Below, piece by piece: positions 1 to 60,648 of a DNA stretch of 60,648 nt. This stretch comes from a virus, in the IMG/VR virus record IMGVR_UViG_3300038424_000095, positions 1 to 60,648 of that record. One strand, 5' to 3'. Numbering within the stretch: the first letter of the stretch is position 1; each line of letters opens with the position of its first letter. The notes beneath the pieces were generated by a model. That model saw only the letters and a program-made list of their open reading frames with translations, did not search any database and had not been told where the DNA came from. Position numbers and translations under genes: made by a program.

Positions 1-1
1 C

Positions 2-97
2 GGTTTTGACACTCTCTTGGGGAAGATAGAGGCATCGCCAAAGACGGACTGGTGTTATGACTACGAAAAAGTAAAGGCATATGGAGGTGCCCAATGA
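2..97 (+). CDS. C-terminal piece of zinc-ribbon protein (complete at 60121-60408)
   Basis: The last 31 codons and stop of the zinc-ribbon gene that is complete at the other end of the window. It is cut by the arbitrary opening point of the circular genome and is not a separate gene. Its stop overlaps the ATG at 94 as ATGA, so the next gene is translationally coupled. Confidence 0.85.
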   Translation, partial: GFDTLLGKIEASPKTDWCYDYEKVKAYGGAQ

Positions 98-324
98 ACC
101 TCAAAGCCGCCTACCTCTGCATCGACCGTGATTCTGTATGGGAGCCCCAAGGCCCCATCATCTCCTGCCCCCGCTGCACGTCCTCTATCTGCGTCCCTCT
201 GGCAGCGTGGGTGCCCACTCAGACGATGACCGACAAGGTATGCGTGAAGGTCGCCCAACCCGAGCCGCCGAAGAGGGGGAACAGGAGATTTATGCGGGCC
301 ATGAGAGAGCCGAGGGGGGTGTGA
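94..324 (+). CDS. Small zinc-ribbon protein, variant with one cysteine lost
   Basis: A 76-residue product. The second copy of this locus (60405) reads CIDC then CPRC, a four-cysteine zinc ribbon. Here codon 12 is CGT (Arg) instead of TGT, which breaks the first CxxC pair. This copy does read through a TGG codon that is TGA in the other copy, giving a C-terminal tail rich in basic residues. Its stop overlaps the next ATG (TGATG at 322-326). The segment around the second CxxC followed by PLAAW resembles short phage zinc-ribbon proteins that end in PL..W, so the TGG is probably ancestral. Function unknown; DNA or protein binding is a guess. Confidence 0.55.
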   Translation: MNLKAAYLCIDRDSVWEPQGPIISCPRCTSSICVPLAAWVPTQTMTDKVCVKVAQPEPPKRGNRRFMRAMREPRGV

Positions 325-512
325 TGTCGGATTTCAGCCCTGATGCCATAGCCCATTGCAGTGTTCACGGTCGCTTCTCAATCAACGATTCACCGGGGGG
401 ATGCCCGGACTGTCCGGAACCCGAGGAGGACTTTCTTTTGACGGATGAGGAGCTGGAGGCGTGCGAAGAGAGGGCAATCAAGGTCGTTGCACTCGAAATA
501 CTGGAGGCTTAA
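324..512 (+). CDS. Small acidic zinc-ribbon-like protein
   Basis: A 62-residue protein starting at the ATG that overlaps the upstream stop (TGATG). It has HCSVHG near residues 9-14 and CPDCPEPEE further on, so two cysteine/histidine pairs could hold a zinc ion. The rest is acidic and helical (TDEELEACEER). An upstream-extended frame from 138 exists but lacks a ribosome site and overlaps the previous gene. Unknown function; part of the rightward small-gene operon. Confidence 0.6.
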   Translation: MSDFSPDAIAHCSVHGRFSINDSPGGCPDCPEPEEDFLLTDEELEACEERAIKVVALEILEA

Positions 513-1091
513 ATGGAAGAAACCCCTTGTATCAAAATTCCTTTTGCAATAGGCAAAAAAATATGGTGGACGGGCAACGGCTACCGAACGGAAAACGTGG
601 TGTGCCCCGAGTGCGCCGGTTATAAGTATGTCACGGTCATACAGGGGAACGGTGAAACATACACTCTTGATTGCCGATGCTGCCAACTCGGTTATGATCA
701 TCCCTTGGGATGGATAGAAAGAACTATTCACGAACATGTCCCTACGCCTTTCATTCCTGGCAGAGTGGAAATTTCCGGCCAACATATCAGATATTCCGAG
801 TCTGGACCTAACGCGACCTGTTACTCATCAATAGACGCAGAGAACCTCTTTGAAACCGAAGAAGAGTGCGCCGTGGCCTGCGAGAAGGAAAACAAAAAAC
901 AGGCCGAATGGGAAGCCGAACGGGAAATAAAAAACCTTCAAGGACGGAGAAAGGACAATGCTTGGAGCGTTCACTATTGGGGAGGGATAGTCAAACGGTT
1001 AGAACGAGAACTTGAGGTTACAAAGGCCCGTCTTGATGCCTGTGGAGAACATAAAAAGAGAGGGAAAGCTAAGGAAATATTGGAGGGATAA
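513..1091 (+). CDS. Cysteine-containing hypothetical protein with C-terminal coiled coil
   Basis: A 192-residue protein starting 8 bases after a GGAGG site. Residues around 31-34 (CPEC) and 54-57 (CRCC) form a probable zinc site in a TNGY...CPECAGYKYV context like small zinc-ribbon domains. The C-terminal third is charged and helical (KKQAEWEAEREIKNLQ). It lies directly upstream of the recombination gene pair, and the junction to 1092 has GGAGGGATAA before the ATG. I do not recognise a named family. Confidence 0.65.
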   Translation: MEETPCIKIPFAIGKKIWWTGNGYRTENVVCPECAGYKYVTVIQGNGETYTLDCRCCQLGYDHPLGWIERTIHEHVPTPFIPGRVEISGQHIRYSESGPNATCYSSIDAENLFETEEECAVACEKENKKQAEWEAEREIKNLQGRRKDNAWSVHYWGGIVKRLERELEVTKARLDACGEHKKRGKAKEILEG

Positions 1092-2039
1092 ATGGAAGCA
1101 ATCGCAAAGCGTGAAGATGGCTATGGCATTGTGAATTTCGATGAAACAGCCATGTCTGTTTCGGCTGTTGTCAAACAAGTCCAGATCATTCAAAGCGTCA
1201 TGAAGGAAGTCATGAAGAAAGACGAACACTATGGAGTGATTCCCGGCACAGAGAAACCGTCTCTCCTGAAGCCTGGAGCTGAGAAGCTTGGGCTTACCTT
1301 TCGGCTTGCTCCTGAATATGACGTGACGGTTGTGAATCTTCCGAGGGATCACCGGGAATACCAGATCAGGTGTCGTCTCTATCACATCCCCACGGGTGCC
1401 ATGGTCGGTCAGGGGGTTGGTACGTGCTCCACGATGGAGAGCAAGTGGCGCTACCTCTCAGATTACGAATGGACCGGAAGGGCAGTACCGAAAGCCTATT
1501 GGGACAAAAGAGACATTGCCCTCTTGGGTGGTAAGGGTTTTGTAGCCAAGAAGAACGCAGAAAGTCAATGGGAGATTGCCAAGATCGCCGGTAAGGTCGA
1601 AAGGGACAACCCCGCCGATACCTATAACACCTGTGAGAAGATGGCGAAGAAGCGGGCTCACGTCGATGCCATCCTGACGGCAACTGCCGCCTCTGACATC
1701 TTCACTCAAGACCTTGAGGAGATAGTCGAGAACGAGGCCCATACAGACAGGTCCTCGAACGGTCAACAATCTTCAGCCAAGAAACAAAAAGAGGAAACAG
1801 AACCCCACCCCGCCTCAGAAGCACAACTCAAAAGAATAGGGATGCTCATGACGGACTGTGGTTACGACGACATTACTCGCCACGCTCATGCGTCTGAAAT
1901 AGCCGGTATACCGGCCACCATCACGAGTATGAAGGAATTGACGGTGACGCAGGCATCCAAGGTAATAGAGTGCCTTATCGCCGAAAAGAAAGAAATGACA
2001 GGAGGGACCACAAATGCCCACGATACCGTACAAAAATAG
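1092..2039 (+). CDS. Putative single-strand annealing/recombination protein
   Basis: A 315-residue protein with a strong GGAGGGATAA ribosome site. It carries the phage signature YGVIPGTEKPSLLKPGAEKL at residues 47-66 and a later KMAKKRAHVDAILTATAASD block followed by FTQD. Proteins of this type are usually annotated as hypothetical and occur beside phage exonucleases. Here the next gene is a PD-(D/E)XK nuclease that overlaps it by 26 bases. That pairing, as in Red/RecET systems, is the reason for proposing strand annealing. The acidic, Gln/Ser-rich stretch near residues 215-240 looks like a linker before a helical C-terminal domain. The functional call is inference; the gene itself is certain. 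Confidence 0.6.
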   Translation: MEAIAKREDGYGIVNFDETAMSVSAVVKQVQIIQSVMKEVMKKDEHYGVIPGTEKPSLLKPGAEKLGLTFRLAPEYDVTVVNLPRDHREYQIRCRLYHIPTGAMVGQGVGTCSTMESKWRYLSDYEWTGRAVPKAYWDKRDIALLGGKGFVAKKNAESQWEIAKIAGKVERDNPADTYNTCEKMAKKRAHVDAILTATAASDIFTQDLEEIVENEAHTDRSSNGQQSSAKKQKEETEPHPASEAQLKRIGMLMTDCGYDDITRHAHASEIAGIPATITSMKELTVTQASKVIECLIAEKKEMTGGTTNAHDTVQK

Positions 2040-2691
2040 TTTTGGCCAGAAGGTCAAAGGAACCACAACGATTGTCGGCAATAACTGCGCCTGGGGAGCC
2101 CGAGCTCTTCAATGGTGGTATCACTCCAAAGGGCTTCAGGGAATCGAATACAAAGACATCTTCAAAGAAACCGGGGCAGACGTAGGCACGTTGGCTCACA
2201 AGCTCATTACGGATTACTGGTTAAAACAGGTAATCCTTCCTGATCATGGAGACAAACTATACGAAGGGTTTAGCGAAGAACAGTTATCTCTTGCCCTTCA
2301 AGCCCTCGATTCTTTCACCAAATGGCAGAATAACATACGCTTTGAGCCCTATGCCATGGAAATCAACATGGTCTCCGAGAAATACCAGTACGGCCTCACC
2401 CCGGACATCATAGGTCGGTTTCCTGATGGTCTAGCACTTGTAGACCTAAAAACTGGAAACGGGATTTACGACAGTCACGTATTGCAGATGGCAGCTTACT
2501 TCCAGGGATGGCATGAGGTTCACCCCGACGAGCCTTTGACTGAGGGGATTCACGTTCTGAGAATCGGGAAGGAAAACGCCAACTTTACGCATCATTGGTG
2601 GCAATCCCTACCGCCCGAAGCGTGGGAAGCGTTCATGTTGTGCAAGAGACTCGATGAGATACATCCGGTGATTGAGGCGCTTATTAAATAG
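2014..2691 (+). CDS. PD-(D/E)XK nuclease, RecB/Cas4-like phage exonuclease
   Basis: A 225-residue protein whose ATG follows AGGAGGG and lies inside the end of the preceding gene. The nuclease core is visible: a GTLAH helix with H62, then D131 in the LTPDIIG strand, D144-L-K146 as the (D/E)xK pair, and Q158...Y162 (QMAAY) as the QxxxY motif of RecB-like nucleases. Length and order match stand-alone phage exonucleases that make 3' single strands for the partner annealing protein. Coupling to the 1092 gene supports a recombination pair for replication or end repair. Confident for the family, less so for the exact role. Confidence 0.8.
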   Translation: MPTIPYKNSFGQKVKGTTTIVGNNCAWGARALQWWYHSKGLQGIEYKDIFKETGADVGTLAHKLITDYWLKQVILPDHGDKLYEGFSEEQLSLALQALDSFTKWQNNIRFEPYAMEINMVSEKYQYGLTPDIIGRFPDGLALVDLKTGNGIYDSHVLQMAAYFQGWHEVHPDEPLTEGIHVLRIGKENANFTHHWWQSLPPEAWEAFMLCKRLDEIHPVIEALIK

Positions 2692-2693
2692 CC

Positions 2694-2717
2694 CCCTTAC
2701 CCCCATGGCCGTAAGGG
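2694..2717 (+). other. Intergenic hairpin after the exonuclease gene
   Basis: CCCTTAC at 2694-2700 pairs with GTAAGGG at 2711-2717 around a 10-base loop in the 60-base gap before 2752. There is no T run after it, so it is not a clear intrinsic terminator. It may protect the upstream message or be chance. Confidence 0.3.
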
Positions 2718-2751
2718 AAAGGCGCATAGCATAGAAGAGGGAGGGAGAAGG

Positions 2752-2949
2752 ATGAATATCCAAGGCGCTCATACCATAGAGACTCACGATTGGGGCATAG
2801 TCGTGAGGGCAAAGGAACCCGTCTACGATCTACTTTGCCGCGGATGTATCCCCATGGGCCATGAGTGGGAATGGCCTGAGACCGGAGGTTGCGGGCGCTG
2901 CCAGAAGTGTGGGGATGGACCGTGGCAGTTGCACAGGAGGAGAGTATGA
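2752..2949 (+). CDS. Small zinc-ribbon protein
   Basis: A 65-residue protein preceded by GAGGGAGGGAGAAGG. It has CRGC near residues 29-32 and CGRCQKC near 47-53, enough for a zinc ribbon, and ends in a basic HRRRV tail. Its TGA overlaps the next ATG (ATGA at 2946-2949). Function unknown. Confidence 0.65.
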   Translation: MNIQGAHTIETHDWGIVVRAKEPVYDLLCRGCIPMGHEWEWPETGGCGRCQKCGDGPWQLHRRRV

Positions 2950-3266
2950 GCCAAGAAAAGGAAGTGCGGGAGCGGCAAGCCCAAGTGCTGAGGGATTTTA
3001 TCTATGCTCCTACCAAGCACCCCGGCTGTGAATACATAGCCTTGGACACGATCCTCGCCCTTCTCCCTGACCGGGAGGAGGAGGTGAGGTTGAGAGGGGT
3101 ACTCAAGAAAGCTAAACTCCTACTCTTGTTACTTCGTCCTGAAGAGGGCTTGCTTAGTTGGGAAGTCACAAAAAGCCTTCTTGATGCCACGAGAAGCAAA
3201 ATCAACGCAACCCTATCTGCCATCGATCAGGCCCTTAACCCCGCCCCGGAGAGGAGGCCCAAATGA
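2946..3266 (+). CDS. Hypothetical helical protein
   Basis: A 106-residue protein beginning at the ATG that overlaps the previous stop. An earlier in-frame ATG at 2889 lies inside the previous gene and has no ribosome site. The sequence is charged and leucine-rich (ILALLPDREEEVRLRGVLKK, then KLLLLLLRPEEG) and probably forms a helical bundle. This charged ALLPDREEE type segment is common in phage early proteins of unknown role. It overlaps the next gene by ATGA. Confidence 0.65.
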   Translation: MSQEKEVRERQAQVLRDFIYAPTKHPGCEYIALDTILALLPDREEEVRLRGVLKKAKLLLLLLRPEEGLLSWEVTKSLLDATRSKINATLSAIDQALNPAPERRPK

Positions 3267-3742
3267 ACGATGCCACGAACCGACTGATCACGGAGGCGCA
3301 AGGGCTGTGCTGGCATGTTCCTGATCCTCACCATGCAGATGAGTGTCTGAAATGCCATTCAGCCTTTCAGCGTGATAACTATGAGCCGTACAACTGCTGC
3401 ATTGAGGCACGTCCCGACTACTCCCGCGACTGGTATCCCGTCCTCCTCTACCTCCGCGACGATAGCAAACACGGTCAAGAGGTCGAGGTGGGGTGTTGGG
3501 AATGCTCCAATGGGATGGTGCAGGAACCATACAATAAGGTTATGAAAGGGGCAATGTCTCCATACGTATGTCCCCTCTGCCACGGTAAGGGCCGCGTCAG
3601 GATTGGGGTGTTCACTTATGACGAGTTCAAAATCAAGCAATGGGGTGTTCACATAAACGGACTACCAGATCGCCTCATCGGCCCGCCCCTCGCCGACGCA
3701 GCAGCTGAATTTCTCAAGACTTTGATAAAGGAGACCAAATGA
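3263..3742 (+). CDS. Zinc-finger-rich hypothetical protein
   Basis: A 159-residue protein coupled to its upstream neighbour by ATGA. The N-terminal part has CWHVPDPHHADECLKCH, a possible His/Cys metal site. The middle has CWEC...CPLCHGKGRVR, which resembles half of a DnaJ-type zinc finger. The C-terminus (LADAAAEFLKTLIKE) is helical. Members like this are common in the early arm of phages, often described as class I holin-unrelated zinc proteins of unknown role. No catalytic motif seen. Confidence 0.65.
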   Translation: MNDATNRLITEAQGLCWHVPDPHHADECLKCHSAFQRDNYEPYNCCIEARPDYSRDWYPVLLYLRDDSKHGQEVEVGCWECSNGMVQEPYNKVMKGAMSPYVCPLCHGKGRVRIGVFTYDEFKIKQWGVHINGLPDRLIGPPLADAAAEFLKTLIKETK

Positions 3743-3771
3743 GAATAGACCTCACCAAAGGAGGATAGAGA

Positions 3772-3948
3772 ATGACCGCAGACGAGTTTCAATGGTTTTA
3801 TGAACGGTTGATGGAGAAACTGTCCTCCATTGAAAGCCTTCTCGAAAGGGCTCTTCAGCCTATTAGTTATGACGATGTTGCCCAGGGGACGCTGAAAGCC
3901 CTTATCGATCAAGGGATCATCGCCAAGAAGGAGGACACTAATGGATAG
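3772..3948 (+). CDS. 58-residue hypothetical protein
   Basis: ATG at 3772 follows AAAGGAGGATAGAG, a strong ribosome site. The product (MTADEFQWFYERLMEKLSS...) is helical and amphipathic with an acidic N-terminus and ends ...KKEDTNG. Its stop overlaps the ATG of the exported histidine-rich protein at 3941 by 8 bases. It is too short to be classified. Confidence 0.55.
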   Translation: MTADEFQWFYERLMEKLSSIESLLERALQPISYDDVAQGTLKALIDQGIIAKKEDTNG

Positions 3949-4306
3949 AATCCTCACATTAGCAATCTGCCTCATGCTCATCTCGACCCCCGCCCTCGCC
4001 TGTGGCCATGGTCACGGTCACGGAGGCCACGGGCATAGTCATGGTTACGGCCATCATGGCGGCCAGTGCGGCAAGCCGAGCGGGACCATTGCTCCCGTTA
4101 CGGGGATTCCCGTATCGGCCCCTGTCGCCCCTTCTCCTGTCGCCCCTGTGAGCCCCGCTGCGCCATCTTCACCTGCAGCTACGGCCCCTGCATCCCCCCC
4201 TGCTTCTGCCCCCTCCAGCGCCCCGGCAGCCGCGGCAAGTGCGCCTTCTCAGGGGGTGAGTCCGACTGGATCGTGGAATTGTCTCTACGAGAGGTGCGGG
4301 AAATGA
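3941..4306 (+). CDS. Exported histidine/glycine-rich protein
   Basis: A 121-residue protein with a Sec signal peptide (residues 1-20, hydrophobic core ILTLAICLMLIS, cleavage after PALA). The mature part opens with a CGHGHGHGGHGHSHGYGHH block that should bind metals such as zinc or nickel, followed by a long Pro/Ala/Ser/Val tract and a C-terminal NC...RC pair. The low-complexity tract suggests an extended periplasmic or surface linker. A 20-base element in the tract recurs at the end of the next gene. It overlaps the radical SAM gene by ATGA. A metal scavenging or buffering role is inference. Confidence 0.65.
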   Translation: MDRILTLAICLMLISTPALACGHGHGHGGHGHSHGYGHHGGQCGKPSGTIAPVTGIPVSAPVAPSPVAPVSPAAPSSPAATAPASPPASAPSSAPAAAASAPSQGVSPTGSWNCLYERCGK

Positions 4307-5157
4307 TACGGGTTTTCCCCCGTAGGACTAAATGGACCCCCACCGATGAGTCCGCTTTCGTGGGCGATCCTCCTATGTTTCGACCGACCGATAGATGTAT
4401 TCCGGTAAGGATATCTGTCACCTTTACGTGGGACATTCCCGAGGGAAACCGTTTGTGGCGGGCGTGGAGCAGCTTTTATGACGACGTGCAGATCGGTGGT
4501 CCTGCCTTCGGCGATCCTGGCGGGGAGTTCACCATTGGGAAGTTTATCAAGGAAGGGGCTACCTTCACGAGTAGGGGTTGTATCCGCTCGTGCCCCCATT
4601 GCTTCGTTCCTGAACGGGAAGGCAGGAGGATGCGGGAATATCCCATAAAGCAGGGTCATATCATCCAAGACAACAATCTTCTCGCCTGTACGGACCAGCA
4701 TATAAAGGCTGTCTTCGATATGCTCAGAAGCCAAAGAAAGGCCGCGATCTTCTCGGGAGGCCTCGACATCCGTCTATTAGAGCCTTGGCACCGGGAGCTT
4801 ATCGACTCAATTAGGGTGGATGAACTATGGTTTGCCTGCGACTCCGCTGCCATGCTGAAACCGTTGGAGCGGGCGGCCTCCATCCTTGATGGCATCCCTC
4901 AGAGGAAGCGCCGTTGTTACGTGATGATCGGATATGGAGACGAGACGGTCATTCAGGCTCAGAAGAGGGTAGAGGCCGTCTATGCAATGGGTTTTGATCC
5001 ATTCTCACAGCTTTATCGAGGAGAAGGAGAAAAAGAATACATGCAAGACTGGAAAGACTTGAATAGAAAGTGGAGCAGACCAGCAGCATATAAAGCAGCA
5101 AGTGCCCCTTCTCAGGGTCATGGGGGGAATTGCCCGGATATTAGGTGGTGTCGGTGA
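4303..5157 (+). CDS. Radical SAM enzyme of phage type
   Basis: A 284-residue protein; the start is the ATG overlapping the previous stop, and an upstream extension lies inside that gene. GCIRSCPHC at residues 92-100 supplies the CxxxCxxC cluster ligands (C93, C97, C100) of radical S-adenosylmethionine enzymes. The preceding DDVQIGGPAFGDPGGEF segment resembles the tail of a cobalamin-binding-like domain seen in related Fe-S oxidoreductases. Downstream ...FSGGLDIRLL and ...ELWFACD fit the barrel strands. It is shorter than bacterial methylthiotransferases. Substrate unknown; modification of DNA, tRNA or a peptide are all possible. The last 18 residues repeat the SAPSQG motif of the upstream protein. 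Confidence 0.82.
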   Translation: MIRVFPRRTKWTPTDESAFVGDPPMFRPTDRCIPVRISVTFTWDIPEGNRLWRAWSSFYDDVQIGGPAFGDPGGEFTIGKFIKEGATFTSRGCIRSCPHCFVPEREGRRMREYPIKQGHIIQDNNLLACTDQHIKAVFDMLRSQRKAAIFSGGLDIRLLEPWHRELIDSIRVDELWFACDSAAMLKPLERAASILDGIPQRKRRCYVMIGYGDETVIQAQKRVEAVYAMGFDPFSQLYRGEGEKEYMQDWKDLNRKWSRPAAYKAASAPSQGHGGNCPDIRWCR

Positions 5158-5252
5158 TGACGCCCTGGTACTATTGGATGCTTCAACGTAGCTCTTGGTG
5201 GATTGAGCATGAGTCTTATCAAGGAGAAGTGTATCTCATAACGACTGCTTAA
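5157..5252 (+). CDS. 31-residue aromatic-rich peptide
   Basis: The ATG overlaps the radical SAM stop (TGATG). The product, MTPWYYWMLQRSSWW... ending ...YLITTA, is rich in Trp and Tyr. The coupling and the tight spacing make translation plausible, but the length gives little statistical support. Confidence 0.4.
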   Translation: MTPWYYWMLQRSSWWIEHESYQGEVYLITTA

Positions 5253-5268
5253 TTGGGGAGATGGGTAA

Positions 5269-5478
5269 ATGACAAAATATCATTTGCTAAGAGAAGCCAG
5301 AAAGCTGATTGACATACTTGATACATGGGGAAATGTTCTTGTCCCGACGATACCAGGACAAACCGAAACCTGCGCCCACGACCGGCTTATGTGGATTCTG
5401 AGTCAGTTGAGAGACGATTATGGGGTAACTACGCAAGAGGATTTACAAATGGGCATCGCTTCTCTTTCTGAGGCATAA
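5269..5478 (+). CDS. 69-residue hypothetical protein
   Basis: The ATG follows GGGGAGATGGGTAA. The product is helical (REARKLIDILDTWGN, then DRLMWILSQLRDDYG) and acidic, without recognisable motifs. It is the last gene before the integrase and could be a small regulator of it, but nothing in the sequence shows that. Confidence 0.55.
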   Translation: MTKYHLLREARKLIDILDTWGNVLVPTIPGQTETCAHDRLMWILSQLRDDYGVTTQEDLQMGIASLSEA

Positions 5479-5547
5479 CCCTTGACGATGCAGGTTGAAC
5501 AGTTTTACGATAGCTCCATACTCAATTCAGAGAATGGAGGCTATTCA

Positions 5548-6699
5548 ATGGCCGGAAGTATAAGATGTGTCGGCTGTCACTCCGGTATCGATGAGCGGTC
5601 CAATGGGATATGCCCGAAGTGCAAAAAAGCTAAGGGGTATGCCATTAATTTCTACTACGAAGGCCGACACCATCGAATCAGGCTCGGGTTGAATTGGACC
5701 GCAACCCGGGTGAAGCTTCGTTCCCTGCGTGCGTCGATAGATGAGGGGCGCTTTGATCCCGTTGAGTGGGGCCTTGTCGATCAGAGCCCGAACAGCCTGG
5801 GGCTTCGGCTGTCCGAGTGGTTTGATGAGGTCAAGGATGACACCGCCCTCACCGAAGGGACAAAGACTATGTACGCCACTCAGGTACGGCGCATACTCGG
5901 GAGCCCGCAAGCTACCGTGAATCTTCTTCGCCTGGACATCGAAGACTTCAGGGCGATGTTCAAAGCAATGCCCCTGAGAAACAGCACGAAGCAAACCACG
6001 AAAAAGGCGCTCAGAACGTTTTTAACATGGGCAAGGGGTAAAAGGTACATCCTCTACATCCCAGCTCTCCCACGGATAAGCAGCGACGATGCCAAGGCCA
6101 AATACATCCTCACGATGGAGCAACAACAAGCCGCGCTTGAACGCTTGCCGGAAGGACGAAGAGGATTGTACCAGCTCATGATGAACATTGGCGCGAGAGT
6201 TAGTGAGGTTCTGACGCTCCAGGTGTCCGACGTGAACTTTGCCCGAAAGGTGGTCATCCTTCAGAGAACGTGGAGTGGTGACACGATCAGGGAAACCACG
6301 AAGACCGGGAAACGTAGAACGCTGCCCCTGACTGATACCGCTTTGGAGATCCTCGCAGAAGCAATAGGGGACAAGATCGGGAACGCCTATATCTGGTCGA
6401 AGACTGACGGCACCCCTTACATAAGACAGGAGATTTACACCGAATGGATGAACAAGTCGGGCCTCGATGTCCCTCTGAAGGATGCGACAAGAAGGACGTT
6501 CGCTACACGACTGAGAAACGAGGGTACGCCCCTTGAGATCATCCAGGCTTTACTCGGGCACAAGAGCGTTAGGATGACGGAGAGATACCTTGACGATGAC
6601 GTGGAATGGGTGAGAACGGCGTTGAAGAAAGCCGATATAGTGAATATGGTACGAGCTCGTAACGAGGCAAACGCTAAGGATTCAGAGGAAGATGTCTAA
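5548..6699 (+). CDS. int: Tyrosine-recombinase integrase with N-terminal zinc ribbon
   Basis: A 383-residue protein; the start is the ATG after AATGGAGGCTATTCA, in preference to 5482. Residues 7-25 (C7xxC10...C22xxC25) form a zinc ribbon, followed by an HHRIRLGL strand region that may bind arm-type DNA. A SAM-like core-binding domain covers about residues 85-165. The catalytic domain shows R217 (GARVSEV), K255 (GKRRTLP), R315 (TRRTFATRL), H338 (LLGHKS) and Y347 (ERYLDDD). The usual His of HxxR is Asp312 here, a tolerated variation in some members. It integrates and, with a partner, excises the prophage. The zinc-ribbon domain recurs in the HNH gene at 6841. Confidence 0.92.
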   Translation: MAGSIRCVGCHSGIDERSNGICPKCKKAKGYAINFYYEGRHHRIRLGLNWTATRVKLRSLRASIDEGRFDPVEWGLVDQSPNSLGLRLSEWFDEVKDDTALTEGTKTMYATQVRRILGSPQATVNLLRLDIEDFRAMFKAMPLRNSTKQTTKKALRTFLTWARGKRYILYIPALPRISSDDAKAKYILTMEQQQAALERLPEGRRGLYQLMMNIGARVSEVLTLQVSDVNFARKVVILQRTWSGDTIRETTKTGKRRTLPLTDTALEILAEAIGDKIGNAYIWSKTDGTPYIRQEIYTEWMNKSGLDVPLKDATRRTFATRLRNEGTPLEIIQALLGHKSVRMTERYLDDDVEWVRTALKKADIVNMVRARNEANAKDSEEDV

Positions 6700-6733
6700 A
6701 AACTACCTGCTTTCATTGTTAAATGTAATGCGC

Positions 6734-6825
6734 TCCGTACTGAAATACAATAATAAACCATCTGAACCTACTAAAAACGCCTTTTTACGGGCTACCACAT
6801 CCGTACCGAGGTCGTACCGAAGTAC
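6734..6825. repeat. Direct repeats in integrase-adjacent noncoding region
   Basis: The 141-base gap after the integrase contains TCCGTACTGA (6734-6743), TCCGTACCGA (6800-6809) and GTCGTACCGA (6811-6820). Short direct repeats beside an integrase gene are typical of arm-type binding sites, and attP often lies in such a gap. No host sequence is available to define the core. No other gene-like signal is seen in this gap. Confidence 0.4.
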
Positions 6826-6840
6826 ACAGGAGGATATAGC

Positions 6841-7392
6841 GTGGATCTAGGAACGATTCGATGCGCAGGGTGCCATACCGCACTTCTTAGCCCTATTTGC
6901 CCTAAATGCGGCAAGGAAAAAAACTGCTACATCAATTTATATTGGACGAGGTCGGAAGGTGGCGACAGCCATCATCACAGAATTCGGCTTGGCCTTCCTT
7001 TCGATGAAACAAAGAAGGCACTTGAAAGATTGCGCAGCGAACTCAAGTCTAACCTTCTTAACCCATTTGAATGGGGCCTGCAAGGCTCACTGAAGGGCAC
7101 TGTCGTGGCTCTGAGTCCCAAGCGACAACGTTTATGGGTGAAACTCATCAGAGAAGACGGCACAGCAGTCCAGATGCCCCGCGCCCATTACAACTGGCTT
7201 CAAGCAAACCCTTTTTTCAAAGACATTCCGAAAGGTTACACTATCCACCACCTTGACCTGGACGAGACCAACGACGACCCTACTAACCTCGTCTTGTTCT
7301 ACGGAAAGTATCACACGGCCTATCATTATAAAACCAAGCGACTTATGGATGTCAGACGACTTGAGGTTTTCATCCCGGAGAATGTTCTATGA
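6841..7392 (+). CDS. HNH endonuclease with integrase-like N-terminal domain
   Basis: A 183-residue protein starting at a GTG preceded by AGGAGGATATAGC. Residues 1-75 align with the integrase N-terminus: IRC.GCH, ICPKC, then HHRIRLGL and a closing EWGL. The C-terminal half has PKGYTIHHLDLDETNDDPTNL and a following histidine, the His-Asn-His type ββα-metal fold of homing endonucleases. A domain shared with the neighbouring integrase suggests a fusion that captured the integrase DNA-binding module, so that the nuclease may target the integrase or attachment region. Free-standing homing or nicking activity is inferred from family. Confidence 0.75.
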   Translation: MDLGTIRCAGCHTALLSPICPKCGKEKNCYINLYWTRSEGGDSHHHRIRLGLPFDETKKALERLRSELKSNLLNPFEWGLQGSLKGTVVALSPKRQRLWVKLIREDGTAVQMPRAHYNWLQANPFFKDIPKGYTIHHLDLDETNDDPTNLVLFYGKYHTAYHYKTKRLMDVRRLEVFIPENVL

Positions 7393-7456
7393 GGAAAGCG
7401 CAAAGACTGCCCCTCTCGCTATCTGTCTCGCTGCCCTTAAGGCATTAGAAAAGTGA
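7382..7456 (+). CDS. 24-residue peptide, possible remnant
   Basis: ATG inside the end of the HNH gene gives MFYEESAKTAPLAICLAALKALEK. The PLAIC.AALKA ending is the usual C-terminus of a small phage protein family normally two or more times longer. It may be the surviving tail of a gene broken by arrival of the HNH gene. There is no strong ribosome site. Confidence 0.3.
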   Translation: MFYEESAKTAPLAICLAALKALEK

Positions 7457-7830
7457 TCCCCACCCCCTTCCTCATCGCCCTCCTCGGCATACTCTTAGGG
7501 GCAGGATACCACTCCTGGCATGACCCGGAGATTCACCCTGCCCCCAAGATTGAAAGTAGAGCGCAGCAGTCGGAAAGGACCGCGCCCTTGGTAGCCGTTC
7601 GAGTCCGACCTACCTATCCCGCCGACGCTGTAGCGGGTTCCTCATTTCCTGCCCCTAGGATTGTTGTTACGCAGCCGGGGGAGCAGCCGCCGCTACCGCC
7701 GCTTCCATCGCCGCCGCCGAGTCCTTCAACGTCTGCGCCTTCGTTGCAAGATCCGCCGCAGCCGCCGCTACCTTGTCCGCATTCCCCGGTTCTGCCGCTA
7801 CTTCAGTCAGAAGGGTCTGCATCTCTGTGA
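7453..7830 (+). CDS. Membrane-anchored proline-rich protein (doubtful 3' half)
   Basis: A GTG start overlaps the upstream TGA. Residues 5-17 (PFLIALLGILLGA) look like a membrane anchor or uncleaved signal. From about residue 72 the frame runs antisense to the convergent gene ending at 7667 and becomes a Pro/Ser-rich string that mirrors that gene's Ala-rich codons. The N-terminal part is plausible; the rest may be only an open shadow. Confidence 0.35.
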   Translation: MIPTPFLIALLGILLGAGYHSWHDPEIHPAPKIESRAQQSERTAPLVAVRVRPTYPADAVAGSSFPAPRIVVTQPGEQPPLPPLPSPPPSPSTSAPSLQDPPQPPLPCPHSPVLPLLQSEGSASL

Positions 7831-8059
7831 TGATGTCCTGCTGTGCCTTGGCAATCGCTGTGACGCCATCTCCGATCGCTGTGTTGCTGTCATTCAATGC
7901 TGCTACTGCTTCTTCCATCGTTGCCATGTGAATATCTCCTTTGTTTTTGATTGCCTGGACTATGCCCAGGATTATGTTTAGAGCCTTAATAATGGCTACC
8001 TGATTCACAAGGATCGCGCTGAGTCGGTTGTATATGCCCCGGAACATTTCAGCGAACAT
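7667..8059 (-). CDS. Coiled-coil small virion-type protein with internal start
   Basis: A 130-residue frame with two credible starts. The ATG at 8059 follows AGGTGATCC and adds a hydrophobic helix (ALNIILGIVQAI). The ATG at 7927 follows AAAGGAGATATTCAC, the stronger site, and gives an 86-residue protein of Asn/Thr/Ala-rich helices ending in an Ala/Pro tail. The TAIGDGVTAIAKAQQDI pattern resembles small phage structural proteins with heptad repeats. Either two products or one from the internal start is likely. It is the last gene of the leftward arm and meets the rightward arm tail to tail. Confidence 0.6.
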   Translation of the reverse strand: MFAEMFRGIYNRLSAILVNQVAIIKALNIILGIVQAIKNKGDIHMATMEEAVAALNDSNTAIGDGVTAIAKAQQDIITEMQTLLTEVAAEPGNADKVAAAAADLATKAQTLKDSAAAMEAAVAAAAPPAA

Positions 8060-8062
8060 GGA

Positions 8063-8275
8063 TCACCTGCCCATGTGTATCGGCGCGGTGAGTATGCTTC
8101 CCACACCAAGCATGGAGAAAAGAAAGTAAAATAGGATGATGAGCACGATCACTGCCGCGGCGACTATCACCCATGTCTTGTACGGTGCAGGGACGTGATG
8201 GTTTGCCACCCACACTATCAACGCAAGGATGCAGAACAGGACTAACAGAAATATGAACAGACTTAGAATAGACAT
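8063..8275 (-). CDS. Two-helix membrane protein, holin candidate
   Basis: A 70-residue protein with two transmembrane segments (residues 3-24 and 36-58) separated by a short NHHVPAPYKTW loop. It resembles the Thivi_2564-type small membrane proteins found in phages. Size, two-helix topology and location near the endolysin make it a holin candidate (class II). The gene at 8837 competes for that role. Confidence 0.6.
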   Translation of the reverse strand: MSILSLFIFLLVLFCILALIVWVANHHVPAPYKTWVIVAAAVIVLIILFYFLFSMLGVGSILTAPIHMGR

Positions 8276-8288
8276 GCTTACCTCCTTG

Positions 8289-8750
8289 TCAGAATGTCCA
8301 TTTTACGAGTCCCATGCCCCCGTATGCCAGTTTGCCGCTTGCCGTGTCGAAGGCTGCGCATGGGCCGATAGCAAGGCTCAAATTAGGGATTAGGATAGTC
8401 ACCTTGCCACCAATCAGTTTGATGATGTCAACATATGCTGCAGCGGCAAATATCGCCGCAGAAGGAGCACCAGCCGTATTGGTGACTCTCTCAAGCACGG
8501 ACCCATGCAGCGTCAGGGATAGGTTGCTCGCGCCGCCGAGAGTCTTGACATAGGAGGCAATGTCTATGCCCGCCCCGATCGCCAGGAAGCCGCCGGACTC
8601 GCCCTTTTCGAAAAGCAGGGCATTGTCAAGACCCGCCGCAAACGGACCGATCTGCGCCCCCTCCACGGGCTGCGTCTGGGCATGTGCCGTCACTCCCACA
8701 GTCAACATCATCATGAAAACCGCCAGTACCAAAAACATTGTCTTCATCAT
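8289..8750 (-). CDS. Exported protein with signal peptide
   Basis: The start is the ATG-ATG pair after GAGAGGAGGACG; an extension to 8840 lacks a ribosome site. The 153-residue product has a Sec signal peptide with cleavage after AHA (residue 24). The mature part is Gly/Ala-rich with alternating hydrophobic strands and ends in WTF, a terminal Phe as in outer-membrane β-barrels. It may sit in or near the outer membrane of the infected cell or lysogen. No family recognised; superinfection exclusion or envelope alteration is speculation. Confidence 0.6.
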   Translation of the reverse strand: MMKTMFLVLAVFMMMLTVGVTAHAQTQPVEGAQIGPFAAGLDNALLFEKGESGGFLAIGAGIDIASYVKTLGGASNLSLTLHGSVLERVTNTAGAPSAAIFAAAAYVDIIKLIGGKVTILIPNLSLAIGPCAAFDTASGKLAYGGMGLVKWTF

Positions 8751-8836
8751 CGTCCTCCTCTCTTTTATAGCCCCTCGTGATGCAGGGACCGGGGCCAGAA
8801 TGGCGCCCTTTGTATTTGCAATCCGTGCAGCGTGGA

Positions 8837-9433
8837 TCATCCACCCTTTTCATCCTCTTTGCCGTGGGTTAGAAACGGATCGAGAGAAGCGGTATAACTA
8901 CCCTGGTCCCCCTCTCTTGCCCCTGGCCTATGAGCAACGCTGTTTGCCCCAGGCTGTCCTTGTGCATCTCCTGGTAGATTGTCGGAGGTGGCTGTTCCTC
9001 CGCCCGCGCAATTGACTGTGACAGCCGGTCCAGTAGGCTGTTGGGCATTCCCTGATACATTGTTCACCCCCGGAAGGTCAGCCGGGCCGATCCCCGGCGT
9101 GGACATGATGGTAGCGTTGAGAACGTCCTTGAGATGTTCCGTATCCACGTTAGGGTGCTGCATAGCGAGGTTGCCGAGAGCATTGGCCCACTTCTCTCCA
9201 CCCGTTATTTTGTCGCCCCCTTTCTTTATGGCGTCGGCCGCCTTATTCTCTTGGGCAAGCATAGCCACGTTGGCATCCCTTATGAGAATGTCTTCAAGGA
9301 ATTTCAGAAAGCCAAGATGATACCGCTTGCGAACAGTATCAAGAATCTTCGTCAGGATCACGATGGCGATTGTGCCCGCTACTGGGCAAATATAGTGCAA
9401 AAACACATAGGAAAACAGATCACCCCACCCCAC
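8837..9433 (-). CDS. LL-H-type holin-like protein
   Basis: A 198-residue protein starting at a GTG after GGAGGTGTAAC. One N-terminal membrane helix (VAGTIAIVILTKILD) is followed by a helical segment VAMLAQENKAADAIKKGG then GGEKWANALGNLA. This order matches the phage_holin_6 (LL-H) family, where a membrane anchor precedes an EKK/EKW-containing cytoplasmic helix. The C-terminal 80 residues are Gly/Pro/Asn-rich and disordered, longer than in typical members. Holin activity is inferred from this pattern and from the lysis genes nearby. Confidence 0.5.
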   Translation of the reverse strand: MGWGDLFSYVFLHYICPVAGTIAIVILTKILDTVRKRYHLGFLKFLEDILIRDANVAMLAQENKAADAIKKGGDKITGGEKWANALGNLAMQHPNVDTEHLKDVLNATIMSTPGIGPADLPGVNNVSGNAQQPTGPAVTVNCAGGGTATSDNLPGDAQGQPGANSVAHRPGAREGDQGSYTASLDPFLTHGKEDEKGG

Positions 9434-9445
9434 GTTACACCTCCT

Positions 9446-9610
9446 CTATTCGTCCCTTTCCTCTATCTTCCGTTCTACCAAAACACCGTCTTCATAGCGT
9501 TCTGTGATAAGCCTCGTTTTTTTGACAGGAACAGACGACGTTGGGGAGCATGTAATCATCGGGTAGAAGATTTGGGGCCACCAGGGGTTATAGTAATAGT
9601 ATCCAGGCAC
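9446..9610 (-). CDS. 54-residue hypothetical protein
   Basis: A GTG start follows GGAGGTGTAAC, the same initiation sequence as the next gene at 9433. The product begins MPGYYYYNPWWPQIFYPM and ends in a charged ERKIEERDE tail. The aromatic N-terminus suggests membrane or virion association. It fills an otherwise empty 180-base gap in the lysis operon. Confidence 0.55.
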   Translation of the reverse strand: MPGYYYYNPWWPQIFYPMITCSPTSSVPVKKTRLITERYEDGVLVERKIEERDE

Positions 9611-9611
9611 G

Positions 9612-9863
9612 TTACACCTCCGTCTTCTTCATTACGAGATTTCCCCATCCGCTCAGTACGGTCTCGATCCTGGCGGGGATCCATTGTACCGTGGCATAGA
9701 CGACATGACCCCTGACGCCCTTGATAGTAATCATCCCCCCGCATATGCCGTCTGCATCATCTTCCAACCTTTCCCGGGCCTCTTTGATGGCAGACTCGAG
9801 ATAGATATGCGTTCCGGTGGGAATGCGGTTGTCGTGGGCGTCGAAAAGCACATACTCGCTCAT
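9612..9863 (-). CDS. Hypothetical protein in lysis operon
   Basis: An 83-residue protein; the ATG at 9863 has GGAGGAAACC before it and overlaps the lipoprotein stop (ATGA), so it is preferred to 9875. SEYVLFDAHDNRIPTG followed by a helix (LESAIKEARERLEDD) and β strands suggests a small α/β fold. No signal peptide or catalytic motif. Confidence 0.6.
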   Translation of the reverse strand: MSEYVLFDAHDNRIPTGTHIYLESAIKEARERLEDDADGICGGMITIKGVRGHVVYATVQWIPARIETVLSGWGNLVMKKTEV

Positions 9864-10261
9864 GGTTTCCTCCATGGCACGAGGCCGCCTATCAACGACT
9901 GTATCGCTTTGGGGGATGGCGTGATGATGGCGACAGTATTCTCCCCGTCAAGACTTGTCCAGCCCTGAATAGAAATCACATACCCGTCGTTCGTCAAAAA
10001 ATCGAACCAGCCGCCCTTCATGGCGTAACTTGATAGATCGCCCGGCCTTACCGATCTCACATTGGTTATGATCCCTTCATATATGCCCTGAGAAGTAGCC
10101 AGCCATTTAGTCTGGAGATCCCCATGGCACTTGTATATATCACCGTGGAAGACTCCTTCAGGATAATAGACTAATGTGAAATTGATCGGCCTCGTTATTG
10201 AATGAGACGCACAGGCGGAGAGAGTCAAACAGACAAACAACAAAAAAATGAGGGTCTTCAT
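9860..10261 (-). CDS. Lipoprotein, possible outer-membrane spanin
   Basis: A 133-residue protein with a signal peptide ending in the lipobox LSAC (Cys17), so it should be lipidated. It is encoded next to the endolysin and overlaps the following gene by ATGA. Phage lipoproteins in lysis cassettes are often o-spanins; this one is longer than most and has a folded GWFDFLTNDGYVISIQGW region rather than a proline-rich linker, so the role is uncertain. Confidence 0.65.
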   Translation of the reverse strand: MKTLIFLLFVCLTLSACASHSITRPINFTLVYYPEGVFHGDIYKCHGDLQTKWLATSQGIYEGIITNVRSVRPGDLSSYAMKGGWFDFLTNDGYVISIQGWTSLDGENTVAIITPSPKAIQSLIGGLVPWRKP

Positions 10262-10270
10262 GCCGCCTCC

Positions 10271-10630
10271 TTACGTTATCTCAAAGTGCGGATAATCCGG
10301 CGTGTGCCATAGTCCCCCTGGCGTGAGGCCGACCCCTTGTCCTATTTTTGCAGCTTCAAGGTAGTCAGGGATTCCGTCCCAATACACTTTCCCATCTTTT
10401 GTTAGAGCAATATCGAAAGCTTTCCGTTCCTGATGCTTGGAATGTTTTACCCACGTCACTACTTTACCCGGCGCAGTGCGCCCTTGCGCATAGAGCCGGT
10501 CTTGCTCTGCCTGATCCCGATAGGTACACGTCACCACGAAGGATAGTTTTGCTTCACTCATGGCTTTAGCGAATTTCCAATAGAGGGCTTGAATCTCTGG
10601 AAGAAGGTCTTCTATTTTTCTACTTGTCAT
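10271..10630 (-). CDS. Endolysin, L-alanyl-D-glutamate peptidase (M15)
   Basis: A 119-residue zinc peptidase with the M15 pattern CTYRDQAEQDRLYAQGR, then S64-x-H66...A71-x-D73 and PHFE with H115 near the end. H66, D73 and H115 are the zinc ligands. The size matches T5-type endolysins that cut the L-Ala-D-Glu bond in the peptidoglycan stem peptide. There is no signal peptide, so release depends on a holin such as the product of 8063 or 8837. Its start overlaps the end of the cysteine-rich gene at 10620. Confidence 0.88.
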   Translation of the reverse strand: MTSRKIEDLLPEIQALYWKFAKAMSEAKLSFVVTCTYRDQAEQDRLYAQGRTAPGKVVTWVKHSKHQERKAFDIALTKDGKVYWDGIPDYLEAAKIGQGVGLTPGGLWHTPDYPHFEIT

Positions 10631-10796
10631 TATTATCCCTTCCCTTCTCAGTTGTATTATTTAGGCAGTGCCCATCCTTAGCATCAAGCATCGGTGCCCC
10701 CTTCCTCCCGCAGTATCCTGCGGCGTAGTAGGCACAGTCCCGGCCCCCGCCATTGATGCAGATGTAGGGTTCTTTATCTTCAGGTTGTTTTTTCAC
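10620..10796 (-). CDS. Small cysteine-rich protein
   Basis: A GTG start after CGGAGAAGT gives 58 residues; an upstream start at 10826 would overlap the previous gene more. Five cysteines (ICINGG..DCAYY..GYCGRK...HCLN) could hold a metal or disulfides. It overlaps the previous gene by 17 bases and the endolysin by 11. Function unknown. Confidence 0.55.
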   Translation of the reverse strand: MKKQPEDKEPYICINGGGRDCAYYAAGYCGRKGAPMLDAKDGHCLNNTTEKGRDNNDK

Positions 10797-10953
10797 ACTT
10801 CTCCGGGATGCGATTGGCAGCCACAAGAGCGCCGATCTGCATTTGCTCGGGCCATTTCTCCCACATTAGCGCGAAGGCATCGAGTCTTTCCTGGTCATCC
10901 AATGCCTTGAACAGAATCCACCATGTCTTTTCGTATATGCGCCAAGGACTCAT
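10780..10953 (-). CDS. 57-residue hypothetical protein
   Basis: The ATG overlaps the stop of the upstream gene (ATGA at 10950-10953). The product begins MSPWRIYEKTWWILFKALDD and continues as an amphipathic helical protein. The clean coupling at both ends supports translation. No family recognised. Confidence 0.55.
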   Translation of the reverse strand: MSPWRIYEKTWWILFKALDDQERLDAFALMWEKWPEQMQIGALVAANRIPEKCEKTT

Positions 10954-11393
10954 CTTATCGCTCTCAGCAGAAAACCCACGAATCCCATTACCATGCCAAA
11001 TACGGCAAGCACGGTGGCGATAGTGACCGACCGCTGTGATGCCTTCCCCGCCAATTCTGCCCTACTTAGTTCTAATGTTCTGATCTTATCTTCAATCCTC
11101 GCAACCGACTGGTCAAAGTCGCTTCTCATGCAAAAGGCCGTCATTCGATCCTTGATGGAAGAATACTCAGTACGGTCGATGAATCGAGATGTCTGGTCCT
11201 TCAGGGCCTCGCGAAATTCATTCATGGATGCAAGCCTCACACTCATCTTCTCGTCGGCTTTTTCGAGGGCAAGGGTGTTCAGTTTAAAATGCTGATCCAG
11301 TCTCTTCTCCAAGTCAGAAATCTTGTTGAGCAAAAATTCCTTGAGAGATACGCCGTCTTGGTAGTCGAAGGAGATGTGGTCTTTGTCGTTCAT
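10950..11393 (-). CDS. Coiled-coil protein with C-terminal membrane anchor
   Basis: A 147-residue protein. Residues 15-115 are heptad-rich (LKEFLLNKISDLEKRLDQHF, then RLASMNEFREALKDQTSRFI), followed by one C-terminal membrane helix (VLAVFGMVMGFVGFLL). The MNEFR..L.DQ.SRF motif is common in phage membrane coiled-coil proteins near lysis genes. Possible roles are a holin partner or a membrane-fusion factor. It is coupled by ATGA on both sides. Confidence 0.6.
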   Translation of the reverse strand: MNDKDHISFDYQDGVSLKEFLLNKISDLEKRLDQHFKLNTLALEKADEKMSVRLASMNEFREALKDQTSRFIDRTEYSSIKDRMTAFCMRSDFDQSVARIEDKIRTLELSRAELAGKASQRSVTIATVLAVFGMVMGFVGFLLRAIR

Positions 11394-11776
11394 CGTTTAG
11401 TCCTACTGGGATGCAGTCCAAGGTTGATTAATATTTGAGTGACGTTATACGAAAGCACCCCTACGGCCTCATTGTTCCCCTTGGCTATTTCCATAATCAT
11501 GTCCAGTTTCTCTTTGACGGCATTCACCTCGGATGCTGAAAGCTCCCGAACCCTTGTCGCATCGTGCTTCGCTTCTTCATGATAGGATTCGATAACCTTC
11601 TCCCACTTCTCTTTGCATTGATGACATTCGCCCACTGGAACGGTGCCGTTTTCCAGACGGCAAACTCTCTTGTCCAAGTCTGAGACGTGTTGCCTGACCG
11701 CATAGAACACGCCGACACCGATTATGAATGCCATAATTATCGAGCTTGGAAGGTGAGTCAAGATGTCTGAAAACAC
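11390..11776 (-). CDS. Membrane-anchored coiled-coil protein, i-spanin-like topology
   Basis: A 128-residue protein with an N-terminal membrane helix (IIMAFIIGVGVFYAV), a VSDLDKRVCRLE coiled coil, CHQC and a long helical tail. N-in topology with a periplasmic coiled coil is what inner-membrane spanins show; the lipoprotein at 9860 would be the outer partner. This pairing is inference from topology only. It is the most distal gene before an HNH insertion on the opposite strand. Confidence 0.6.
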   Translation of the reverse strand: MFSDILTHLPSSIIMAFIIGVGVFYAVRQHVSDLDKRVCRLENGTVPVGECHQCKEKWEKVIESYHEEAKHDATRVRELSASEVNAVKEKLDMIMEIAKGNNEAVGVLSYNVTQILINLGLHPSRTKR

Positions 11777-11805
11777 TGTTAATCCTCCATGCGGCTGTGA
11801 TAATG

Positions 11806-11814
11806 TGGTATAAT
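11806..11814 (+). promoter_or_regulatory. Extended -10 promoter for HNH gene
   Basis: TGG-TATAAT matches an extended -10 element on the plus strand, 70 bases before the HNH start at 11884. No good -35 hexamer lies 17 bases upstream (TCCATG), which extended -10 promoters can do without. It would let the endonuclease be expressed against the direction of the surrounding minus-strand operon. Confidence 0.5.
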
Positions 11815-11883
11815 AAAGAACGGGCCACCACGGAGCGCGAACTCCGAAGCAGCCCTGAACACCGACCCTACATGGAGGATCGA

Positions 11884-12360
11884 ATGTCTAACCAATACGT
11901 TATCACACCCAAACAACCAATCAAAGAAAGATTTGAAAATCTTATTTCCATGGAACCAACTACAGGATGTTGGTTGTGGATGGGGAGATGGGGCAAAACT
12001 GGGCTGTATGGACAATTCAAAATAGGGAGAAAAAACTGCAAAGCCCACCGAGTCGCATACGAGTTGTACGTTGAACCCATTGCTGAAGGGAAGTGTGTTC
12101 TTCACCATTGCGATACGCCGCCATGCTGCAACCCTAAGCATTTGTTCCTTGGCACTTCGAAAGACAACGTACATGACTGTATTAAAAAAGGAAGAAAACC
12201 AATAGGAGTAAATGCCTCTGGTGTAAAAATCACCGAGGAACAAGTAAGAGCGATACGGAAGGATACCGATTCTGAACACGTCATGGGATTGAAATACGGA
12301 ATTGCTGGATCTCATGCTGGAAGAATAAGAAGAGCGCAAGTGTGGAAGCATATTCAATAG
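11884..12360 (+). CDS. Free-standing HNH homing endonuclease
   Basis: A 158-residue protein on the plus strand between minus-strand genes; ATG follows GGAGGATCGA. GCWLWMGRWGKTGLYGQF then CVLHHCDTPPCCNPKHLFLG and NVHDCIKKGR is the HNH_3-type endonuclease pattern (His-His, Asn, His and cysteine pairs). The C-terminus (ITEEQVRAIRKD) resembles the DNA-binding helices that follow this domain in homing enzymes. It ends 7 bases inside the convergent β-helix gene. It is probably a mobile gene that inserted without breaking a neighbour. Confidence 0.85.
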   Translation: MSNQYVITPKQPIKERFENLISMEPTTGCWLWMGRWGKTGLYGQFKIGRKNCKAHRVAYELYVEPIAEGKCVLHHCDTPPCCNPKHLFLGTSKDNVHDCIKKGRKPIGVNASGVKITEEQVRAIRKDTDSEHVMGLKYGIAGSHAGRIRRAQVWKHIQ

Positions 12361-14936
12361 CCGCTCCCGTTTTGTATGTAGCCACTGCCGTATGTGTAGC
12401 CGTAGAAACCACCGAAGCCTACGCCGGAATTTAGAAATTCCCACGCGCCCATCGATGGCAAAGTACCTCCGGCATGAGTGGAATACCCTCCGTAGTCGGT
12501 CAATAAGCCCACTGAAGTGCCCTTCCATATCGCGGGGCTTCCTGGGCATAGCTTGAAATCTGCCGCCACGCTGTAACTCCCCGAGGGGTTGGTGAAGAGG
12601 GGATTGGCAGAAATGTTCCCATTCGATCCTGTCGGGTTTGTTCCCCCTGAGTAGTTCGCCGTGGTGTTTCCATACACATCGTTATTGTTGAAGGTGTAGT
12701 TCCAATTCGTCGCGTCCCTGACGCCATAGGCCGCGTTGTTGTAGACGATGTTGTTCTTGAACAAAATTCCGGTCTGCCCTGATCCGGTGTAGCCTCGGTT
12801 ATTTCCGTAAAGGTCGTTGTTGTAAATTGCCGCGCCGTTTCCACCCACGTTAAGCGAGATTCCAGATTCTCCCGCTACCGTATGGCCCGTTATGATGTTG
12901 TCGTAAATCTGTAAACCAGTGGCCCCAGCATTCTGAGTCTCGATGCCGTTGGCGGTGTTCCCGTGGATGTAATTCTGATAGATCGAGACGTTCGCCCCGC
13001 TGACCTGGATACCGTCGAGAGGACAAAGAGATATGTTGTTTTTGAAGATTGAAACAGTCGAGGCTCCTGGGACAATGGAAATACCGTGGCCTACTGGCCC
13101 AGACGCAGTGAGAGTGTTCCCAGAAACTGTGAGGCCGGTTCCTCCGAAATAAATTAAGTCCCCATTCCCGCCATTGGCGATCGAGTTATTTGTTATGCTC
13201 AGGGAAGTCGCAGCAGGAAAGTAAAGTGTGTCCGTTGCCACCCCGCATCCCGTGATCGTATTTCCAGTTATTGACCAGTTATTAACCGCATAGGTGGCTG
13301 TGCTGATAGCTGGCTGGACCGTATTCGATATGCTGTTGTTGCTGATCGTGACGTTAGCCACGGTGTCATTTGCTCTCACCGCATCGGTCATCACCCCATC
13401 AAAGGTGTTTCCGCTGATCGTGAGGCCAGAAGTAGCGGAGTCATAGGTGTAAACCCCGCTCCCGAGGTTCGTACCGTCAGAGCAATCATGGATATGATTG
13501 TTCTGGATAGTGTTATTGGTTGCGCCGCCATGCACGACGATGCAGCCGAAGCCGTCTTCTTTCGTCGAGTAGACATTATTTGAAATGTCCGAATTTTCGA
13601 TCAAGGCTCCCGCCGCCGTGTTGTAGATCGAGATTGGCGTAGTGACGAGGGAATTGTACGCGGTAACATTGTTAATCACACATCCCGATGTAGCGCCGGT
13701 GTAGCAACTTACGCAATGGCGGCGATGGTTTCCCGTCGAGAGGTTTTCGACTACCGTGTCTATTCCGGTGACGTTGATCCCGCCCATTGTCGCATCTGAG
13801 CCGCCCGTCCGAGTCGTGTCTATGCCGTTTATGACGAGATGGTCTTTATTGTTCGTGTCGATGCCCTGATCGACGTGGTAATGCTCATAGGTTTTGCTGT
13901 TCGTGGCTACGTTTGTTCCGTCCCAGGCATGGAGGTAAGTATTCGCTCCGTCCCAGTACCAACTCCCAGCGTTTGACTCTACCGCATTGATGGATGTCTG
14001 CTGGTTCATCCCGACGGTGTTTTCCCACACCCATCCTGGGGTAGAGGCCGCTGCGGCAGTGTAGGTGTAGGAGTAAGAGGCGCCTATGGCAATTATCTTG
14101 GAGACGCCGCCATTCGTGCCTAATGCCCCGTATCCGGTTGGCTGGGTCGTGGCCTGAGAGTCGTCACTGGCAACGCTCTTGTACCACATATTCACGCCGA
14201 TAGGAGCGCCGAAATTAGGATACGCGGAACTATAGGTCGTCGCCACGACCTGCGCGACGGCGTGGTCGAGAGCATAAGTGATCGTATCCGACTGCTTGCA
14301 GGTGTTCTTGGTAATCGTTGTCCCGCTGGCTCCCGAGTCCCATGTAACCCTAGTCATTGCCGAGGCGTTACTGTTTGTTCCCGTAGCCGGGCCGATGCCT
14401 ACGCCTACAAGGACGGCGTCATTACCTGCTGACGCACACAGTTCGACCTTGATTTGAGCGGCGCTTACGCTAAGGTGGGTGGTGTCGATCACAGTCCGAT
14501 AGCCGTAATAACTTCCTCCTCCAGCGTTGCTCACAGCGTAGGAATAGGTATTGACGTTGCCGGGATTGTAAAGCGTGTATCCGGAGGTTGAGAAGACTGA
14601 CGAGCCTATAATAAGAGGGTTTGCTCCAGTTGTTCCATATGCCCCAAAGGTTATCGGATGCCCCGTTGTGCCAGAAGAGGGAACGGTGAGTTGCTCTCTC
14701 CATGTATCGCCCCTGTTGAACAGGATTTGATCATCACCAGAGAAAGACGCGCCATTGACCTTGGCGATGGTCTGCCAAGGCCCCGTGGTCCCCGTCGTGT
14801 GGGCCTGCTGTGTCCCGTCGTAGGAATCATTACCGGCGTTCGCGACGTAGTACGTAGCCGCATTGGCCCATACGAGCCACCCGAGGACGATGGCGGATAG
14901 GAGGAAGCAGATGAGGGAGAAACGCTTTAAGCGCAT
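12354..14936 (-). CDS. Exported right-handed β-helix protein
   Basis: An 860-residue protein starting at the ATG after AAAGAGGTATTACT. Residues 1-26 are a Sec signal peptide (cleavage after ANA). The mature N-terminus ATYYVANAGNDSYDG is a typical opening of pectate-lyase-like parallel β-helix proteins, and many NNTIQNNHI, GLTISGNTF and VSISNNSI turns follow between residues 400 and 800. The C-terminal 25 residues are Gly/Tyr-rich. β-helix folds are common in tailspikes and polysaccharide lyases, but a signal peptide on a tailspike would send it to the periplasm. A secreted glycan-active or adhesive protein is equally possible. Confidence 0.75.
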   Translation of the reverse strand: MRLKRFSLICFLLSAIVLGWLVWANAATYYVANAGNDSYDGTQQAHTTGTTGPWQTIAKVNGASFSGDDQILFNRGDTWREQLTVPSSGTTGHPITFGAYGTTGANPLIIGSSVFSTSGYTLYNPGNVNTYSYAVSNAGGGSYYGYRTVIDTTHLSVSAAQIKVELCASAGNDAVLVGVGIGPATGTNSNASAMTRVTWDSGASGTTITKNTCKQSDTITYALDHAVAQVVATTYSSAYPNFGAPIGVNMWYKSVASDDSQATTQPTGYGALGTNGGVSKIIAIGASYSYTYTAAAASTPGWVWENTVGMNQQTSINAVESNAGSWYWDGANTYLHAWDGTNVATNSKTYEHYHVDQGIDTNNKDHLVINGIDTTRTGGSDATMGGINVTGIDTVVENLSTGNHRRHCVSCYTGATSGCVINNVTAYNSLVTTPISIYNTAAGALIENSDISNNVYSTKEDGFGCIVVHGGATNNTIQNNHIHDCSDGTNLGSGVYTYDSATSGLTISGNTFDGVMTDAVRANDTVANVTISNNSISNTVQPAISTATYAVNNWSITGNTITGCGVATDTLYFPAATSLSITNNSIANGGNGDLIYFGGTGLTVSGNTLTASGPVGHGISIVPGASTVSIFKNNISLCPLDGIQVSGANVSIYQNYIHGNTANGIETQNAGATGLQIYDNIITGHTVAGESGISLNVGGNGAAIYNNDLYGNNRGYTGSGQTGILFKNNIVYNNAAYGVRDATNWNYTFNNNDVYGNTTANYSGGTNPTGSNGNISANPLFTNPSGSYSVAADFKLCPGSPAIWKGTSVGLLTDYGGYSTHAGGTLPSMGAWEFLNSGVGFGGFYGYTYGSGYIQNGSGY

Positions 14937-15865
14937 AGTAATACCTCTTTGTCGGAATAGATAATTGCGGCCCACACGACGCTTATCAGTGCTAGCGGTA
15001 GGATATGCCAAGTAAAGAACGGCACGGCAGATACACAAGCAAGTGCAAGGCCCCACAGAGGTATCCGATCGATGCCTTGTAGTCCACGCCGAATGGTACG
15101 GTAAAGGGTCCACAGGAATAGGGCGATTCCCACGATCCCGAACCGCCAAGCAATCTCGACATATTCATTGTGAGCTTCCAGGAAAAGGTTGTTGTTCTGA
15201 GCGTTATAGAATTGAAAAAGGTGGAAACATTGCCCGAACCACAGGGCCTTTCCCATATCGTGAATGGTGAAGGACCACGCAGCCCACCTGCCCGAGATGT
15301 GCTCAATGACACCGTAATGCTGTGAGGAATTTACAAGAGGAGAAGCCAGGATAAGCCCACCTATGCAAATGGGAATAAGAAGTTGCCACCTTCTCTTTCT
15401 GAAGAATGCCGGAAGACATATCATGTAGAGCGCAAAGGTCTCGTCCACGTTGCTCATGAGTCCGACCAGTTGTCCATTAGTCGGATGGATAAGAAAGGAG
15501 ACGTGAAAATACTGCAAGGCCTGAAATACGATATTCAGCCCCGCGATAAGGATAAGGGCGTCATAAATGAGCCCCTTGAAGGCCCACCAGTGAGGCGCCG
15601 TCATGACTATGAAGAGGAAGAAAACCGACAGGGCCACTATTGTCGAGAGGATCGTGATGTTTATTCCCCTGAGCGTCTCGTAACAGGTATAGAGAAGCAA
15701 AGCCCCTATGGACCAGCTTACGGAGAACAAGGCAATGAGTCCGGAAGCGGCGAGGAAGATGAATTGCATATTCCCGAACCGTTGGACGCGAGGATCTACG
15801 CCGTTCGGTAGAACGAGTACGCATCCGAGAACGAGAATAAAGACAATGATGAGAACGGGCTTCAA
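14927..15865 (-). CDS. O-antigen ligase/polymerase-like membrane protein
   Basis: A 312-residue protein starting at TTG after GAGGGAAAC. It has about nine hydrophobic segments. Residues near 230-255 read EAHNEYVEIAWRFGIVGIALF, the HNEY..E...GI.G signature of the Wzy_C family (O-antigen ligase WaaL and polymerase Wzy). It is shorter than the usual 400 or more residues and lacks part of the N-terminal helices. In prophages such proteins change the surface polysaccharide and block superinfection. It overlaps the exported β-helix gene by 10 bases, so a coordinated surface-altering role is plausible. Confidence 0.72.
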   Translation of the reverse strand: MKPVLIIVFILVLGCVLVLPNGVDPRVQRFGNMQFIFLAASGLIALFSVSWSIGALLLYTCYETLRGINITILSTIVALSVFFLFIVMTAPHWWAFKGLIYDALILIAGLNIVFQALQYFHVSFLIHPTNGQLVGLMSNVDETFALYMICLPAFFRKRRWQLLIPICIGGLILASPLVNSSQHYGVIEHISGRWAAWSFTIHDMGKALWFGQCFHLFQFYNAQNNNLFLEAHNEYVEIAWRFGIVGIALFLWTLYRTIRRGLQGIDRIPLWGLALACVSAVPFFTWHILPLALISVVWAAIIYSDKEVLLCA

Positions 15866-15875
15866 GTTTCCCTCA

Positions 15876-16304
15876 CTAGTGCTTATACACCCCGACCGAA
15901 CACATCGTACCGCTTACCGTGGGCAGAATGGACACGGCGGTGATGGCAAGGTTATTTATTCTCAAGACCGGCTGATATTCGGCTCCGCTGCCGTCCAGTA
16001 TCGACGCGGTCGCGGTAACAACATTCGGAGCAGTACCGGCATATCTCGTGAAGATAGGATTGGTACAACTGAAGGCAACTCCGCTTGCTCTTGCCCCTTT
16101 ATCATCGGTCGGCAAGGTATATGAAACCGGAGTCCCTGCGGTGGGAAGATAGACGTTGTCGATCCACTTGGTCATGGGAAGACCTAGCTCGACAGGGACT
16201 TGGCGCCCCTCTGGAAAGTCAATCTTGCCGAATTCAGTGGCCAGTGCCGTACCGACAAAGGCCAGAAACAGGATTGCCACTACTACCACTACTATTTTCT
16301 TCAT
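15876..16304 (-). CDS. Exported β-rich protein
   Basis: A 142-residue protein with a Sec signal peptide (MKKIVVVVVAILFLAFVG, cleavage after ALA at residue 22). The mature part is β-rich: PTDDKGARASGVAFSC, then RYAGTAPNVVTATASILDGSGAEYQPVLRIN. The last segment resembles small phage capsid-associated proteins. It lies between the O-antigen-like gene and the giant ejection gene. Function unknown; the signal peptide is odd for a virion protein. Confidence 0.6.
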   Translation of the reverse strand: MKKIVVVVVAILFLAFVGTALATEFGKIDFPEGRQVPVELGLPMTKWIDNVYLPTAGTPVSYTLPTDDKGARASGVAFSCTNPIFTRYAGTAPNVVTATASILDGSGAEYQPVLRINNLAITAVSILPTVSGTMCSVGVYKH

Positions 16305-16314
16305 CTTTCCCTCC

Positions 16315-19300
16315 CTACATCGTTCTCAATATCTTCCGGTATTTTTCAATCTCGTCCTTTGTGAGCTCATTTTTCTCTACGGCATTGGAGAACTTATTGT
16401 AAAAGATAGGCTTGATCGCCTTCTTCTCTTCAGGTGTAGCCTTGTCTATCCCCGTAGCGAGCTGCTCGAGGGTGATCCTCTTGGCCGCAGCTACGGCAGG
16501 GGGCTCTTTCGCCTTCTCGTGGATACTCTCCATGTCGGAAGGAGTGAGTTTATGTTTCCGGATGGCCTGGCGGATCTGCGCGTTGGCCGTTGGGTCATTC
16601 TCCTTGACGGCCTGAGTGAGCTTGGACTTGAGCTTGCTCTTATCGGTCGAGGGGAATGATGGGCCCTCGAGGTTCTGGGCATACTTTTCAAAATCCGACA
16701 TGTATTTGTAGTTCGAGATACCCACCGATCCAAGAAGACCGTTGACGATCTTCCCGAGGGTGGTCTCGCCAGTGTTGCTCTTGAGAAGCCCCTGCCCCGG
16801 GATTGGGACCCACGATGAGAGGATGTCTTTCACGAGTTCCATCGTTCCCATCCGCTTCCCGTAGAAGTCCCTTCCGGTGGCAACCTCGACGAGTGGCCGA
16901 CCCCAGAGGGGATTGATCCGGTGATACCAGAAGCCCCGGGGGTCCGTCACGAGGTGCATCATATCGCCAACCACTGACCTTGGGGTGTACTCACGGCCGC
17001 CAACCATGACTGAGAAGGGCCTATTCCAGTGGGTCTTGTGGTCATCCCCGATGAGCATGTTCGTTACCTGTGCCGCTGTCGCCATGATGATCGCCCCGCG
17101 GAGAAGAGCCATGAACTGCTCCTTTCCCTTCGGTCTTGCGGCCTGGGCGAAGAACTTCAGGCGCGCCTCGAGGAAGTCAGGTGCAAGAAGTCCTATCCGG
17201 AGAACATCCTGCAGCGTGGGGTTCCTGCCGAGGTACTTGTAGTTGAGCTCACCGAAAGCGGCGTTTGCCTGCTTGGCCGCATTGTCGAGGAGCTGGTCAC
17301 GGGTGAACTTTCCCGAGGCCATGTCCTTCGCGTAATACTTCAGGGCCCGGCCTACGGCATGTTCGAACATGAGGGCCTTGAGGCGTGGGATGTAATCCTG
17401 AAAGAGCCACTCCTGATAGTGCTTAAGGGCATCCCCGACCAGAGGAATCCTGTTCCATAGACCGCCGGAAGCCATCCCTTCGGCGAATTCCTGCATGGCC
17501 TTCCCGCTGTAAAGCATGAGCCCGTGGTCGACGCCCTCGCGCAACAGAGGACGGGTGTCGAAGTCTATCTCGGGTGCCACAAAGGGGTTGACCTTATGAA
17601 AAACCGCGTGCTCCCCAAGGTGAAACTGATGGAAGGGCCCTATGAGGATCGTTCCCTTGATGAAGGCCCCACCATGGAGGGCCGTCCTGCCTGGCTGCCA
17701 GCCTCCGACCACTGGCACCTTCGCAGGGATTTCGAAGGTCTGGATCTTCGACTTTCCAAGAAGGGCATTAAGCCGGCCGAAGGCGTCCCGGTGAATTCTC
17801 ATGTTGCCCTGCATGAGAACGGGGTGTCCGTTCACGTCGTTGCCAAGCCATTTCCACTTGCGGAGGGCTGGATGGTCAAGAGGCCGATAAATCTCTCTGC
17901 CCTGATCGTCGTACCAGTCCTTGCCTTTTACATTCGGCTTGACTGCAAAGGCTGAATTGTCCCGTTCAACTATGTGGTCGCCAATGGAGGGGACCTTCTC
18001 GCCGAACATGGGCGTTGTCTTGTTTCCCTCTATGAATTTCTCGGCCTCGTCCTTCGAATCGAAGACCCTGAAGGCTCGGTCCTTGTCCCCGCGCATGACG
18101 GCGTAGGAGGTCTTCTGGATGGGTTCTCCCATGCCCCCGACCACTACCGTAGGTCTGCCGTCGGCCTCAGTGGATGCCATCAATTCCTTGAGGGCCTGGC
18201 GGGCCAGCATTGCTTCACGGATCGATCGCTCATGGGCGACCACTTGATAGCCTATCCTCTTGTCCGTGGGGTCATAGCCAAGCTTCTCGCCTTCGTGGTA
18301 ATTCGCCCATATCCGGTGAAGGGCTTCCCGGGGATTCGTCTTAAAGACCCCCGCATTAATCTGAGAGATAATCTTCTTCCCGGCCTTCTCCGGCTTGTCC
18401 TTCCACTGGTGTCGGACGTAGTTCTCGACATAGTCGATCTCGAGACCGGAATCGTTCGCGGCCTGCCAGGTATCCTGCATATCTTGGGAGCACTTTTCTG
18501 CCCAGGCGTGTTCTTCCGGGGTGAGCTTCATTGCATCAAGGTAGCCTTGTTTGTAAGGCGCCTTGGAATCATCGGCCCAGGCCTGAAGGGTGGCGTTGTC
18601 CCCGCCAGCTTCGATGTAGTTGCTGATGGCCACCTGCCTCTTCTCGGGGATCTCCGCATTGATCTGCTTGGCCAGCTTTGTGAGTTGCCATTCAAGGCGC
18701 TGGAGAGCTCCGGTGTATCGCCCGATGATGCGCTTACTTTCCGTGCTAACCGGAGGTTTCTTGTAGGCTTCCTTGAGGTCGTTGAGTGCCGTCTTGACCG
18801 GTTCGATGACAGGGGAGAAGAAGGTTTTTGGTCTCTCCGGTCCCTTCTCCGCCTCACGCTCTTTCCCGATATTGTCGAGGAAGTCCTGGAGGAGAGGAGG
18901 AAGGTCCTTGTCTTTGAGGACCACCTCGCCGCGCTCATTGGCGAGAGGGGATTCTGCATAGGCTTTCTTGGCTGCCTCGAATACCTTCTTCATTGAGAAC
19001 ATGAACCGTTTGTAGAGGTCCCCGAGGACTTCCTTCATCCGGTCCAGGAAGTCTTTCCAGGTCCTGGCCCCTTCCTGGTAGACGTGGGTGGCAATCTTTT
19101 CGAGGTGCGGATAGGCGGCCTTTGCGTCGTTACCTGCCTCCTTGATCGCATCAAGGCTCTCCTGGATGCTGAAACGGGGCTGCCCCTTATAGAGGACATC
19201 CTGCTTCATGGAGGGGGTGATATCGAGGGAGTGGACGGCAGTGAGTTTTTTCTCAGGTACGCCTTCCGCGACTTCAAGACCCAATATCTCGGCGAGGTCT

Positions 19301-22300
19301 TGGCTTCCATCTTCGTTCATCGCTTCGATGAGAGACTTGCCCCGGTCCATGACATGAAGAACCGATTCCGACGCGCGAGTAATTGCCACGCGTTCTATGG
19401 AGTACATGAGCTTTTCGCCAGTAATCGGACTAACCTTCGTGTTCCCGTATCCCCTGGAGAGCTTGTAGACTTTCTCCAAATCCTCTCGGGTCACTTCGGG
19501 GCGTCCAGTCATATCGGAGGTATCGTGATAGGTGACGGGTGCCCACCCTTCTGACGTGTCGACCTTCGTCTCCCCGACCTTCGCTCCCCACTGTTTGGCA
19601 TACTTGTTCATGAAGGCAGGGAGCATGGTATCGTAGAAGCCCTTCATGCCCTCGCCGCCGACTTTTAGGTCGAGACCGGAAAGGGATTTCAGCTTCATCC
19701 CGTCTTCGTCCATAACGGACTTGCCTTCACTGGCGGCTATCTTGTCGGCTATTTCCTTGCCGAAGAGGTCGGAGACTCTCTTGATGTCGACATTGTCCTC
19801 GTGGAGAACCACGTCGCCGTCTTTTATTGCTCTTACCCAATACTGATCATCCCCGTAGTCGTCGTACTGAATTCTGTCGATTTGCTTGGAGAGATCATAC
19901 CGTTCTGCCTGCTGCTCGCCTGTTGTGAAGGCTATCCGATCATACCCATTCTCCGAGGCCCAGCGTAGCATCCGCTTCATGACGAGTTCCGGCCAGGTCT
20001 TTGAGAAGGGGGCGGGGGGGACAGTCTGTGCGGCATAAAGATTATTTCCCGTCTGCTCTACATTCTCCCGTTTTGGCCCAGAGGCATAGAGATGGCCTTC
20101 TTCATCTAGGGCCATGAACATTTTGGTTCCTATCGGGCGTCCGCTTATCTCTGCAGCCTCTTCGCTATCAATGGTGTACTCTTCTATTCTGAGTGGCTTT
20201 GTGTAGCCCTTCTTCTTGCCCTCCTGGTGCCAGTCGCTCTGCACTTCTTCGATGAAGAGGACTTTCTTACCGTCAGCGTCTACCCGATCATTGAAACGGA
20301 CGTGGGCCAGGACGTTGGGTTCGTCCCAATGAGGTGAGGCGTACTTGCCTTCATAAATGTTACTTTTCTGAAGCCTTCCCTGTTCTGCCCATAGTCTCTG
20401 TTCCTCTGCGCCTACTTCTGATGCGGGTAGATTTCGAATCTCTTCTAGTCTTGCCCTTATTTCAGTGAGACGGCCCTCCTTGCTCTTTACGCCGGTGTCT
20501 TCTTTGCTTGGCAGCGTAAACAGCATCTCCCGGTAGTTCTCGCCCATGGGAAGGGTGTAGGCGGAAAACTTGGTGGGCGACTGCTTTGTTTCGTTCCTAT
20601 CCTCGTAAGCCGCCCTCAATTCTTTTGCCAAAGGCTCTAACGTACTGCTGAGTTCGTTTGGTGTCCTATCTCCTCTTGCGATGTCTAGGGCGGTATCGCG
20701 CGCTCCGCTATCTGTAAAATGCTCATTCTGGGCTTGCCTAATGAAAGCCTGTTCTGCTTTTTGGAGTCGTTCCTGTCCTTCTCCCCCCTTCACCACTTCC
20801 TTCATCTGCACCTGGTTCTCTTTGAGGAAGTCCGCGATCTCGCCCTTCGTGACCTTGCCCGTCCTGCCATCAAGCCAAGGAACCAGTCCCGACCACTTCA
20901 GTTCGTCCGCCTTGTACTCGCCCTTGTTCGCCCACGATTCAATGAGGGTTCGATAGCTCTCGGGCGTGCCCGTGCCGGGGAGCTTGGCGTCGAGGACTCG
21001 GGACATTTTGGAGTAGAAGGTGGGAGCGATGTCCTTCGCACCTGCGTTAAACACAGGCGGTCCTTTTGATCCCGTCCTGCCACCTGTCTTCTTGTATTCA
21101 ATGAGAGCCTTGTCTACCGCGCTCTTTACGGCTTTTGGATCGGTGGTCATGCTTTCAAGTTCACGACCGGCAGCGAACTGAGCTATCAAATCGCCCATGA
21201 CTCTTGTTCTCTGCGATTCCAACATACCAGTGCCTTCGTAGTCCGCCTGGAGTTTTTTCTTATAGATGTCGAGGTTTCTAAGATAGGGCTTTACTTCTTC
21301 CAAAAGTGGTTCATAAATGTCCGGCCTGCTATGTTGTAGAGTATGCATGATCTCATGCTGTGCCGTTGCCGCGACATCACGGGCGTTAGTGTTGAGATAG
21401 AGGACTGTCGGTTCTTGAGGAAGAGTGAATCCGCCTATCTTTATGGCCGATTCCGAGCCATCGAAAAAGTATGCATCAATGCCGTACGATTTCGCATCGG
21501 TAGCTATTTTTCGGTGTTCTGCGGTGAGTTCGACGGGGATTTTGACGTGATCCTGGACGAATCCCTCAAGATGCGTCCCCAAAATCTCCTGGACTTTTTT
21601 GATTGCAGAGCTGTATCGTTCGGATAGTAACGTATTCCGCTCTGTGACGTCAGGCAGATTATTCTCGGTTCTTCCTTCATTACCCTCCTCCTCTATACTG
21701 AATGTTGGCGGTTCCTTGCGTCTCGGCTTCAGCCTCTCCCCTATCTGTTCGGCGGTCTGCTTCTCCTCTCCGAGAGCAAGGCGGCCACCTCTGACTTCTG
21801 GTTCGCTAAAGGTAAGTTGGTGGATAGGCTGGTTGCCGGCGAGAACTTGCTTGACTTCTTCTTCTGATTTTGATACTCTTTCTTTGTTATGCCTAATCTC
21901 CTTTGTAGTACTTGTGGAACCGTAATTAACCGCGCCCCGTGCTTGATCAGAGGAAGCAAGACTGGATTCTTCTTCTGTTCCCGGTTGTGCAAAACTACTT
22001 TTTTCAACCACAAGATCAGGATGGATTGCCTCACTTGCGGCAAGGGGTTCTACGTTTCTCCCTCTACCCTCGATAATGGAAGAGGGAGGTTCTGTAGTAA
22101 AACCTGCTATGCGATTAATCAAGCTACTGGCCGTATTAATTCCAAGGGATACCGTTTTATCAGGGTTGACGGTAAGAGCGTTGCCGAGCACAGAATCGTC
22201 ATGGAACGTCATCTTGGTAGGCGACTTCACAGAAGTGAGGTGATCCACCACATTGACGGGAACAGACTCAATAACGAAATCTCTAACCTTCGGATCATGA

Positions 22301-24771
22301 AGTGCATTGATCACAGCGCCCATCATAATTCGTTGGCTTGGGACATCGAGACCGCCAAAGCCCTTTTGAAGGAAGGTGCTACTTTGCGAGAGGTCTCTGA
22401 TGTTCTGCACGTCTGCGGGACCAGTATTGGAGCTGCCTTGAGACGTAGAGGCGTTACCCTCCGTCTCTTGAGAGGATACAAGCGCACTAGCGGGTAGCTT
22501 CGCCTCTGAGGGGCCGCCAGTCGTTTTTTGGGGTGTGGTGGGGATGGTAGGCTTAGGGGCACCCGCCGGCTCCTCTTCCGCTGGCTTCTGGCTGGCCTCC
22601 TTTATGCCTGCTTCGATTGGAGCCGTGGGTTCCCCTAAAGGCTGCATGGCAGGAGTCAACGGGGCCATCCCGAGGGGTGCCATCGGAGCCTCCACCGGCA
22701 CCGTCAACGGCAGTTCCGCTATCCGGTCGATGATCTCCTTGTTGGCGACATCGGGCGGGAGCCCCTTGCTTCCCACGTCCGCGATGATAGCCTCTGGTGA
22801 GCTGTTCCTAATAGCCTCGTGGGCCTGGATGAACTGGTCGAGGGCGGTAACGGATGGAGCATGAGCCTGGGGACTCGCGGCGTACTGGTCGCGTACTGCC
22901 CGGATATGATCTAGGGTAGTCTCCCCTCTTTCAAGCCCCCTGGTGGCTTGGTCAAAGAATGAAGGGGGAAGAGGGGTGCCGCCCACCGCTGAAGGACCGG
23001 CAGCCGGAGAAGGAGGAGTCGCGGGAGGCGGGCCCTCTTCCGAAGTTGGTCTGGTTTCTGGCATTCCTGGTGTCTGTCTCGGATATGTCGAAACGCCTTC
23101 AACCGCCCCCTTAAGTTCGAAGGGAACAACCTTAGGCTGTCCTGCCGCTGCAACCTGAGTGTCGCTGTAAGGTGGAACGTGAATGGCACTCTTTATCTTT
23201 CTCCACCAGGGACGGTCGGCCACCGTAACGGCCTTTTCAACGGGCATCTCTATCCATGTACCGCCGATGAGGTCTTGGCGCATCTGTGGGCCTGAGCGTC
23301 CAAGTGCCCCGTAGAGTTCTTTTTCTTCGGCGGTAGCCTCTTGTCCGGCCCCGAGGATGTCGTGAATCTTGGCGGGGTCAAGAAATACTCTCCGAGGCAT
23401 GTTGTACTGCTCGAAGGTCTTTGTCGTTGCGGCTTCAAAGGCTTTCTGCGATCCTCCATGCACCTTGCCAGCCGCCCATATCTGACCCATGAAGTCAACG
23501 GCATCAAGGACCGAAGCCTGCCATCCCTCGGCATCATTGATGTCAGCAAGACCACGGCCTCCTCCAAAAGTGTAGGGCTTGCCGCTGATCTTAGATGCGG
23601 CGAAGTTCTCAGCTTCTGCGGCGCCCATGAAGGTCCCAAAACCAGCCGCACCCTTCAGGACATCCTTTGCCATCTGAATCTTCGAGGGAGCACCACCGAG
23701 AATCTCTTTCGCTATGCCGGATCTTGCCAAGTCAAATGCTGTGTTCACTGCACCGGCCGCTTCCTCCGCCGACATACCTGCCTGGACTATGCCGGCCCCT
23801 TCCCGGGCCGCTCCTGCCAAAGCTGAAATACCAGTTCCTGCGCCATATATAGCCGCTGTCGGTGCCATGAGAGGCAGCCAGAACGCCATCATGTACGGGT
23901 TGTTTATGATCTCTTTCCCCGTGGGCGTACCGCGGAGTCCGAGTTGCTTGGTGATCGCGTCGAAGTTGTCATAGATAGCATCAGAGGGGACCTGGACATG
24001 GTTAGCCTGGAGAATCTTCGAGACTTCTGCCGCCCTGTCAGCAACCGGCCAGGAAGGTTCTGCCCCTTTAGATACATAGAGATTGAAAGAGTTCACATCA
24101 TCGTGGTATTGCTTGGCCTTCTGATTAAAGGTCTCTACCTTTGTGTTGAAGGCATCTACCGATGTCTGAGAAGTCCTGTCTACCTTCTCCTGAGATGCTT
24201 TGAGGTCATCGTAAAGAGCCTGGACCTGCTTGCCCTGAATCTCAAGGGTATTACTTTTGGCGGAGAGGTCTTTCCCCCTTGCGAGAAACTCTCCTTCTCT
24301 GGGTGTCGCCTCAGGTGCTTCTGGCGCCCTCATGGTAAAAGGCACTCTCGCCATGTCCACATGCTCTGCGGGGTGCGCGAGTTCCTCCACTATTCGGTGA
24401 TCTGGAGGAGGAGCATTCGCCTCTTCTTCGAAGCGGTGTGCGATGTTGAGGGCAGCCTGAGCTTTCACAGGATCAGGATGGTGAACGACAGTCCCTATAC
24501 TTGGCTTTCCTAACCAGTCCGTTGTGATGAAAGGCTTCATAGTGCTGATTACATCAGGTTCAGGTTGACCGAGGCGGGCCGGGCGGACAGCAGCAAGTTC
24601 CTCTTCGGTAGCGGCAGGAGGAAGGGCTATTTTGACCGGAGCCTTGACGACAGGCGGTTTCTCTGCCGCCGCGAACTCCTCGTCGCTTATGACCCTGAAG
24701 CCCTTACTGACAGGTTGCTCTTGCTTCTGCGCCTGTTCAATCTCGTCATCGCTGATTACAACGTAGGGCAT
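16315..24771 (-). CDS. Giant polyvalent ejection-type virion protein (2818 aa)
   Basis: Opens with two copies of a VISD(D/E)E motif (residues 4-11 and 25-33), then coiled coil (about 165-250) and Ala/Gly-rich hydrophobic segments (about 290-335). HEIMH at residues 1139-1143 is a zinc-metalloprotease motif. FIEEVQSDWHQEGKKKGY near 1506, then RIAFTTGEQQAERYDLSKQ, is typical of large polyvalent proteins that phages and plasmids deliver into cells. The C-terminal quarter (GRDFYGKRMGTMELVKDILSSW) matches the ends of podovirus internal virion proteins. Residues 759-961 are encoded antisense to an HNH gene and form a low-complexity linker. It probably enters the host with the DNA. The start overlaps the previous stop (TAATG). 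Confidence 0.78.
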   Translation of the reverse strand: MPYVVISDDEIEQAQKQEQPVSKGFRVISDEEFAAAEKPPVVKAPVKIALPPAATEEELAAVRPARLGQPEPDVISTMKPFITTDWLGKPSIGTVVHHPDPVKAQAALNIAHRFEEEANAPPPDHRIVEELAHPAEHVDMARVPFTMRAPEAPEATPREGEFLARGKDLSAKSNTLEIQGKQVQALYDDLKASQEKVDRTSQTSVDAFNTKVETFNQKAKQYHDDVNSFNLYVSKGAEPSWPVADRAAEVSKILQANHVQVPSDAIYDNFDAITKQLGLRGTPTGKEIINNPYMMAFWLPLMAPTAAIYGAGTGISALAGAAREGAGIVQAGMSAEEAAGAVNTAFDLARSGIAKEILGGAPSKIQMAKDVLKGAAGFGTFMGAAEAENFAASKISGKPYTFGGGRGLADINDAEGWQASVLDAVDFMGQIWAAGKVHGGSQKAFEAATTKTFEQYNMPRRVFLDPAKIHDILGAGQEATAEEKELYGALGRSGPQMRQDLIGGTWIEMPVEKAVTVADRPWWRKIKSAIHVPPYSDTQVAAAGQPKVVPFELKGAVEGVSTYPRQTPGMPETRPTSEEGPPPATPPSPAAGPSAVGGTPLPPSFFDQATRGLERGETTLDHIRAVRDQYAASPQAHAPSVTALDQFIQAHEAIRNSSPEAIIADVGSKGLPPDVANKEIIDRIAELPLTVPVEAPMAPLGMAPLTPAMQPLGEPTAPIEAGIKEASQKPAEEEPAGAPKPTIPTTPQKTTGGPSEAKLPASALVSSQETEGNASTSQGSSNTGPADVQNIRDLSQSSTFLQKGFGGLDVPSQRIMMGAVINALHDPKVRDFVIESVPVNVVDHLTSVKSPTKMTFHDDSVLGNALTVNPDKTVSLGINTASSLINRIAGFTTEPPSSIIEGRGRNVEPLAASEAIHPDLVVEKSSFAQPGTEEESSLASSDQARGAVNYGSTSTTKEIRHNKERVSKSEEEVKQVLAGNQPIHQLTFSEPEVRGGRLALGEEKQTAEQIGERLKPRRKEPPTFSIEEEGNEGRTENNLPDVTERNTLLSERYSSAIKKVQEILGTHLEGFVQDHVKIPVELTAEHRKIATDAKSYGIDAYFFDGSESAIKIGGFTLPQEPTVLYLNTNARDVAATAQHEIMHTLQHSRPDIYEPLLEEVKPYLRNLDIYKKKLQADYEGTGMLESQRTRVMGDLIAQFAAGRELESMTTDPKAVKSAVDKALIEYKKTGGRTGSKGPPVFNAGAKDIAPTFYSKMSRVLDAKLPGTGTPESYRTLIESWANKGEYKADELKWSGLVPWLDGRTGKVTKGEIADFLKENQVQMKEVVKGGEGQERLQKAEQAFIRQAQNEHFTDSGARDTALDIARGDRTPNELSSTLEPLAKELRAAYEDRNETKQSPTKFSAYTLPMGENYREMLFTLPSKEDTGVKSKEGRLTEIRARLEEIRNLPASEVGAEEQRLWAEQGRLQKSNIYEGKYASPHWDEPNVLAHVRFNDRVDADGKKVLFIEEVQSDWHQEGKKKGYTKPLRIEEYTIDSEEAAEISGRPIGTKMFMALDEEGHLYASGPKRENVEQTGNNLYAAQTVPPAPFSKTWPELVMKRMLRWASENGYDRIAFTTGEQQAERYDLSKQIDRIQYDDYGDDQYWVRAIKDGDVVLHEDNVDIKRVSDLFGKEIADKIAASEGKSVMDEDGMKLKSLSGLDLKVGGEGMKGFYDTMLPAFMNKYAKQWGAKVGETKVDTSEGWAPVTYHDTSDMTGRPEVTREDLEKVYKLSRGYGNTKVSPITGEKLMYSIERVAITRASESVLHVMDRGKSLIEAMNEDGSQDLAEILGLEVAEGVPEKKLTAVHSLDITPSMKQDVLYKGQPRFSIQESLDAIKEAGNDAKAAYPHLEKIATHVYQEGARTWKDFLDRMKEVLGDLYKRFMFSMKKVFEAAKKAYAESPLANERGEVVLKDKDLPPLLQDFLDNIGKEREAEKGPERPKTFFSPVIEPVKTALNDLKEAYKKPPVSTESKRIIGRYTGALQRLEWQLTKLAKQINAEIPEKRQVAISNYIEAGGDNATLQAWADDSKAPYKQGYLDAMKLTPEEHAWAEKCSQDMQDTWQAANDSGLEIDYVENYVRHQWKDKPEKAGKKIISQINAGVFKTNPREALHRIWANYHEGEKLGYDPTDKRIGYQVVAHERSIREAMLARQALKELMASTEADGRPTVVVGGMGEPIQKTSYAVMRGDKDRAFRVFDSKDEAEKFIEGNKTTPMFGEKVPSIGDHIVERDNSAFAVKPNVKGKDWYDDQGREIYRPLDHPALRKWKWLGNDVNGHPVLMQGNMRIHRDAFGRLNALLGKSKIQTFEIPAKVPVVGGWQPGRTALHGGAFIKGTILIGPFHQFHLGEHAVFHKVNPFVAPEIDFDTRPLLREGVDHGLMLYSGKAMQEFAEGMASGGLWNRIPLVGDALKHYQEWLFQDYIPRLKALMFEHAVGRALKYYAKDMASGKFTRDQLLDNAAKQANAAFGELNYKYLGRNPTLQDVLRIGLLAPDFLEARLKFFAQAARPKGKEQFMALLRGAIIMATAAQVTNMLIGDDHKTHWNRPFSVMVGGREYTPRSVVGDMMHLVTDPRGFWYHRINPLWGRPLVEVATGRDFYGKRMGTMELVKDILSSWVPIPGQGLLKSNTGETTLGKIVNGLLGSVGISNYKYMSDFEKYAQNLEGPSFPSTDKSKLKSKLTQAVKENDPTANAQIRQAIRKHKLTPSDMESIHEKAKEPPAVAAAKRITLEQLATGIDKATPEEKKAIKPIFYNKFSNAVEKNELTKDEIEKYRKILRTM
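21889..22497 (+). CDS. HNH endonuclease gene nested antisense in giant gene
   Basis: A 202-residue protein. Two FCS/MYM-like zinc fingers (CSTCG...FCSRLC and CLTCG...FCSKTC) are followed by EHRIVMERHLGRRLHRSEVIHHIDG and NRLNNEISNLR, a textbook HNH domain of phage homing endonucleases, then helical DNA-binding segments. It lies fully inside the 2818-residue minus-strand gene with codons in exact register. Its 19 Leu and 15 Ser codons include no TTA, CTA or TCA, so the opposite strand stays open. No plus-strand ribosome site is visible before the ATG because that stretch is pyrimidine-rich; TTGACT-N15-GATACT upstream is a weak promoter candidate. Confidence 0.8.
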   Translation: MPNLLCSTCGTVINRAPCLIRGSKTGFFFCSRLCKTTFFNHKIRMDCLTCGKGFYVSPSTLDNGRGRFCSKTCYAINQATGRINSKGYRFIRVDGKSVAEHRIVMERHLGRRLHRSEVIHHIDGNRLNNEISNLRIMKCIDHSAHHNSLAWDIETAKALLKEGATLREVSDVLHVCGTSIGAALRRRGVTLRLLRGYKRTSG

Positions 24772-25637
24772 TATGGCTCCCTAAAGGACCATGAAACGCA
24801 ATTGCAAAGGCCGCCCATCATAGAAAGATACCGACAGTCGATCATCACCACAGCATGATTTGGGAAGAGGTTGTCGACTATCTGTCTCGCTCTTGCATCC
24901 TTCGGCAATCCAAAAGCCGGAAGAAGAATCACGTTTTCAGTTTGTAGCCAGTTGCAGAAATACCCCCATCCAGGAGAGTACGCATCCGCGTCTGGCCAAA
25001 TCTGTCTAAAGGCCGCCTCTGGCATGTCCCAGTCCCATGAGTCAAAAGCGTACGTGAAACGAAACGTGTTGAAATTGGCCTTCTCAAGGGTCTTTTCGAG
25101 GTCTCGCTGATATTTCCTGAAGCGATCATCCTTGTCGAAAACGCAAGAGTAGTCATTCACGATGAGCGTATTGTGGTTCACAAATCGGCAAATGCCGTCG
25201 CTGTGCCCGAGTTCATCGCCGGGTTCCACAGGAATGAGGATCACTGGACATCCGAGGGCTTGTTCAAGAGCTTCTTGGGATCCAGCGCCGTTGTCATGGA
25301 TGAACTTCTCGGTAACGATTGCCTTGCCATATCCCATGACGCAGTTGCCGCCATCGAGAATCAATGGAGACTCCAGAAGGTTGGGCACCCACCGCCAGCA
25401 TTCCTCGGCAACCTTGAGTTGAGGCCATCTATCCCAGTCGTTTGGTGTCTTGGCATACTGAAACTTCACGAAATGATCCCCTACCTGAACCGGCATGTAG
25501 TCTCTTGACCAAACATTTCGAGTTCCGTTGAACGTGCGCACCTTCACGCCATAGGCTTCAAGGTTAAGTTTGGCAGCCCAGAACACGTCCTTATGGTTGT
25601 GAGCGAACCATTCGTTGAAGTAAACGACGTCTTTCAT
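24771..25637 (-). CDS. Agmatine deiminase / peptidyl-arginine deiminase-like protein
   Basis: A 288-residue protein of the pentein fold. WSRDYMPVQ (43-51), LDGG (94-97), GHSDG (144-148) and GGLCNC with candidate nucleophile Cys280 match the PAD_porph/agmatine-deiminase family, where Asp, His and Cys act on a guanidino group and release ammonia or urea. Length is slightly below the usual 330-370. The start overlaps the upstream stop by ATGA and the end overlaps the giant gene by TAATG. Possible substrates are free agmatine (towards putrescine) or arginine side chains of host proteins. Such a gene among phage ejection genes is unusual. Confidence 0.82.
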   Translation of the reverse strand: MKDVVYFNEWFAHNHKDVFWAAKLNLEAYGVKVRTFNGTRNVWSRDYMPVQVGDHFVKFQYAKTPNDWDRWPQLKVAEECWRWVPNLLESPLILDGGNCVMGYGKAIVTEKFIHDNGAGSQEALEQALGCPVILIPVEPGDELGHSDGICRFVNHNTLIVNDYSCVFDKDDRFRKYQRDLEKTLEKANFNTFRFTYAFDSWDWDMPEAAFRQIWPDADAYSPGWGYFCNWLQTENVILLPAFGLPKDARARQIVDNLFPNHAVVMIDCRYLSMMGGLCNCVSWSFREP

Positions 25638-26371
25638 GCTTGACTCATCCTCTCAACTTTCACGATAGGGTCAATCCCACCTTCGACATGGTACACCTTC
25701 CCGTCATTGGGAATGAGTGATTGGAACTTGATCCTATTCTTTGCAACAAGGGGAATGATCAGATCTGCTTGGCTCCCTTGCCTGACAAGGCTGATTTTCT
25801 CCCCTTGGGTATAGAAGTTTCCCGAGGGACCAAACATGCAGACAACATCAATTTCGAAGTCCCCGGTCAGAAGCAGGTGCATATGTTGATTGATTCTCGG
25901 ACAAACGATCTTGCATTTCATTCGCTCGTTATAAAGGGCGTACTGCATCGCATTGATGTTCACCTTGATTCGGTCAAGGATAGCTTTCTCTATCGGGCGC
26001 ATGGAGAGATTCGTTACCTTCAGGGAAGGCATTTTTTCATAGAAGAGGAAACCGCTCACGGGCGCGTGCTGAACATGAATGTCGATACATGTCATGAATA
26101 TCCCGATGACGAGACAGTCTTCTTTAACTTCTTCCCGCAGAAGGGTGTTCACGCTGTACGTCCCGCCCTTCACATTGATGATCTCCTCGTTCGGCCCGAC
26201 TACCTTGTTGTAGATAACAAAGCCATCGGCCGGCGCGTATACCACATTCATGTCATAGTAGATCGGGCGTATCGGATCCCTGGACAATTCCCGTTCAAGG
26301 ATCTGCCGCGGCGGCATCTCCGTGAGTTTCTTTGTTTCCGGCATCTGAAGAAAGGCGTTAAGCTCTTTCAT
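25634..26371 (-). CDS. Phosphatidylserine decarboxylase-like pyruvoyl enzyme
   Basis: A 245-residue protein; the ATG at 26371 overlaps the upstream stop (ATGA) and is preferred to 26410. Family hallmarks are RDPIRP, APADG (46-50), VKGGTYSVNTLL, DIHVQHAP (97-104, compare DYHRVHSP), NER (148-150), QGE and a final GSQ (199-201) at the place of the G-S-T/S/R self-cleavage site. In this family Ser200 would become the pyruvoyl group. Phosphatidylserine decarboxylase makes phosphatidylethanolamine at the membrane, but no membrane anchor is seen, so another amino-acid-like substrate is possible. It sits between two guanidino-modifying-type genes. Confidence 0.75.
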   Translation of the reverse strand: MKELNAFLQMPETKKLTEMPPRQILERELSRDPIRPIYYDMNVVYAPADGFVIYNKVVGPNEEIINVKGGTYSVNTLLREEVKEDCLVIGIFMTCIDIHVQHAPVSGFLFYEKMPSLKVTNLSMRPIEKAILDRIKVNINAMQYALYNERMKCKIVCPRINQHMHLLLTGDFEIDVVCMFGPSGNFYTQGEKISLVRQGSQADLIIPLVAKNRIKFQSLIPNDGKVYHVEGGIDPIVKVERMSQA

Positions 26372-27312
26372 GACGGGTACGGTACTCCGTTTAAAGGCAA
26401 ACAACAGCAACTCAAAGCTGCCCCGGAAGCCCCTATCTCGCTCAAGTCTATGAAAATTGGTGTCAATCCTGCGTCCATGACGATCTTTTCAAACTCTTCG
26501 TTCTTCCTCTTCTCCTTCTCATAATCCTCATCACTACGCTTCAATTCCGATATGTCCGTCATGGTGTAGACGATTGACCCAATGCGCTGGTTATTGGTCA
26601 CAGACATTTGCGCCGCTTCCTTGCTTACCGGGATGATTTCCGCGACTTTCTCTATCTCTTTGACCGTGGCCCTGTCCTGGCCATCGGTCGCGAACATGAC
26701 TTTGTCCTTCGAAAGAGGGAATATTGAACAATCGAGGTGATAGCGCTTCTGATCTCGTTCTTCGATCTTGATTACCCGGGCATCGAACTTCTGCGCTATC
26801 CAGTCGAGGGCCTCGGGTACGCTGCGCTGTCCATACCCTCCGAAGTAGATGTTATCCCGAAGCCAAAGGAACTCGGCCTTACCCTCGAAGAAGTACGGAG
26901 GGGTAAACTGCTTGTAGCCTGCGATGTCGAGGAACTTACTGAGTTCCTTCTCTTCACCCGGTCGCCCCTCTGCTTTGAATTTGGCGAGCACGAATGTCTT
27001 GTCCAGGTGCGGAAGGCATACCCCGGCATTGGAGATATACATCTGGTCCTGAAGGCCCCTCTTAGGCGGAAGGAGATAGACGAAAGCGTCCTGAGCAAAG
27101 AGGCCGGCCATCTCAAAAAACTGCGCCATGGCCTTATCGACATTGATCTTTCGTTCCTTCTCAGGAAGTTTTTTCATAAAGACGTTGTTCGCGATGTCGG
27201 CCCGGAGGTACTCCGGCGGACAGAGGAGCAGTTTCAGGTATGCATCCTGTGTCTGAACCTTCAACGACTCCTGGCCCTTCAGCTCTTCATCCCCTATCAC
27301 CCTGTAAGCCAT
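26368..27312 (-). CDS. DDAH/amidinotransferase-superfamily protein with ejection-type N-tag
   Basis: A 314-residue protein. After an N-terminal extension (AYRVIGDEEL) the family pattern runs in order: CPPEYL, GLQDQMYISNAG (about 86-97), FEGKAEFLW (142-150), GGYGQRS (158-164), YHLD with catalytic-type His192, and a C-terminal SCCCLPLN with candidate nucleophile Cys302-304. The GD of the usual EGxGD is AE here. Family enzymes hydrolyse or transfer the amidino group of arginine derivatives. The extension matches the N-terminus of the giant protein encoded three genes downstream, which hints that it is packaged and delivered too. Substrate unknown. Confidence 0.82.
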   Translation of the reverse strand: MAYRVIGDEELKGQESLKVQTQDAYLKLLLCPPEYLRADIANNVFMKKLPEKERKINVDKAMAQFFEMAGLFAQDAFVYLLPPKRGLQDQMYISNAGVCLPHLDKTFVLAKFKAEGRPGEEKELSKFLDIAGYKQFTPPYFFEGKAEFLWLRDNIYFGGYGQRSVPEALDWIAQKFDARVIKIEERDQKRYHLDCSIFPLSKDKVMFATDGQDRATVKEIEKVAEIIPVSKEAAQMSVTNNQRIGSIVYTMTDISELKRSDEDYEKEKRKNEEFEKIVMDAGLTPIFIDLSEIGASGAALSCCCLPLNGVPYPS

Positions 27313-27316
27313 GGCT

Positions 27317-28645
27317 CTAATCCAACGGGACGAACTTATTCCCGAATTTGTCTATCCATACTTGCTTGCCGTTCAGTACAACACCTGGAAGCTTCTTTGA
27401 TCCTGCGGGAATGTTGTCGACATGGGAGCCTAATTTTAGTTTCCCGCTGGCGGTTTCCGGAGTCATGGTTGAAGGTGCCTGTGTCTGAGAGGTTTCCTTT
27501 CCTCCGAACACCTTGTTCCATACCGCCTTGCCAGCTTTTTTTACTACCCCCTCCCCCTCTTCCTCTGCCTTTTTCTTCTCGTCCTCTTCCTTCCGCTGTA
27601 TCGCCTTGATGTCCTTTTTTGGAGGAAGAGTCATGTCGAATTTCTGTTTGGTATTGGCGGCCGCTCCGGCGAATCTGGGGCGGAATTCTTGCTCGATGCG
27701 GTCTATCTCCTCGTTGTATTTTTCTGCCGTTGCGACAGGATCTATCTGAGCGGTCTTATCCGTCAGAATCTTGTCGGCACCCTTCAGCCTTTCATTGAAT
27801 TCCGCCTGTACTGCCCTGAGTCCTGCTGCCCCTTGAGCCTCTGTCTGCCTATCACTGGTCGCCCCGGCCGATGCCTGCGCGAGTTTGAGTTTTTCTTCGA
27901 AGGTTTCCGGCATTGCTTTCTGTTCACCAGTCGCGGTATTTACCTGTACGCCGCCCTGCTGGACAAAAGCGCCAGGGGCTTTAGGCGCAAACTTCGCCAC
28001 ACCGTCTGCCTGAGTGACGAATTCCTGACCGCTCGGGGTTTTGCCGAAGACAGTGCCTCCAGGGGTTATTCCCCATCCGTCGAGTGATGGCAACTTCCCT
28101 AACGTATTAGGGAAAAGCGTTTTGAGCTGTGGGAACATTGCCTTTGCAACCGTCCCGGTCTTGTCAAGAGAGAATAGCCCGTGCATCGTGGTCGCCATAT
28201 CCTTTATCTCGTCCCGTTGTTCCTTCTTCAAAGCGAGAGCTTTTGTGGTATCTCCCTTCTCAAGGAGGAAATTCACCGCCACTTCCTCAGGAGTGGTCTT
28301 AGGGGGAGTCGTTGTCGTCACGTCGGGTCCTGTGGCCGTGCTCGCAGATTCAGGAGTATACTGGGGGATCGTCGCCGTGACGCCTGGGGTTCTTTTTGTC
28401 GTAGGACTGAAATCACCGGCCGCTTTCGAGCTTTTTATCCTGTCCGCAAGCTCTTGCTTTTCGTCGGATTCCTTCTTCTTCTCTATTAACCCCATCTCCA
28501 CAAGCTGATTCTGCAGGTCCTGGGCTTTATTGATACGATCCTCTCGTTCCTGATCGAGCTTGTTCCTTATGTTCTCCTGGAGGACTTGGTCGACCATCCC
28601 GAAGCCGGATTGAATCCCCTGTGCTAATCCTCTAAGGTCTGCCAT
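27317..28645 (-). CDS. Putative internal virion/ejection protein
   Basis: A 442-residue protein starting MADLRGLAQGIQSGFGMVDQ. It is highly helical and charged (RNKLDQEREDRINKAQDLQN, then EEDEKKKAEEEGEGVVKKAG), with Thr/Pro-rich linkers and a C-terminal KQVWIDKFGNKFVPLD segment. Helix-rich soluble proteins encoded between the tail genes and the giant polyvalent gene are usually podovirus ejection proteins. No catalytic motif. Confidence 0.6.
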   Translation of the reverse strand: MADLRGLAQGIQSGFGMVDQVLQENIRNKLDQEREDRINKAQDLQNQLVEMGLIEKKKESDEKQELADRIKSSKAAGDFSPTTKRTPGVTATIPQYTPESASTATGPDVTTTTPPKTTPEEVAVNFLLEKGDTTKALALKKEQRDEIKDMATTMHGLFSLDKTGTVAKAMFPQLKTLFPNTLGKLPSLDGWGITPGGTVFGKTPSGQEFVTQADGVAKFAPKAPGAFVQQGGVQVNTATGEQKAMPETFEEKLKLAQASAGATSDRQTEAQGAAGLRAVQAEFNERLKGADKILTDKTAQIDPVATAEKYNEEIDRIEQEFRPRFAGAAANTKQKFDMTLPPKKDIKAIQRKEEDEKKKAEEEGEGVVKKAGKAVWNKVFGGKETSQTQAPSTMTPETASGKLKLGSHVDNIPAGSKKLPGVVLNGKQVWIDKFGNKFVPLD

Positions 28646-28670
28646 TGTCTCCTCCCACTATGAAACATTT

Positions 28671-29687
28671 TCATACAAAGACTCCAGCGTTCCACGCCTG
28701 ATCTAAAGCCGTACCGCTGTTAGCAGATGACAGATACCCTGTTCCAAGCCTTGCAGACCCACCTAAAATTGTCCCAATCAGTTGGTTCATGCCCTGAGTT
28801 TGTCCGGCAGCAGTTTGAGCATTCGCCACGTTAGCGCCGTACTGTCCCTGCTGCTGCTGCAAGTACGGCTGAAGTAGTTGACTATATCCACTCACGAGCG
28901 GTGAGTAGGACTGAGAGATATTGGAAAGGGCATTGAGCGTCTGCGTGTTTGCATTGTTGGTAAAACCCATGTCGTTGAGGGTATTGGTCGTCCCCTGCTG
29001 GATGTCCCCGCGGCGCGCCTCTTCCTCTACCATGGCATTGTTGGCGAGGAGGTCGGTCATCTGCTTGCCGGCCGTCGATCCTTGCCAGTTGGGCCCCGCC
29101 TGCCTCTGGAGAGCTTCGGTAAGGTTCTGCTTGTTCTGCGCCAGGGTCTTCTCGAGGGCTGGGTCAACGGGGAGATTGCCCTCAAGTGCCTGCAGGGTCC
29201 TGTCCGCCTGCAACTTTGTTATCTGATCTTGCTCTTGCTGAATCGGCGTCTCATTAGCTGTGATCTGAGCCTGAGTCATCTTCTGGTACTGAGGTTGGGA
29301 CAAAGCACTGATCTGCTGGTCAAGGGCCGTCATCTGGGATTCCATGTTATTAAGACCTGACTTGTCCACGCTTCCAGACTGCCATCCTTGGGTGTATTGC
29401 TGCTGAATGGCCGCTCTCTGAGCGGTAAGGTCCGTAATCTGCTTCTGTGTATCAGAAGAGACAGGTACTGTTGTATATCCCATCTGTTGAAGCATCGCAG
29501 GAAGCAGCGCTTGGGTGAGTCCCTGCTCGCTCTGCATGTTCTGGAGCTGGAGGTTCTCAATCTGCTGTCCTGTGGAACTAACCGCTGGATAACTCACATC
29601 TTCGGAGCCTCCGCCGCTGTTCATTGATGCTGCTGCTATTGCGCCACCTGCTGCTATTGCGCCACCTGCTACAGCCGCCATTGTCAT
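28671..29687 (-). CDS. Putative DNA-injection/internal virion protein
   Basis: A 338-residue protein with an N-terminal Ala/Gly-rich hydrophobic stretch (AAVAGGAIAAGGAIAAASM) followed by Gln/Asn-rich coiled coil. Such an N-terminus is common in podovirus injection proteins that insert in or cross the inner membrane. The C-terminus LGTGYLSSANSGTALD is flexible. It overlaps the upstream cupin-like gene by ATGA. Confidence 0.62.
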   Translation of the reverse strand: MTMAAVAGGAIAAGGAIAAASMNSGGGSEDVSYPAVSSTGQQIENLQLQNMQSEQGLTQALLPAMLQQMGYTTVPVSSDTQKQITDLTAQRAAIQQQYTQGWQSGSVDKSGLNNMESQMTALDQQISALSQPQYQKMTQAQITANETPIQQEQDQITKLQADRTLQALEGNLPVDPALEKTLAQNKQNLTEALQRQAGPNWQGSTAGKQMTDLLANNAMVEEEARRGDIQQGTTNTLNDMGFTNNANTQTLNALSNISQSYSPLVSGYSQLLQPYLQQQQGQYGANVANAQTAAGQTQGMNQLIGTILGGSARLGTGYLSSANSGTALDQAWNAGVFV

Positions 29688-30151
29688 ATGCCGTCTCCCT
29701 GCCCCACCATGGCATTTTCTTTAGACTCGGCAAGGGCATCATATTGCTCGAAGGTGTCAACTGTGTAAAAATCTGCCATCTCGTCTTTGTCTCCACTCAC
29801 GTTCTCAGGGTTTGGATGAACCGTCAAAAATATGGTGTCAGTCAAGGCATATCCTGCTTTTTTGCTTCCAGCCCCAGAAGGCATGACGCAAGGTGCCTTC
29901 ATCTTCATGGTCCTGCCATCATCCATACGGATTATTATTTCTCCATGAAGAAGGATGTTGAGGCATGGACCTTTGTGGATTTTCCCGGTGAGGACGGTAT
30001 TTGCCGGAATATAAAGCGCACGGGCATACAACCCCGGAGAGAAGAACTGCGCCACAGGCAGATCATCCGCTATGTTCTGGAATTTCTCCCGTATGGAGTC
30101 CTCAAGATCCTGAATGTTTTTTCGTTCGCTGGCCTGAAGAGTCATTACCAC
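29684..30151 (-). CDS. Cupin-like small protein
   Basis: A 155-residue protein. After a helical N-terminus, PGLYARALYIPANTVLTGKIHKGP then ILLHGEIIIRMDDGRTMKM and TIFLTVHPN show the β-strand spacing of a single cupin (RmlC-like) barrel. The metal-binding histidines are only partly present (H in GKIHK and LLHG). Similar proteins occur in tail and ejection operons of phages, where they may be structural. It couples to the fibre-like gene upstream (7-base overlap). Confidence 0.6.
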   Translation of the reverse strand: MVMTLQASERKNIQDLEDSIREKFQNIADDLPVAQFFSPGLYARALYIPANTVLTGKIHKGPCLNILLHGEIIIRMDDGRTMKMKAPCVMPSGAGSKKAGYALTDTIFLTVHPNPENVSGDKDEMADFYTVDTFEQYDALAESKENAMVGQGDGI

Positions 30152-31248
30152 GTCCTTCTTGCCGTCAACCGAAGGTTCCAGTTGGCTGCCGTTATTCCTG
30201 ATGATATTCCCGTTGTTTTGTCATTAATGAGTATCCCGCCGGCCCCTGTCGTAAACGTGGCGACGTTTCTCGTGTCAATTCCGAGGGGAGATTGAGTGGT
30301 GACGTAAACCCCAGAACTGTAATAGGCCATCGGGTCTATGGCTATCTCACCTTGCACCCATCCATATTCTGCCGACTGGCACACGAGCATCGCCCGGAGT
30401 TCAACACCGAACTGAACGCCGAGATTGTGGGTGAATGTGGTTTTCGTGGCAACAACGTCAAAAGTAGTGCCTGCTATGTCTGCCGACGTGTAGCGGCCCA
30501 TGAGCGCGTACCATGTGATGGAATCAGTGACCGCACCCGCAGTGACATTTACCTCGCCCACCGCCACCCAATTCGTCTCGTTGGCCGTGGTGCCGTCTCC
30601 CAGGTAACCTTTCATCTCTTGGACATTGAAGGTGAGCTGATCCAATGTGACTGAGGGGGTTCCTCCCCACTGATAGACCGGAGGAAGGGTCGTGGTTGCT
30701 GTAGTGAGAACCCCTCCTAATATGGTGACGCAGAGGTACATGGTGCCCGTCGTGGATAGGCCGGTCCACGAGAGGTCCGTTCCCGATCCTATGACATCCT
30801 TCTGCCCGTAAACCGAATCAAAGCCGTTCGCCGCAGTGGCGACAAGCGTTCCAGTCATTGTAACGGTTGCGCTTCCCGTCGTTCCCCCGAAATCAGGGTT
30901 ACCCGATGAGTCGAGAGGGCCTGAAAGAACAGTTTGCCTGACAGGTGGCTGAAGAAGTTCGCGGATAGATGCCTCGGGTACCTCATACCAATAGGTCTTT
31001 CCGATAAGCATGTTCAACTGATAGCGTAATTGCTGGAGTTCTTCTTCGATGCTCGTCGCCTGTGCGGGTGCGTTGCTAGGGTAAGGGTTTTCAGAGGCCC
31101 GCATTTCGGCGATCGTGTCGGATGCCCCGCCCCATCCGGCGGCGTCACCGTTGGTGAGGATGTTGTCTATGACCGCGTCGAGGTCGGCGGCTTTCAGCGT
31201 TTCTCCGACTATCCATCTTTTGGTGGTAGTAAACGTCGCTCCGCTCAT
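30145..31248 (-). CDS. Tail fibre/appendage-type protein
   Basis: A 367-residue protein. The N-terminus (TTTKRWIVGETLKAADLDAVIDNIL) resembles the start of phage tail fibre and appendage proteins that dock to the tail. The middle and C-terminal parts are Thr/Gly-rich β strands with short repeats, typical of fibre shafts. Unlike three other fibre-like genes at 34.6-39.5 kb, it has no signal peptide. ATGA overlap with the next upstream gene. Confidence 0.62.
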   Translation of the reverse strand: MSGATFTTTKRWIVGETLKAADLDAVIDNILTNGDAAGWGGASDTIAEMRASENPYPSNAPAQATSIEEELQQLRYQLNMLIGKTYWYEVPEASIRELLQPPVRQTVLSGPLDSSGNPDFGGTTGSATVTMTGTLVATAANGFDSVYGQKDVIGSGTDLSWTGLSTTGTMYLCVTILGGVLTTATTTLPPVYQWGGTPSVTLDQLTFNVQEMKGYLGDGTTANETNWVAVGEVNVTAGAVTDSITWYALMGRYTSADIAGTTFDVVATKTTFTHNLGVQFGVELRAMLVCQSAEYGWVQGEIAIDPMAYYSSGVYVTTQSPLGIDTRNVATFTTGAGGILINDKTTGISSGITAANWNLRLTARRTW

Positions 31249-32801
31249 TGCCGTACCCCCACTGGCTTGAAATCGTACAGAATTTTGCTGATACTGAATG
31301 TTTGGTCGATGCCGGTATTAAAAAACTCTGAGCGAATCCTTTTCGCCCTATGTTTTACATGGAACCGGCCGTCAACCACCTCTTGACCGCCAAGTACATC
31401 GACGTCGAGGATGAAGGAATCAAGAACTCCTCCCGTACCACCTTCAGATATGTTCGTGGTATTCGTGATGGCGATGCCATCTGCCCAGTGATGCGCCGAC
31501 AGCGTGTAGTTTCCCTCTGGCTCCATCACTACCCATCCATCATTGAAATGCTTCGTTGTTCTGGGAGAATCTGCGAAAATGGTAGGGACGTCGAAGCCTT
31601 TGATGTACGCATGGCCGTCATCGTCGATCGAAGTCATCTCGGTCTTCCATACGTTACCGGAATAGTCTCCGGTGTAGACCCGGTAGATACCCATAGATTC
31701 GCGTATATTGACCGACACGGACGCATTGTATCCCGACGGGGATGATACGTTGTCGTGAGGGCAGCCCCAGGCCTCTTGTGGCTGTCTGTCGACACAGAAG
31801 GGAAGACAGACACTTACTGGGGTATCGCCTGACCTCGGAAAGAACCACTTCACCATTCTGTTCTGGGAGTCGAAGACCGCATGGGCCTTGTCAATGTTCC
31901 CGAGGCTGACGTTGTCCTGAATCCATTCATGGATGCCTGCCGGGACCGCGATGGATGCCTGGTAGTAGTCCCCGTAGGCCTGCGTGGTCGACACGGAATA
32001 GATGTCTCCGGATTCGGTGGCCGCATAGAGATTGTTCTTCGTCTTGACGAGAAGGCGCCAGTGTGCAACGCCACCTTCCCATTGCACAGGAACAAGGGCC
32101 CACTTCGAAATGTCGATATCTGAGTCGTCGAGATACCATACCTGAGTCTTTCCGAAGACAAATAGGCGCTTTCCGAATTCGATCATCCCGACAAAGCCTA
32201 TTCCGTCCCCCGTGTCTCCGTAGATGACACCTGATCCAGTACCGTTGAAGTCTGTAGGGGTATCTCCAATACACCAATAGAGGGCGTCCTTGTTGAGCGC
32301 GAAGAGGCGCCGTGAGTTGCCGTTCATGTGCTGCATGACCTGGAAGGGATAGTCATATGCCCCGCCCCAGTCTAAGGCGGGCGTCGTAATGTCTGCCGTC
32401 GCTACGTCTACCCCATTCCATGTCTGGACTTGCGTTGCTCCGTCTGCCACGAAGAGCGTGTCAAGGATGGTCTCGAACGAGAAATAGTCGCTCGTCGACA
32501 TGCCGGTCTTTATCGTGGTGGTCGCATTCTTGTAGAGCTTGCCGTCCTTCGTGGCCGCCATGATGAATTCGGTTGCGTTTGCCAGCCTGAACTTGTAAAG
32601 GCCCATGATGTGAGGAGCGCCGGAAAACGCCGCAGGATACAGTTTTGACGTTCCTCCTCGGGGCTTCCTCACGCCTACATTGATATTGACGTTCCTCGAC
32701 GGCTCGATCATCATCTCAGCCGGTATGGCGTCGATGTTCCGGAGACCGCAGAATCCCCCCCTCGAGCAATCGATCACGAAACTTTTCCCCGTGTATGCCA
32801 A
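31245..32801 (-). CDS. Tail hub/stabilisation-type β-propeller protein
   Basis: About 518 residues. The TTG at 32801, just after the upstream stop and behind CAGGGGGCAAG, is the best start; another TTG at 32843 lies inside the upstream gene without a ribosome site. Repeated blocks of the form MAATKDGKLYKN, TLFVADGATQVQTWNG, LFVFGKTQVWYLDD and NNLYAATESGDIYSV look like propeller blades, as in podovirus tail hub or tubular B proteins. Position next to two adaptors fits a short-tail component. Confidence 0.62.
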   Translation of the reverse strand: MAYTGKSFVIDCSRGGFCGLRNIDAIPAEMMIEPSRNVNINVGVRKPRGGTSKLYPAAFSGAPHIMGLYKFRLANATEFIMAATKDGKLYKNATTTIKTGMSTSDYFSFETILDTLFVADGATQVQTWNGVDVATADITTPALDWGGAYDYPFQVMQHMNGNSRRLFALNKDALYWCIGDTPTDFNGTGSGVIYGDTGDGIGFVGMIEFGKRLFVFGKTQVWYLDDSDIDISKWALVPVQWEGGVAHWRLLVKTKNNLYAATESGDIYSVSTTQAYGDYYQASIAVPAGIHEWIQDNVSLGNIDKAHAVFDSQNRMVKWFFPRSGDTPVSVCLPFCVDRQPQEAWGCPHDNVSSPSGYNASVSVNIRESMGIYRVYTGDYSGNVWKTEMTSIDDDGHAYIKGFDVPTIFADSPRTTKHFNDGWVVMEPEGNYTLSAHHWADGIAITNTTNISEGGTGGVLDSFILDVDVLGGQEVVDGRFHVKHRAKRIRSEFFNTGIDQTFSISKILYDFKPVGVRQ

Positions 32802-32802
32802 A

Positions 32803-33687
32803 CTACTTGCCCCCTGCCGCTTGCTGCTTCGGCACGTACCCAACTAGGTCACGGGCCATCATGGCGACGAGCATATCCTGGTAAAGGCCGTTCTCAGCCT
32901 GGTATCTGTCATCGTCCTCACCAAGCTTCCACACATAGATGCCCTGCTCAAGCACGGTCGCCCACCGTCTTAGGATGGTCGTGTAGAGCTGTCCCGCACC
33001 TTCGGTCGTGTCGAGCTTCATGAAGTCCGCATAGTAGTCACGCTTAATGCCCATTACTGTCGCCGGGATTGGATGAAGGACGATCTGCCCGACCGTCGCG
33101 TTCTCTTTCTGGCTGTACCTCACAGGGGTTCCAGGGGTCCCCGTGGTTCCGAGAAGATTGAAGAAAGACTCAGGGAGAGGAGGAATGTCGGACGAGGAAT
33201 TGACGATGAGATATCCGTCCCCCGTCACTGGAGGCGTATCAAAACCGTCCGCCAGAGTAGCCTTATTGGTTGCCACATCATATGAAACGATCTGTTGGGC
33301 CTGGTTGATGCCTGTTCCTGATGTGATGAGAAGCCACTTCCCTTCCGCCTCTATCTTCGTGGCTCCCGCATTCAGAGTAATGATAGCGGGACTCGTAACA
33401 CCGGCGATGACGGAGGATCTGATCCCAGTCATGATGGCTACCCTGAAGTCGGTCTCGAAATCTGCCGGATTGTCATAGCGCGCTTGGTTGATGACCGTTA
33501 TCTGATACGAAGTCTTGAGCAGAGGGCGCCATTTCTTTCCGATGAGCATGATGTCTCGTTTCACTTTTTCAAAACCGAACTGTTGTGCCCTCGTGAGAGC
33601 GTCGGCCTCTGATGCTCCTCCATCTTCAAACCGGGTTAATGCTGCGGTCGTGATGCTTAGAGTCGTCGGATCGGTAGGAGCGCCCAT
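32803..33687 (-). CDS. Tail adaptor/tubular A-like protein
   Basis: A 294-residue protein. Helices at the N-terminus (ADALTRAQQFGFEKVKRDIML) and C-terminus (YQAENGLYQDMLVAMMARD) bracket a β-rich insertion (SPAIITLNAGATKIEAEGKW). This layout fits head-tail adaptor proteins of short-tailed phages that bind below the portal. It shares an architecture with the neighbour at 33699. Assignment is by context and pattern. Confidence 0.55.
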   Translation of the reverse strand: MGAPTDPTTLSITTAALTRFEDGGASEADALTRAQQFGFEKVKRDIMLIGKKWRPLLKTSYQITVINQARYDNPADFETDFRVAIMTGIRSSVIAGVTSPAIITLNAGATKIEAEGKWLLITSGTGINQAQQIVSYDVATNKATLADGFDTPPVTGDGYLIVNSSSDIPPLPESFFNLLGTTGTPGTPVRYSQKENATVGQIVLHPIPATVMGIKRDYYADFMKLDTTEGAGQLYTTILRRWATVLEQGIYVWKLGEDDDRYQAENGLYQDMLVAMMARDLVGYVPKQQAAGGK

Positions 33688-33698
33688 TTATCCCTCTC

Positions 33699-34646
33699 TT
33701 AGAACAAATCGTTCCAGGCAATGCCGCGGTCGAGCCTCTTGGGGGCTATCTTACCTCTCCGGACTGCCCACATATCGACGGCCTTGTTGAAGTAGGCGTC
33801 CGCGCTTGCAATCATGGCCGTGCCTTTCTCCAATACCCCGACAAGAAACTCCACGATGGAGTCATCGAAGAGCTCATTGTACGGAAGGATCTGCTCTGCC
33901 GAGGTAATCTTGGCCTGTTTCTGCCAGTACCTTCCCTTGATCGTCTCGTTGGCAGCAGTCGCCGGGTACGTGTAAATCTTCTGCCCCATGATCTCGTAGT
34001 AGTAGGGGTCTCCGGGAGAAGTGTACTGAAGCCTCGTGTCCTGGTTCGGTATCGGCCAAAGCGGCCATGTCCTGCCGTTGAGGTAGGGTTTCTCCTGGTC
34101 GAGAAGACCCCAAAAATCTGCGGGAAGATAGCCGTAATCCGAGATACTCGTGAGGGTGACGGTCGAACCTGCAGCGACAGCCGTTACCCCTCCTGTCGTG
34201 GCGAGCGTGATCGTGCCGGCGGACAGAGAGGCTATCTTGAAGGGCCCGAGGTTTGCCGTCTGGTCGGAAGTGAAGTCCATACCTGCCGCGAAGCCAGCCG
34301 TGACGAACCCTGAAGCCGAATCGGTGATGGTATCGGCCACTCCCTCCGTGCCCTGGACGAAGGCGATGGTATCGGCTGCTTCGGTCACCTGGGCGTAGAG
34401 AGCGACTAACAGGTCGTTCCTGATCAGGTCCGAATCAAGAAGGCGAAGACGCTTGTTGATGATGGAAATGCCTCTGTTCAAGGCCGCAAATATCATCGGG
34501 CCTTTCTCCGGAGGCACCCGGTCCTGAAACTCAGGGAAGAGGTCCGCGAGCGTCGAACCATATCCTGTTGACTGTTGACTCGGAGTGGAAACGGGAAGCG
34601 AACCCGGTCCCGGCCATGAAAAATCCCCCCATCCACCTCCACTCAT
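33699..34646 (-). CDS. Phage adaptor protein (head-tail connection)
   Basis: A 315-residue protein. TLADLFPEFQDRVP, then NRGISIINKRLRLLDSDLIRN and an β-rich insert, then PDNE-like IVEFLVGVLEKGTAM fit the phage adaptor family (gp4-like/tubular A). The N-terminus is Gly/Trp/Pro-rich. It lies immediately downstream of the exported proteins and upstream of the second adaptor, so the short tail is built from this block. Confidence 0.6.
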   Translation of the reverse strand: MSGGGWGDFSWPGPGSLPVSTPSQQSTGYGSTLADLFPEFQDRVPPEKGPMIFAALNRGISIINKRLRLLDSDLIRNDLLVALYAQVTEAADTIAFVQGTEGVADTITDSASGFVTAGFAAGMDFTSDQTANLGPFKIASLSAGTITLATTGGVTAVAAGSTVTLTSISDYGYLPADFWGLLDQEKPYLNGRTWPLWPIPNQDTRLQYTSPGDPYYYEIMGQKIYTYPATAANETIKGRYWQKQAKITSAEQILPYNELFDDSIVEFLVGVLEKGTAMIASADAYFNKAVDMWAVRRGKIAPKRLDRGIAWNDLF

Positions 34647-34658
34647 TCTGCTGCCCTC

Positions 34659-35810
34659 CTACCGCTTGATCGACAGATATACGACTGTCGATGGCAAACT
34701 TATTGTCACGCTGTCATTGCGGGACGATGAAATATTCCCGGCAGCATCTTTCGCCCACGCATAGAGCGTCTTGCTCCCTGAAGATGCAAAGGTGTACGAA
34801 GTCTCCGCTGTTCCCGCCCATCCAGATCCTGAGCACGACGCCGATGTGGGTGCCGAGGGAGATTCGTTGACGCAGTACCCCGTGACCGCTGTATCATCGG
34901 TCGCCGTGTAAGAAGTGATCGAGACTGTGAGCGATGAGGACGTCGAGGGGATAGTGAATGCCGTCACGGTTGGCGGGGTCGTATCGCCTCCTCCTCCTGC
35001 CAGTCCTATGTACGTCCCATTGCTGATGGCGATGTCATCAAAATCTACCGGGATACAGGTACGATTCCCTATCGGCATCTCCTCATTGTTTGAACCGATA
35101 GTTGCGTGCGAAATAGTATGTGAGCCGAATGCGTAATTGTGGTTCAGGACTTGCGTCCCATCGAACCACATGGAGACGTTGCCTGAGTCCCAGTGCAACT
35201 CGTAGCAATGCCAGTTGCCGTCGAAAGCGGTAGCGAGAGGAAGGGTTGTCGAGATATTACCTTCGCTAGGATCGCTTGATACTCCTACGATATATTCCGT
35301 TCCATGAGGTTCGGGAATGATCCAGAAGGAGTTATTCCCGTCCTGGTACATGAAATAGATGTCTTTATGGATTGCATTGTTGAAAGAGAAACCCGCACCA
35401 TACCGCTCGTACCATCTGAAATTAAAGTTACCCGTCGCCGGGAAGTTAATTGCAGGACCCTCGCTATACTGGTTGCCGTCACTACCGCCAAGATATTGTC
35501 TCGATCCTTTGCTTCCGGAAGTCCTACTTGCACTGGCGGTAATGGTGGAGTAGTGGGTGCCCCCTGAATCTGGACAATTTGCGCTGTCTCCGGCATTACT
35601 GGTTCCCCATCCCCAATTCTGCCCGTAGTCTGCCATATCAGTGCAGTACGGGTCTGATACCCCGCTGCCGGACATCCCCGGCAAATACTCACCCGCATAG
35701 ACGAAATCGGGAGATCCACAGGTATAGGTAGTGGACCACAGGGTAGTGGCATGAGAGGGCGTCGGCAACAGGGCAAGGAGCATGAGGAGGAAAAGGTATC
35801 GTTTCATCAT
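34659..35810 (-). CDS. Exported lectin-like protein with Ig-type domain
   Basis: A 383-residue protein with a Sec signal peptide (cleavage after SHA, residue 21). Residues 90-250 have a jelly-roll pattern (FRWYERYGAGFSF, KDIYFMYQDG, HCYELHWDSGNVSMWFDG), as in concanavalin/LamG or polysaccharide-lyase-like domains. A bacterial Ig-like domain of the TLYAWAKDAAGNIS type closes it. Several cysteine pairs fit disulfides made in the periplasm. ATGA overlap with 35807. Probably a secreted glycan-binding protein; a virion role would conflict with export. Confidence 0.65.
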   Translation of the reverse strand: MMKRYLFLLMLLALLPTPSHATTLWSTTYTCGSPDFVYAGEYLPGMSGSGVSDPYCTDMADYGQNWGWGTSNAGDSANCPDSGGTHYSTITASASRTSGSKGSRQYLGGSDGNQYSEGPAINFPATGNFNFRWYERYGAGFSFNNAIHKDIYFMYQDGNNSFWIIPEPHGTEYIVGVSSDPSEGNISTTLPLATAFDGNWHCYELHWDSGNVSMWFDGTQVLNHNYAFGSHTISHATIGSNNEEMPIGNRTCIPVDFDDIAISNGTYIGLAGGGGDTTPPTVTAFTIPSTSSSLTVSITSYTATDDTAVTGYCVNESPSAPTSASCSGSGWAGTAETSYTFASSGSKTLYAWAKDAAGNISSSRNDSVTISLPSTVVYLSIKR

Positions 35811-37582
35811 GGTGCCTTATATGCGGCCGTTGCGCTAGACCATGCGCCAAGCGGACCATCAAGTTCATTCCAGATAAACTGAACCGCTGAAGTGTTGGGG
35901 TTATAATAAATTCCCCATCCGTTATTCTCGTCACTTTGCGAGAGGTCGAAGTATCCATCGTCCTCTGTAGCCGAAACCCCGTAGTATGAAGAACTCGTAG
36001 GATCAGTCACTGTTCCGACGCCTACCGATACCACGTTGAACACGAGGCCGTTGGAAGTTGCAGGCGTGACACTCGATGTGGTGAACGTCGTGCCCGATGC
36101 CTGAGTCTGATTTTCCAACTTGCTTGACTTGTCGTATGGTACCGTTGCCGCTCCTGTCACGTCGAACAGAAGGTAGTCCTGGTTGTTTTGTGCATCCAGC
36201 GATACGGTGATCACGTTCGATCCTGCCGTAGTATTGGCCGAGTCAAGGATTGAGGCGTAATACATCTGACCAGCATCATCATCCTGGGCGGCTACCCTTG
36301 ATGTCCACGCGGCGGTATTGGCCCCGGTCGAAGCGATACCTGATATGGCACCAGCAGTTGCCATAAGAATCTGCAAGTTGCCCTTCGTGACAAATTGCGT
36401 GACGCTGCTCGTCGTACCAGAGCCGACGAACATGCTTTGAATAGCTATCACCCTAATCCCTGCCGCAGGTGCCGTCCCTGCCGATGCCGCTTTGAGGGCC
36501 ACGGCCATGTTGATGTAATTCTCGGGATCACCAGTCACCGTACATGCCGGATTAATAGGTGACGTAGAGGCGTATACGCGATACTGAGCATAGGAACCGT
36601 CGTAGGAATTTGTGCTGCCGGGTACGAGGCTGAAACCTGTACCCGCCGTCATTCGCTGAGACAAGGCTGTCGCAGAATCCTGCCAACCGACCATGTAGAT
36701 AAGGTCCCCTGTTTGTGATGGCGTCATGGAACCAGCAGTTAGGCTCGTTCCCGCCACCACGTTAGATGTCGAGGCATCTACCGGACTTGCTGAGGCTACA
36801 TTGTAAAATTCCGTGATCTTGAACGCCGTCCAGTTTGACGCCACGGATAAGGTTCCCGTGATCTTGCGTGGGCCGTTGGTGATATTCGGTTTCACCCACA
36901 GGGCATGTGTCTGCGTGTTGGTCGCATCGTAATATGTTATCGTGGGCGATCCGTAAGAATTGCTCTTGTCGTCGGAGATAGTATTGGTCGCTGTTCCGCT
37001 CCAGGTTGCGGCAACGATAAGGCAATTACCTGATAGGACGGGGTTCGCCAGTCTCACCGATCGTATCGTGGTTCCTGTCCCGCTTTGTTCGGCCATGTTG
37101 GCATCCCGGTGCTGAACGTATACAGGGGTTGCCGTTGCCGTGGAATTGTTCGTTACCGACACATTGGTTGTGTACGGGAGATAAGAACCTCCACTACTGA
37201 CAAAGTTGCCAGCGCCGCCTATTTGGGAAATCGTCACAGTGGCTCCAGAAGCAATTGCGGGGCCTGAGATAGTATATGTGATCGTGTTTGTCCCATCTCC
37301 GGTTATGGGACCAGTAGCTAAGACATAGTTGCCTGCGACAGATAAGGCTATGGTGTCCGCCGATCCATAATCTACGGCAACACTAAAGACGAGAACGAGT
37401 GTCGTCCCTGCCGATGGGATAGTTGCTGATACAAGAGTAGGTGCGCTTCCAGTAGTAGTCCCATTCCACGCACTAACAGCCTTACCGTCCCATGCTGATA
37501 TGACTTTTCCATCGACAGTAAAAGCGTTTGCCGCCCAAGGGATAACTAAGCATAGGAGCGCGAGAAGCAGCGTCTTTCTCAT
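35807..37582 (-). CDS. Exported β-rich adhesin-like protein
   Basis: A 591-residue protein with a Sec signal peptide (cleavage after ANA, residue 20). The mature start FTVDGKVISAWDGKAVSAWNG is followed by an Ig-like stretch (VLVFSVAVDYGSADTIALSVAG) and two long β-rich regions with similar TTxGSxxI blocks, probably two related domains. It overlaps both neighbours by ATGA, forming a three-gene exported set inside the virion operon. Surface adhesin or receptor-shielding role is inference. Confidence 0.62.
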   Translation of the reverse strand: MRKTLLLALLCLVIPWAANAFTVDGKVISAWDGKAVSAWNGTTTGSAPTLVSATIPSAGTTLVLVFSVAVDYGSADTIALSVAGNYVLATGPITGDGTNTITYTISGPAIASGATVTISQIGGAGNFVSSGGSYLPYTTNVSVTNNSTATATPVYVQHRDANMAEQSGTGTTIRSVRLANPVLSGNCLIVAATWSGTATNTISDDKSNSYGSPTITYYDATNTQTHALWVKPNITNGPRKITGTLSVASNWTAFKITEFYNVASASPVDASTSNVVAGTSLTAGSMTPSQTGDLIYMVGWQDSATALSQRMTAGTGFSLVPGSTNSYDGSYAQYRVYASTSPINPACTVTGDPENYINMAVALKAASAGTAPAAGIRVIAIQSMFVGSGTTSSVTQFVTKGNLQILMATAGAISGIASTGANTAAWTSRVAAQDDDAGQMYYASILDSANTTAGSNVITVSLDAQNNQDYLLFDVTGAATVPYDKSSKLENQTQASGTTFTTSSVTPATSNGLVFNVVSVGVGTVTDPTSSSYYGVSATEDDGYFDLSQSDENNGWGIYYNPNTSAVQFIWNELDGPLGAWSSATAAYKAP

Positions 37583-39528
37583 TGAATGGTCCCCACATCG
37601 AGGCTCGGAATGAGTTCAAGAACAGTCGTGCTCGACGCCACTCCTACTCTCTGTATGAAGTGACCAGATGTCGTCGGCTCCGTAGTGGTGAGAAGCCCTG
37701 CCGTCCCATCACTCACGTAATAGATGCCGCCCTGAGTCAAGCCGGTTGTGGTGTATTTCCCCATTTTCCGGCATACCGTGGTTGAGATAGCCACGCACAC
37801 GGCAGGAAGGGTTGAGGCCGAATCAGCTTTGGCAAGGGCAAGACCTGTGCTTGAATTGATGTAATAGGCGCTGCCGGCTGACAGAGATGTCCCGGTGATG
37901 ACAAACTGCCCGTCCACATAGGCGTCGGTCGAAACCTTCGTGTCGTTGCTATTTGCTGCCTGAGTGGTCGCCGTCTCACCGTTTGGCAAAGCCCCGTTGA
38001 GGGTGAGCGTACCAGCCGTGTCGGTTAGTCCCGTGCTGATGGTTCCGTTGACCACGGCTCCAGAAGAGTTAAGATAGAGAAAATGGCTGTTTGTAAGGGC
38101 TGAACCGTCCAGTAGGCTGTATGTATTTCCGTCGGACCCCAAGGCATGCGAAGAGTCTTTGGTCCCAGTCCACAGTCCGTAAATGTCTGCTGCAGCCGCT
38201 ATAGAAGGCACACCGGTTGCCGTCGTATTCTTGACAACACCGGTTCCCAAACTAGACATCAAGACGCCATTGATCCCTTTGACCGTCATAGCCAGGGACC
38301 CGGCAGTGTTGGTCGCATCTCCGGTATGGGCCGGTTGAGCCGCCGTGGGAAGGGTGGTCTGAAGACTCAAGGTGCCCGAGGTATCGTACAGGATACCTGT
38401 AGCGGCTGCCAAGGTAGGAACGGTAACGTTATTTATCTTGGCAACAGTAGTTGCGCCCTGCGTACCCGTCACATCCCCTGCTACGGCCTCAGAGGATATG
38501 AGTCCCCATGACGGGGTTGTTCCAGATTTCAGAACAGATCCCGTAGCCACAGTTGCGAGTCGTGCAGGGGCACCCCCTGTATCTCCTACGATGATGTCGC
38601 CAACATTAGTCATGGGGTTTGTCAGGGCTGAGCCTACCGCACCGTAAGGACCGACGGTTGAACCGTTTATGTAGGCGTAAAGGCCGCTGGTAGTCGTCCA
38701 AACATCCCCATTGTTCGGAGCCGCTGGTGCAGAGCCGTGAGGCATATTAAGACTTGCCCCGCCACTTGCCGAGGTTGCCGTAACGATCTTGTCGCCAGAG
38801 GTATACCACCCCGTGAGGGCCTTCATGGCTGCATAGCTGGCCGCACTGACGAGGCTAAGCCCATTGGCCGAGGGAGCTGCCCCGGCAAACGAGGTGAGGT
38901 TGGCCGATAGAGGCTGACCACCTATCGATACCAGGGCCTGTCCCGCCGTCTCTCCCGAAAGTGTCTGGAAGAACGCCGAGGGAGGCATCCCGGCATAAGC
39001 GCCGAGGTTGGCGCTGTACGCCTGTACGTTCGTTCCCGGGACAAGGCTCAGGTCCGTCCGCATCTGGGAGAAGGTGTGACCTGCCATCGTCACGGCATTA
39101 GCACTGAAGCCGAGGAAGGTGAGCGTCTGAGCCGCAGAATACCCACCAAACACACCATTGTTGTTGTACTGGATGTAGGTATTGTTGCCGCCAGGAGAGG
39201 TAGCGCCAGTCCCTGCGGTAAAACTACAGGACCCCGGAGCCGTGCAGTACAGATACCCCGCCGTTTCTGTGATAGTCGTATCCCACGCGGCACCTCCGGA
39301 CACCGTGACGATTCCAGTCCCGACCGGATAGGACGTGAAAGCCGCTATGGCACTATGGATTGCCGCATCGATGAGGGTAAAGTTGTTCGACACGGCAGGG
39401 CCCCAGAGCGAAGGAGCATCCCCCTGAGCCGGCACGAACAGGTTGTAGTACGTCGTGTAGGTCCCGGCATTGAGACAGGCAGGGAAGATAAGCGCCAGGG
39501 CCATCAAGATTGAGAAGAACTTCTTCAT
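37579..39528 (-). CDS. Tail-fibre-like protein with Sec signal peptide
   Basis: A 649-residue protein. Residues 1-21 form a signal peptide (MKKFFSILMALALIFPACLNA). The mature part opens with YYNLFVPAQGDAPSLWG and NNFTLIDAAIHSA, the usual start of phage tail fibre proteins, and continues with long repeats (VKGINGVLMSSLGTG, TLTLNGALPNG, TKVSTDAYVDGQF) typical of fibre shafts. The C-terminal quarter resembles a compact phage fibre head. A cleavable signal on a fibre is strange, since assembly is cytoplasmic. It may be a fibre-derived secreted adhesin. Confidence 0.65.
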   Translation of the reverse strand: MKKFFSILMALALIFPACLNAGTYTTYYNLFVPAQGDAPSLWGPAVSNNFTLIDAAIHSAIAAFTSYPVGTGIVTVSGGAAWDTTITETAGYLYCTAPGSCSFTAGTGATSPGGNNTYIQYNNNGVFGGYSAAQTLTFLGFSANAVTMAGHTFSQMRTDLSLVPGTNVQAYSANLGAYAGMPPSAFFQTLSGETAGQALVSIGGQPLSANLTSFAGAAPSANGLSLVSAASYAAMKALTGWYTSGDKIVTATSASGGASLNMPHGSAPAAPNNGDVWTTTSGLYAYINGSTVGPYGAVGSALTNPMTNVGDIIVGDTGGAPARLATVATGSVLKSGTTPSWGLISSEAVAGDVTGTQGATTVAKINNVTVPTLAAATGILYDTSGTLSLQTTLPTAAQPAHTGDATNTAGSLAMTVKGINGVLMSSLGTGVVKNTTATGVPSIAAAADIYGLWTGTKDSSHALGSDGNTYSLLDGSALTNSHFLYLNSSGAVVNGTISTGLTDTAGTLTLNGALPNGETATTQAANSNDTKVSTDAYVDGQFVITGTSLSAGSAYYINSSTGLALAKADSASTLPAVCVAISTTVCRKMGKYTTTGLTQGGIYYVSDGTAGLLTTTEPTTSGHFIQRVGVASSTTVLELIPSLDVGTIQ

Positions 39529-39538
39529 CGTGTCCTCC

Positions 39539-40780
39539 CTACTCCGACAGGATCAGGAGTTTCACGTCATTAAGGGCTGACAGGTTAGTACCGTCCGGGA
39601 TCTCAAGGGGAACTTTTGTCTGAACATCTTCAGGAAGACCCCACAGATAGGTAGGCTTCACGGTAAGTGAGGCCGCAACGCCAGTCCCCGAGGTCCATGT
39701 TCCCGCAGTAACCGCCTTGGTCTTCTGATACCAGTTCGTCGGCTGCCACTGAGTCGTGGACCCGACGGTCATGCCGATCCCGCCTATGGGCCACGTCGCC
39801 GAGGTCGTGGAAAGCGTTACCGATGGCATGAATCCCGGCGTGCTCCACAGGAGGGGTTGCTTCACGAGTGCCGCTGAAGCCGCATGGGTGTAGACCTGAG
39901 ACGATGACGCGGCCGAATCCTCCTCGATGAACCGGTCATAGAGAAAGCCTGCCGCCGGCTTCTTGAGATAATTGAAGACGATGGTGGCCGTTGCCGCATC
40001 CCAATTGGCCGTGGTGACGACGCTCATGGTCGTCGCCGCAGGGCTGGTATTCGTCCAGTCGAGGGCGTATTCTCCCGCAACTGTTGTTTCCCCTTTCTGA
40101 CATGGCTTCGGCGCGCTTACCGTCGTGCTGAGTTTGAGACCTACCATAAGGCCGCACAGAAAACCCGTCCCTACGCTGATGAAACTAATCGTGTCTGGAG
40201 TGCCCGCCGTGAACGTGATACCGTTGGTTGTGGTAGCCCCGGCGGCCATCGTCTCACCCTCAACGAGGTTGTCGAAGACTTCCTTCCACGCCTGGGTAAT
40301 GTAGGAAATAGTGATGGTTGTGTAGCTGTCGGCATCCAGAGACGTAATGGTGGCTCTCGTCCCCGGGGTTCCAGACTGCATGTCGATGCTGATGGTCTTG
40401 GTGACGGGGTTCAGTCCCTTCGGCAGGAGTCCGAGCGCCTGGTTCGCGTTCGAAGCATAGATCGGCCATGCCATCGGGTACTTCGTCGTGCCCGTGTCGT
40501 AAGTCGTGCCTGCCGTCATGGTGACTACTTCTTCGAATACCACCAAAGGCGCCGGCGCAAACACCCTCATCTTCTTGTTCGTGTAGTCATACTTGAAGAC
40601 GTATCCCGCAGGGTTCTCCGGAAGAATAAGGCTCACCGGCCCCGCGGGAAGACCGAAAAGAACGTTGGGGTCAAACGCTTCACCGCCGTAGGAGTAAGAA
40701 CTGTCCATGGCAATCGAGGCAAGGATCTGCTGTCTCTTTCCGACGACGTCATAGTCTTTCGTATTTACCGAGATTCCCAT
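39539..40780 (-). CDS. Structural protein (head or tail associated)
   Basis: A 413-residue β-rich protein beginning MGISVNTKDYDVVGKRQQIL and containing GEAFDPNVLFGLP near residue 35 and repeated TTNGITFTAGTPD-like strands. The position directly downstream of the capsid block points to a virion component such as a head decoration or fibre-base protein. No signal peptide. Confidence 0.5.
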   Translation of the reverse strand: MGISVNTKDYDVVGKRQQILASIAMDSSYSYGGEAFDPNVLFGLPAGPVSLILPENPAGYVFKYDYTNKKMRVFAPAPLVVFEEVVTMTAGTTYDTGTTKYPMAWPIYASNANQALGLLPKGLNPVTKTISIDMQSGTPGTRATITSLDADSYTTITISYITQAWKEVFDNLVEGETMAAGATTTNGITFTAGTPDTISFISVGTGFLCGLMVGLKLSTTVSAPKPCQKGETTVAGEYALDWTNTSPAATTMSVVTTANWDAATATIVFNYLKKPAAGFLYDRFIEEDSAASSSQVYTHAASAALVKQPLLWSTPGFMPSVTLSTTSATWPIGGIGMTVGSTTQWQPTNWYQKTKAVTAGTWTSGTGVAASLTVKPTYLWGLPEDVQTKVPLEIPDGTNLSALNDVKLLILSE

Positions 40781-40792
40781 GGCAGCCCTCCC

Positions 40793-41056
40793 CTAATTGC
40801 CCCAAGCGATGAATGATCCGCTCTTGTTGGCCACCGTGACGATGGTAATGCTGCCACCTGCGAGTGGGAAAGACTCGTTGACAACAGGCGCAGACGTGAT
40901 GACTGCCGACCCCCATTCCTGAATGATGCAACCGTCGATGTGGTTCAGACCGGTAGCAATCTCTCCCCCCGTCGAGCCACTGTCACTGACGTAGGTACCC
41001 GTGACAACCTCATGGGTCGACATTATGTCGTGCTGGTACGTGACTGTGAAAGCCAT
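40793..41056 (-). CDS. Small β-rich capsid-associated protein
   Basis: The ATG at 41056 follows TTCAGGAGGTGTGCGA; the frame extends upstream but without a ribosome site. The 87-residue product (MAFTVTYQHDIMSTHEVVTGTYVSD, here split for reading, then ITIVTVANKSGSFIAWG) has the look of phage head-decoration or closure proteins found next to the major capsid gene. Confidence 0.55.
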   Translation of the reverse strand: MAFTVTYQHDIMSTHEVVTGTYVSDSGSTGGEIATGLNHIDGCIIQEWGSAVITSAPVVNESFPLAGGSITIVTVANKSGSFIAWGN

Positions 41057-41110
41057 TTCGCACACCTCCTGAAGGGAGGAGCCCCTTACGAGCCCCTCCC
41101 GCATAATTCT

Positions 41111-41827
41111 TTAGTCCTGCGACAGATACACAGGACAGTACTTCGTGTTGACGGACGCATAGGAGTAGGACTGTCCGAAGAGTCCACCGAGATAGTTGGC
41201 CGCGATCTTGTAACTGCCCGCCGTAGCCGACATCTCGAGCACCCCGCCGAGCGCCGTGTTTCCCGTGTTCAGGGCTATTGCCTCCCCCCCGGTCTGCGCC
41301 CAGTAGTAGTAGGCTGCCGTCACCGCTATCGGAGCGACACCGGCGAAGAAGCCCGCGACTGCGGCCGTCTCCGTCACGCCGTTCCACGGGTTAGGAACCA
41401 GGGACACGCTGTCAGTCGCAAGGACCGCCACTCTTATGGGCTCGCGCAAGCTGATGTTGATTGCCGCACTGCCGGTCGTGCTGGTCCCATGTGACGATAT
41501 CCTGTACTGCTCGCCCGCCGTACCGGTAGATGTGTCGTACACCTGAAGAAGACCGTCATCGTACTCATTCGCAGTGACAGCTTCAGCCCCGAGGGTCACA
41601 CTGATCTCCCGGACCCCTACCGCAGCCGCAGCCGGGGTGAGGGCGATGTTGACCGTGCCGGCGTTTGCCCCTGTCCCCACTTTCCCGGCAACAAGGGCGG
41701 TTGCTCCCGCCCTGGCGTACCGGAATTTTCGCCCGTCGTCGTCGATCCTCAGCATCCCGAACCGGTGTTTCTTGGTAAGGGACTGCTCATAGATGCTCTG
41801 TTGAAACGAGGTAAGTAAGCCTCCCAT
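41111..41827 (-). CDS. Structural protein, paralogue 2 of tandem pair
   Basis: A 238-residue protein whose N-terminus MGGLLTSFQQSIYEQS and blocks FRYARAG, YRISSHG, ISLREPIRVA and PNPW recur in the gene at 41840. It has a LGGLFGQSYSYASVNTKYCP ending. The pair lies directly downstream of the major capsid gene, so a decoration or minor capsid role is likely. The two have diverged to about half identity by eye, which indicates an old duplication. Confidence 0.6.
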   Translation of the reverse strand: MGGLLTSFQQSIYEQSLTKKHRFGMLRIDDDGRKFRYARAGATALVAGKVGTGANAGTVNIALTPAAAAVGVREISVTLGAEAVTANEYDDGLLQVYDTSTGTAGEQYRISSHGTSTTGSAAINISLREPIRVAVLATDSVSLVPNPWNGVTETAAVAGFFAGVAPIAVTAAYYYWAQTGGEAIALNTGNTALGGVLEMSATAGSYKIAANYLGGLFGQSYSYASVNTKYCPVYLSQD

Positions 41828-41839
41828 ATTGCACCCCCT

Positions 41840-42559
41840 CTATGCCGTGAGGAAGATCGGGCAATACTTGCCGTCCGCCGCCGCGTAACCATATGTCTGA
41901 CCGAGGACACCACCCAAGAAGTCACCTGCCGTGATAAAGGCGCCTGCGGTCGAGCAGAGCTCGATACAGGTCCCAAGGGCAGTCACGCTCTTGTTGAGGG
42001 CTACCGCCTCTCCGTGCATCTGATCCCAGAAGTAGTAGCCACTCGTCACCGCGATACTCGGCACGCCGGCGAACATCTCTGCCGCTGCCGCGCTCTGAAT
42101 CACCACCGACCACGGATTCGGGATAAGCGACCACGTATCGGTTGATATGATGGCCACTCTGATGGGCTCTCTCAGAGAGACCGAGATGGCTTCCGACCCT
42201 GCCGCCGATACCCCATGGCTCGAGATGCGGTACTGGGTGCCGACGGTGCCCGCCGCCCCATCGTAAACCTGCAACCAGCCATCGTCGTACTGGCTTGCCG
42301 TGCAGACCGTACCCCCAAGGGTGAAATTGACCTGCTTGTCTCCGACAGCCGCCGCACCAGCCGCCGCCACGGTCTGCTTGATGTGGTTCGTGATGCCGGG
42401 AGCCGCAGTTGTCATCTGTCCGGCAAGGAGCGTCCCGCCTGCTTTCGCATAGCGGAAGATCCTGCCGTCGTCCTCGATCCGGATGGTTCCGAGTCTATGT
42501 TTCTTCGTCGAGGACTGGTCGTGAATTCCCTGTTGAAAAGATGTCAGTAGACCTCCCAT
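41840..42559 (-). CDS. Structural protein, paralogue 1 of tandem pair
   Basis: A 239-residue protein sharing MGGLLTSFQQ, KKHR.G..RI.DDGR.FRYA.AG, YDDG.LQVYD, YRISSHG and SLREPIRVA with the 41111 gene. It is the first gene after the capsid. Probably binds the capsid lattice. Function inferred from context. Confidence 0.6.
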   Translation of the reverse strand: MGGLLTSFQQGIHDQSSTKKHRLGTIRIEDDGRIFRYAKAGGTLLAGQMTTAAPGITNHIKQTVAAAGAAAVGDKQVNFTLGGTVCTASQYDDGWLQVYDGAAGTVGTQYRISSHGVSAAGSEAISVSLREPIRVAIISTDTWSLIPNPWSVVIQSAAAAEMFAGVPSIAVTSGYYFWDQMHGEAVALNKSVTALGTCIELCSTAGAFITAGDFLGGVLGQTYGYAAADGKYCPIFLTA

Positions 42560-42571
42560 GGTCCACCTCCC

Positions 42572-43546
42572 TTAAGCCGTCAGCCCGGAATGACGGATGT
42601 GGGCCTTCCGGTTGCTGTTGATCAAATTGCCGTGCCAGAAGATCTTCATCGACTTGGCCGGCTGGTTTGCGACGATGAGGGACACCCACGGGAACCTCTG
42701 GAAGAAGCCGTCGGTGTGGATCGCCCATCCGATGTAGTTCTTGTTCAGGGCGTAGAAATTGCCCGAACCGGCGTAATCGTCGACCGCGAGTAGCATCCCC
42801 TCGAACCACAGGTTGACAAAGCCCGCCTTCACGGTGTCGGTGTCCTGGGTGAATCTCTGCTGGACCTGTAGTCTGCCCGCGATGACGTTGTAGAGCGTCT
42901 CCGTGGTGAGCCCCACGTCCGGCTTGCCCTCGGCGCTGTCGTTGATCTTGGCCGTCGACCGCATGGTTCTGATCACGTCGAGGCTGATCGACTCCGCGGT
43001 GGTCGTGGTCCTTCCGGTCCATGGCTTCGTCCCGTCGCTTGACACAACGGTGTCTTCCGACAGGGACTCATAGGCCAGCGTCGTGGTCGTGCCGGTTGCC
43101 GCATTCAAGCCGGTGATTTCTTCGGCGCCGTCGGCCGCGGAATTGTAGATGTTCTCCGCGAGGAGCCTGCGGGCTTTCTTCTGTGCGCCTTTTGCCTGGG
43201 CAAGAATAAGCTTCACCTTCGCCATCTCGCCGTTGTTGCTGATCTCATCGACCATGTGGATGGTGCCGCTGCCGTAGACGTGCTTCCATTGGGTGTATGC
43301 GGCGTTGATGATTTCTCTCTGGTCGCTGTTGAGAGCCGTTCCCTTGGTGAAGAAACCGCCCGGAGGAAGATCATAGTCGAGGTTGATCCTGATCCGGTCT
43401 CCGCCTTCGGGCCGGTCGAAAAGTCCCATCTTCTTGTCCATGAAGTAGTTCAGGAAGAAGGACTCCTTGTAATAAATGTCGACTGCTTCCTTCGTAGCGA
43501 AGTAATCGTTGGTCACTGATTGAACTTCTGTGAATGTCCAGGCCAT
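42572..43546 (-). CDS. Major capsid protein (HK97-fold type)
   Basis: A 324-residue protein. The order of features (SVTNDYFATKEAVDIYYKESFFLNYFM, here abbreviated, then RIRINLDYDLPPGG, KGAQKKARRLLAENIYN, LDVIRTMRSTAKI, AGRLQVQQRF, PWVSLIVANQP) fits major capsid proteins of the phage P22/CUS-type and related families with an E-loop, spine helix and P-domain strands. It follows the scaffold gene and precedes decoration-type genes. A GGAGGTGGCCAA site precedes the ATG. Confidence 0.8.
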   Translation of the reverse strand: MAWTFTEVQSVTNDYFATKEAVDIYYKESFFLNYFMDKKMGLFDRPEGGDRIRINLDYDLPPGGFFTKGTALNSDQREIINAAYTQWKHVYGSGTIHMVDEISNNGEMAKVKLILAQAKGAQKKARRLLAENIYNSAADGAEEITGLNAATGTTTTLAYESLSEDTVVSSDGTKPWTGRTTTTAESISLDVIRTMRSTAKINDSAEGKPDVGLTTETLYNVIAGRLQVQQRFTQDTDTVKAGFVNLWFEGMLLAVDDYAGSGNFYALNKNYIGWAIHTDGFFQRFPWVSLIVANQPAKSMKIFWHGNLINSNRKAHIRHSGLTA

Positions 43547-43580
43547 GTTTGGCCACCTCCTGCCTTAGAATCGGCGGAAG

Positions 43581-44516
43581 CTACCGGCCGGCTCCTGCCC
43601 GTTGTCGCTCCAAATGGCGCTGAAGGACAATGTCGTCTGCCTGCCTTCCGCTCGCGTTTTTCAAGTCATCGTCTGTTGAGCCGCTGATGACCGGAGCCGT
43701 ACCGCTCGCATGGGTCACCGTGGCATGTCCTTTTGCCTCGAATTCCTTTCTGGTCTTCTCGACGGCCTCTTTCACCGCCTTCTCCGTGGCTGCGGTGATC
43801 CTCTTGTCGAGGGTCATGGCCTCGTAAGCGGAAATTGCCGTCGTGTGGAGGGGGTTCTCTTCCATGAACTTCTTGATCTCCCCCTTGTCCCACATCTCTT
43901 TGAAGTCGGGATGGTCTTTCTGGTAGCCTTCGAGCGCCTTGGTGATGGTCTCGACCTGAGTGTTGACCTGCGTCTGCTGGGCGGCCTTCTGTGCCTTGGC
44001 GTCCATGATCTGAGAGGCTTTGTACGTCGCCTCCGCGACCACGTTAGCGTTGTAGCCGACAGGATCGTCCTGCATCCATTCGAGGATCTCGTCCTTCGAC
44101 ATCTTGGACGTGTCCTTAAAGGGCAGTTCCTCGACTTTCGTCTCTGGGACAGGGGCCGGTTGGGCCTTCGCCGCATCCTCTAAGGCCTTCGCCCGTGACT
44201 CTGCCGCTATCCTGGCCTCGCGCTCTTTGGTTACCTCGTCCCTTGCCGTGTCTCTTGCTGTCTTCAGCCTCTGCCATGCAGGGTCTTTGTGGTACGGCTG
44301 AGGGACATCTTCCTCCGCTCCCGCTTCCTTCTTCTCAGGTTCCTCTTTGTCCTTGGCACCAGCGGTATCGCCGCCACTCGCATCCCCGAGGGGGGTGTCA
44401 TCAGGTTCATCGGATACCTGGTCGATGGAGGTAGACGATGTCTCCATCACCGCATTCAGTCCGGCGTCGCGGAAGTCTGCGGTTTCTTGTTTAGCGTCCT
44501 GGGTTTCTTCGGCCAT
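43581..44516 (-). CDS. Scaffold protein
   Basis: A 311-residue acidic protein with a long disordered N-terminus (MAEETQDAKQETADF, D/E/S/T/G-rich to residue 80) and a helical centre (AWQRLKTARDTARDEVTKER, then EAVEKTRKEFEAKG). This pattern and the place directly upstream of the capsid gene fit an assembly scaffold. The C-terminus is basic (LQRHLERQRAGAGR), as in scaffolds that bind the capsid protein. GGAGGCCACAA precedes the ATG. Confidence 0.78.
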   Translation of the reverse strand: MAEETQDAKQETADFRDAGLNAVMETSSTSIDQVSDEPDDTPLGDASGGDTAGAKDKEEPEKKEAGAEEDVPQPYHKDPAWQRLKTARDTARDEVTKEREARIAAESRAKALEDAAKAQPAPVPETKVEELPFKDTSKMSKDEILEWMQDDPVGYNANVVAEATYKASQIMDAKAQKAAQQTQVNTQVETITKALEGYQKDHPDFKEMWDKGEIKKFMEENPLHTTAISAYEAMTLDKRITAATEKAVKEAVEKTRKEFEAKGHATVTHASGTAPVISGSTDDDLKNASGRQADDIVLQRHLERQRAGAGR

Positions 44517-44537
44517 TTGTGGCCTCCTTTGGTAGAA

Positions 44538-44586
44538 TAAAAAAGCCCCTCAAGGAACCGACTCTAAGTCCGGCTCCGAGAGGGGC
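44538..44586 (-). terminator. Intrinsic terminator-like hairpin upstream of scaffold
   Basis: On the minus strand GCCCCTC (44586-44580) pairs with GAGGGGC (44551-44545), followed by TTTTTT. A second helix, GGAGCCG with CGGTTCC, lies inside. It sits between the small genes at 44660 and the scaffold start at 44516, so it could end or attenuate the message before the capsid genes; a promoter between it and the scaffold gene is not obvious. Confidence 0.6.
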
Positions 44587-44606
44587 AATGTGCCCGTGTC
44601 GGCTTT

Positions 44607-44639
44607 CCTATCCGTGCATCACAGTGAGGGGCGGATAGG
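44607..44639 (-). ncRNA. Candidate structured RNA element before the terminator
   Basis: CCTATCCG (44607-44614) and CGGATAGG (44632-44639) form an 8-bp perfect hairpin with a 17-base loop, 20 bases upstream (minus-strand sense) of the terminator hairpin. Together they make a compact, GC-rich structured stretch with no gene between 44660 and 44516. It could be a small noncoding RNA or an attenuator leader. I do not recognise a known RNA class. Confidence 0.35.
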
Positions 44640-44659
44640 CGTTAGTTGTCGCTTATGCT

Positions 44660-44788
44660 CTACTTCATGTCTGAACCTCCATGGATCTGGACGTAAATAG
44701 AAGCTACCATCCCACAGACACTAACGGCCAAGATGGCGATCAGGGCATATGGTTCTATCTGGAAAATGAAACTGAAAAAGCTATCCAT
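44660..44788 (-). CDS. 42-residue membrane protein
   Basis: The ATG overlaps the preceding TGA (TGATG). The product has one membrane helix (ALIAILAVSVCGMVASIY) preceded by FFSFIFQIEP. Too short to classify. The coupled arrangement supports translation. Confidence 0.5.
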   Translation of the reverse strand: MDSFFSFIFQIEPYALIAILAVSVCGMVASIYVQIHGGSDMK

Positions 44789-44892
44789 CACGCCGCTTCC
44801 CCCTTCTCTTTCAGCAGCGCCTCCAATATCCCGATCATGCCTTTCAGACCCCTAATAATGGCATGGATGAGGAGGCGCGACTCAGAGGTCAT
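44788..44892 (-). CDS. 34-residue helical peptide
   Basis: The ATG overlaps the upstream stop as ATGA. Product MTSESRLLIHAIIRGLKGMIG and then LEALLKEKGEAA, an amphipathic helix. Short, but coupled at both ends. Confidence 0.45.
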   Translation of the reverse strand: MTSESRLLIHAIIRGLKGMIGILEALLKEKGEAA

Positions 44893-45158
44893 CTAAATTT
44901 TCTCCTCCACCACGGGCCAAGAGGTGGAAGCAGGTGGCCTTCCCACCGTACTTCCTCTTTCGGTTCGTCAAGACTTGCTGGAGGCATCACACGGATGATG
45001 GCTATTTTAGATACATCGACGAACATTTTTGAGTTCTGGCCTTGAAGAGTCAGGGTTTTGTGAAATGGCCCTTCTTCCGGAAGGACTGTGCCCCCGCAGA
45101 AAGAACCGCCTGTAGTCCAGACCATTAAGACTTTGCCCGTCATCTCGTCTATGGTCAT
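44889..45158 (-). CDS. Hypothetical β-rich protein
   Basis: An 89-residue protein (MTIDEMTGKVLMVWTTGG..., then SKMFVDVSKIAIIRVMPP). It has a β-strand pattern and a basic WWRRKFR end. ATGA overlaps on both sides. It lies between portal and scaffold genes. No family recognised. Confidence 0.55.
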   Translation of the reverse strand: MTIDEMTGKVLMVWTTGGSFCGGTVLPEEGPFHKTLTLQGQNSKMFVDVSKIAIIRVMPPASLDEPKEEVRWEGHLLPPLGPWWRRKFR

Positions 45159-45538
45159 ACCTCGATCCTCTCCCGCTCCATCTTCTGTCTCAAGAGCCTG
45201 GCCGCCATCCTGTCCTCGTCGAATTCAGGCTCCCGCCTCCTCTCTTCCCCTGGTTCCATGTGCCTGATGCCTTCCTTCTGCATGAGGATGCGAAGGTTCT
45301 CCCGGGTCGGCGACTTCATGAAGGCCTGGACGTGAGGCTTGGTTGACTCCTTGTCGACCACGTCTCGGATGCTATTGATCCATTCCGCGGTATCGGGCAG
45401 CCTCTTCCCGGCCGAATTGCCGAAGAACTTGTGCATGTCGGCGCCACATTCAGGGCAGGGGATAGTCTCGACGTCCCGATCCACGATGGATTCGGCAATG
45501 GTGGAGCAGTCCGAGCAGACGAAGTCAAAAAGTAGCAT
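45155..45538 (-). CDS. Zinc-ribbon protein of FmdB type between portal and scaffold
   Basis: A 127-residue protein. Residues 8-11 (CSDC) and 28-31 (CPEC) in a LLFDFVCSDC...IPCPECGADMHK context match the FmdB-like zinc ribbon common in phage head operons. The rest is helical and ends in charged RLLRQKMERERIEV. Such proteins are often near scaffold genes; the role is not known. TAATG overlap with the upstream gene. Confidence 0.68.
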   Translation of the reverse strand: MLLFDFVCSDCSTIAESIVDRDVETIPCPECGADMHKFFGNSAGKRLPDTAEWINSIRDVVDKESTKPHVQAFMKSPTRENLRILMQKEGIRHMEPGEERRREPEFDEDRMAARLLRQKMERERIEV

Positions 45539-45738
45539 TACCGAACCACCTCTATACCGTTGTTGGGCGTGTCTATCAAAGCCGGTCCCGCCTGTGCCGT
45601 GTCAATGATCTGCTTCTCTACCGACGTGAGAGAAGCCTTTATTAGTTCCCTTGCCATGAGGGGGTTCATCCCCTTCCATGTCGTGTTGACGACGCCATTC
45701 TCACCAATCCAGATACGTACTTCCATTCCTTCCGGCAT
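45538..45738 (-). CDS. 66-residue hypothetical protein
   Basis: MPEGMEVRIWIGENGVVN then TWKGMNPLMARELIKASLTS; a small α/β protein with a short β hairpin and helix, without motifs. Stop and next start overlap (TAATG). The ribosome site is GGAGGAGTATGCC. Confidence 0.5.
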   Translation of the reverse strand: MPEGMEVRIWIGENGVVNTTWKGMNPLMARELIKASLTSVEKQIIDTAQAGPALIDTPNNGIEVVR

Positions 45739-45764
45739 ACTCCTCCTCCTTTGTTCTCTCCGGC

Positions 45765-45938
45765 CTATTTCGGTCCCCTGTTCATTGCCGCCTGGTACAT
45801 ATGGAAAAGGTGCTTCTTGGGCTTCTTAACATGCATGGGCAGCCCCTTGCTCTTAGCGCCTTCATCAACCCATCGCTGGGCGATCTCAGGGTGCTTGGCC
45901 CACATGAAACGACGCTGACTCTCTGACGAAAATGGCAT
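45765..45938 (-). CDS. 57-residue phage protein of SESQRRFMWAKHPEIA type
   Basis: ATG after CAGGGAGATTACGCC. The product begins MPFSSESQRRFMWAKHPEIA, a sequence very common in small phage proteins of unknown function near portal genes, then a basic PMHVKKPKKHLF stretch. Unannotated length class but recognisable family pattern. Confidence 0.65.
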   Translation of the reverse strand: MPFSSESQRRFMWAKHPEIAQRWVDEGAKSKGLPMHVKKPKKHLFHMYQAAMNRGPK

Positions 45939-45958
45939 GGCGTAATCTCCCTGTTGAG

Positions 45959-46303
45959 TTAGTTATTCCCCGTAAATATTTGATACTCCTCAAGATGGAA
46001 ATACCCGCGACACGATTTTATCCCGGTGCGATCTCTTTCAAGCATTGAAGCAACCAAGTCGAGAAGATACTGCTTTGCCTTTTTTTCTTTTATGGCCTTT
46101 TCCTGTTCTACTACACCTGATATCTGTTGCAGTTCCTGTTTGGTCAAGGAGGCCGTTGAAAAAGCGTGCACGTAGTACCATTTTCTGTTCTTCGCTCGGC
46201 ATTTAAAACTGACGAAATAGGTCAACTTGAGAGCGTTATTGATAAAGTGCCAACCTGCAGGCGATTGTATGGCTTTCGACAACTGTTCCCGGTCAACGTC
46301 CAT
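45959..46303 (-). CDS. Hypothetical protein near portal
   Basis: A 114-residue protein (SPAGWHFINNALKLTYFVSFK, then KNRKWYYVHAFSTASLTKQE) with a helical C-terminus. It starts 3 bases after the portal stop. No motif recognised; probably β-strands plus helix. Confidence 0.55.
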   Translation of the reverse strand: MDVDREQLSKAIQSPAGWHFINNALKLTYFVSFKCRAKNRKWYYVHAFSTASLTKQELQQISGVVEQEKAIKEKKAKQYLLDLVASMLERDRTGIKSCRGYFHLEEYQIFTGNN

Positions 46304-46305
46304 GC

Positions 46306-48531
46306 CTATGTCTCCTTATCATTGTCGCTCTTTACCCCGTTAATCTGTCCCTTCTGTATGTCCACAGCCACCTTGGCGGCATCTACCCTTCTCTGCTTGT
46401 GGGCGTCGTGGATGTCCGCCACGGCCTCGGCTCTCTTGATGACGAGGTTCTCCTTGTCGAGCTCAATTCCGGCCGCTATCTTCGCCTGGGCCATCTTCTC
46501 GGTGTTGATCTGCTCTGCTATCAGGGCCGTCTCGGCCCGTGCCTTCTTGGCTTGCTCGCCCTTCAGCATGGCATCGGCCTGTTCCTTCACGTTCGTCTGT
46601 GCCTGTGGCTGTTGTCCCGTGAGCGCCCGTTGAAGTATCTGCATGAACGGCGGTATCTTGCCGGCCTTCTTCGCACGCTCGAACATCTTCGGGTCCATCT
46701 TGGCAAGCGTGCCAATGGCGTCTATCAATCCAGGGGGACATCCTATCTCTTTAAGCTCATTGAGGAGGCTCGACAGCGGGCCTTGTTTCATTCTCTGGAT
46801 GATCTGCTGCTTCCCTGAGTAGTCGAGCTTCTCGAGGAGGGCTTCTTTATCAATCGCTCCCATCTTCGCAAGTTCCAGGGCTTCCTGACGCTGCTGAACC
46901 TTGGAGACGGGCAACGTCGAACCGGTGACGAAGGTAAGATTCGAGGGGATGATAAGGTCCTTCCCGCGGATTGCTTTGCTCACCTTGTCGCCGTTCGAAT
47001 TCGTGTAGGCAAGCCACCTTTCCGTTGCGCCTTCCCCTTCGTTGTAGAAGTTCTGTGCGCAGCTCATATACATCCTGCCCGTCTCACGAATGAGATAGCC
47101 GTAATTGCGGGTCTTGCCCCGCATCATAGTCGACGCCCGCTCCATAAGGGCAGCAAGGGCCTTGAACGCAAGCTGGCCATTCGTATTCTGTGCCTGGTCG
47201 AGTTCGAACGTGCCGGCCACGAGAAAGAAGAGGTCCTTGAACAGGGTGATGTACGCGCTGAGGTCCTGGTTCATCGGGGGCTGTTCAAGCCACCTTATCG
47301 CCTGGGCCTGTTCCGCGTTCGAGGGGTTGACTACCGTGGCTTCATTCGTAAATTCATCGTTCGACACCCCGGACGTGATCGGGTTCATGACTTTCATCCT
47401 GGCGCCGATGTCTTTGTAGTAGATCAACTGACTGATGATTTTGTCGAGTTCACGGACGAGTTCTTCTACCTGCTGCAAGTCGCTCTCTCCCCATGCCGAA
47501 GAGGTGTCGTCAATCGAGTTGGCCAACGCGACGGGAAAACGGTCCCACAGGTATGTCTGTCTGGCAAGGTCTTCTTCAAGGGCAGGGCTGATATTCGGGT
47601 TGCTCTTGTCCTGGAGGACAACCTTGCCTGCGGAGCACACCTCGACGTAGCGGATATTGCCCTTGTACAGATCGTTGTCTTCCTTATCCTTCCGGTAGTC
47701 ATGGCAGTAACACCGCACCAGGAGGGTCTTGTCGTCCTCTCCGTCGAAGAGCATCCCGCCGAACTTCGCGTAGACGGTCTTGATTGTGTTGAGGATCTTG
47801 ATCATCATGGTCGGTCCGCCCTCGCGGGTAACATCCGAGTTGACGTCCCGCCGCTCGTCGCCCATCTCTTTGAGGACTTCGCCGTCAGGCTTGATGTCCT
47901 TAGCCTTGTCTGGGTAGAGGCGCCTGAGACTGCGCACGCTCATGGGCTGCCAGACAAGAAAGGCCTCGCATCCCTGCAGGTCCAGGGGATCGCAGAGTTC
48001 CAGTGGCCACCATCCGAAATGATAGGGGTCGAGGACGTGCGTTTCTACCTCGCCGTAGCCCTTTTTGAGACGCCGGTTGAAGCATACCTCTACGCCTGTG
48101 ATGCCGTAAATCTCTCCGGTCCGGACTGCCCGGGCGTACCGATGCTGCTGCTCGGTCTCGTTCCACCAGTGCTCGGACTGATGAAGCTGGTCTTCGAGAA
48201 CGTCTTCCTGTTCAGGCTGCAACTGCCCCTCGGCGTGGACGTTGAAGGTCGGGTCGTTGTCGGTGAGGACGTTGACTGTGCGCTGAATGTGTGTGTGGGT
48301 GAGGTTGATGGACGCGAGCTTGATGTTGCTGACGTTCTTTGCCTGCCAGTGGAGATTCTTGACGAGTTTGTAGAACTTCATCCAGAGGTCGTGCAAGCCT
48401 AACCTTTTCTTCTCCTCGACGATCTTCCGCCACATCTCCATAACGGCCTCGCCCACAGCCTTGGGGTCTGACTTGGCAGGGAGCAGCTCGTAGTCTTCGG
48501 GAGAATCTTTTATTGCTTCGGGCTCAGGCAC
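46306..48531 (-). CDS. Portal protein
   Basis: A 741-residue protein with a GTG start after GGAGGGCATAA. Signs of a podovirus-type portal are the wing/stem pattern LHWQAKNVSNIKLASINLTHTHIQ (abbreviated), VLTDNDPTFNVHAEG, EIYGITGVEVCFN, DPYHFGWWPLE, and the long helical C-terminal barrel rich in Gln and Lys (EQADAMLKGEQAKKARAETAL). It forms the 12-fold DNA channel at the head vertex. Larger than the 450-550 residues of siphovirus portals, as in P22-like phages. Confidence 0.85.
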   Translation of the reverse strand: MPEPEAIKDSPEDYELLPAKSDPKAVGEAVMEMWRKIVEEKKRLGLHDLWMKFYKLVKNLHWQAKNVSNIKLASINLTHTHIQRTVNVLTDNDPTFNVHAEGQLQPEQEDVLEDQLHQSEHWWNETEQQHRYARAVRTGEIYGITGVEVCFNRRLKKGYGEVETHVLDPYHFGWWPLELCDPLDLQGCEAFLVWQPMSVRSLRRLYPDKAKDIKPDGEVLKEMGDERRDVNSDVTREGGPTMMIKILNTIKTVYAKFGGMLFDGEDDKTLLVRCYCHDYRKDKEDNDLYKGNIRYVEVCSAGKVVLQDKSNPNISPALEEDLARQTYLWDRFPVALANSIDDTSSAWGESDLQQVEELVRELDKIISQLIYYKDIGARMKVMNPITSGVSNDEFTNEATVVNPSNAEQAQAIRWLEQPPMNQDLSAYITLFKDLFFLVAGTFELDQAQNTNGQLAFKALAALMERASTMMRGKTRNYGYLIRETGRMYMSCAQNFYNEGEGATERWLAYTNSNGDKVSKAIRGKDLIIPSNLTFVTGSTLPVSKVQQRQEALELAKMGAIDKEALLEKLDYSGKQQIIQRMKQGPLSSLLNELKEIGCPPGLIDAIGTLAKMDPKMFERAKKAGKIPPFMQILQRALTGQQPQAQTNVKEQADAMLKGEQAKKARAETALIAEQINTEKMAQAKIAAGIELDKENLVIKRAEAVADIHDAHKQRRVDAAKVAVDIQKGQINGVKSDNDKET

Positions 48532-48705
48532 TTATGCCCTCCTGAATACGATCTGCGCGTCGTGGTCGACGGACTTCAGCCGGTCTCTCCACACAAGCCT
48601 GTTGAAGTACTTACAGGCCCTGAGCGTGTCCACAACCCATTTCCTTCGGACGGGAGCGTACCACTTCTCGACTACGGCATCGAGGTCGGCATAGCTGAAA
48701 CTCAC
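48532..48705 (-). CDS. 57-residue hypothetical protein
   Basis: GTG start after GGAGGACAAGAA, overlapping the previous TGA (GTGA). MSFSYADLDAVVEKWYAPVRRKW then LRACKYFNRLVWRDRL is helical and basic. It directly precedes the portal and may act in head assembly; no family seen. Confidence 0.5.
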   Translation of the reverse strand: MSFSYADLDAVVEKWYAPVRRKWVVDTLRACKYFNRLVWRDRLKSVDHDAQIVFRRA

Positions 48706-48977
48706 TTCTTCTTGTCCTCCGCTGCCTTGTCGGCATACTGCTCGTCGGTCTTGAACTGCGTGCATTCGGACCCCGTGCAGTCGCCAGTAGGCTGCTCTGC
48801 CGGGGCTTCAGCGGTCGGCTCAGTGGCCTCTACGGCCAGCTCGAAGTCTATCTTCACTGTGTGCGCCGGCTCGTTGGCCGCATGGACGAGGGAGTACACC
48901 TTGTTCACGACGATGCCTTCAGCCACCGCGACGTCATAGTTTCCCTTGGCCGCGTTCCAGGATAGTTCAAGCAACAT
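48702..48977 (-). CDS. 91-residue hypothetical protein
   Basis: ATG after AAGGAGGAGAAAC; an earlier frame start at 49073 has no ribosome site. LLELSWNAAKGNYDVAVAEGIVV then a Thr/Ala/Glu-rich linker and a DCTGSECTQ pair of cysteines, ending in charged DKAAEDKKK. Unknown function. Confidence 0.55.
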   Translation of the reverse strand: MLLELSWNAAKGNYDVAVAEGIVVNKVYSLVHAANEPAHTVKIDFELAVEATEPTAEAPAEQPTGDCTGSECTQFKTDEQYADKAAEDKKK

Positions 48978-49152
48978 GTTTCTCCTCCTTGGCAAATTGC
49001 CTCTGTTTCTCCCTGGTCCCTCTGCCGTGACAAGCCACGCACCGCTTGGTTCCACGGCGCACGCCAGGCTCAAACCCTGAGCCGCCGCAACGCGTGCATT
49101 TGATCTTGAAGAAGTTCTGAATAATCCAGAGAAGGCCGTATTCGTGGGTCAT
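48967..49152 (-). CDS. Zinc-finger protein (DnaJ-type CxxCxGxG pair)
   Basis: A 61-residue protein; the ATG at 49152 overlaps the previous TGA (TGATG). CTRCGGSGFEPG and CVACHGRGTRE form two CxxC...G.G motifs like a DnaJ zinc module. The C-terminus is basic and helical. Function unknown, perhaps assembly chaperone-like, which is speculation. Confidence 0.62.
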   Translation of the reverse strand: MTHEYGLLWIIQNFFKIKCTRCGGSGFEPGVRRGTKRCVACHGRGTREKQRQFAKEEKHVA

Positions 49153-49562
49153 CAATGCACCACTCTTTTATGCGCAATCAAGCCAGCATTGCTTTTGCAT
49201 GGCTTCCCGCATTCGTCACAGGTCCATAGTGCCGAGGAGGGGGCTGTCTTACCAGCACCACTTGAGGGTGTCATGGCGTCGCCCCCTCCTTCTATCGGCA
49301 CTCCCTTACCTTCTGGCAGGGGCTTCACTTCGAATCTCCCTTCCTTGGTCATCACCGCATCTTCCTCGGTAAAATTTGAGTGGCAAACAGGACATAGCAT
49401 CTCTCCAAACCGTCTTGTAGCATCCAGCTCAAAAGGTGGTGGGAAGCCATTTTGTGGTCTTGGACTATAAAACATGCTGCCATCAAGAGGAAGATGTAAT
49501 TTGTCGGTATCAACATTCGCAGCCCACTCTCCGCAAGCCACGCAAAGAGCTTTGGTAATCAT
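49152..49562 (-). CDS. Zinc-binding protein with C-terminal C2H2 finger
   Basis: A 136-residue protein; ATG at 49562 overlaps the upstream stop (ATGA). N-terminal CVACG and CPVCH pairs are separated by a KLHLPLDGSMFYSP segment. The C-terminus has CDECGKPCKSNAGLIAHKRVVH in a C-x2-C-x12-H-x4-H spacing, a C2H2-type finger unusual for a phage. Possible DNA binding. It lies in the portal-terminase interval. Confidence 0.68.
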   Translation of the reverse strand: MITKALCVACGEWAANVDTDKLHLPLDGSMFYSPRPQNGFPPPFELDATRRFGEMLCPVCHSNFTEEDAVMTKEGRFEVKPLPEGKGVPIEGGGDAMTPSSGAGKTAPSSALWTCDECGKPCKSNAGLIAHKRVVH

Positions 49563-49708
49563 GATGCCCACCGTACTGTTTGTCTAGGCTTGCTTATAAC
49601 ATCTTCTGGAGACCATCCCCTTTGTATGCGATTATCCATCCCAACTCTTCCTACAGTGCTTGGTCCTATAATGTCTCCAACGCTATATGTCAGCGTTATT
49701 TTCCCCAT
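49559..49708 (-). CDS. 49-residue hypothetical protein
   Basis: ATG overlaps the previous TGA (TGATG) and the stop overlaps the next ATG (ATGA). VGDIIGPSTVGRVGMDNRIQRGWSPEDVISKP resembles the short R...GWSPE.A...P DNA-binding motif seen in phage endonuclease C-termini. May be a DNA-binding remnant. Confidence 0.5.
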   Translation of the reverse strand: MGKITLTYSVGDIIGPSTVGRVGMDNRIQRGWSPEDVISKPRQTVRWAS

Positions 49709-49968
49709 CACTTCTCCCTTTCCCCGGTTTCACCGATCGGCTTATCCGAGGTGCCTCTCATCATGTCTTCCCAGATGTTCGTTTGAACCAGCGGCTCCCC
49801 ATCCTTCTTCTGCCTCTTGAAAACCAGCGAGGGTCTATTTTCTTGAGGCATAACAGTCAGCCTCCCCCATCGAAAACCGATCCTGGCGCACCACAGCGCG
49901 AGCAATATGCCGATAATGGCGCCAAAGAGGATGCCGAGGACGAAAAGCTCTTCTTGGGTCGCGGTCAT
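49708..49968 (-). CDS. Small membrane protein
   Basis: An 86-residue protein with one N-terminal membrane helix (LFVLGILFGAIIGILLALWCA) followed by a charged tail (KRQKKDGEPLVQTNIWEDMM). It overlaps the upstream gene by ATGA. Role unknown; located next to terminase. Confidence 0.6.
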   Translation of the reverse strand: MTATQEELFVLGILFGAIIGILLALWCARIGFRWGRLTVMPQENRPSLVFKRQKKDGEPLVQTNIWEDMMRGTSDKPIGETGEREK

Positions 49969-50156
49969 ACTGTCGTTACTCCATATTCCTGAAACTGCTT
50001 GCGCTTAGCTTCCATAGCGAGCTCGATGTCGGCCTGGTCACGCCAGCTTTGCCAAGGGACCCTATGATGTTTGATACACGAAAGCCATTGAAAGCTGCGC
50101 CCGCCATACTGCCAAACCTGAACAACTTTCTTGCACTCAGGGCAATATGCCTTCAC
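49965..50156 (-). CDS. Small zinc-ribbon-like protein next to terminase
   Basis: A 63-residue protein beginning MKAYCPECKKVVQVWQYGG, with one CPEC pair and further cysteine and histidines (SCIKHHR). It overlaps the terminase end by 4 bases. Unknown function. Confidence 0.58.
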   Translation of the reverse strand: MKAYCPECKKVVQVWQYGGRSFQWLSCIKHHRVPWQSWRDQADIELAMEAKRKQFQEYGVTTV

Positions 50157-51802
50157 TCAATCCCTCCGCACGGGTCAAATATATCCCCTTCCCCCTCCAT
50201 CTGCCCGAAGACCTTGCGCAGGTAATTGTCTGTGCGCATCTGCTCGGTCAGGTGTATCCGCTCGGTTTGATTCCCCGGCTGGCCGGTGACGGCGTCGATG
50301 ATGCGGTCGGAGAGAGGGCGCCGATGCTCTGGGTCCTTGTTAATCTGCACGATCTTGTCGAGGAGGAGTCCTATCAGCGCGAAGCTGTCGACCTGGTCCT
50401 TCGTGCGTGCCTTCGGAAATCGGCGCAGCTCGTATTCGAAGTCTGCCAGCCATGGGGGCTCAAACGCTCCCCGCTTTGGCAGGAGGATAACTCCCTGCTT
50501 TGCGCGACCCTGGATGGATCTGGCCCGGGCAACCTTGTCCTTATCAGGCCTAAATTCCTCAAGATTGAGGTAAACACCGGCTTCTTGCATGGCCTTTTTC
50601 AGGAAGGGCCCTATCGTGCGTTCTATGTTCTCTACCTCGATGGCGAACATGAGGGGCTTCCAGGTCCTCTGTACGTCGATGAGCTCCTCGATGATGGACA
50701 AGGCGTCCCAATGGCCGCGTCTTACGTGAACGACCGGCAGGCGCTTCAGCATGTCTATTCCTGCCACCACAATAGCGGTATAGGCTGCCTTCTCTCGTTC
50801 GGATATAGCCAGGTCAGCAGCGGCGTAAAGCGTGAGCCTGTCGGGGATTACCTCATAGCGGGGAAACCAGTTGAGACTGAAAAAAGCATTTTCGTCTTCA
50901 GGGGTTGGATCAAGGAGGTATTGGCAGGAGTAGATGTAATCCCCGACTGTCGGGTCCTTTCTGATTTCTTCTTGTCGATTGAGGCTAAACTGCTCTGGCC
51001 ACAGTGCTACGGCACCATCGGATGACGGCGGTACGGCCTTACCGGTCATGAAATGATAGCTTGCCGGCCGCTTGTACGTCCGGTACATTCCGGACTTTTC
51101 CATGTCGCAGTGCAGGTCTCCGTCATCGTAGATCGTCCCTGCGATCTGAATATTTCCCCCAGTCTGAAGGATCGATGAACGCATGAGACCGTAGGCATCG
51201 CGGTTCTTGTCCATCATCTCCCTGGAGGTACAGGTCTCGGGCGTCACGATGTCATCACACTTAATCCTCGGAAAATGGAGTCCAGTCGGCTGGTTCTCAA
51301 GGCTGGTTGCCAAAAACGAAGGCTCCTGCCGACCGGTGTGATAGGGAAGAATGAATTCCTCGTCAGTCCACTTAGGTGATTCCTTTTGAGGGTTTGCCCA
51401 TATCTTGTCAGGAAACAACTCTCGGAGCCTTCTGTTGCTCTCAAAGTGCCATTTGACGGCACGCATCTTCTTAACACTTCGCTTAAGGGCGTCACATACG
51501 ATAGCGATAGGCTCTGAGGGGACCTTGAGGTATTGTCTGATGCCATCGGCAATAGTGAAAATTTGGGTCTTGCAGTGGCCGCGGGGGAGGAGAAACAACG
51601 ACAGGTTGGTGTCCTTCTGGACTTCGGCAGCAAACTCCTGGTGTACGGGCCCGGTGAGCCACCAGTACCCCAGGATGAATTTCGCAAAGAAATAGAGGTC
51701 ATTAAGCCCCCACTCCCTGATCAGATTCGCCTGGTCTTCCGAGGATAAGCTTTGTAAGGTCCTCAACAATGGCTCGTACTTCAGGTCCACAGGTAAGCTC
51801 AT
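50153..51802 (-). CDS. terL: Terminase large subunit
   Basis: A 549-residue protein. It drives genome packaging with an N-terminal ATPase and C-terminal RNase H-like nuclease. LLPRGHCKTQIF (about 71-82) is a phage-type Walker A, IKCDDIVT holds the Walker B acids, and YAAADLAIS plus later SDDEV-like VDSFALIG fit the nuclease acids. The ATG at 51802 is chosen because the longer start (51856) only increases a large overlap with the small subunit; even so the two overlap by about 100 bases. The ribosome site is weak, so the start is uncertain. Confidence 0.85.
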   Translation of the reverse strand: MSLPVDLKYEPLLRTLQSLSSEDQANLIREWGLNDLYFFAKFILGYWWLTGPVHQEFAAEVQKDTNLSLFLLPRGHCKTQIFTIADGIRQYLKVPSEPIAIVCDALKRSVKKMRAVKWHFESNRRLRELFPDKIWANPQKESPKWTDEEFILPYHTGRQEPSFLATSLENQPTGLHFPRIKCDDIVTPETCTSREMMDKNRDAYGLMRSSILQTGGNIQIAGTIYDDGDLHCDMEKSGMYRTYKRPASYHFMTGKAVPPSSDGAVALWPEQFSLNRQEEIRKDPTVGDYIYSCQYLLDPTPEDENAFFSLNWFPRYEVIPDRLTLYAAADLAISEREKAAYTAIVVAGIDMLKRLPVVHVRRGHWDALSIIEELIDVQRTWKPLMFAIEVENIERTIGPFLKKAMQEAGVYLNLEEFRPDKDKVARARSIQGRAKQGVILLPKRGAFEPPWLADFEYELRRFPKARTKDQVDSFALIGLLLDKIVQINKDPEHRRPLSDRIIDAVTGQPGNQTERIHLTEQMRTDNYLRKVFGQMEGEGDIFDPCGGIE

Positions 51803-52226
51803 GCTGTATCGGTTCTCCCCCTTTTCCAGTGACCTGAACATTCTTCGCCGGTTCATCCCCTCTCAATTCCACCAGGCGCCACAGGGCGTCCAACTTATCG
51901 TAGAGTTCAAACTCGACGGTCGATGTTTTAAACATCTGCTCGCCGTCCTTGCTTTCGGTGATTCGTGTGTGTTCCTTCACCTTTTTGATAGCGGCCAGTT
52001 TACGCTTACCGCCTTTCTGGGCCTTGATTTCCTCAAAGGTATTAGCGCATATCTCCCCTCCTTCGGCAACCGTCAGGTAGTCATCGATGCGGGAGAACGC
52101 CACAGAGCAAAGCTCTTCGGCAATGCGTTTCAGGGTTCCCCCAGCTTTCTCGATGGTCTTGATTCGTTCAGCCACGACGATATCTGCTGCAATAGAAGGT
52201 GCTGAATCAGAAATAGAAATGCTCAC
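51702..52226 (-). CDS. terS: Terminase small subunit-like protein
   Basis: A 174-residue protein with a GTG start after TAGGG. Its IAADIVVAERIKTIEKAGGTLKRIAEELC region looks like a helix-turn-helix of small terminases, followed by RITESKDGEQMFKTSTVEFELYDKLDALWRL, a coiled-coil oligomerisation type segment known in phage small terminase families. It recognises phage DNA for packaging. It overlaps the large subunit gene by about 100 bases. Confidence 0.72.
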   Translation of the reverse strand: MSISISDSAPSIAADIVVAERIKTIEKAGGTLKRIAEELCSVAFSRIDDYLTVAEGGEICANTFEEIKAQKGGKRKLAAIKKVKEHTRITESKDGEQMFKTSTVEFELYDKLDALWRLVELRGDEPAKNVQVTGKGGEPIQHELTCGPEVRAIVEDLTKLILGRPGESDQGVGA

Positions 52227-52265
52227 CCCTAAAGTATGACGTATTACATTGTTGGTGTGCAGATG

Positions 52266-52580
52266 TTACTTTGATGTCAAAGGGGGATCATTTTTGATGT
52301 CACCTGATCCAAAATTATTGACTCTCCCCTGCCATTTGGAGTATCCTCCCCCCATACCCCCCTTAAGAACAACCTCATACACCCTTAGCCACTCTTCTAC
52401 CTCACCACGTAGCAGATAAGGCCGTCCATTCGGTGCATGGTGAAACAACTTCTCCATCGCGTATCGTTCCCGCCATCGGTAAACTTTCCTCCATGCAACG
52501 TCCTGATCCCCTGATAATCCGAGCAATGGCTTCAGATACTCAATAATCGCTTTTCTTCCCACGATCATATCCTCACTCAT
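52266..52580 (-). CDS. Helix-turn-helix DNA-binding protein
   Basis: A 104-residue protein with VGRKAIIEYLKPLLGLS and VYRWRERYAMEKLFHHAPNGRPYLLRGEVEEWL, a winged-helix pattern like MerR/excisionase-type proteins. The C-terminus is Gly/Lys-rich. It precedes the terminase genes and may regulate them or help packaging. Its stop/start junction upstream overlaps 52577. Confidence 0.62.
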   Translation of the reverse strand: MSEDMIVGRKAIIEYLKPLLGLSGDQDVAWRKVYRWRERYAMEKLFHHAPNGRPYLLRGEVEEWLRVYEVVLKGGMGGGYSKWQGRVNNFGSGDIKNDPPLTSK

Positions 52581-52807
52581 TCTTCCCCCATGTTCTCGTA
52601 TTCAGCACACCAACTTGCTTGATTCCACGCCGATCTATGCGCGAGTTTCTTTCTCAGCTCCCAGGTTTGCCCGATTCGATACCCATGCTCAAGATATTTG
52701 CACCTGGCAACCCCCTTTTTGATCTTGAATTGCAGACAGTTAGCGCAACTAACTTCAGGGATGTTCGACATTGGGTCCGATCTGTAGGAACCTTCAGGTC
52801 TTGCCAT
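52577..52807 (-). CDS. Small Cys-rich protein
   Basis: A 76-residue protein starting at the ATG after GGGGTGAGATA and overlapping the upstream TAA (TAATG). VSCANCLQFKIKKGVARCKYLE and a later WCAEYE suggest a three- or four-cysteine metal site. Unknown function; ATGA overlap with the HTH gene. Confidence 0.55.
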   Translation of the reverse strand: MARPEGSYRSDPMSNIPEVSCANCLQFKIKKGVARCKYLEHGYRIGQTWELRKKLAHRSAWNQASWCAEYENMGEE

Positions 52808-52923
52808 TATCTCACCCCAAACACTTCCATACTCCTCACCCACGCATACCCCACCGCCCCTATCACAATGGCTGCCTCCAGGATCCACAGGAGGCGGGTG
52901 CACCATTTATCCTTCGCTCTCAT
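52807..52923 (-). CDS. 38-residue membrane protein
   Basis: MRAKDKWCTRLLWILEAAI then VIGAVGYAWVRSMEVFGVR; one membrane helix. AGGTTATAC precedes the ATG. It is the first gene of the packaging and structural operon in the minus direction. Confidence 0.5.
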   Translation of the reverse strand: MRAKDKWCTRLLWILEAAIVIGAVGYAWVRSMEVFGVR

Positions 52924-52971
52924 GTATAACCTATGCTTATGACATCATAAGTTCTTTTGTGCAAATACTGC

Positions 52972-53000
52972 TTGACACGTATTAAGATACGTGTTATAGT
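52972..53000 (+). promoter_or_regulatory. Consensus promoter with overlapping palindromic operator
   Basis: TTGACA (52972-52977) and TATAGT (52995-53000) are spaced by 17 bases, nearly a σ70 consensus. A perfect palindrome ACACGTATTAAGATACGTGT fills 52975-52994 and overlaps the spacer, so a bound repressor would block polymerase. It drives the two-gene unit 53046-53475. Confidence 0.8.
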
Positions 53001-53045
53001 ATAGGTATGATGATAGAGGATCAAATAAACCAAACGGAGGGTGCT

Positions 53046-53336
53046 ATGAGAACCAGTGGAACATTTCAGGACGTGTACGAGGCGGCCAAAAACTACTCTA
53101 ACGGTGGTACTACTTATGGTGGGCGCCCAATGAATCCGGTTGTGCGTAGGCGTGCCTCTGACGGCGTATGGATGTTGGAAAGCGGTCTTGATAGCGCGGA
53201 GGGCAGCGATCTTGAATGCTCTTTGGACGCATTTGACAACTGGTTTTATGAGAGCTACAAAACGGACTATATTCCAGGCGATGAGGACATAGCGGATTTT
53301 GCAACGACAATAACCGAGGATATAGACAATGTCTAA
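53046..53336 (+). CDS. Acidic protein of a repressed two-gene unit
   Basis: A 96-residue protein starting at the ATG after CGGAGGGTGCT; an upstream in-frame ATG at 53007 is only 7 bases after the promoter. It is acidic (SLDAFDNWFYESYKTDYIPGDED) and has no recognised domain. It is the first gene of a two-gene unit with its own promoter, operator and terminator, lying between the early and packaging operons. It could be a lysogeny gene (moron) or a member of a toxin-antitoxin-like pair; neither is shown. Confidence 0.6.
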   Translation: MRTSGTFQDVYEAAKNYSNGGTTYGGRPMNPVVRRRASDGVWMLESGLDSAEGSDLECSLDAFDNWFYESYKTDYIPGDEDIADFATTITEDIDNV

Positions 53337-53475
53337 ACTCAAAGTCCCCACTCTTACCTGTCTCCGCTGCGGCCACACTTGGGTTCCCCGCTCCGCCGAT
53401 GTCCGGCAGTGCCCTAACCCTAAATGCCACTCGGTGCTTTGGGATGTGCCACCCAAAAAATCTATCAGCAAGTAA
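53329..53475 (+). CDS. 48-residue zinc-ribbon protein
   Basis: Starts at an ATG inside the previous stop region (8-base overlap). Product MSKLKVPTLTCLRCGHTWVPR then CPNPKCHSVLW forms a CxxCGHxWxPR...CPxxxC ribbon, a common small prokaryotic protein. The unit ends 7 bases later at the terminator. Possible antitoxin or DNA-binding partner; function unknown. Confidence 0.62.
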   Translation: MSKLKVPTLTCLRCGHTWVPRSADVRQCPNPKCHSVLWDVPPKKSISK

Positions 53476-53482
53476 TCCTCAC

Positions 53483-53506
53483 GAGGCCCTTCGGGGCCTC
53501 TTTTTT
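53483..53506 (+). terminator. Intrinsic terminator
   Basis: GAGGCCC-TTCG-GGGCCTC (53483-53500) followed by TTTTTT is a perfect hairpin with T run on the plus strand, ending the two-gene unit. It lies between this unit and the convergent HNH gene. Confidence 0.9.
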
Positions 53507-53521
53507 GTTCGGATGCGCCAT

Positions 53522-53824
53522 TTAGGGGCCATTAGCGGCCTCTTCCTCATCGTGACATTCCTTGCACAGCGTAACTAAGTGCTCCGGTGTCTGAAGCACA
53601 TTGCGGATAATGTAATCAATCACCCGTTCCCAATCGATACCCGAGCAATGGTGAACCTCCACACTGAACTCGTGTCCTTTGGCCTTGGTTTGCCGTTTAT
53701 GGCAGCCCTGGCATGTGTAATCGTCCCGACGTAATGCTGCACCCCTTTCGCGAGAACGGAGCCATATGAGGCGCACAGCACGCTTTACGTGGGCACGGGG
53801 GGTGACATCGGGATTGCGCTTCAC
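53522..53824 (-). CDS. HNH endonuclease
   Basis: A 100-residue protein with a GTG start after GGAGGCCAA, overlapping the previous TGA (GTGA). RRDDYTCQGCHKRQTKAKG, then VEVHHCSGID and LVTLCKECHDEEE form a classical HNH domain with two CxxC zinc pairs. Small HNH enzymes near packaging genes often assist terminase; this one is about 1.3 kb upstream of the small terminase, so that role is possible. Confidence 0.78.
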   Translation of the reverse strand: MKRNPDVTPRAHVKRAVRLIWLRSRERGAALRRDDYTCQGCHKRQTKAKGHEFSVEVHHCSGIDWERVIDYIIRNVLQTPEHLVTLCKECHDEEEAANGP

Positions 53825-54006
53825 TTGGCCTCCTTCTCGATTTCTACGCTTACCCTCACAGCTCTCAACTGGTGATTTCGTTTGACTGTCCGCCACGGCA
53901 ATTTAGAATCCCTCATAACCGCCTTAATGGCGTTCTGCCGTTTCTCTCGAATTGTGAAATCCCAAATAGCATTCCATTTATCGCTGAATATCGCCCAAGC
54001 TTTCAT
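53821..54006 (-). CDS. 61-residue hypothetical protein
   Basis: MKAWAIFSDKWNAIWDFTIRE then a basic stretch (KRQNAIKAVMRDSKLPWRTVKRN). Overlaps both neighbours by 4 bases. It may be a DNA-associated early protein; no motif. Confidence 0.55.
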   Translation of the reverse strand: MKAWAIFSDKWNAIWDFTIREKRQNAIKAVMRDSKLPWRTVKRNHQLRAVRVSVEIEKEAK

Positions 54007-54131
54007 CCCCCCACCTCCTCCACCGCCCTACTCTGCTCCCTCGCCTTTCTGCCGATCCAGGGGCCGACGAGAAGGGCGACAGGGAAAGAGAGGATAACCC
54101 ACGCGGCCAGGATGGCGAGGAGGAGGCTCAT
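54003..54131 (-). CDS. 42-residue membrane protein
   Basis: MSLLLAILAAWVILSFPVALLVGPWIGRK then a charged tail. One membrane helix with an SFPVALLVG motif frequent in small phage membrane proteins. ATGA overlaps on both sides. Confidence 0.55.
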   Translation of the reverse strand: MSLLLAILAAWVILSFPVALLVGPWIGRKAREQSRAVEEVGG

Positions 54132-54298
54132 AGTTTTGGCTCCTTGTCTTGCTTTGAGTCTACCTTCGTCTCAAGTTCTTGAAGGCGACATCCGATCAAG
54201 TACAAAAGGTCATGGAGTTGGTCTCGGAGCTCCCCGGTCTTCAGGTCGTTTATCATTTCCCACATATCGCGGCTTCGTTCCCCAGAGAATATTTCCAT
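54128..54298 (-). CDS. 56-residue helical protein
   Basis: ATG after AAGGAGGGGAAGG. MEIFSGERSRDMWEMINDLK then LRDQLHDLLYLIGCRLQELE, a strongly helical coiled-coil type protein. Stop overlaps the next ATG (ATGA). Unknown function. Confidence 0.52.
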   Translation of the reverse strand: MEIFSGERSRDMWEMINDLKTGELRDQLHDLLYLIGCRLQELETKVDSKQDKEPKL

Positions 54299-54333
54299 CC
54301 TTCCCCTCCTTCCTGGTCATAAGGCGTTGAGGT

Positions 54334-54879
54334 TCATGCTCTTAGCGCCTTTTTGTCTCTCGTGCCGATCTGAAAGACTTCTGCGGCGGCTCCATTTGCT
54401 TCTAGCTCACCCGTAAATTTGACCGGCCCCAATTCGTGAGCCTTGGCAGAGTAAGCCTTGTAGAGCTTTTCGAACTCCAGCCGGTTCCACTTCCGTTGAT
54501 CGGCCGGCCAGTCGCAGACCTTCATCCATCCACCCATAGCCTCAACACACTTCCCAATCACGCCGTCTTGGAACTCTACAGAGTGATTTGCCCCGTAGTC
54601 GTGGATGGCACCCAAGAGAACGTCAAAGGCGGCGATAGCGCGTGTCTCTGGATTGCCCTGCACGGCCTCTCGTATCTCCGCAGGAGTCGGAAACGTGTGG
54701 ATGGTCTTGGTGTTGGCAAGATTGATCGTGGCATCGTTTATCTCCTCGATGGTGAGGTCGGATAGGGCCTTGAAGTAGAAATCGAGCTTTATCTCGCTGA
54801 TTGCCTTGTCAGGGTTCCCGAAGGTTTCGTTGAGGATTGCCATGATTTGAGAGAATTTATGTAAGTCCGTTCTCTTCAC
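54334..54879 (-). CDS. Replication-associated protein, DUF6475/helicase-loader-like
   Basis: A 181-residue protein (FSQIMAILNETFGN, then LDFYFKALSDLTIEEINDA, FPTPAEIREAV). This pattern occurs in phage proteins placed beside replication initiators and likened to loaders of replicative helicases. The tail ends QIGTRDKKALRA. It overlaps the initiator gene at 54857 by 23 bases. The role is inferred from that pairing. Confidence 0.62.
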   Translation of the reverse strand: MKRTDLHKFSQIMAILNETFGNPDKAISEIKLDFYFKALSDLTIEEINDATINLANTKTIHTFPTPAEIREAVQGNPETRAIAAFDVLLGAIHDYGANHSVEFQDGVIGKCVEAMGGWMKVCDWPADQRKWNRLEFEKLYKAYSAKAHELGPVKFTGELEANGAAAEVFQIGTRDKKALRA

Positions 54880-55630
54880 GTTCTGCCTCCTCCTGTCTTC
54901 TCTTGCCCCAATCGAGGATACCAGCCGATGATTTGCTTATCAGTGGTTGACCGCTGTTCGGTTCTGTTGCCAGTTGATCCTCCCATCCTTTCCTGTTCAA
55001 CCACGTAGCCGGATATGGGATATACTGGCCACTATCCTTAAGCCAATCGGTCGAGGTCTTGGCACGCTGTACGGCTGAGAGGATTTCTCCTGTCAGGTGC
55101 TCGCTCGGATTGATCTTGGCCCATGCGTTTTCCGCATCTCCCTTGGCTACTTTGCGTGGGTACTCTGTCCAGAATTTTTGAAATGCTTCTAACAGAATCT
55201 CTTTCGAGGGTTTCGGTTTCTGTTTCGGTTTAACTTCTGTTTCTGTTTCGTCAGTGAGTACTCCGTGAGGAATCAGTGAGCCATCAAGAATATGTGATGG
55301 TGGCTCAGGATTTCTCTGCAAAGATGGACGGTTGATTGTTTGATGCTTAGGAAAGGTGCGAATATAGTAGTATTTCTCGCCATCGGCCTCAAAAGGAATG
55401 ATGCAGTGCATTGCCTCAAGTTCTTTTAACCACTTCAAAAAATCGGGCGGCTTAATTTCGTCGTAGGGGAAAATCTTGTTCTTAAGCCACAAGGGATGCC
55501 CTTTTACCACGGCGTAGTCATCAGAATGATTCCACATGCCTATAAACGTGAGCCGGGCATCTCTGGAAGTATTTACCGCCAACTTCTCATCATCCCAAAA
55601 CTCAGGCTTGACTATTCTGGATCGAGCCAT
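54857..55630 (-). CDS. Phage replication initiator/replisome organiser protein
   Basis: A 257-residue protein. RIVKPEFWDDEKLAVNTSRDARLTFIGMWNHSDDY then GHPLWLKNKIFPYD (abbreviated) is the N-terminal winged-helix pattern of phage replisome organisers. A Pro/Lys/Glu-rich linker and an FWTEYPRKVAKGDAENAW then IPYPATWLNRKGWED segment follow, as in DnaD-like proteins with C-terminal helicase-binding modules. It probably binds the phage origin, which may lie in or near this gene. Confidence 0.75.
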   Translation of the reverse strand: MARSRIVKPEFWDDEKLAVNTSRDARLTFIGMWNHSDDYAVVKGHPLWLKNKIFPYDEIKPPDFLKWLKELEAMHCIIPFEADGEKYYYIRTFPKHQTINRPSLQRNPEPPSHILDGSLIPHGVLTDETETEVKPKQKPKPSKEILLEAFQKFWTEYPRKVAKGDAENAWAKINPSEHLTGEILSAVQRAKTSTDWLKDSGQYIPYPATWLNRKGWEDQLATEPNSGQPLISKSSAGILDWGKRRQEEAEREENGLT

Positions 55631-55859
55631 TCTTAGCTCCGCCCCCGTATGTTCCGCAACCTATATGGCACCAATGACACAGCGTTCTTCCGTTGTCGAC
55701 GTCGTATTTAAGGTCCGGTCTTAAGCAACGAGGAATTATATGATCCGATTCAAGGCGGTATTTACATCCACACAAGACACACTGATGCCCATCTCGTTCA
55801 AACACCAGTTTTCTCCAGGCGTCGTATGACATCGGTCGAATCTTCTTAGATCCCCTCAT
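55602..55859 (-). CDS. HNH endonuclease
   Basis: An 85-residue protein; ATG after GGAGAGGAAGAAGGG overlaps the upstream stop. SYDAWRKLVFERDGHQCVLCG then ESDHIIPRCLRPDLKYD and TLCHWCH form a compact HNH domain with two CxxC pairs. It overlaps the replication initiator end by 29 bases. It could be a nicking or homing nuclease active near replication genes. Confidence 0.8.
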   Translation of the reverse strand: MRGSKKIRPMSYDAWRKLVFERDGHQCVLCGCKYRLESDHIIPRCLRPDLKYDVDNGRTLCHWCHIGCGTYGGGAKNGSIQNSQA

Positions 55860-56158
55860 CCCTTCTTCCTCTCCTTCCACCTCACTGAGCTCGCCCGCCT
55901 CTGCCTTTTCAGGACGACCATACTGCACGGCGAACAGTACTTTTGGTTCCCGCTGATAGGGTGGTAGGGCTTATGGCACTCGTCGCAGGACCTGGTCTGG
56001 TTCATAGGGCGCTTGCCTTTGGGGGGCTTGTGGTTGGCGGGATCGTCGGCCTCGGGCTTGCGCACGATGATAAGCCCACAGCAATGCAGCCACAACTCGT
56101 CCTTCGATGCGTCGATGCGCTCAGAAACAAGGGGAGTTGTGCAATGGGGGCAATTCAT
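55856..56158 (-). CDS. Zinc-ribbon protein with two fingers
   Basis: A 100-residue protein: MNCPHCTTPLVSE...LHCCG, a first ribbon, and CDECHKPYHPISGNQKYCSPC, an FCS-like second one. Basic C-terminus (RQRRASSVRWKERKKG). Overlaps both neighbours by 4 bases. Likely nucleic-acid binding. Confidence 0.62.
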   Translation of the reverse strand: MNCPHCTTPLVSERIDASKDELWLHCCGLIIVRKPEADDPANHKPPKGKRPMNQTRSCDECHKPYHPISGNQKYCSPCSMVVLKRQRRASSVRWKERKKG

Positions 56159-56694
56159 TTTTTTGGCCTCACAAACCCTAGTTTCAATCGCCGTTTGTAC
56201 CGTCTACCCCTTTCTGTATCTCTTTTTGTCAAGCAGAGTCGGCTTCCGCATGTCTTCGGCGCCGTGCCGTGTTGTCGAGGATTAATTAAGAATTCCACGC
56301 CGCACGATGTGCAGATGCCAATCATGGATTTTCGCGTAGGGACGCAGGCAAAATGCCGATATACTATCTGTTCCGGCAGTTGGTACGTTGTCATGTTTTC
56401 AGGATCGTCCCAGGCCTTACAGACCGAGCACCGCTTCTTGCGAGGATCGCCCGTCGCAGCATAAGACTTCTGCCTGGTATGAAGAAGCATGTGATATTCG
56501 TGGTCTTCGCAAATTACAAGTGGGCCGCCGTTCAGACCGCCATCTGCATGATGGACCGGAGCTTTTGCGGGCAACGGTTTACCGAGAGCTTTCTCTGCCA
56601 CAGCCCTATGAAGATTGACATTCTTTCCATTGACTCTCGCTTGCTTATAGGTTTTGCCATTGTATGGCTTTACGAAGGCAAGTTTTTTATCCAT
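56155..56694 (-). CDS. HNH endonuclease with added zinc fingers
   Basis: A 179-residue protein. NLHRAVAEKALGKPLPAKAPVHHADG then GPLVICEDHEYHMLLH is an HNH_3-type core. It is followed by CSVC, CTSCG and CGSRLC pairs and a basic RGRRYKRRLKLG tail. Homing-type or packaging-associated; family is clear, role is not. Confidence 0.78.
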   Translation of the reverse strand: MDKKLAFVKPYNGKTYKQARVNGKNVNLHRAVAEKALGKPLPAKAPVHHADGGLNGGPLVICEDHEYHMLLHTRQKSYAATGDPRKKRCSVCKAWDDPENMTTYQLPEQIVYRHFACVPTRKSMIGICTSCGVEFLINPRQHGTAPKTCGSRLCLTKRDTERGRRYKRRLKLGFVRPKK

Positions 56695-56869
56695 GAGGTC
56701 CCTCGCACTTCTCTACATCCTGAAGCAATCGGCAATAAGGCGGCGTGCCTTTCTCTTTCCCGTCTATCCGGGGGAAGGATTGAAGGGGTTCGTCCCAAAG
56801 CCAGTTACAGAATGAACATGAATTTTTGAGGGAGGATGGAGTACAGAGGGAGGCGACCGGGATCGTCAT
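56687..56869 (-). CDS. Small cysteine-rich protein
   Basis: A 60-residue product starting at an ATG that overlaps the previous TGA (ATGA). CSFCNWLWDEP, then YCRLL and EKCEG give a CxxC plus two cysteines. The early part (MTIPVASLCTPSS) is low in motif content. Unknown. Confidence 0.45.
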   Translation of the reverse strand: MTIPVASLCTPSSLKNSCSFCNWLWDEPLQSFPRIDGKEKGTPPYCRLLQDVEKCEGPHG

Positions 56870-57258
56870 ACCTTGATGACCGCCTCAAGCTTGTGCTCCC
56901 TGATCTGTTCTTTCAGGAGCCGGAGCTCCTCCTCGGCGCTCATCTTAGGCTTTTCCTCCGAAGGGTTCCTCCCTATGATCTCCAGAACGAAGTCGAGGGC
57001 CTCCTGTGCGAGAAGGTCAGGGGCGAGCACCATGAGGGCCCCCGTGAAACATATCTGCCACCGTTTCTGGTGATCTTCATTGTTGCTGTTGAGCACTTCA
57101 GACATGTAACTGTACGAGACATCGCACACCGCGGCGAGGTGCTTCCTGTCGATGCCCGCGGCTACCCCTTTGAGACGGCGCTCAAGTTCGGCCCCGAAGG
57201 CCTTAGCCTTCCCCGCCTGCTCCTGTACCGCCAACTCCTCGAACGTGCCTTGATTCAT
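56866..57258 (-). CDS. CII/Cro-like regulator candidate
   Basis: A 130-residue protein; the ATG at 57258 follows GGAGGATCGC and is preferred to the one at 57270. IDRKHLAAVCDVSYSYMSEVLNSNN is a helix-turn-helix, and the rest (ALDFVLEIIGRNPSEEKPK) is helical. First gene of the leftward early operon, next to the repressor; probably a CII- or Cro-type regulator. Operator-like repeats lie just upstream (57274-57316). Confidence 0.6.
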   Translation of the reverse strand: MNQGTFEELAVQEQAGKAKAFGAELERRLKGVAAGIDRKHLAAVCDVSYSYMSEVLNSNNEDHQKRWQICFTGALMVLAPDLLAQEALDFVLEIIGRNPSEEKPKMSAEEELRLLKEQIREHKLEAVIKV

Positions 57259-57273
57259 GCGATCCTCCATGGG

Positions 57274-57316
57274 CTTGCGTAACCTTGCGTAAAAACTAAC
57301 GATGGACTACGCAAGG
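57274..57316. promoter_or_regulatory. Operator-like repeats before the leftward early gene
   Basis: CTTGCGTAA occurs twice in a row (57274-57282 and 57284-57292) and CTACGCAAGG (57307-57316) once in inverted form. Clustered half-sites in the 85-base gap between the repressor and the leftward gene look like a phage operator. No strong -10/-35 pair was found beside them. Confidence 0.45.
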
Positions 57317-57342
57317 GCAAAACGGATAAAAAAAGACATGAA

Positions 57343-57552
57343 TCAGGCACATTGCTCTTCAGCCGTGAAGACTTCGATGGAGGCACCCAGTTCGGTGGCC
57401 ATTCTTTCAAGCACGCCGATGGTAGGGTTTATCTTTTCCCCCGCCTCTATCTTGGAGATCATCGACCGATCTATGCCTACCCGTTCGGCCAGCTCTGCCT
57501 GCGTCATGCCTTTCGCCATTCTGAGGTCTTTGAGCTTCGTTCCTATCATCAT
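57343..57552 (-). CDS. XRE-family repressor
   Basis: A 69-residue HTH protein: MIGTKLKDLRMAKGMTQAEL, AERVGIDRSMISKIEAGEKI, NPTIGVLERMATEL. This is the classical lambda-repressor-like DNA-binding fold. ATG at 57552 lies 6 bases after a -10 element and lacks a ribosome site, so the message is probably leaderless. It is the candidate lysogenic repressor, although it lacks the C-terminal peptidase domain of CI, so induction would work another way. Confidence 0.78.
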   Translation of the reverse strand: MMIGTKLKDLRMAKGMTQAELAERVGIDRSMISKIEAGEKINPTIGVLERMATELGASIEVFTAEEQCA

Positions 57553-57558
57553 GTGCAT

Positions 57559-57591
57559 ATTATTCACTTGGGGGCAGTGAATGTCAAGCAC
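57559..57591 (-). promoter_or_regulatory. Repressor promoter and operator (copy 1)
   Basis: On the minus strand TTGACA (57587-57582), 17-base spacer, AATAAT (57564-57559, with TGA before it, an extended -10). ATTCACT and AGTGAAT (57562-57568, 57576-57582) form a perfect inverted repeat across the spacer. The 16-mer GTGCTTGACATTCACT (57591-57576) recurs at copy 2. Confidence 0.7.
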
Positions 57592-57637
57592 AATTTCATC
57601 CTATTCAGAAAAAGCCGATTATCGTAGACTTTTGATC

Positions 57638-58039
57638 ATGGCAAAACCTGACGACACCGCCCCCCAAGAGGAGTTCATCCCCGAGGAGCTGCGAAGGACC
57701 ATCAAAGAATTGCGGTTAAGCAAGAAGCTCGGACAAAAAGCGATAGCTGCCGTTCTTCGAATGGAGCGGAGCAATTACACGAAGATCGAGAGCGGCAAGG
57801 TTAAAAACATAAAGACCGAACACCTCGCGAAGTTAGCAGAGTTCTACAAAGTCGATCTGCACGGCCTAGCGTACGGTCACGCACTGAACCCCACCGCGCT
57901 CCCACACGATGAGTCTCGACTACTTACCGCCTACCGCGAGATCAAAGCAAAGAACAAGCACAGAGCCCCCGGGATGATTGATTATCTTGAGTTCAATCTT
58001 GCTCGCATCAAACGAAGTGACGAAGAATTAACAACTTAG
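57638..58039 (+). CDS. HTH transcription regulator (divergent from repressor)
   Basis: A 133-residue protein starting at ATG 57638, in preference to the 57581 frame start. EELRRTIKELRLSKKLGQKAIAAVLRMERSNYTKIESGKVKN (abbreviated) is an XRE HTH; a helical tail follows. It is divergent from the repressor gene across 85 bases and may be the Cro-type antagonist or an activator. No ribosome site is visible; TAGACT ends 7 bases before the ATG, so a leaderless message is possible here too. Confidence 0.72.
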   Translation: MAKPDDTAPQEEFIPEELRRTIKELRLSKKLGQKAIAAVLRMERSNYTKIESGKVKNIKTEHLAKLAEFYKVDLHGLAYGHALNPTALPHDESRLLTAYREIKAKNKHRAPGMIDYLEFNLARIKRSDEELTT

Positions 58040-58066
58040 CAGCGCACTCTGGTAAATGGAGGTAGG

Positions 58067-58282
58067 ATGAGAGGAAAGTTTATAGACTTCTTCCATGCTT
58101 GCCAGGGGAGGGGCGACTACGATCCTCCCGTCCGGCCCGAGTTTCGATGGCAATGCCTTGAGTTCCTCTATGCGTGCGCCTATTACCTCGCAATCGTCTC
58201 AATTGGTCTGCTCTTTGTGCTCACCATCATCTACGTAGCAGGTGTCTTCAGCCACAACTCCTGGATCTGGTTCCTGAAGTAA
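58067..58282 (+). CDS. Membrane protein in immunity region
   Basis: A 71-residue protein after AATGGAGGTAGG. A soluble N-terminus (GKFIDFFHACQGRGDYDPPVRPEF) is followed by two hydrophobic segments (FLYACAYYLAIVSIGLLFVLTII). Small membrane proteins beside immunity genes are frequently superinfection-exclusion factors, which is a guess here. Confidence 0.55.
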   Translation: MRGKFIDFFHACQGRGDYDPPVRPEFRWQCLEFLYACAYYLAIVSIGLLFVLTIIYVAGVFSHNSWIWFLK

Positions 58283-58343
58283 ATTAGCTCTTTTCCCTCT
58301 AATCTGACTCCTCCCAAAAATATTTTTACGTCTACTCCAAAAA

Positions 58344-58382
58344 GTGCTTGACATTCACTTTTCATGGGTGCATAGTATTCAC
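58344..58382 (+). promoter_or_regulatory. Second copy of repressor promoter (copy 2)
   Basis: GTGCTTGACATTCACT (58344-58359) repeats the repressor promoter. -35 TTGACA 58348-58353, 17-base spacer, CATAGT 58371-58376, then ATTCAC and ATG 58383. Copy 1 reads AATAAT-ATGCAC-ATG at the same spacing, and both continue CACATGA(T/C)GATA. Confidence 0.7.
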
Positions 58383-58874
58383 ATGACGATAAACCAGAGA
58401 GAAAAAGCCTTCGTAACGGAAGATGAACAAAATACCTACATCGAACACCCCGCCGTCTTCTGCCTGTCCGATGGGACAAAATACACTCCCGACTTCTACT
58501 GCATTGAAACAGACGAATTCATAGAGGTCTCCGGTACGAGGCAAGCTCACGCCCAAAATAAAGGGAAATACGAACGCTTCAGGGCTGATTACCCAAACCT
58601 GAAGTTTCGCATTGTTAATACAGGCGCATGGAAGGAGAACAATGTGAAAAATCATGATCAGAGCCAAAAAGCCATAGCCTACCGCCTCGGAATAAGTCAG
58701 GTGACAGTAAGCGAGGTTAAACGAGGCAATAAACATACAACCAACAAAGACCTTGCGTTGATGCTTTCCGCCGCTACTGGGAAGCCGGGGATTGATTTTA
58801 TCAGCCCCAGGGCTCGGGAAGCTTACATATTGGCCTATCCGGAGCTTCAGAGCATTCAGGAGCCTACCCCATGA
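58383..58874 (+). CDS. Nuclease-fold/HTH fusion protein
   Basis: A 163-residue protein; the ATG is 6 bases after the promoter -10, so leaderless. Residues 15-70 (TKYTPDFYCIETDEFIEVSG, then RADYPNLKFRIVN) have the strand pattern of a PD-(D/E)XK-like or Holliday-type nuclease fold with an altered catalytic K (EVS). Residues 90-160 (SQKAIAYRLGISQVTVSEVKRGN) are an XRE-like HTH. An internal AAGGAGAACAAT followed by GTG at 58644 could give a separate 76-residue HTH-only product. Function unknown. Confidence 0.6.
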   Translation: MTINQREKAFVTEDEQNTYIEHPAVFCLSDGTKYTPDFYCIETDEFIEVSGTRQAHAQNKGKYERFRADYPNLKFRIVNTGAWKENNVKNHDQSQKAIAYRLGISQVTVSEVKRGNKHTTNKDLALMLSAATGKPGIDFISPRAREAYILAYPELQSIQEPTP

Positions 58875-58923
58875 CCGCCCACAGAGACCTTATCCTCGTC
58901 TCAAAAACCCAAAGGAGGAACCC

Positions 58924-59121
58924 ATGTTCAAGATTGAGAAAGGAATACCGATGTCAAAGCGCAGAAAATACCCTTTTGCAGAAATGGAAATCGGAGACTC
59001 CGTGTTTATTGAAGGACTCAAGAGCGTGGCCGAAATATCTGGATCCTTCCGGGGCCATAGGCCAAAGAAATTCGCAACTCGCCAAGTAGACGGCGGCATC
59101 AGAGTCTGGAGAATAGCATGA
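58924..59121 (+). CDS. 65-residue phage regulatory-type protein
   Basis: ATG after AAAGGAGGAACCC. MFKIEKGIPMSKRRKYPFAE then KKFATRQVDGGIRVWRIA, a pattern repeated in small phage proteins of unknown role; the latter part resembles the R.V.GG.RVWR ending of these. Upstream sits a 17-residue coupled leader frame from 58871. Confidence 0.58.
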   Translation: MFKIEKGIPMSKRRKYPFAEMEIGDSVFIEGLKSVAEISGSFRGHRPKKFATRQVDGGIRVWRIA

Positions 59122-59180
59122 CCCCCCACGCCGAACTGATCTTTGTAGCAGAAACAGGAAAGGAGGCACGCCATGACTAA
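59118..59180 (+). CDS. Possible coupling leader peptide
   Basis: ATGA overlap with the previous gene gives MTPHAELIFVAETGKEARHD, whose 3' end carries the AAAGGAGG site of the next gene. A similar frame starts at 58871 (MTAHRDLILVSKTQRRN). The two agree more in residues than in bases, which favours translation, but the peptide is short. Confidence 0.3.
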   Translation: MTPHAELIFVAETGKEARHD

Positions 59181-59838
59181 AACTGAAATTAAAAAAATCC
59201 TCGACGCACATCTACTCTGGATCAGAACTGATGGCAAAGAAGGGAGCAGGGCGAACCTCTACGGGGCGAACCTCTCCGGGGCGAACCTCTACGAGGCGAA
59301 CCTCTCCGGGGCGAACCTCTCCGGGGCGAACCTCTACGAGGCGAACCTCTCCGGGGCGAACCTCTCCGGGGCGAACCTCTACGAGGCGGACCTCTCCGGG
59401 GCGAACCTCTCCGGGGCGAACCTCTCCGGGGCGAACCTCTCCGGGGCGAACCTCTACGAGGCGAACCTCTCCGGGGCGAACCTCTACGGGGCGAACCTCT
59501 CCGGGGCGAACCTCTACGGGGCGAACCTCTACGAGGCGAACCTCTCCGGTCTACTGAAAAGAAATTCGGTCCACAGCCTTCTGACCGTTATCAATTGGGG
59601 TCAATTGCCCGATGACCTTACCCTTGAGATGATGCGCCATGACGCCGAATCGTGCGGCCAAGAAGCAATGCAGGCGTGGGTTGACAGCGGTCTGTGCCCC
59701 TTCCATGACTCAGTCCGGGATTACCAGTTTCAGGAGAATAAGGCTCTTTGGGTTAAGGGCTCGCCGCAGTATCGCGGCATGGAGTTGCTGAAGAAACTCT
59801 GCGAAGCCAAGGGTTACAAACTTGAGGCCACCCCATGA
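59173..59838 (+). CDS. Pentapeptide-repeat protein with C-terminal domain
   Basis: A 221-residue protein after AAAGGAGGCACGCC. Residues 27-126 hold 20 pentapeptide repeats of the form A(N/D)L(S/Y)(G/E), which fold into a right-handed quadrilateral β-helix. A helical N-terminal segment and an 85-residue C-terminal domain (VHSLLTVINWGQLPDD, FHDSVRDYQFQ) flank it. Pentapeptide proteins can mimic DNA and inhibit gyrase; whether this one does is not shown. The repeats are nearly identical in DNA, so length is likely variable. Confidence 0.8.
   Translation: MTKTEIKKILDAHLLWIRTDGKEGSRANLYGANLSGANLYEANLSGANLSGANLYEANLSGANLSGANLYEADLSGANLSGANLSGANLSGANLYEANLSGANLYGANLSGANLYGANLYEANLSGLLKRNSVHSLLTVINWGQLPDDLTLEMMRHDAESCGQEAMQAWVDSGLCPFHDSVRDYQFQENKALWVKGSPQYRGMELLKKLCEAKGYKLEATP
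59251..59550 (+). repeat. Twenty tandem 15-bp coding repeats
   Basis: Units GCGAACCTCTCCGGG, GCGAACCTCTACGAG and GCGAACCTCTACGGG alternate 20 times with one GCGGACCTC variant. Near-identity at third positions implies recent expansion by slippage or recombination rather than slow divergence. Confidence 0.9.
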
Positions 59839-59900
59839 AACCCCACGAAACGCCAGGCTCGGACTGGGCTTGGGACTATCTTTCTAAGGAGGAAACGAAA

Positions 59901-60128
59901 ATGCGAGTGATCTTCCTACACAAGAACGATGTGTTGTTGATCATGGACTGCCCGGACAACACCAGGGCGATAGACCTTGCCTATGAGACAGACCTGCTCG
60001 CCATCCAGGAGAAGTGTGCCGGAAGCGACATCAAGGTCGAACTCGTATCCCCCTTCCGGACCGGTCACACGGCGCTGTATCAGCCGACAGAGGAGTTTGT
60101 GAGTCTGAGAGGTGGCCCCCATGCCTAA
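59901..60128 (+). CDS. 75-residue hypothetical protein
   Basis: ATG after AAGGAGGAAACGAAA; an in-frame ATG at 59835 adds 22 residues and overlaps the previous stop as ATGA. MRVIFLHKNDVLLIMDCPDN then AIDLAYETDLLAIQEK, a small α/β protein. Ends overlapping the zinc-ribbon gene by 8 bases. Confidence 0.55.
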   Translation: MRVIFLHKNDVLLIMDCPDNTRAIDLAYETDLLAIQEKCAGSDIKVELVSPFRTGHTALYQPTEEFVSLRGGPHA

Positions 60129-60408
60129 ACTCGTCTGCGTCAAATGCCAAGTGGAACTGAGACCCGAGTTGAACGGCTTCAAGGTTGTGGAAATGATGAG
60201 CGATGACAGACCCTACAAAATATGGGACTCAGACAAATGGAAGTGCCCGGAATGCGGCTTCGAGGTCGTGTCAGGTTTTGGTTATAACGCCGAGAAAGAA
60301 CATTTCGAGACCGGTTTTGACACTCTCTTGGGGAAGATAGAGGCATCGCCAAAGACGGACTGGTGTTATGACTACGAAAAAGTAAAGGCATATGGAGGTG
60401 CCCAATGA
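60121..60408 (+). CDS. Zinc-ribbon protein (complete copy)
   Basis: A 95-residue protein; ATG after GAGAGGTGGCCCCC overlaps the previous stop. CVKCQVELR (5-13) and CPECGFEVV (40-48) form a zinc ribbon; the rest is charged. Its end is repeated at 2-97. Stop overlaps the next ATG (ATGA). Confidence 0.65.
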   Translation: MPKLVCVKCQVELRPELNGFKVVEMMSDDRPYKIWDSDKWKCPECGFEVVSGFGYNAEKEHFETGFDTLLGKIEASPKTDWCYDYEKVKAYGGAQ

Positions 60409-60521
60409 ACCTCAAAGCCGCCTACCTCTGCATCGACTGTGATTCTGTATGGGAGCCCCAAGGCCCCATCATCTCCTGCCCCCGCTGCACGTCCTCTATC
60501 TGCGTCCCTCTGGCAGCGTGA
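60405..60521 (+). CDS. Small zinc-ribbon protein, truncated copy
   Basis: A 38-residue version of the gene at 94: MNLKAAYLCIDCDSV, then SCPRCTS, ending LAA because codon 39 is TGA where the other copy has TGG. Both CxxC pairs are intact here. The stop is probably a strain polymorphism or an error. Confidence 0.5.
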   Translation: MNLKAAYLCIDCDSVWEPQGPIISCPRCTSSICVPLAA

Positions 60522-60634
60522 GTGCCCACTCAGACGATGACCGACAAGGTATGCGTGAAGGTCGCCCAACCCGAGCCGCCGAAGAGGGGGAACAGGAGAT
60601 TTATGCGGGCCATGAGAGAGCCGAGGGGGGTGTG

Positions 60635-60648
60635 ATGTCGGATTTCAG
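60635..60648 (+). CDS. Start of the 324-512 gene, cut by the window end
   Basis: ATGTCGGATTTCAG repeats the first codons of the acidic zinc-ribbon-like gene at 324. The gene continues at the window start because the genome is circular. Confidence 0.6.

What the first reader, a model, noticed from the sequence alone, without database searches (positions are those of the whole stretch)
24771..27312. Three-gene enzyme cassette: two pentein-type proteins around a pyruvoyl decarboxylase-like protein
A DDAH/amidinotransferase-like protein, a PSD-like protein and an agmatine-deiminase-like protein are encoded by overlapping genes (ATGA, ATGA, TAATG) directly upstream of a giant ejection-type protein. 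Catalytic-type residues are visible in each (His192 and Cys302-304; GS at 199-200; Cys280). Two ideas fit: virion-delivered enzymes that alter host arginine residues or lipids, or a route to polyamines for DNA packaging. Such a set in a phage structural operon is new to me.
Basis: partly seen in the sequence, partly recalled or inferred. Interest (0 to 1): 0.92.

Follow-up and report, generated by a model that had tools for sequence, protein, structure and literature searches.

The report
Phage three-gene arginine-to-diamine enzyme module
A phage carries three overlapping genes for small-molecule enzymes that most likely turn the amino acid arginine into a DNA-binding diamine such as putrescine; the first two genes recur as a pair in dozens of other phages and in several bacterial phyla, where databases label them separately as a lipid enzyme and an amidinotransferase.

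Summary
The three genes are real, intact and overlapping as described. Gene 1 is not a DDAH in its active site: sequence, fold and residues match the cyanobacterial arginine dihydrolases ArgZ/AgrE. Gene 2 is a PSD-superfamily pyruvoyl decarboxylase without the membrane-binding N-terminus, and the PSD-family tryptophan decarboxylase PsiD is among its structural matches. Gene 3 is an agmatine-deiminase/PAD_porph protein with its catalytic residues.

The set is not unique. Genes 1 and 2 form a tight pair in about 50 distinct viral loci, often between the T4-type major capsid gene and PhoH. The pair also occurs, in reversed order, in Verrucomicrobiota, Latescibacterota, Sulfurimonas, Xenorhabdus, Saccharothrix and others, usually beside an exporter and in Verrucomicrobiales beside a PotD/PotF-like polyamine-binding protein. 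All three genes cluster together in the window and at least six other phage lineages.

Best reading: a soluble metabolic module, arginine to ornithine to putrescine, with gene 3 acting on agmatine. Virion delivery is not excluded for this phage, because gene 1 and the giant protein share an N-terminal motif. Enzyme activities are inferred, not shown.

The parts
26368..27312 (-). Gene 1 (P0001), ArgZ/AgrE-like arginine dihydrolase candidate; D89, N95, R117, E143, R163, H192, D194, N240, C302
   Evidence: phmmer to ArgZ/AgrE 1e-16; profile 2e-35, only ArgZ/AgrE found; AF2 pLDDT 91.5; Foldseek top 13 all ArgZ/AgrE; residues invariant in 91 of 91 viral loci
27247..27312 (-). Disordered N-terminal tail of gene 1 (residues 1-22) with motif YRVIGDEE, shared with the giant protein's N-terminus
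   Evidence: residues 1-22 pLDDT < 50; motif found only here and at residues 3 and 25 of the giant protein in six frames
25634..26371 (-). Gene 2 (P0010), PSD-superfamily pyruvoyl decarboxylase candidate; D49, H99, H102, G199-S200 self-cleavage site
   Evidence: Pfam PF02666 1.5e-16; AF2 pLDDT 90.2; Foldseek E. coli PSD 1.2e-6 and PsiD 1.2e-3; residue conservation
24771..25637 (-). Gene 3 (P0003), agmatine deiminase / PAD_porph family; D46, D95, H145, D147, C280
   Evidence: Pfam PF04371 1.8e-20; profile to solved agmatine deiminases 1e-9 to 1e-15; catalytic residues invariant in 10 phage sequences
16315..24771 (-). Giant 2818-aa ORF starting at the stop codon of gene 3; context, and carrier of the shared N-terminal motif

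Best explanation
The three genes are a late-expressed, soluble metabolic module that converts the cell's arginine into a diamine during virion assembly. Gene 1 (ArgZ-like) hydrolyses free L-arginine to L-ornithine, ammonia and CO2. Gene 2 (PSD-fold, self-cleaving at Gly199-Ser200 to a pyruvoyl enzyme) decarboxylates the ornithine to putrescine. Gene 3 (agmatine deiminase-like) draws in agmatine, for example host-made, towards N-carbamoylputrescine. The likely use is charge neutralisation of DNA during packaging and support of late translation. Shown here: families, folds, catalytic residues, operon structure and conserved gene linkage. Inferred: all three substrates, the order of steps, the product and its use.
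For: Gene 1: the profile of 35 relatives finds only ArgZ/AgrE in the PDB (2e-35) and Foldseek ranks ArgZ/AgrE first (2.5e-23). By alignment and residue spacing it has the residues that bind the alpha-amine (D89) and alpha-carboxylate (R117, R163) of arginine in ADI/DDAH, as described in PMC11659421, plus the E143-H192-C302 triad and the ADI-type Asp194; all are invariant in 91 of 91 viral loci. Asn95 equals Asn71 of ArgZ, whose mutant traps an intermediate (title of 6juz). Gene 2: PSD fold, nucleophile Ser200 and Asp49 invariant, hydrophilic N-terminus (max 19-aa hydropathy -0.32), and the amino-acid decarboxylase PsiD is a structural match (PsiD family in PMC12603985). Linkage: genes 1 and 2 adjacent in nearly all viral and bacterial loci; opposite gene order in bacteria and permuted trio order in L216 show that the linkage was kept through rearrangement. 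Polyamine link: PotD/PotF-like protein beside the pair in Verrucomicrobiales (2e-53), where mostly one Orn/DAP/Arg decarboxylase-family protein remains. Packaging link: a gp23-type capsid gene within three genes upstream in 72 of 92 viral loci and PhoH downstream in 66.
Against: No activity is shown and substrate specificity of a PSD fold cannot be read from sequence. Eleven of 26 bacterial genomes with the pair also have SpeA above cut-off, so there the pair is not the only route from arginine. Pair neighbours in bacteria are often MATE or ABC exporters, which would also fit an exported specialised amine. The NCBIfam dimethylargininase (Mtb) model scores gene 1 slightly higher (93.9 bits) than the arginine dihydrolase model (85.3), both far below cut-off. 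No spermidine synthase or AdoMetDC occurs in the pair-carrying virus records searched, so the phages would stop at the diamine. Gene 3 is missing from most pair genomes.
Confidence: 0.5

Rival explanations
1. Arginine decarboxylase variant: gene 2 decarboxylates arginine to agmatine, gene 3 deiminates agmatine to N-carbamoylputrescine, and gene 1 works in parallel on arginine or on the carbamoyl intermediate.
For: Gene 3 belongs to the agmatine deiminase family and is part of the operon in at least seven phage lineages; agmatine would have to come from somewhere.
Against: The conserved pair lacks gene 3 in most genomes, so gene 1, which has carboxylate-binding arginines, more likely supplies gene 2 than follows it.
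Confidence: 0.2
2. The pair makes another arginine-derived amine (for example an exported specialised metabolite in bacteria) or serves to deplete arginine or release ammonia, not to make polyamines.
For: MATE or ABC exporter next to the pair in most bacterial loci; SpeA present in 11 of 26 of those genomes; one PSD relative (L103) sits beside an amidinotransferase-like gene.
Against: Phages keep the two enzymes without any exporter seen beside them, next to capsid or replication genes; PotD/PotF-like protein beside the pair in Verrucomicrobiales.
Confidence: 0.15
3. Virion-delivered effectors: the proteins are packaged and ejected with the giant protein and modify host protein arginines or lipids.
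For: Gene 1 and the giant protein share the N-terminal motif YxVI(G/S)DxE, expected by chance 0.00015 times per shuffled gene 1; trio abuts very large ORFs also in L214, L216 and L220.
Against: The motif is absent from gene 1 of other trio phages (L023; no match by inspection in L024) and no virion-protein family in IMG/VR was seen to begin with it; homologues lie in replication clusters and bacterial genomes; active sites fit free arginine; gene 2 lacks a membrane segment.
Confidence: 0.07
4. Supply of ornithine and a DNA-bound decarboxylation step for a hypermodified thymine such as putrescinylthymine.
For: Known chemistry in other phages (own knowledge) needs ornithine and a decarboxylase.
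Against: No HMUDK_hel match in 23 pair genomes (but its control also stayed silent); no thymidylate synthase/dUMP hydroxymethylase family member in 19 of 23, including the window.
Confidence: 0.03

Closest known systems
ArgZ (Sll1336) / AgrE (Alr4995) arginine dihydrolase domain of cyanobacteria
   Same: Fold, catalytic Cys/His/Glu, Asn71 equivalent, arginine-binding residues
   Different: 22-25% identity; no ornithine cyclodeaminase domain; family-specific C-terminus SGAxLSC and a helical insert; below the NCBIfam arginine dihydrolase cut-off
Phosphatidylserine decarboxylase (E. coli PSD) and PsiD tryptophan decarboxylase
   Same: PSD fold, Asp49, His99, Gly199-Ser200
   Different: Short hydrophilic N-terminus; the second His of DxHxxH is Arg in nearly all relatives (His102 kept in the window); linked to an arginine enzyme; low TM-score (about 0.45)
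Agmatine deiminase / PAD_porph family
   Same: W-RD, HxD and Cys motifs
   Different: Shorter protein, Asp95 in place of the usual Glu of LEGG; below NCBIfam AguA cut-off; in phages found almost only with gene 1 and/or gene 2
Phage-encoded polyamine enzymes (Li et al. 2023, PMC9992855)
   Same: Viral genes feeding putrescine or agmatine synthesis, including pyruvoyl ODC/ADC derived from AdoMetDC
   Different: That survey does not mention PSD-type decarboxylases or arginine dihydrolases, reports no arginase in phage and no agmatine deiminase outside chloroviruses
Campylobacter Fletchervirus 'amidinotransferase' and 'phosphatidylserine decarboxylase' genes
   Same: Homologues of genes 1 and 2 (35% and 30%) present together in about 39 phages
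   Different: In NCTC12673 the two genes are about 42 kb apart and annotated separately

Membership tests
Arginine dihydrolase (ArgZ/AgrE) | Pentein fold with Cys/His/Glu catalytic residues | tested here: met
   Foldseek 2.5e-23; C302, H192, E143 in 91/91 viral loci
Arginine dihydrolase (ArgZ/AgrE) | Asn in place of the guanidine-binding Asp (Asn71) | tested here: met
   N95 in 91/91 viral and 29/30 bacterial sequences; 6juz N71S trapped intermediate
Arginine dihydrolase (ArgZ/AgrE) | NCBIfam curated cut-off (NF052232, 450 bits) | tested here: not met
   85.3 bits
Arginine dihydrolase (ArgZ/AgrE) | Arginine to ornithine, ammonia and CO2 | not testable with these tools
   needs enzyme assay
DDAH (dimethylargininase) | Lys two residues after the catalytic His | tested here: not met
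   Asp194 as in ADI, invariant
DDAH (dimethylargininase) | NCBIfam cut-off (NF045659, 300 bits) | tested here: not met
   93.9 bits
PSD superfamily (PF02666) | Pfam gathering score | tested here: met
   61.1 bits against 22
PSD superfamily (PF02666) | Gly-Ser self-cleavage site and catalytic Asp/His | tested here: met
   G199-S200, D49, H99 in 90/90 viral loci
Canonical phosphatidylserine decarboxylase | Second His of the DxHxxH motif | tested here: inconclusive
   His102 in the window, but Arg in 86/90 viral and 34/34 bacterial relatives
Canonical phosphatidylserine decarboxylase | Membrane-binding hydrophobic N-terminus | tested here: not met
   46 residues before PADG, max hydropathy -0.32
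Canonical phosphatidylserine decarboxylase | NCBIfam equivalog cut-offs | tested here: not met
   all far below cut-off
Agmatine deiminase / PAD_porph (PF04371) | Pfam gathering score | tested here: met
   73.9 bits against 25
Agmatine deiminase / PAD_porph (PF04371) | Catalytic Cys, HxD and RD motifs | tested here: met
   D46, H145, D147, C280 invariant
Agmatine deiminase / PAD_porph (PF04371) | AguA equivalog cut-off (TIGR03380) | tested here: not met
   33.9 bits against 381.8

The most novel reading that the evidence does not exclude
A previously unrecognised two-enzyme putrescine pathway, arginine dihydrolase plus a PSD-fold amino-acid decarboxylase, shared by bacteria of several phyla and by tailed phages that keep it beside their capsid genes, with a third agmatine-acting gene added in one phage group.
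Probability: 0.4. Interest if true: 0.85.

Novelty: new variant of a known kind. Interest (0 to 1): 0.7.

Why it matters
If the substrates are as inferred, a gene commonly annotated as a phage lipid enzyme is an amino-acid decarboxylase, and many phages carry a complete short route from arginine to a diamine, timed with capsid assembly. It would add a new enzyme class to polyamine synthesis and correct annotations: a 2024 ocean survey read viral psd genes as lipid metabolism (PMC11360552), although whether those belong to this family was not tested. It would also make the old question of where phages get polyamines for packaging testable with two genes.

Tried and rejected
Single-protein scans of IMG/VR with genes 1 and 3 found nothing; profiles were needed. 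The giant protein found no IMG/VR relatives and only partial phage matches. The shared N-terminal motif was searched across IMG/VR as a possible general virion tag: no virion-protein family was seen to begin with it. A defence-system reading was tested against PADLOC: no match. Base hypermodification was tested and found unsupported. Downstream polyamine enzymes (spermidine synthase, AdoMetDC) were sought in the phages and not found. The ArgZ structure paper itself is not in the library, so ArgZ mechanism details rest on PDB titles and own knowledge.
Full report
Observation. The three ORFs lie on the minus strand exactly as described, with ATGA, ATGA and TAATG junctions, purine-rich start regions at least for gene 3 and the giant ORF, and intact reading frames. 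The window is a virus record. Identified features include TerL, portal and major capsid protein, an integrase, and an O-antigen-ligase-like and a beta-helix protein. It is most likely a temperate tailed phage whose late operon runs on the minus strand.

Gene 1. It has no Pfam match but matches the solved arginine dihydrolases ArgZ and AgrE at 1e-16. A profile of 35 relatives finds only these in the PDB, at 2e-35. The AlphaFold model (pLDDT 91.5) has ArgZ/AgrE as its first 13 PDB matches, then DDAH, amidinotransferases and ADI. PMC11659421 names the residues in ADI/DDAH that hold the alpha-amine, the alpha-carboxylate and the guanidine. By alignment and by residue spacing these correspond to D89, R117, R163, D194 and N95. 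All are invariant in 91 viral loci and nearly so in 30 bacterial loci, together with E143, H192, N240 and C302. The residue two after the catalytic His is ADI-type Asp, not DDAH-type Lys. Position 95 is Asn as in ArgZ (Asn71), not Asp. Free arginine is therefore the likely substrate and the dihydrolase reaction the likely chemistry. This is inference from residues.

Gene 2. Pfam PS_Dcarbxylase 1.5e-16. The model (pLDDT 90.2) matches E. coli PSD and then PsiD, a PSD-family tryptophan decarboxylase (family statement), with modest TM-scores of about 0.45. Asp49, His99 and Gly199-Ser200 are invariant in viral relatives. The second His of the PSD motif is Arg in 86 of 90 viral and 34 of 34 bacterial relatives, though the window keeps His. 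The N-terminus is short and hydrophilic, unlike the membrane-binding part of PSD (PSD architecture from own knowledge). It works like a pyruvoyl decarboxylase, but membership among canonical PS decarboxylases is not supported.

Gene 3. PAD_porph 1.8e-20, with solved agmatine deiminases and peptidyl-arginine-deiminase-family proteins as relatives. The catalytic Asp46, His145, Asp147 and Cys280 are invariant in ten phage homologues. The Glu of LEGG is Asp95.

Distribution. Homologues of genes 1 and 2 are in Campylobacter Fletcherviruses, about 42 kb apart in NCTC12673, and adjacent in Bacteroides phages such as DAC16. In IMG/VR, 137 relatives of gene 1 were confirmed and 80 kept. Nearly all have gene 2 immediately downstream, usually with a one-base overlap; about 50 are distinct at the threshold used. 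In 72 of 92 viral loci a gp23-type capsid protein lies within three genes upstream (56 immediately) and in 66 PhoH lies downstream. These loci are not deduplicated. In other phages the pair lies in a DNA polymerase, dCTP deaminase and IMPDH cluster. In bacteria the order is reversed and a MATE or ABC exporter usually follows. In Verrucomicrobiales a PotD/PotF-like polyamine-binding protein is close by (2e-53).

The trio. It is present with all three genes in the window, L024, L023/L025, L211, L214, L220 and L216, the last with order gene 1 - gene 3 - gene 2. Partial forms occur in L212, L215 and L217. Among annotated phages, 6 of the 7 records with a gene 3 homologue also have genes 1 and 2; the seventh is an unverified contig that does not look like a phage. 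PAD_porph is found in 5 of 34 pair-carrying virus records.

Function. Gene 1 on arginine and gene 2 on its product is the simplest pathway that explains why these two travel together across phyla and phages, through order changes. The product would be putrescine if gene 1 is a dihydrolase, or N-carbamoylputrescine if it stops at citrulline. Gene 3 would bring in agmatine. Support for polyamines: PotD/PotF neighbours; in the Verrucomicrobiales genomes mostly one Orn/DAP/Arg-decarboxylase-family protein remains and SpeA does not reach its cut-off; and placement next to capsid genes. Against: 11 of 26 bacterial genomes have SpeA, and exporters suggest other products.

Virion delivery. The motif YxVI(G/S)DxE occurs at residue 3 of gene 1 and at residue 3 of the giant protein, with a variant (FRVISDEE) at residue 25, and nowhere else in six frames. 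It lies in a disordered tail of gene 1. It is absent from the trio of L023, was not seen in L024, and is not a general virion tag. It is a lead for this phage only.

Known or new. The polyamine survey of viruses (PMC9992855) mentions neither PSD-type nor ArgZ-type enzymes, and states that no arginase in phage and no agmatine deiminase outside chloroviruses were found. AdoMetDC-derived pyruvoyl ODC/ADC in phages are the closest precedent (PMC10407285). An ocean survey reads viral psd as lipid metabolism (PMC11360552). Literature searches found no paper that links the two genes, within an open-access library only. The finding is a new variant of phage-encoded polyamine metabolism, not a categorically new system, pending biochemistry.

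Noticed in passing
window 211-337 and 60522-60648: The last 127 bases repeat bases 211-337 exactly, as expected for a k=127 assembly overlap: the genome is probably complete and circularly permuted, about 60.3 kb, with a spurious first 210 bases.
   Followed up: partly
window 21889-22497 (+): A 202-aa HNH endonuclease ORF (HNH_3, 3.4e-10) with CxxC motifs lies wholly inside and antisense to the giant gene, which stays open through it; it looks like a homing-endonuclease insertion that kept the host frame open.
   Followed up: partly
window 27306, 24765 and 24699 (minus strand): N-terminal motif YxVI(G/S)DxE shared by gene 1 and, twice, by the giant protein; unexplained, possibly virion targeting.
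   Followed up: yes
L104-L137 (bacterial loci): Bacterial PSD-ArgZ pairs next to MATE exporters (many phyla), an ABC exporter (Xenorhabdus/Photorhabdus) or a PotD/PotF-like protein (Verrucomicrobiales); the exported compound is unknown.
   Followed up: partly
L136 610-2438: In Photorhabdus tasmaniensis the PSD-like gene is split by a transposase-like ORF.
   Followed up: no
window 26066-26068 (gene 2, H102): The His of the PSD self-processing motif is Arg in nearly all relatives but His in this phage; how the relatives self-cleave is open.
   Followed up: partly
window 14927-15865 and 12354-15149 (-): O-antigen-ligase-like (Wzy_C) and right-handed beta-helix proteins just downstream of the giant gene: candidates for lysogenic surface conversion.
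   Followed up: no
window 49152-49571 (-): A phage protein ending in a C2H2 zinc finger (zf-C2H2, 1.5e-5), near the TerL gene.
   Followed up: no
L103 598-2431: In a KSB1 bacterium the PSD-like gene overlaps an amidinotransferase-like gene (identified by eye) instead of the ArgZ-like one.
   Followed up: no
L214, L216, L220: In three other phages the trio follows very large ORFs (1400-1540 aa, open at the contig edge) that are not clearly alike to the window's giant protein by BLAST.
   Followed up: partly
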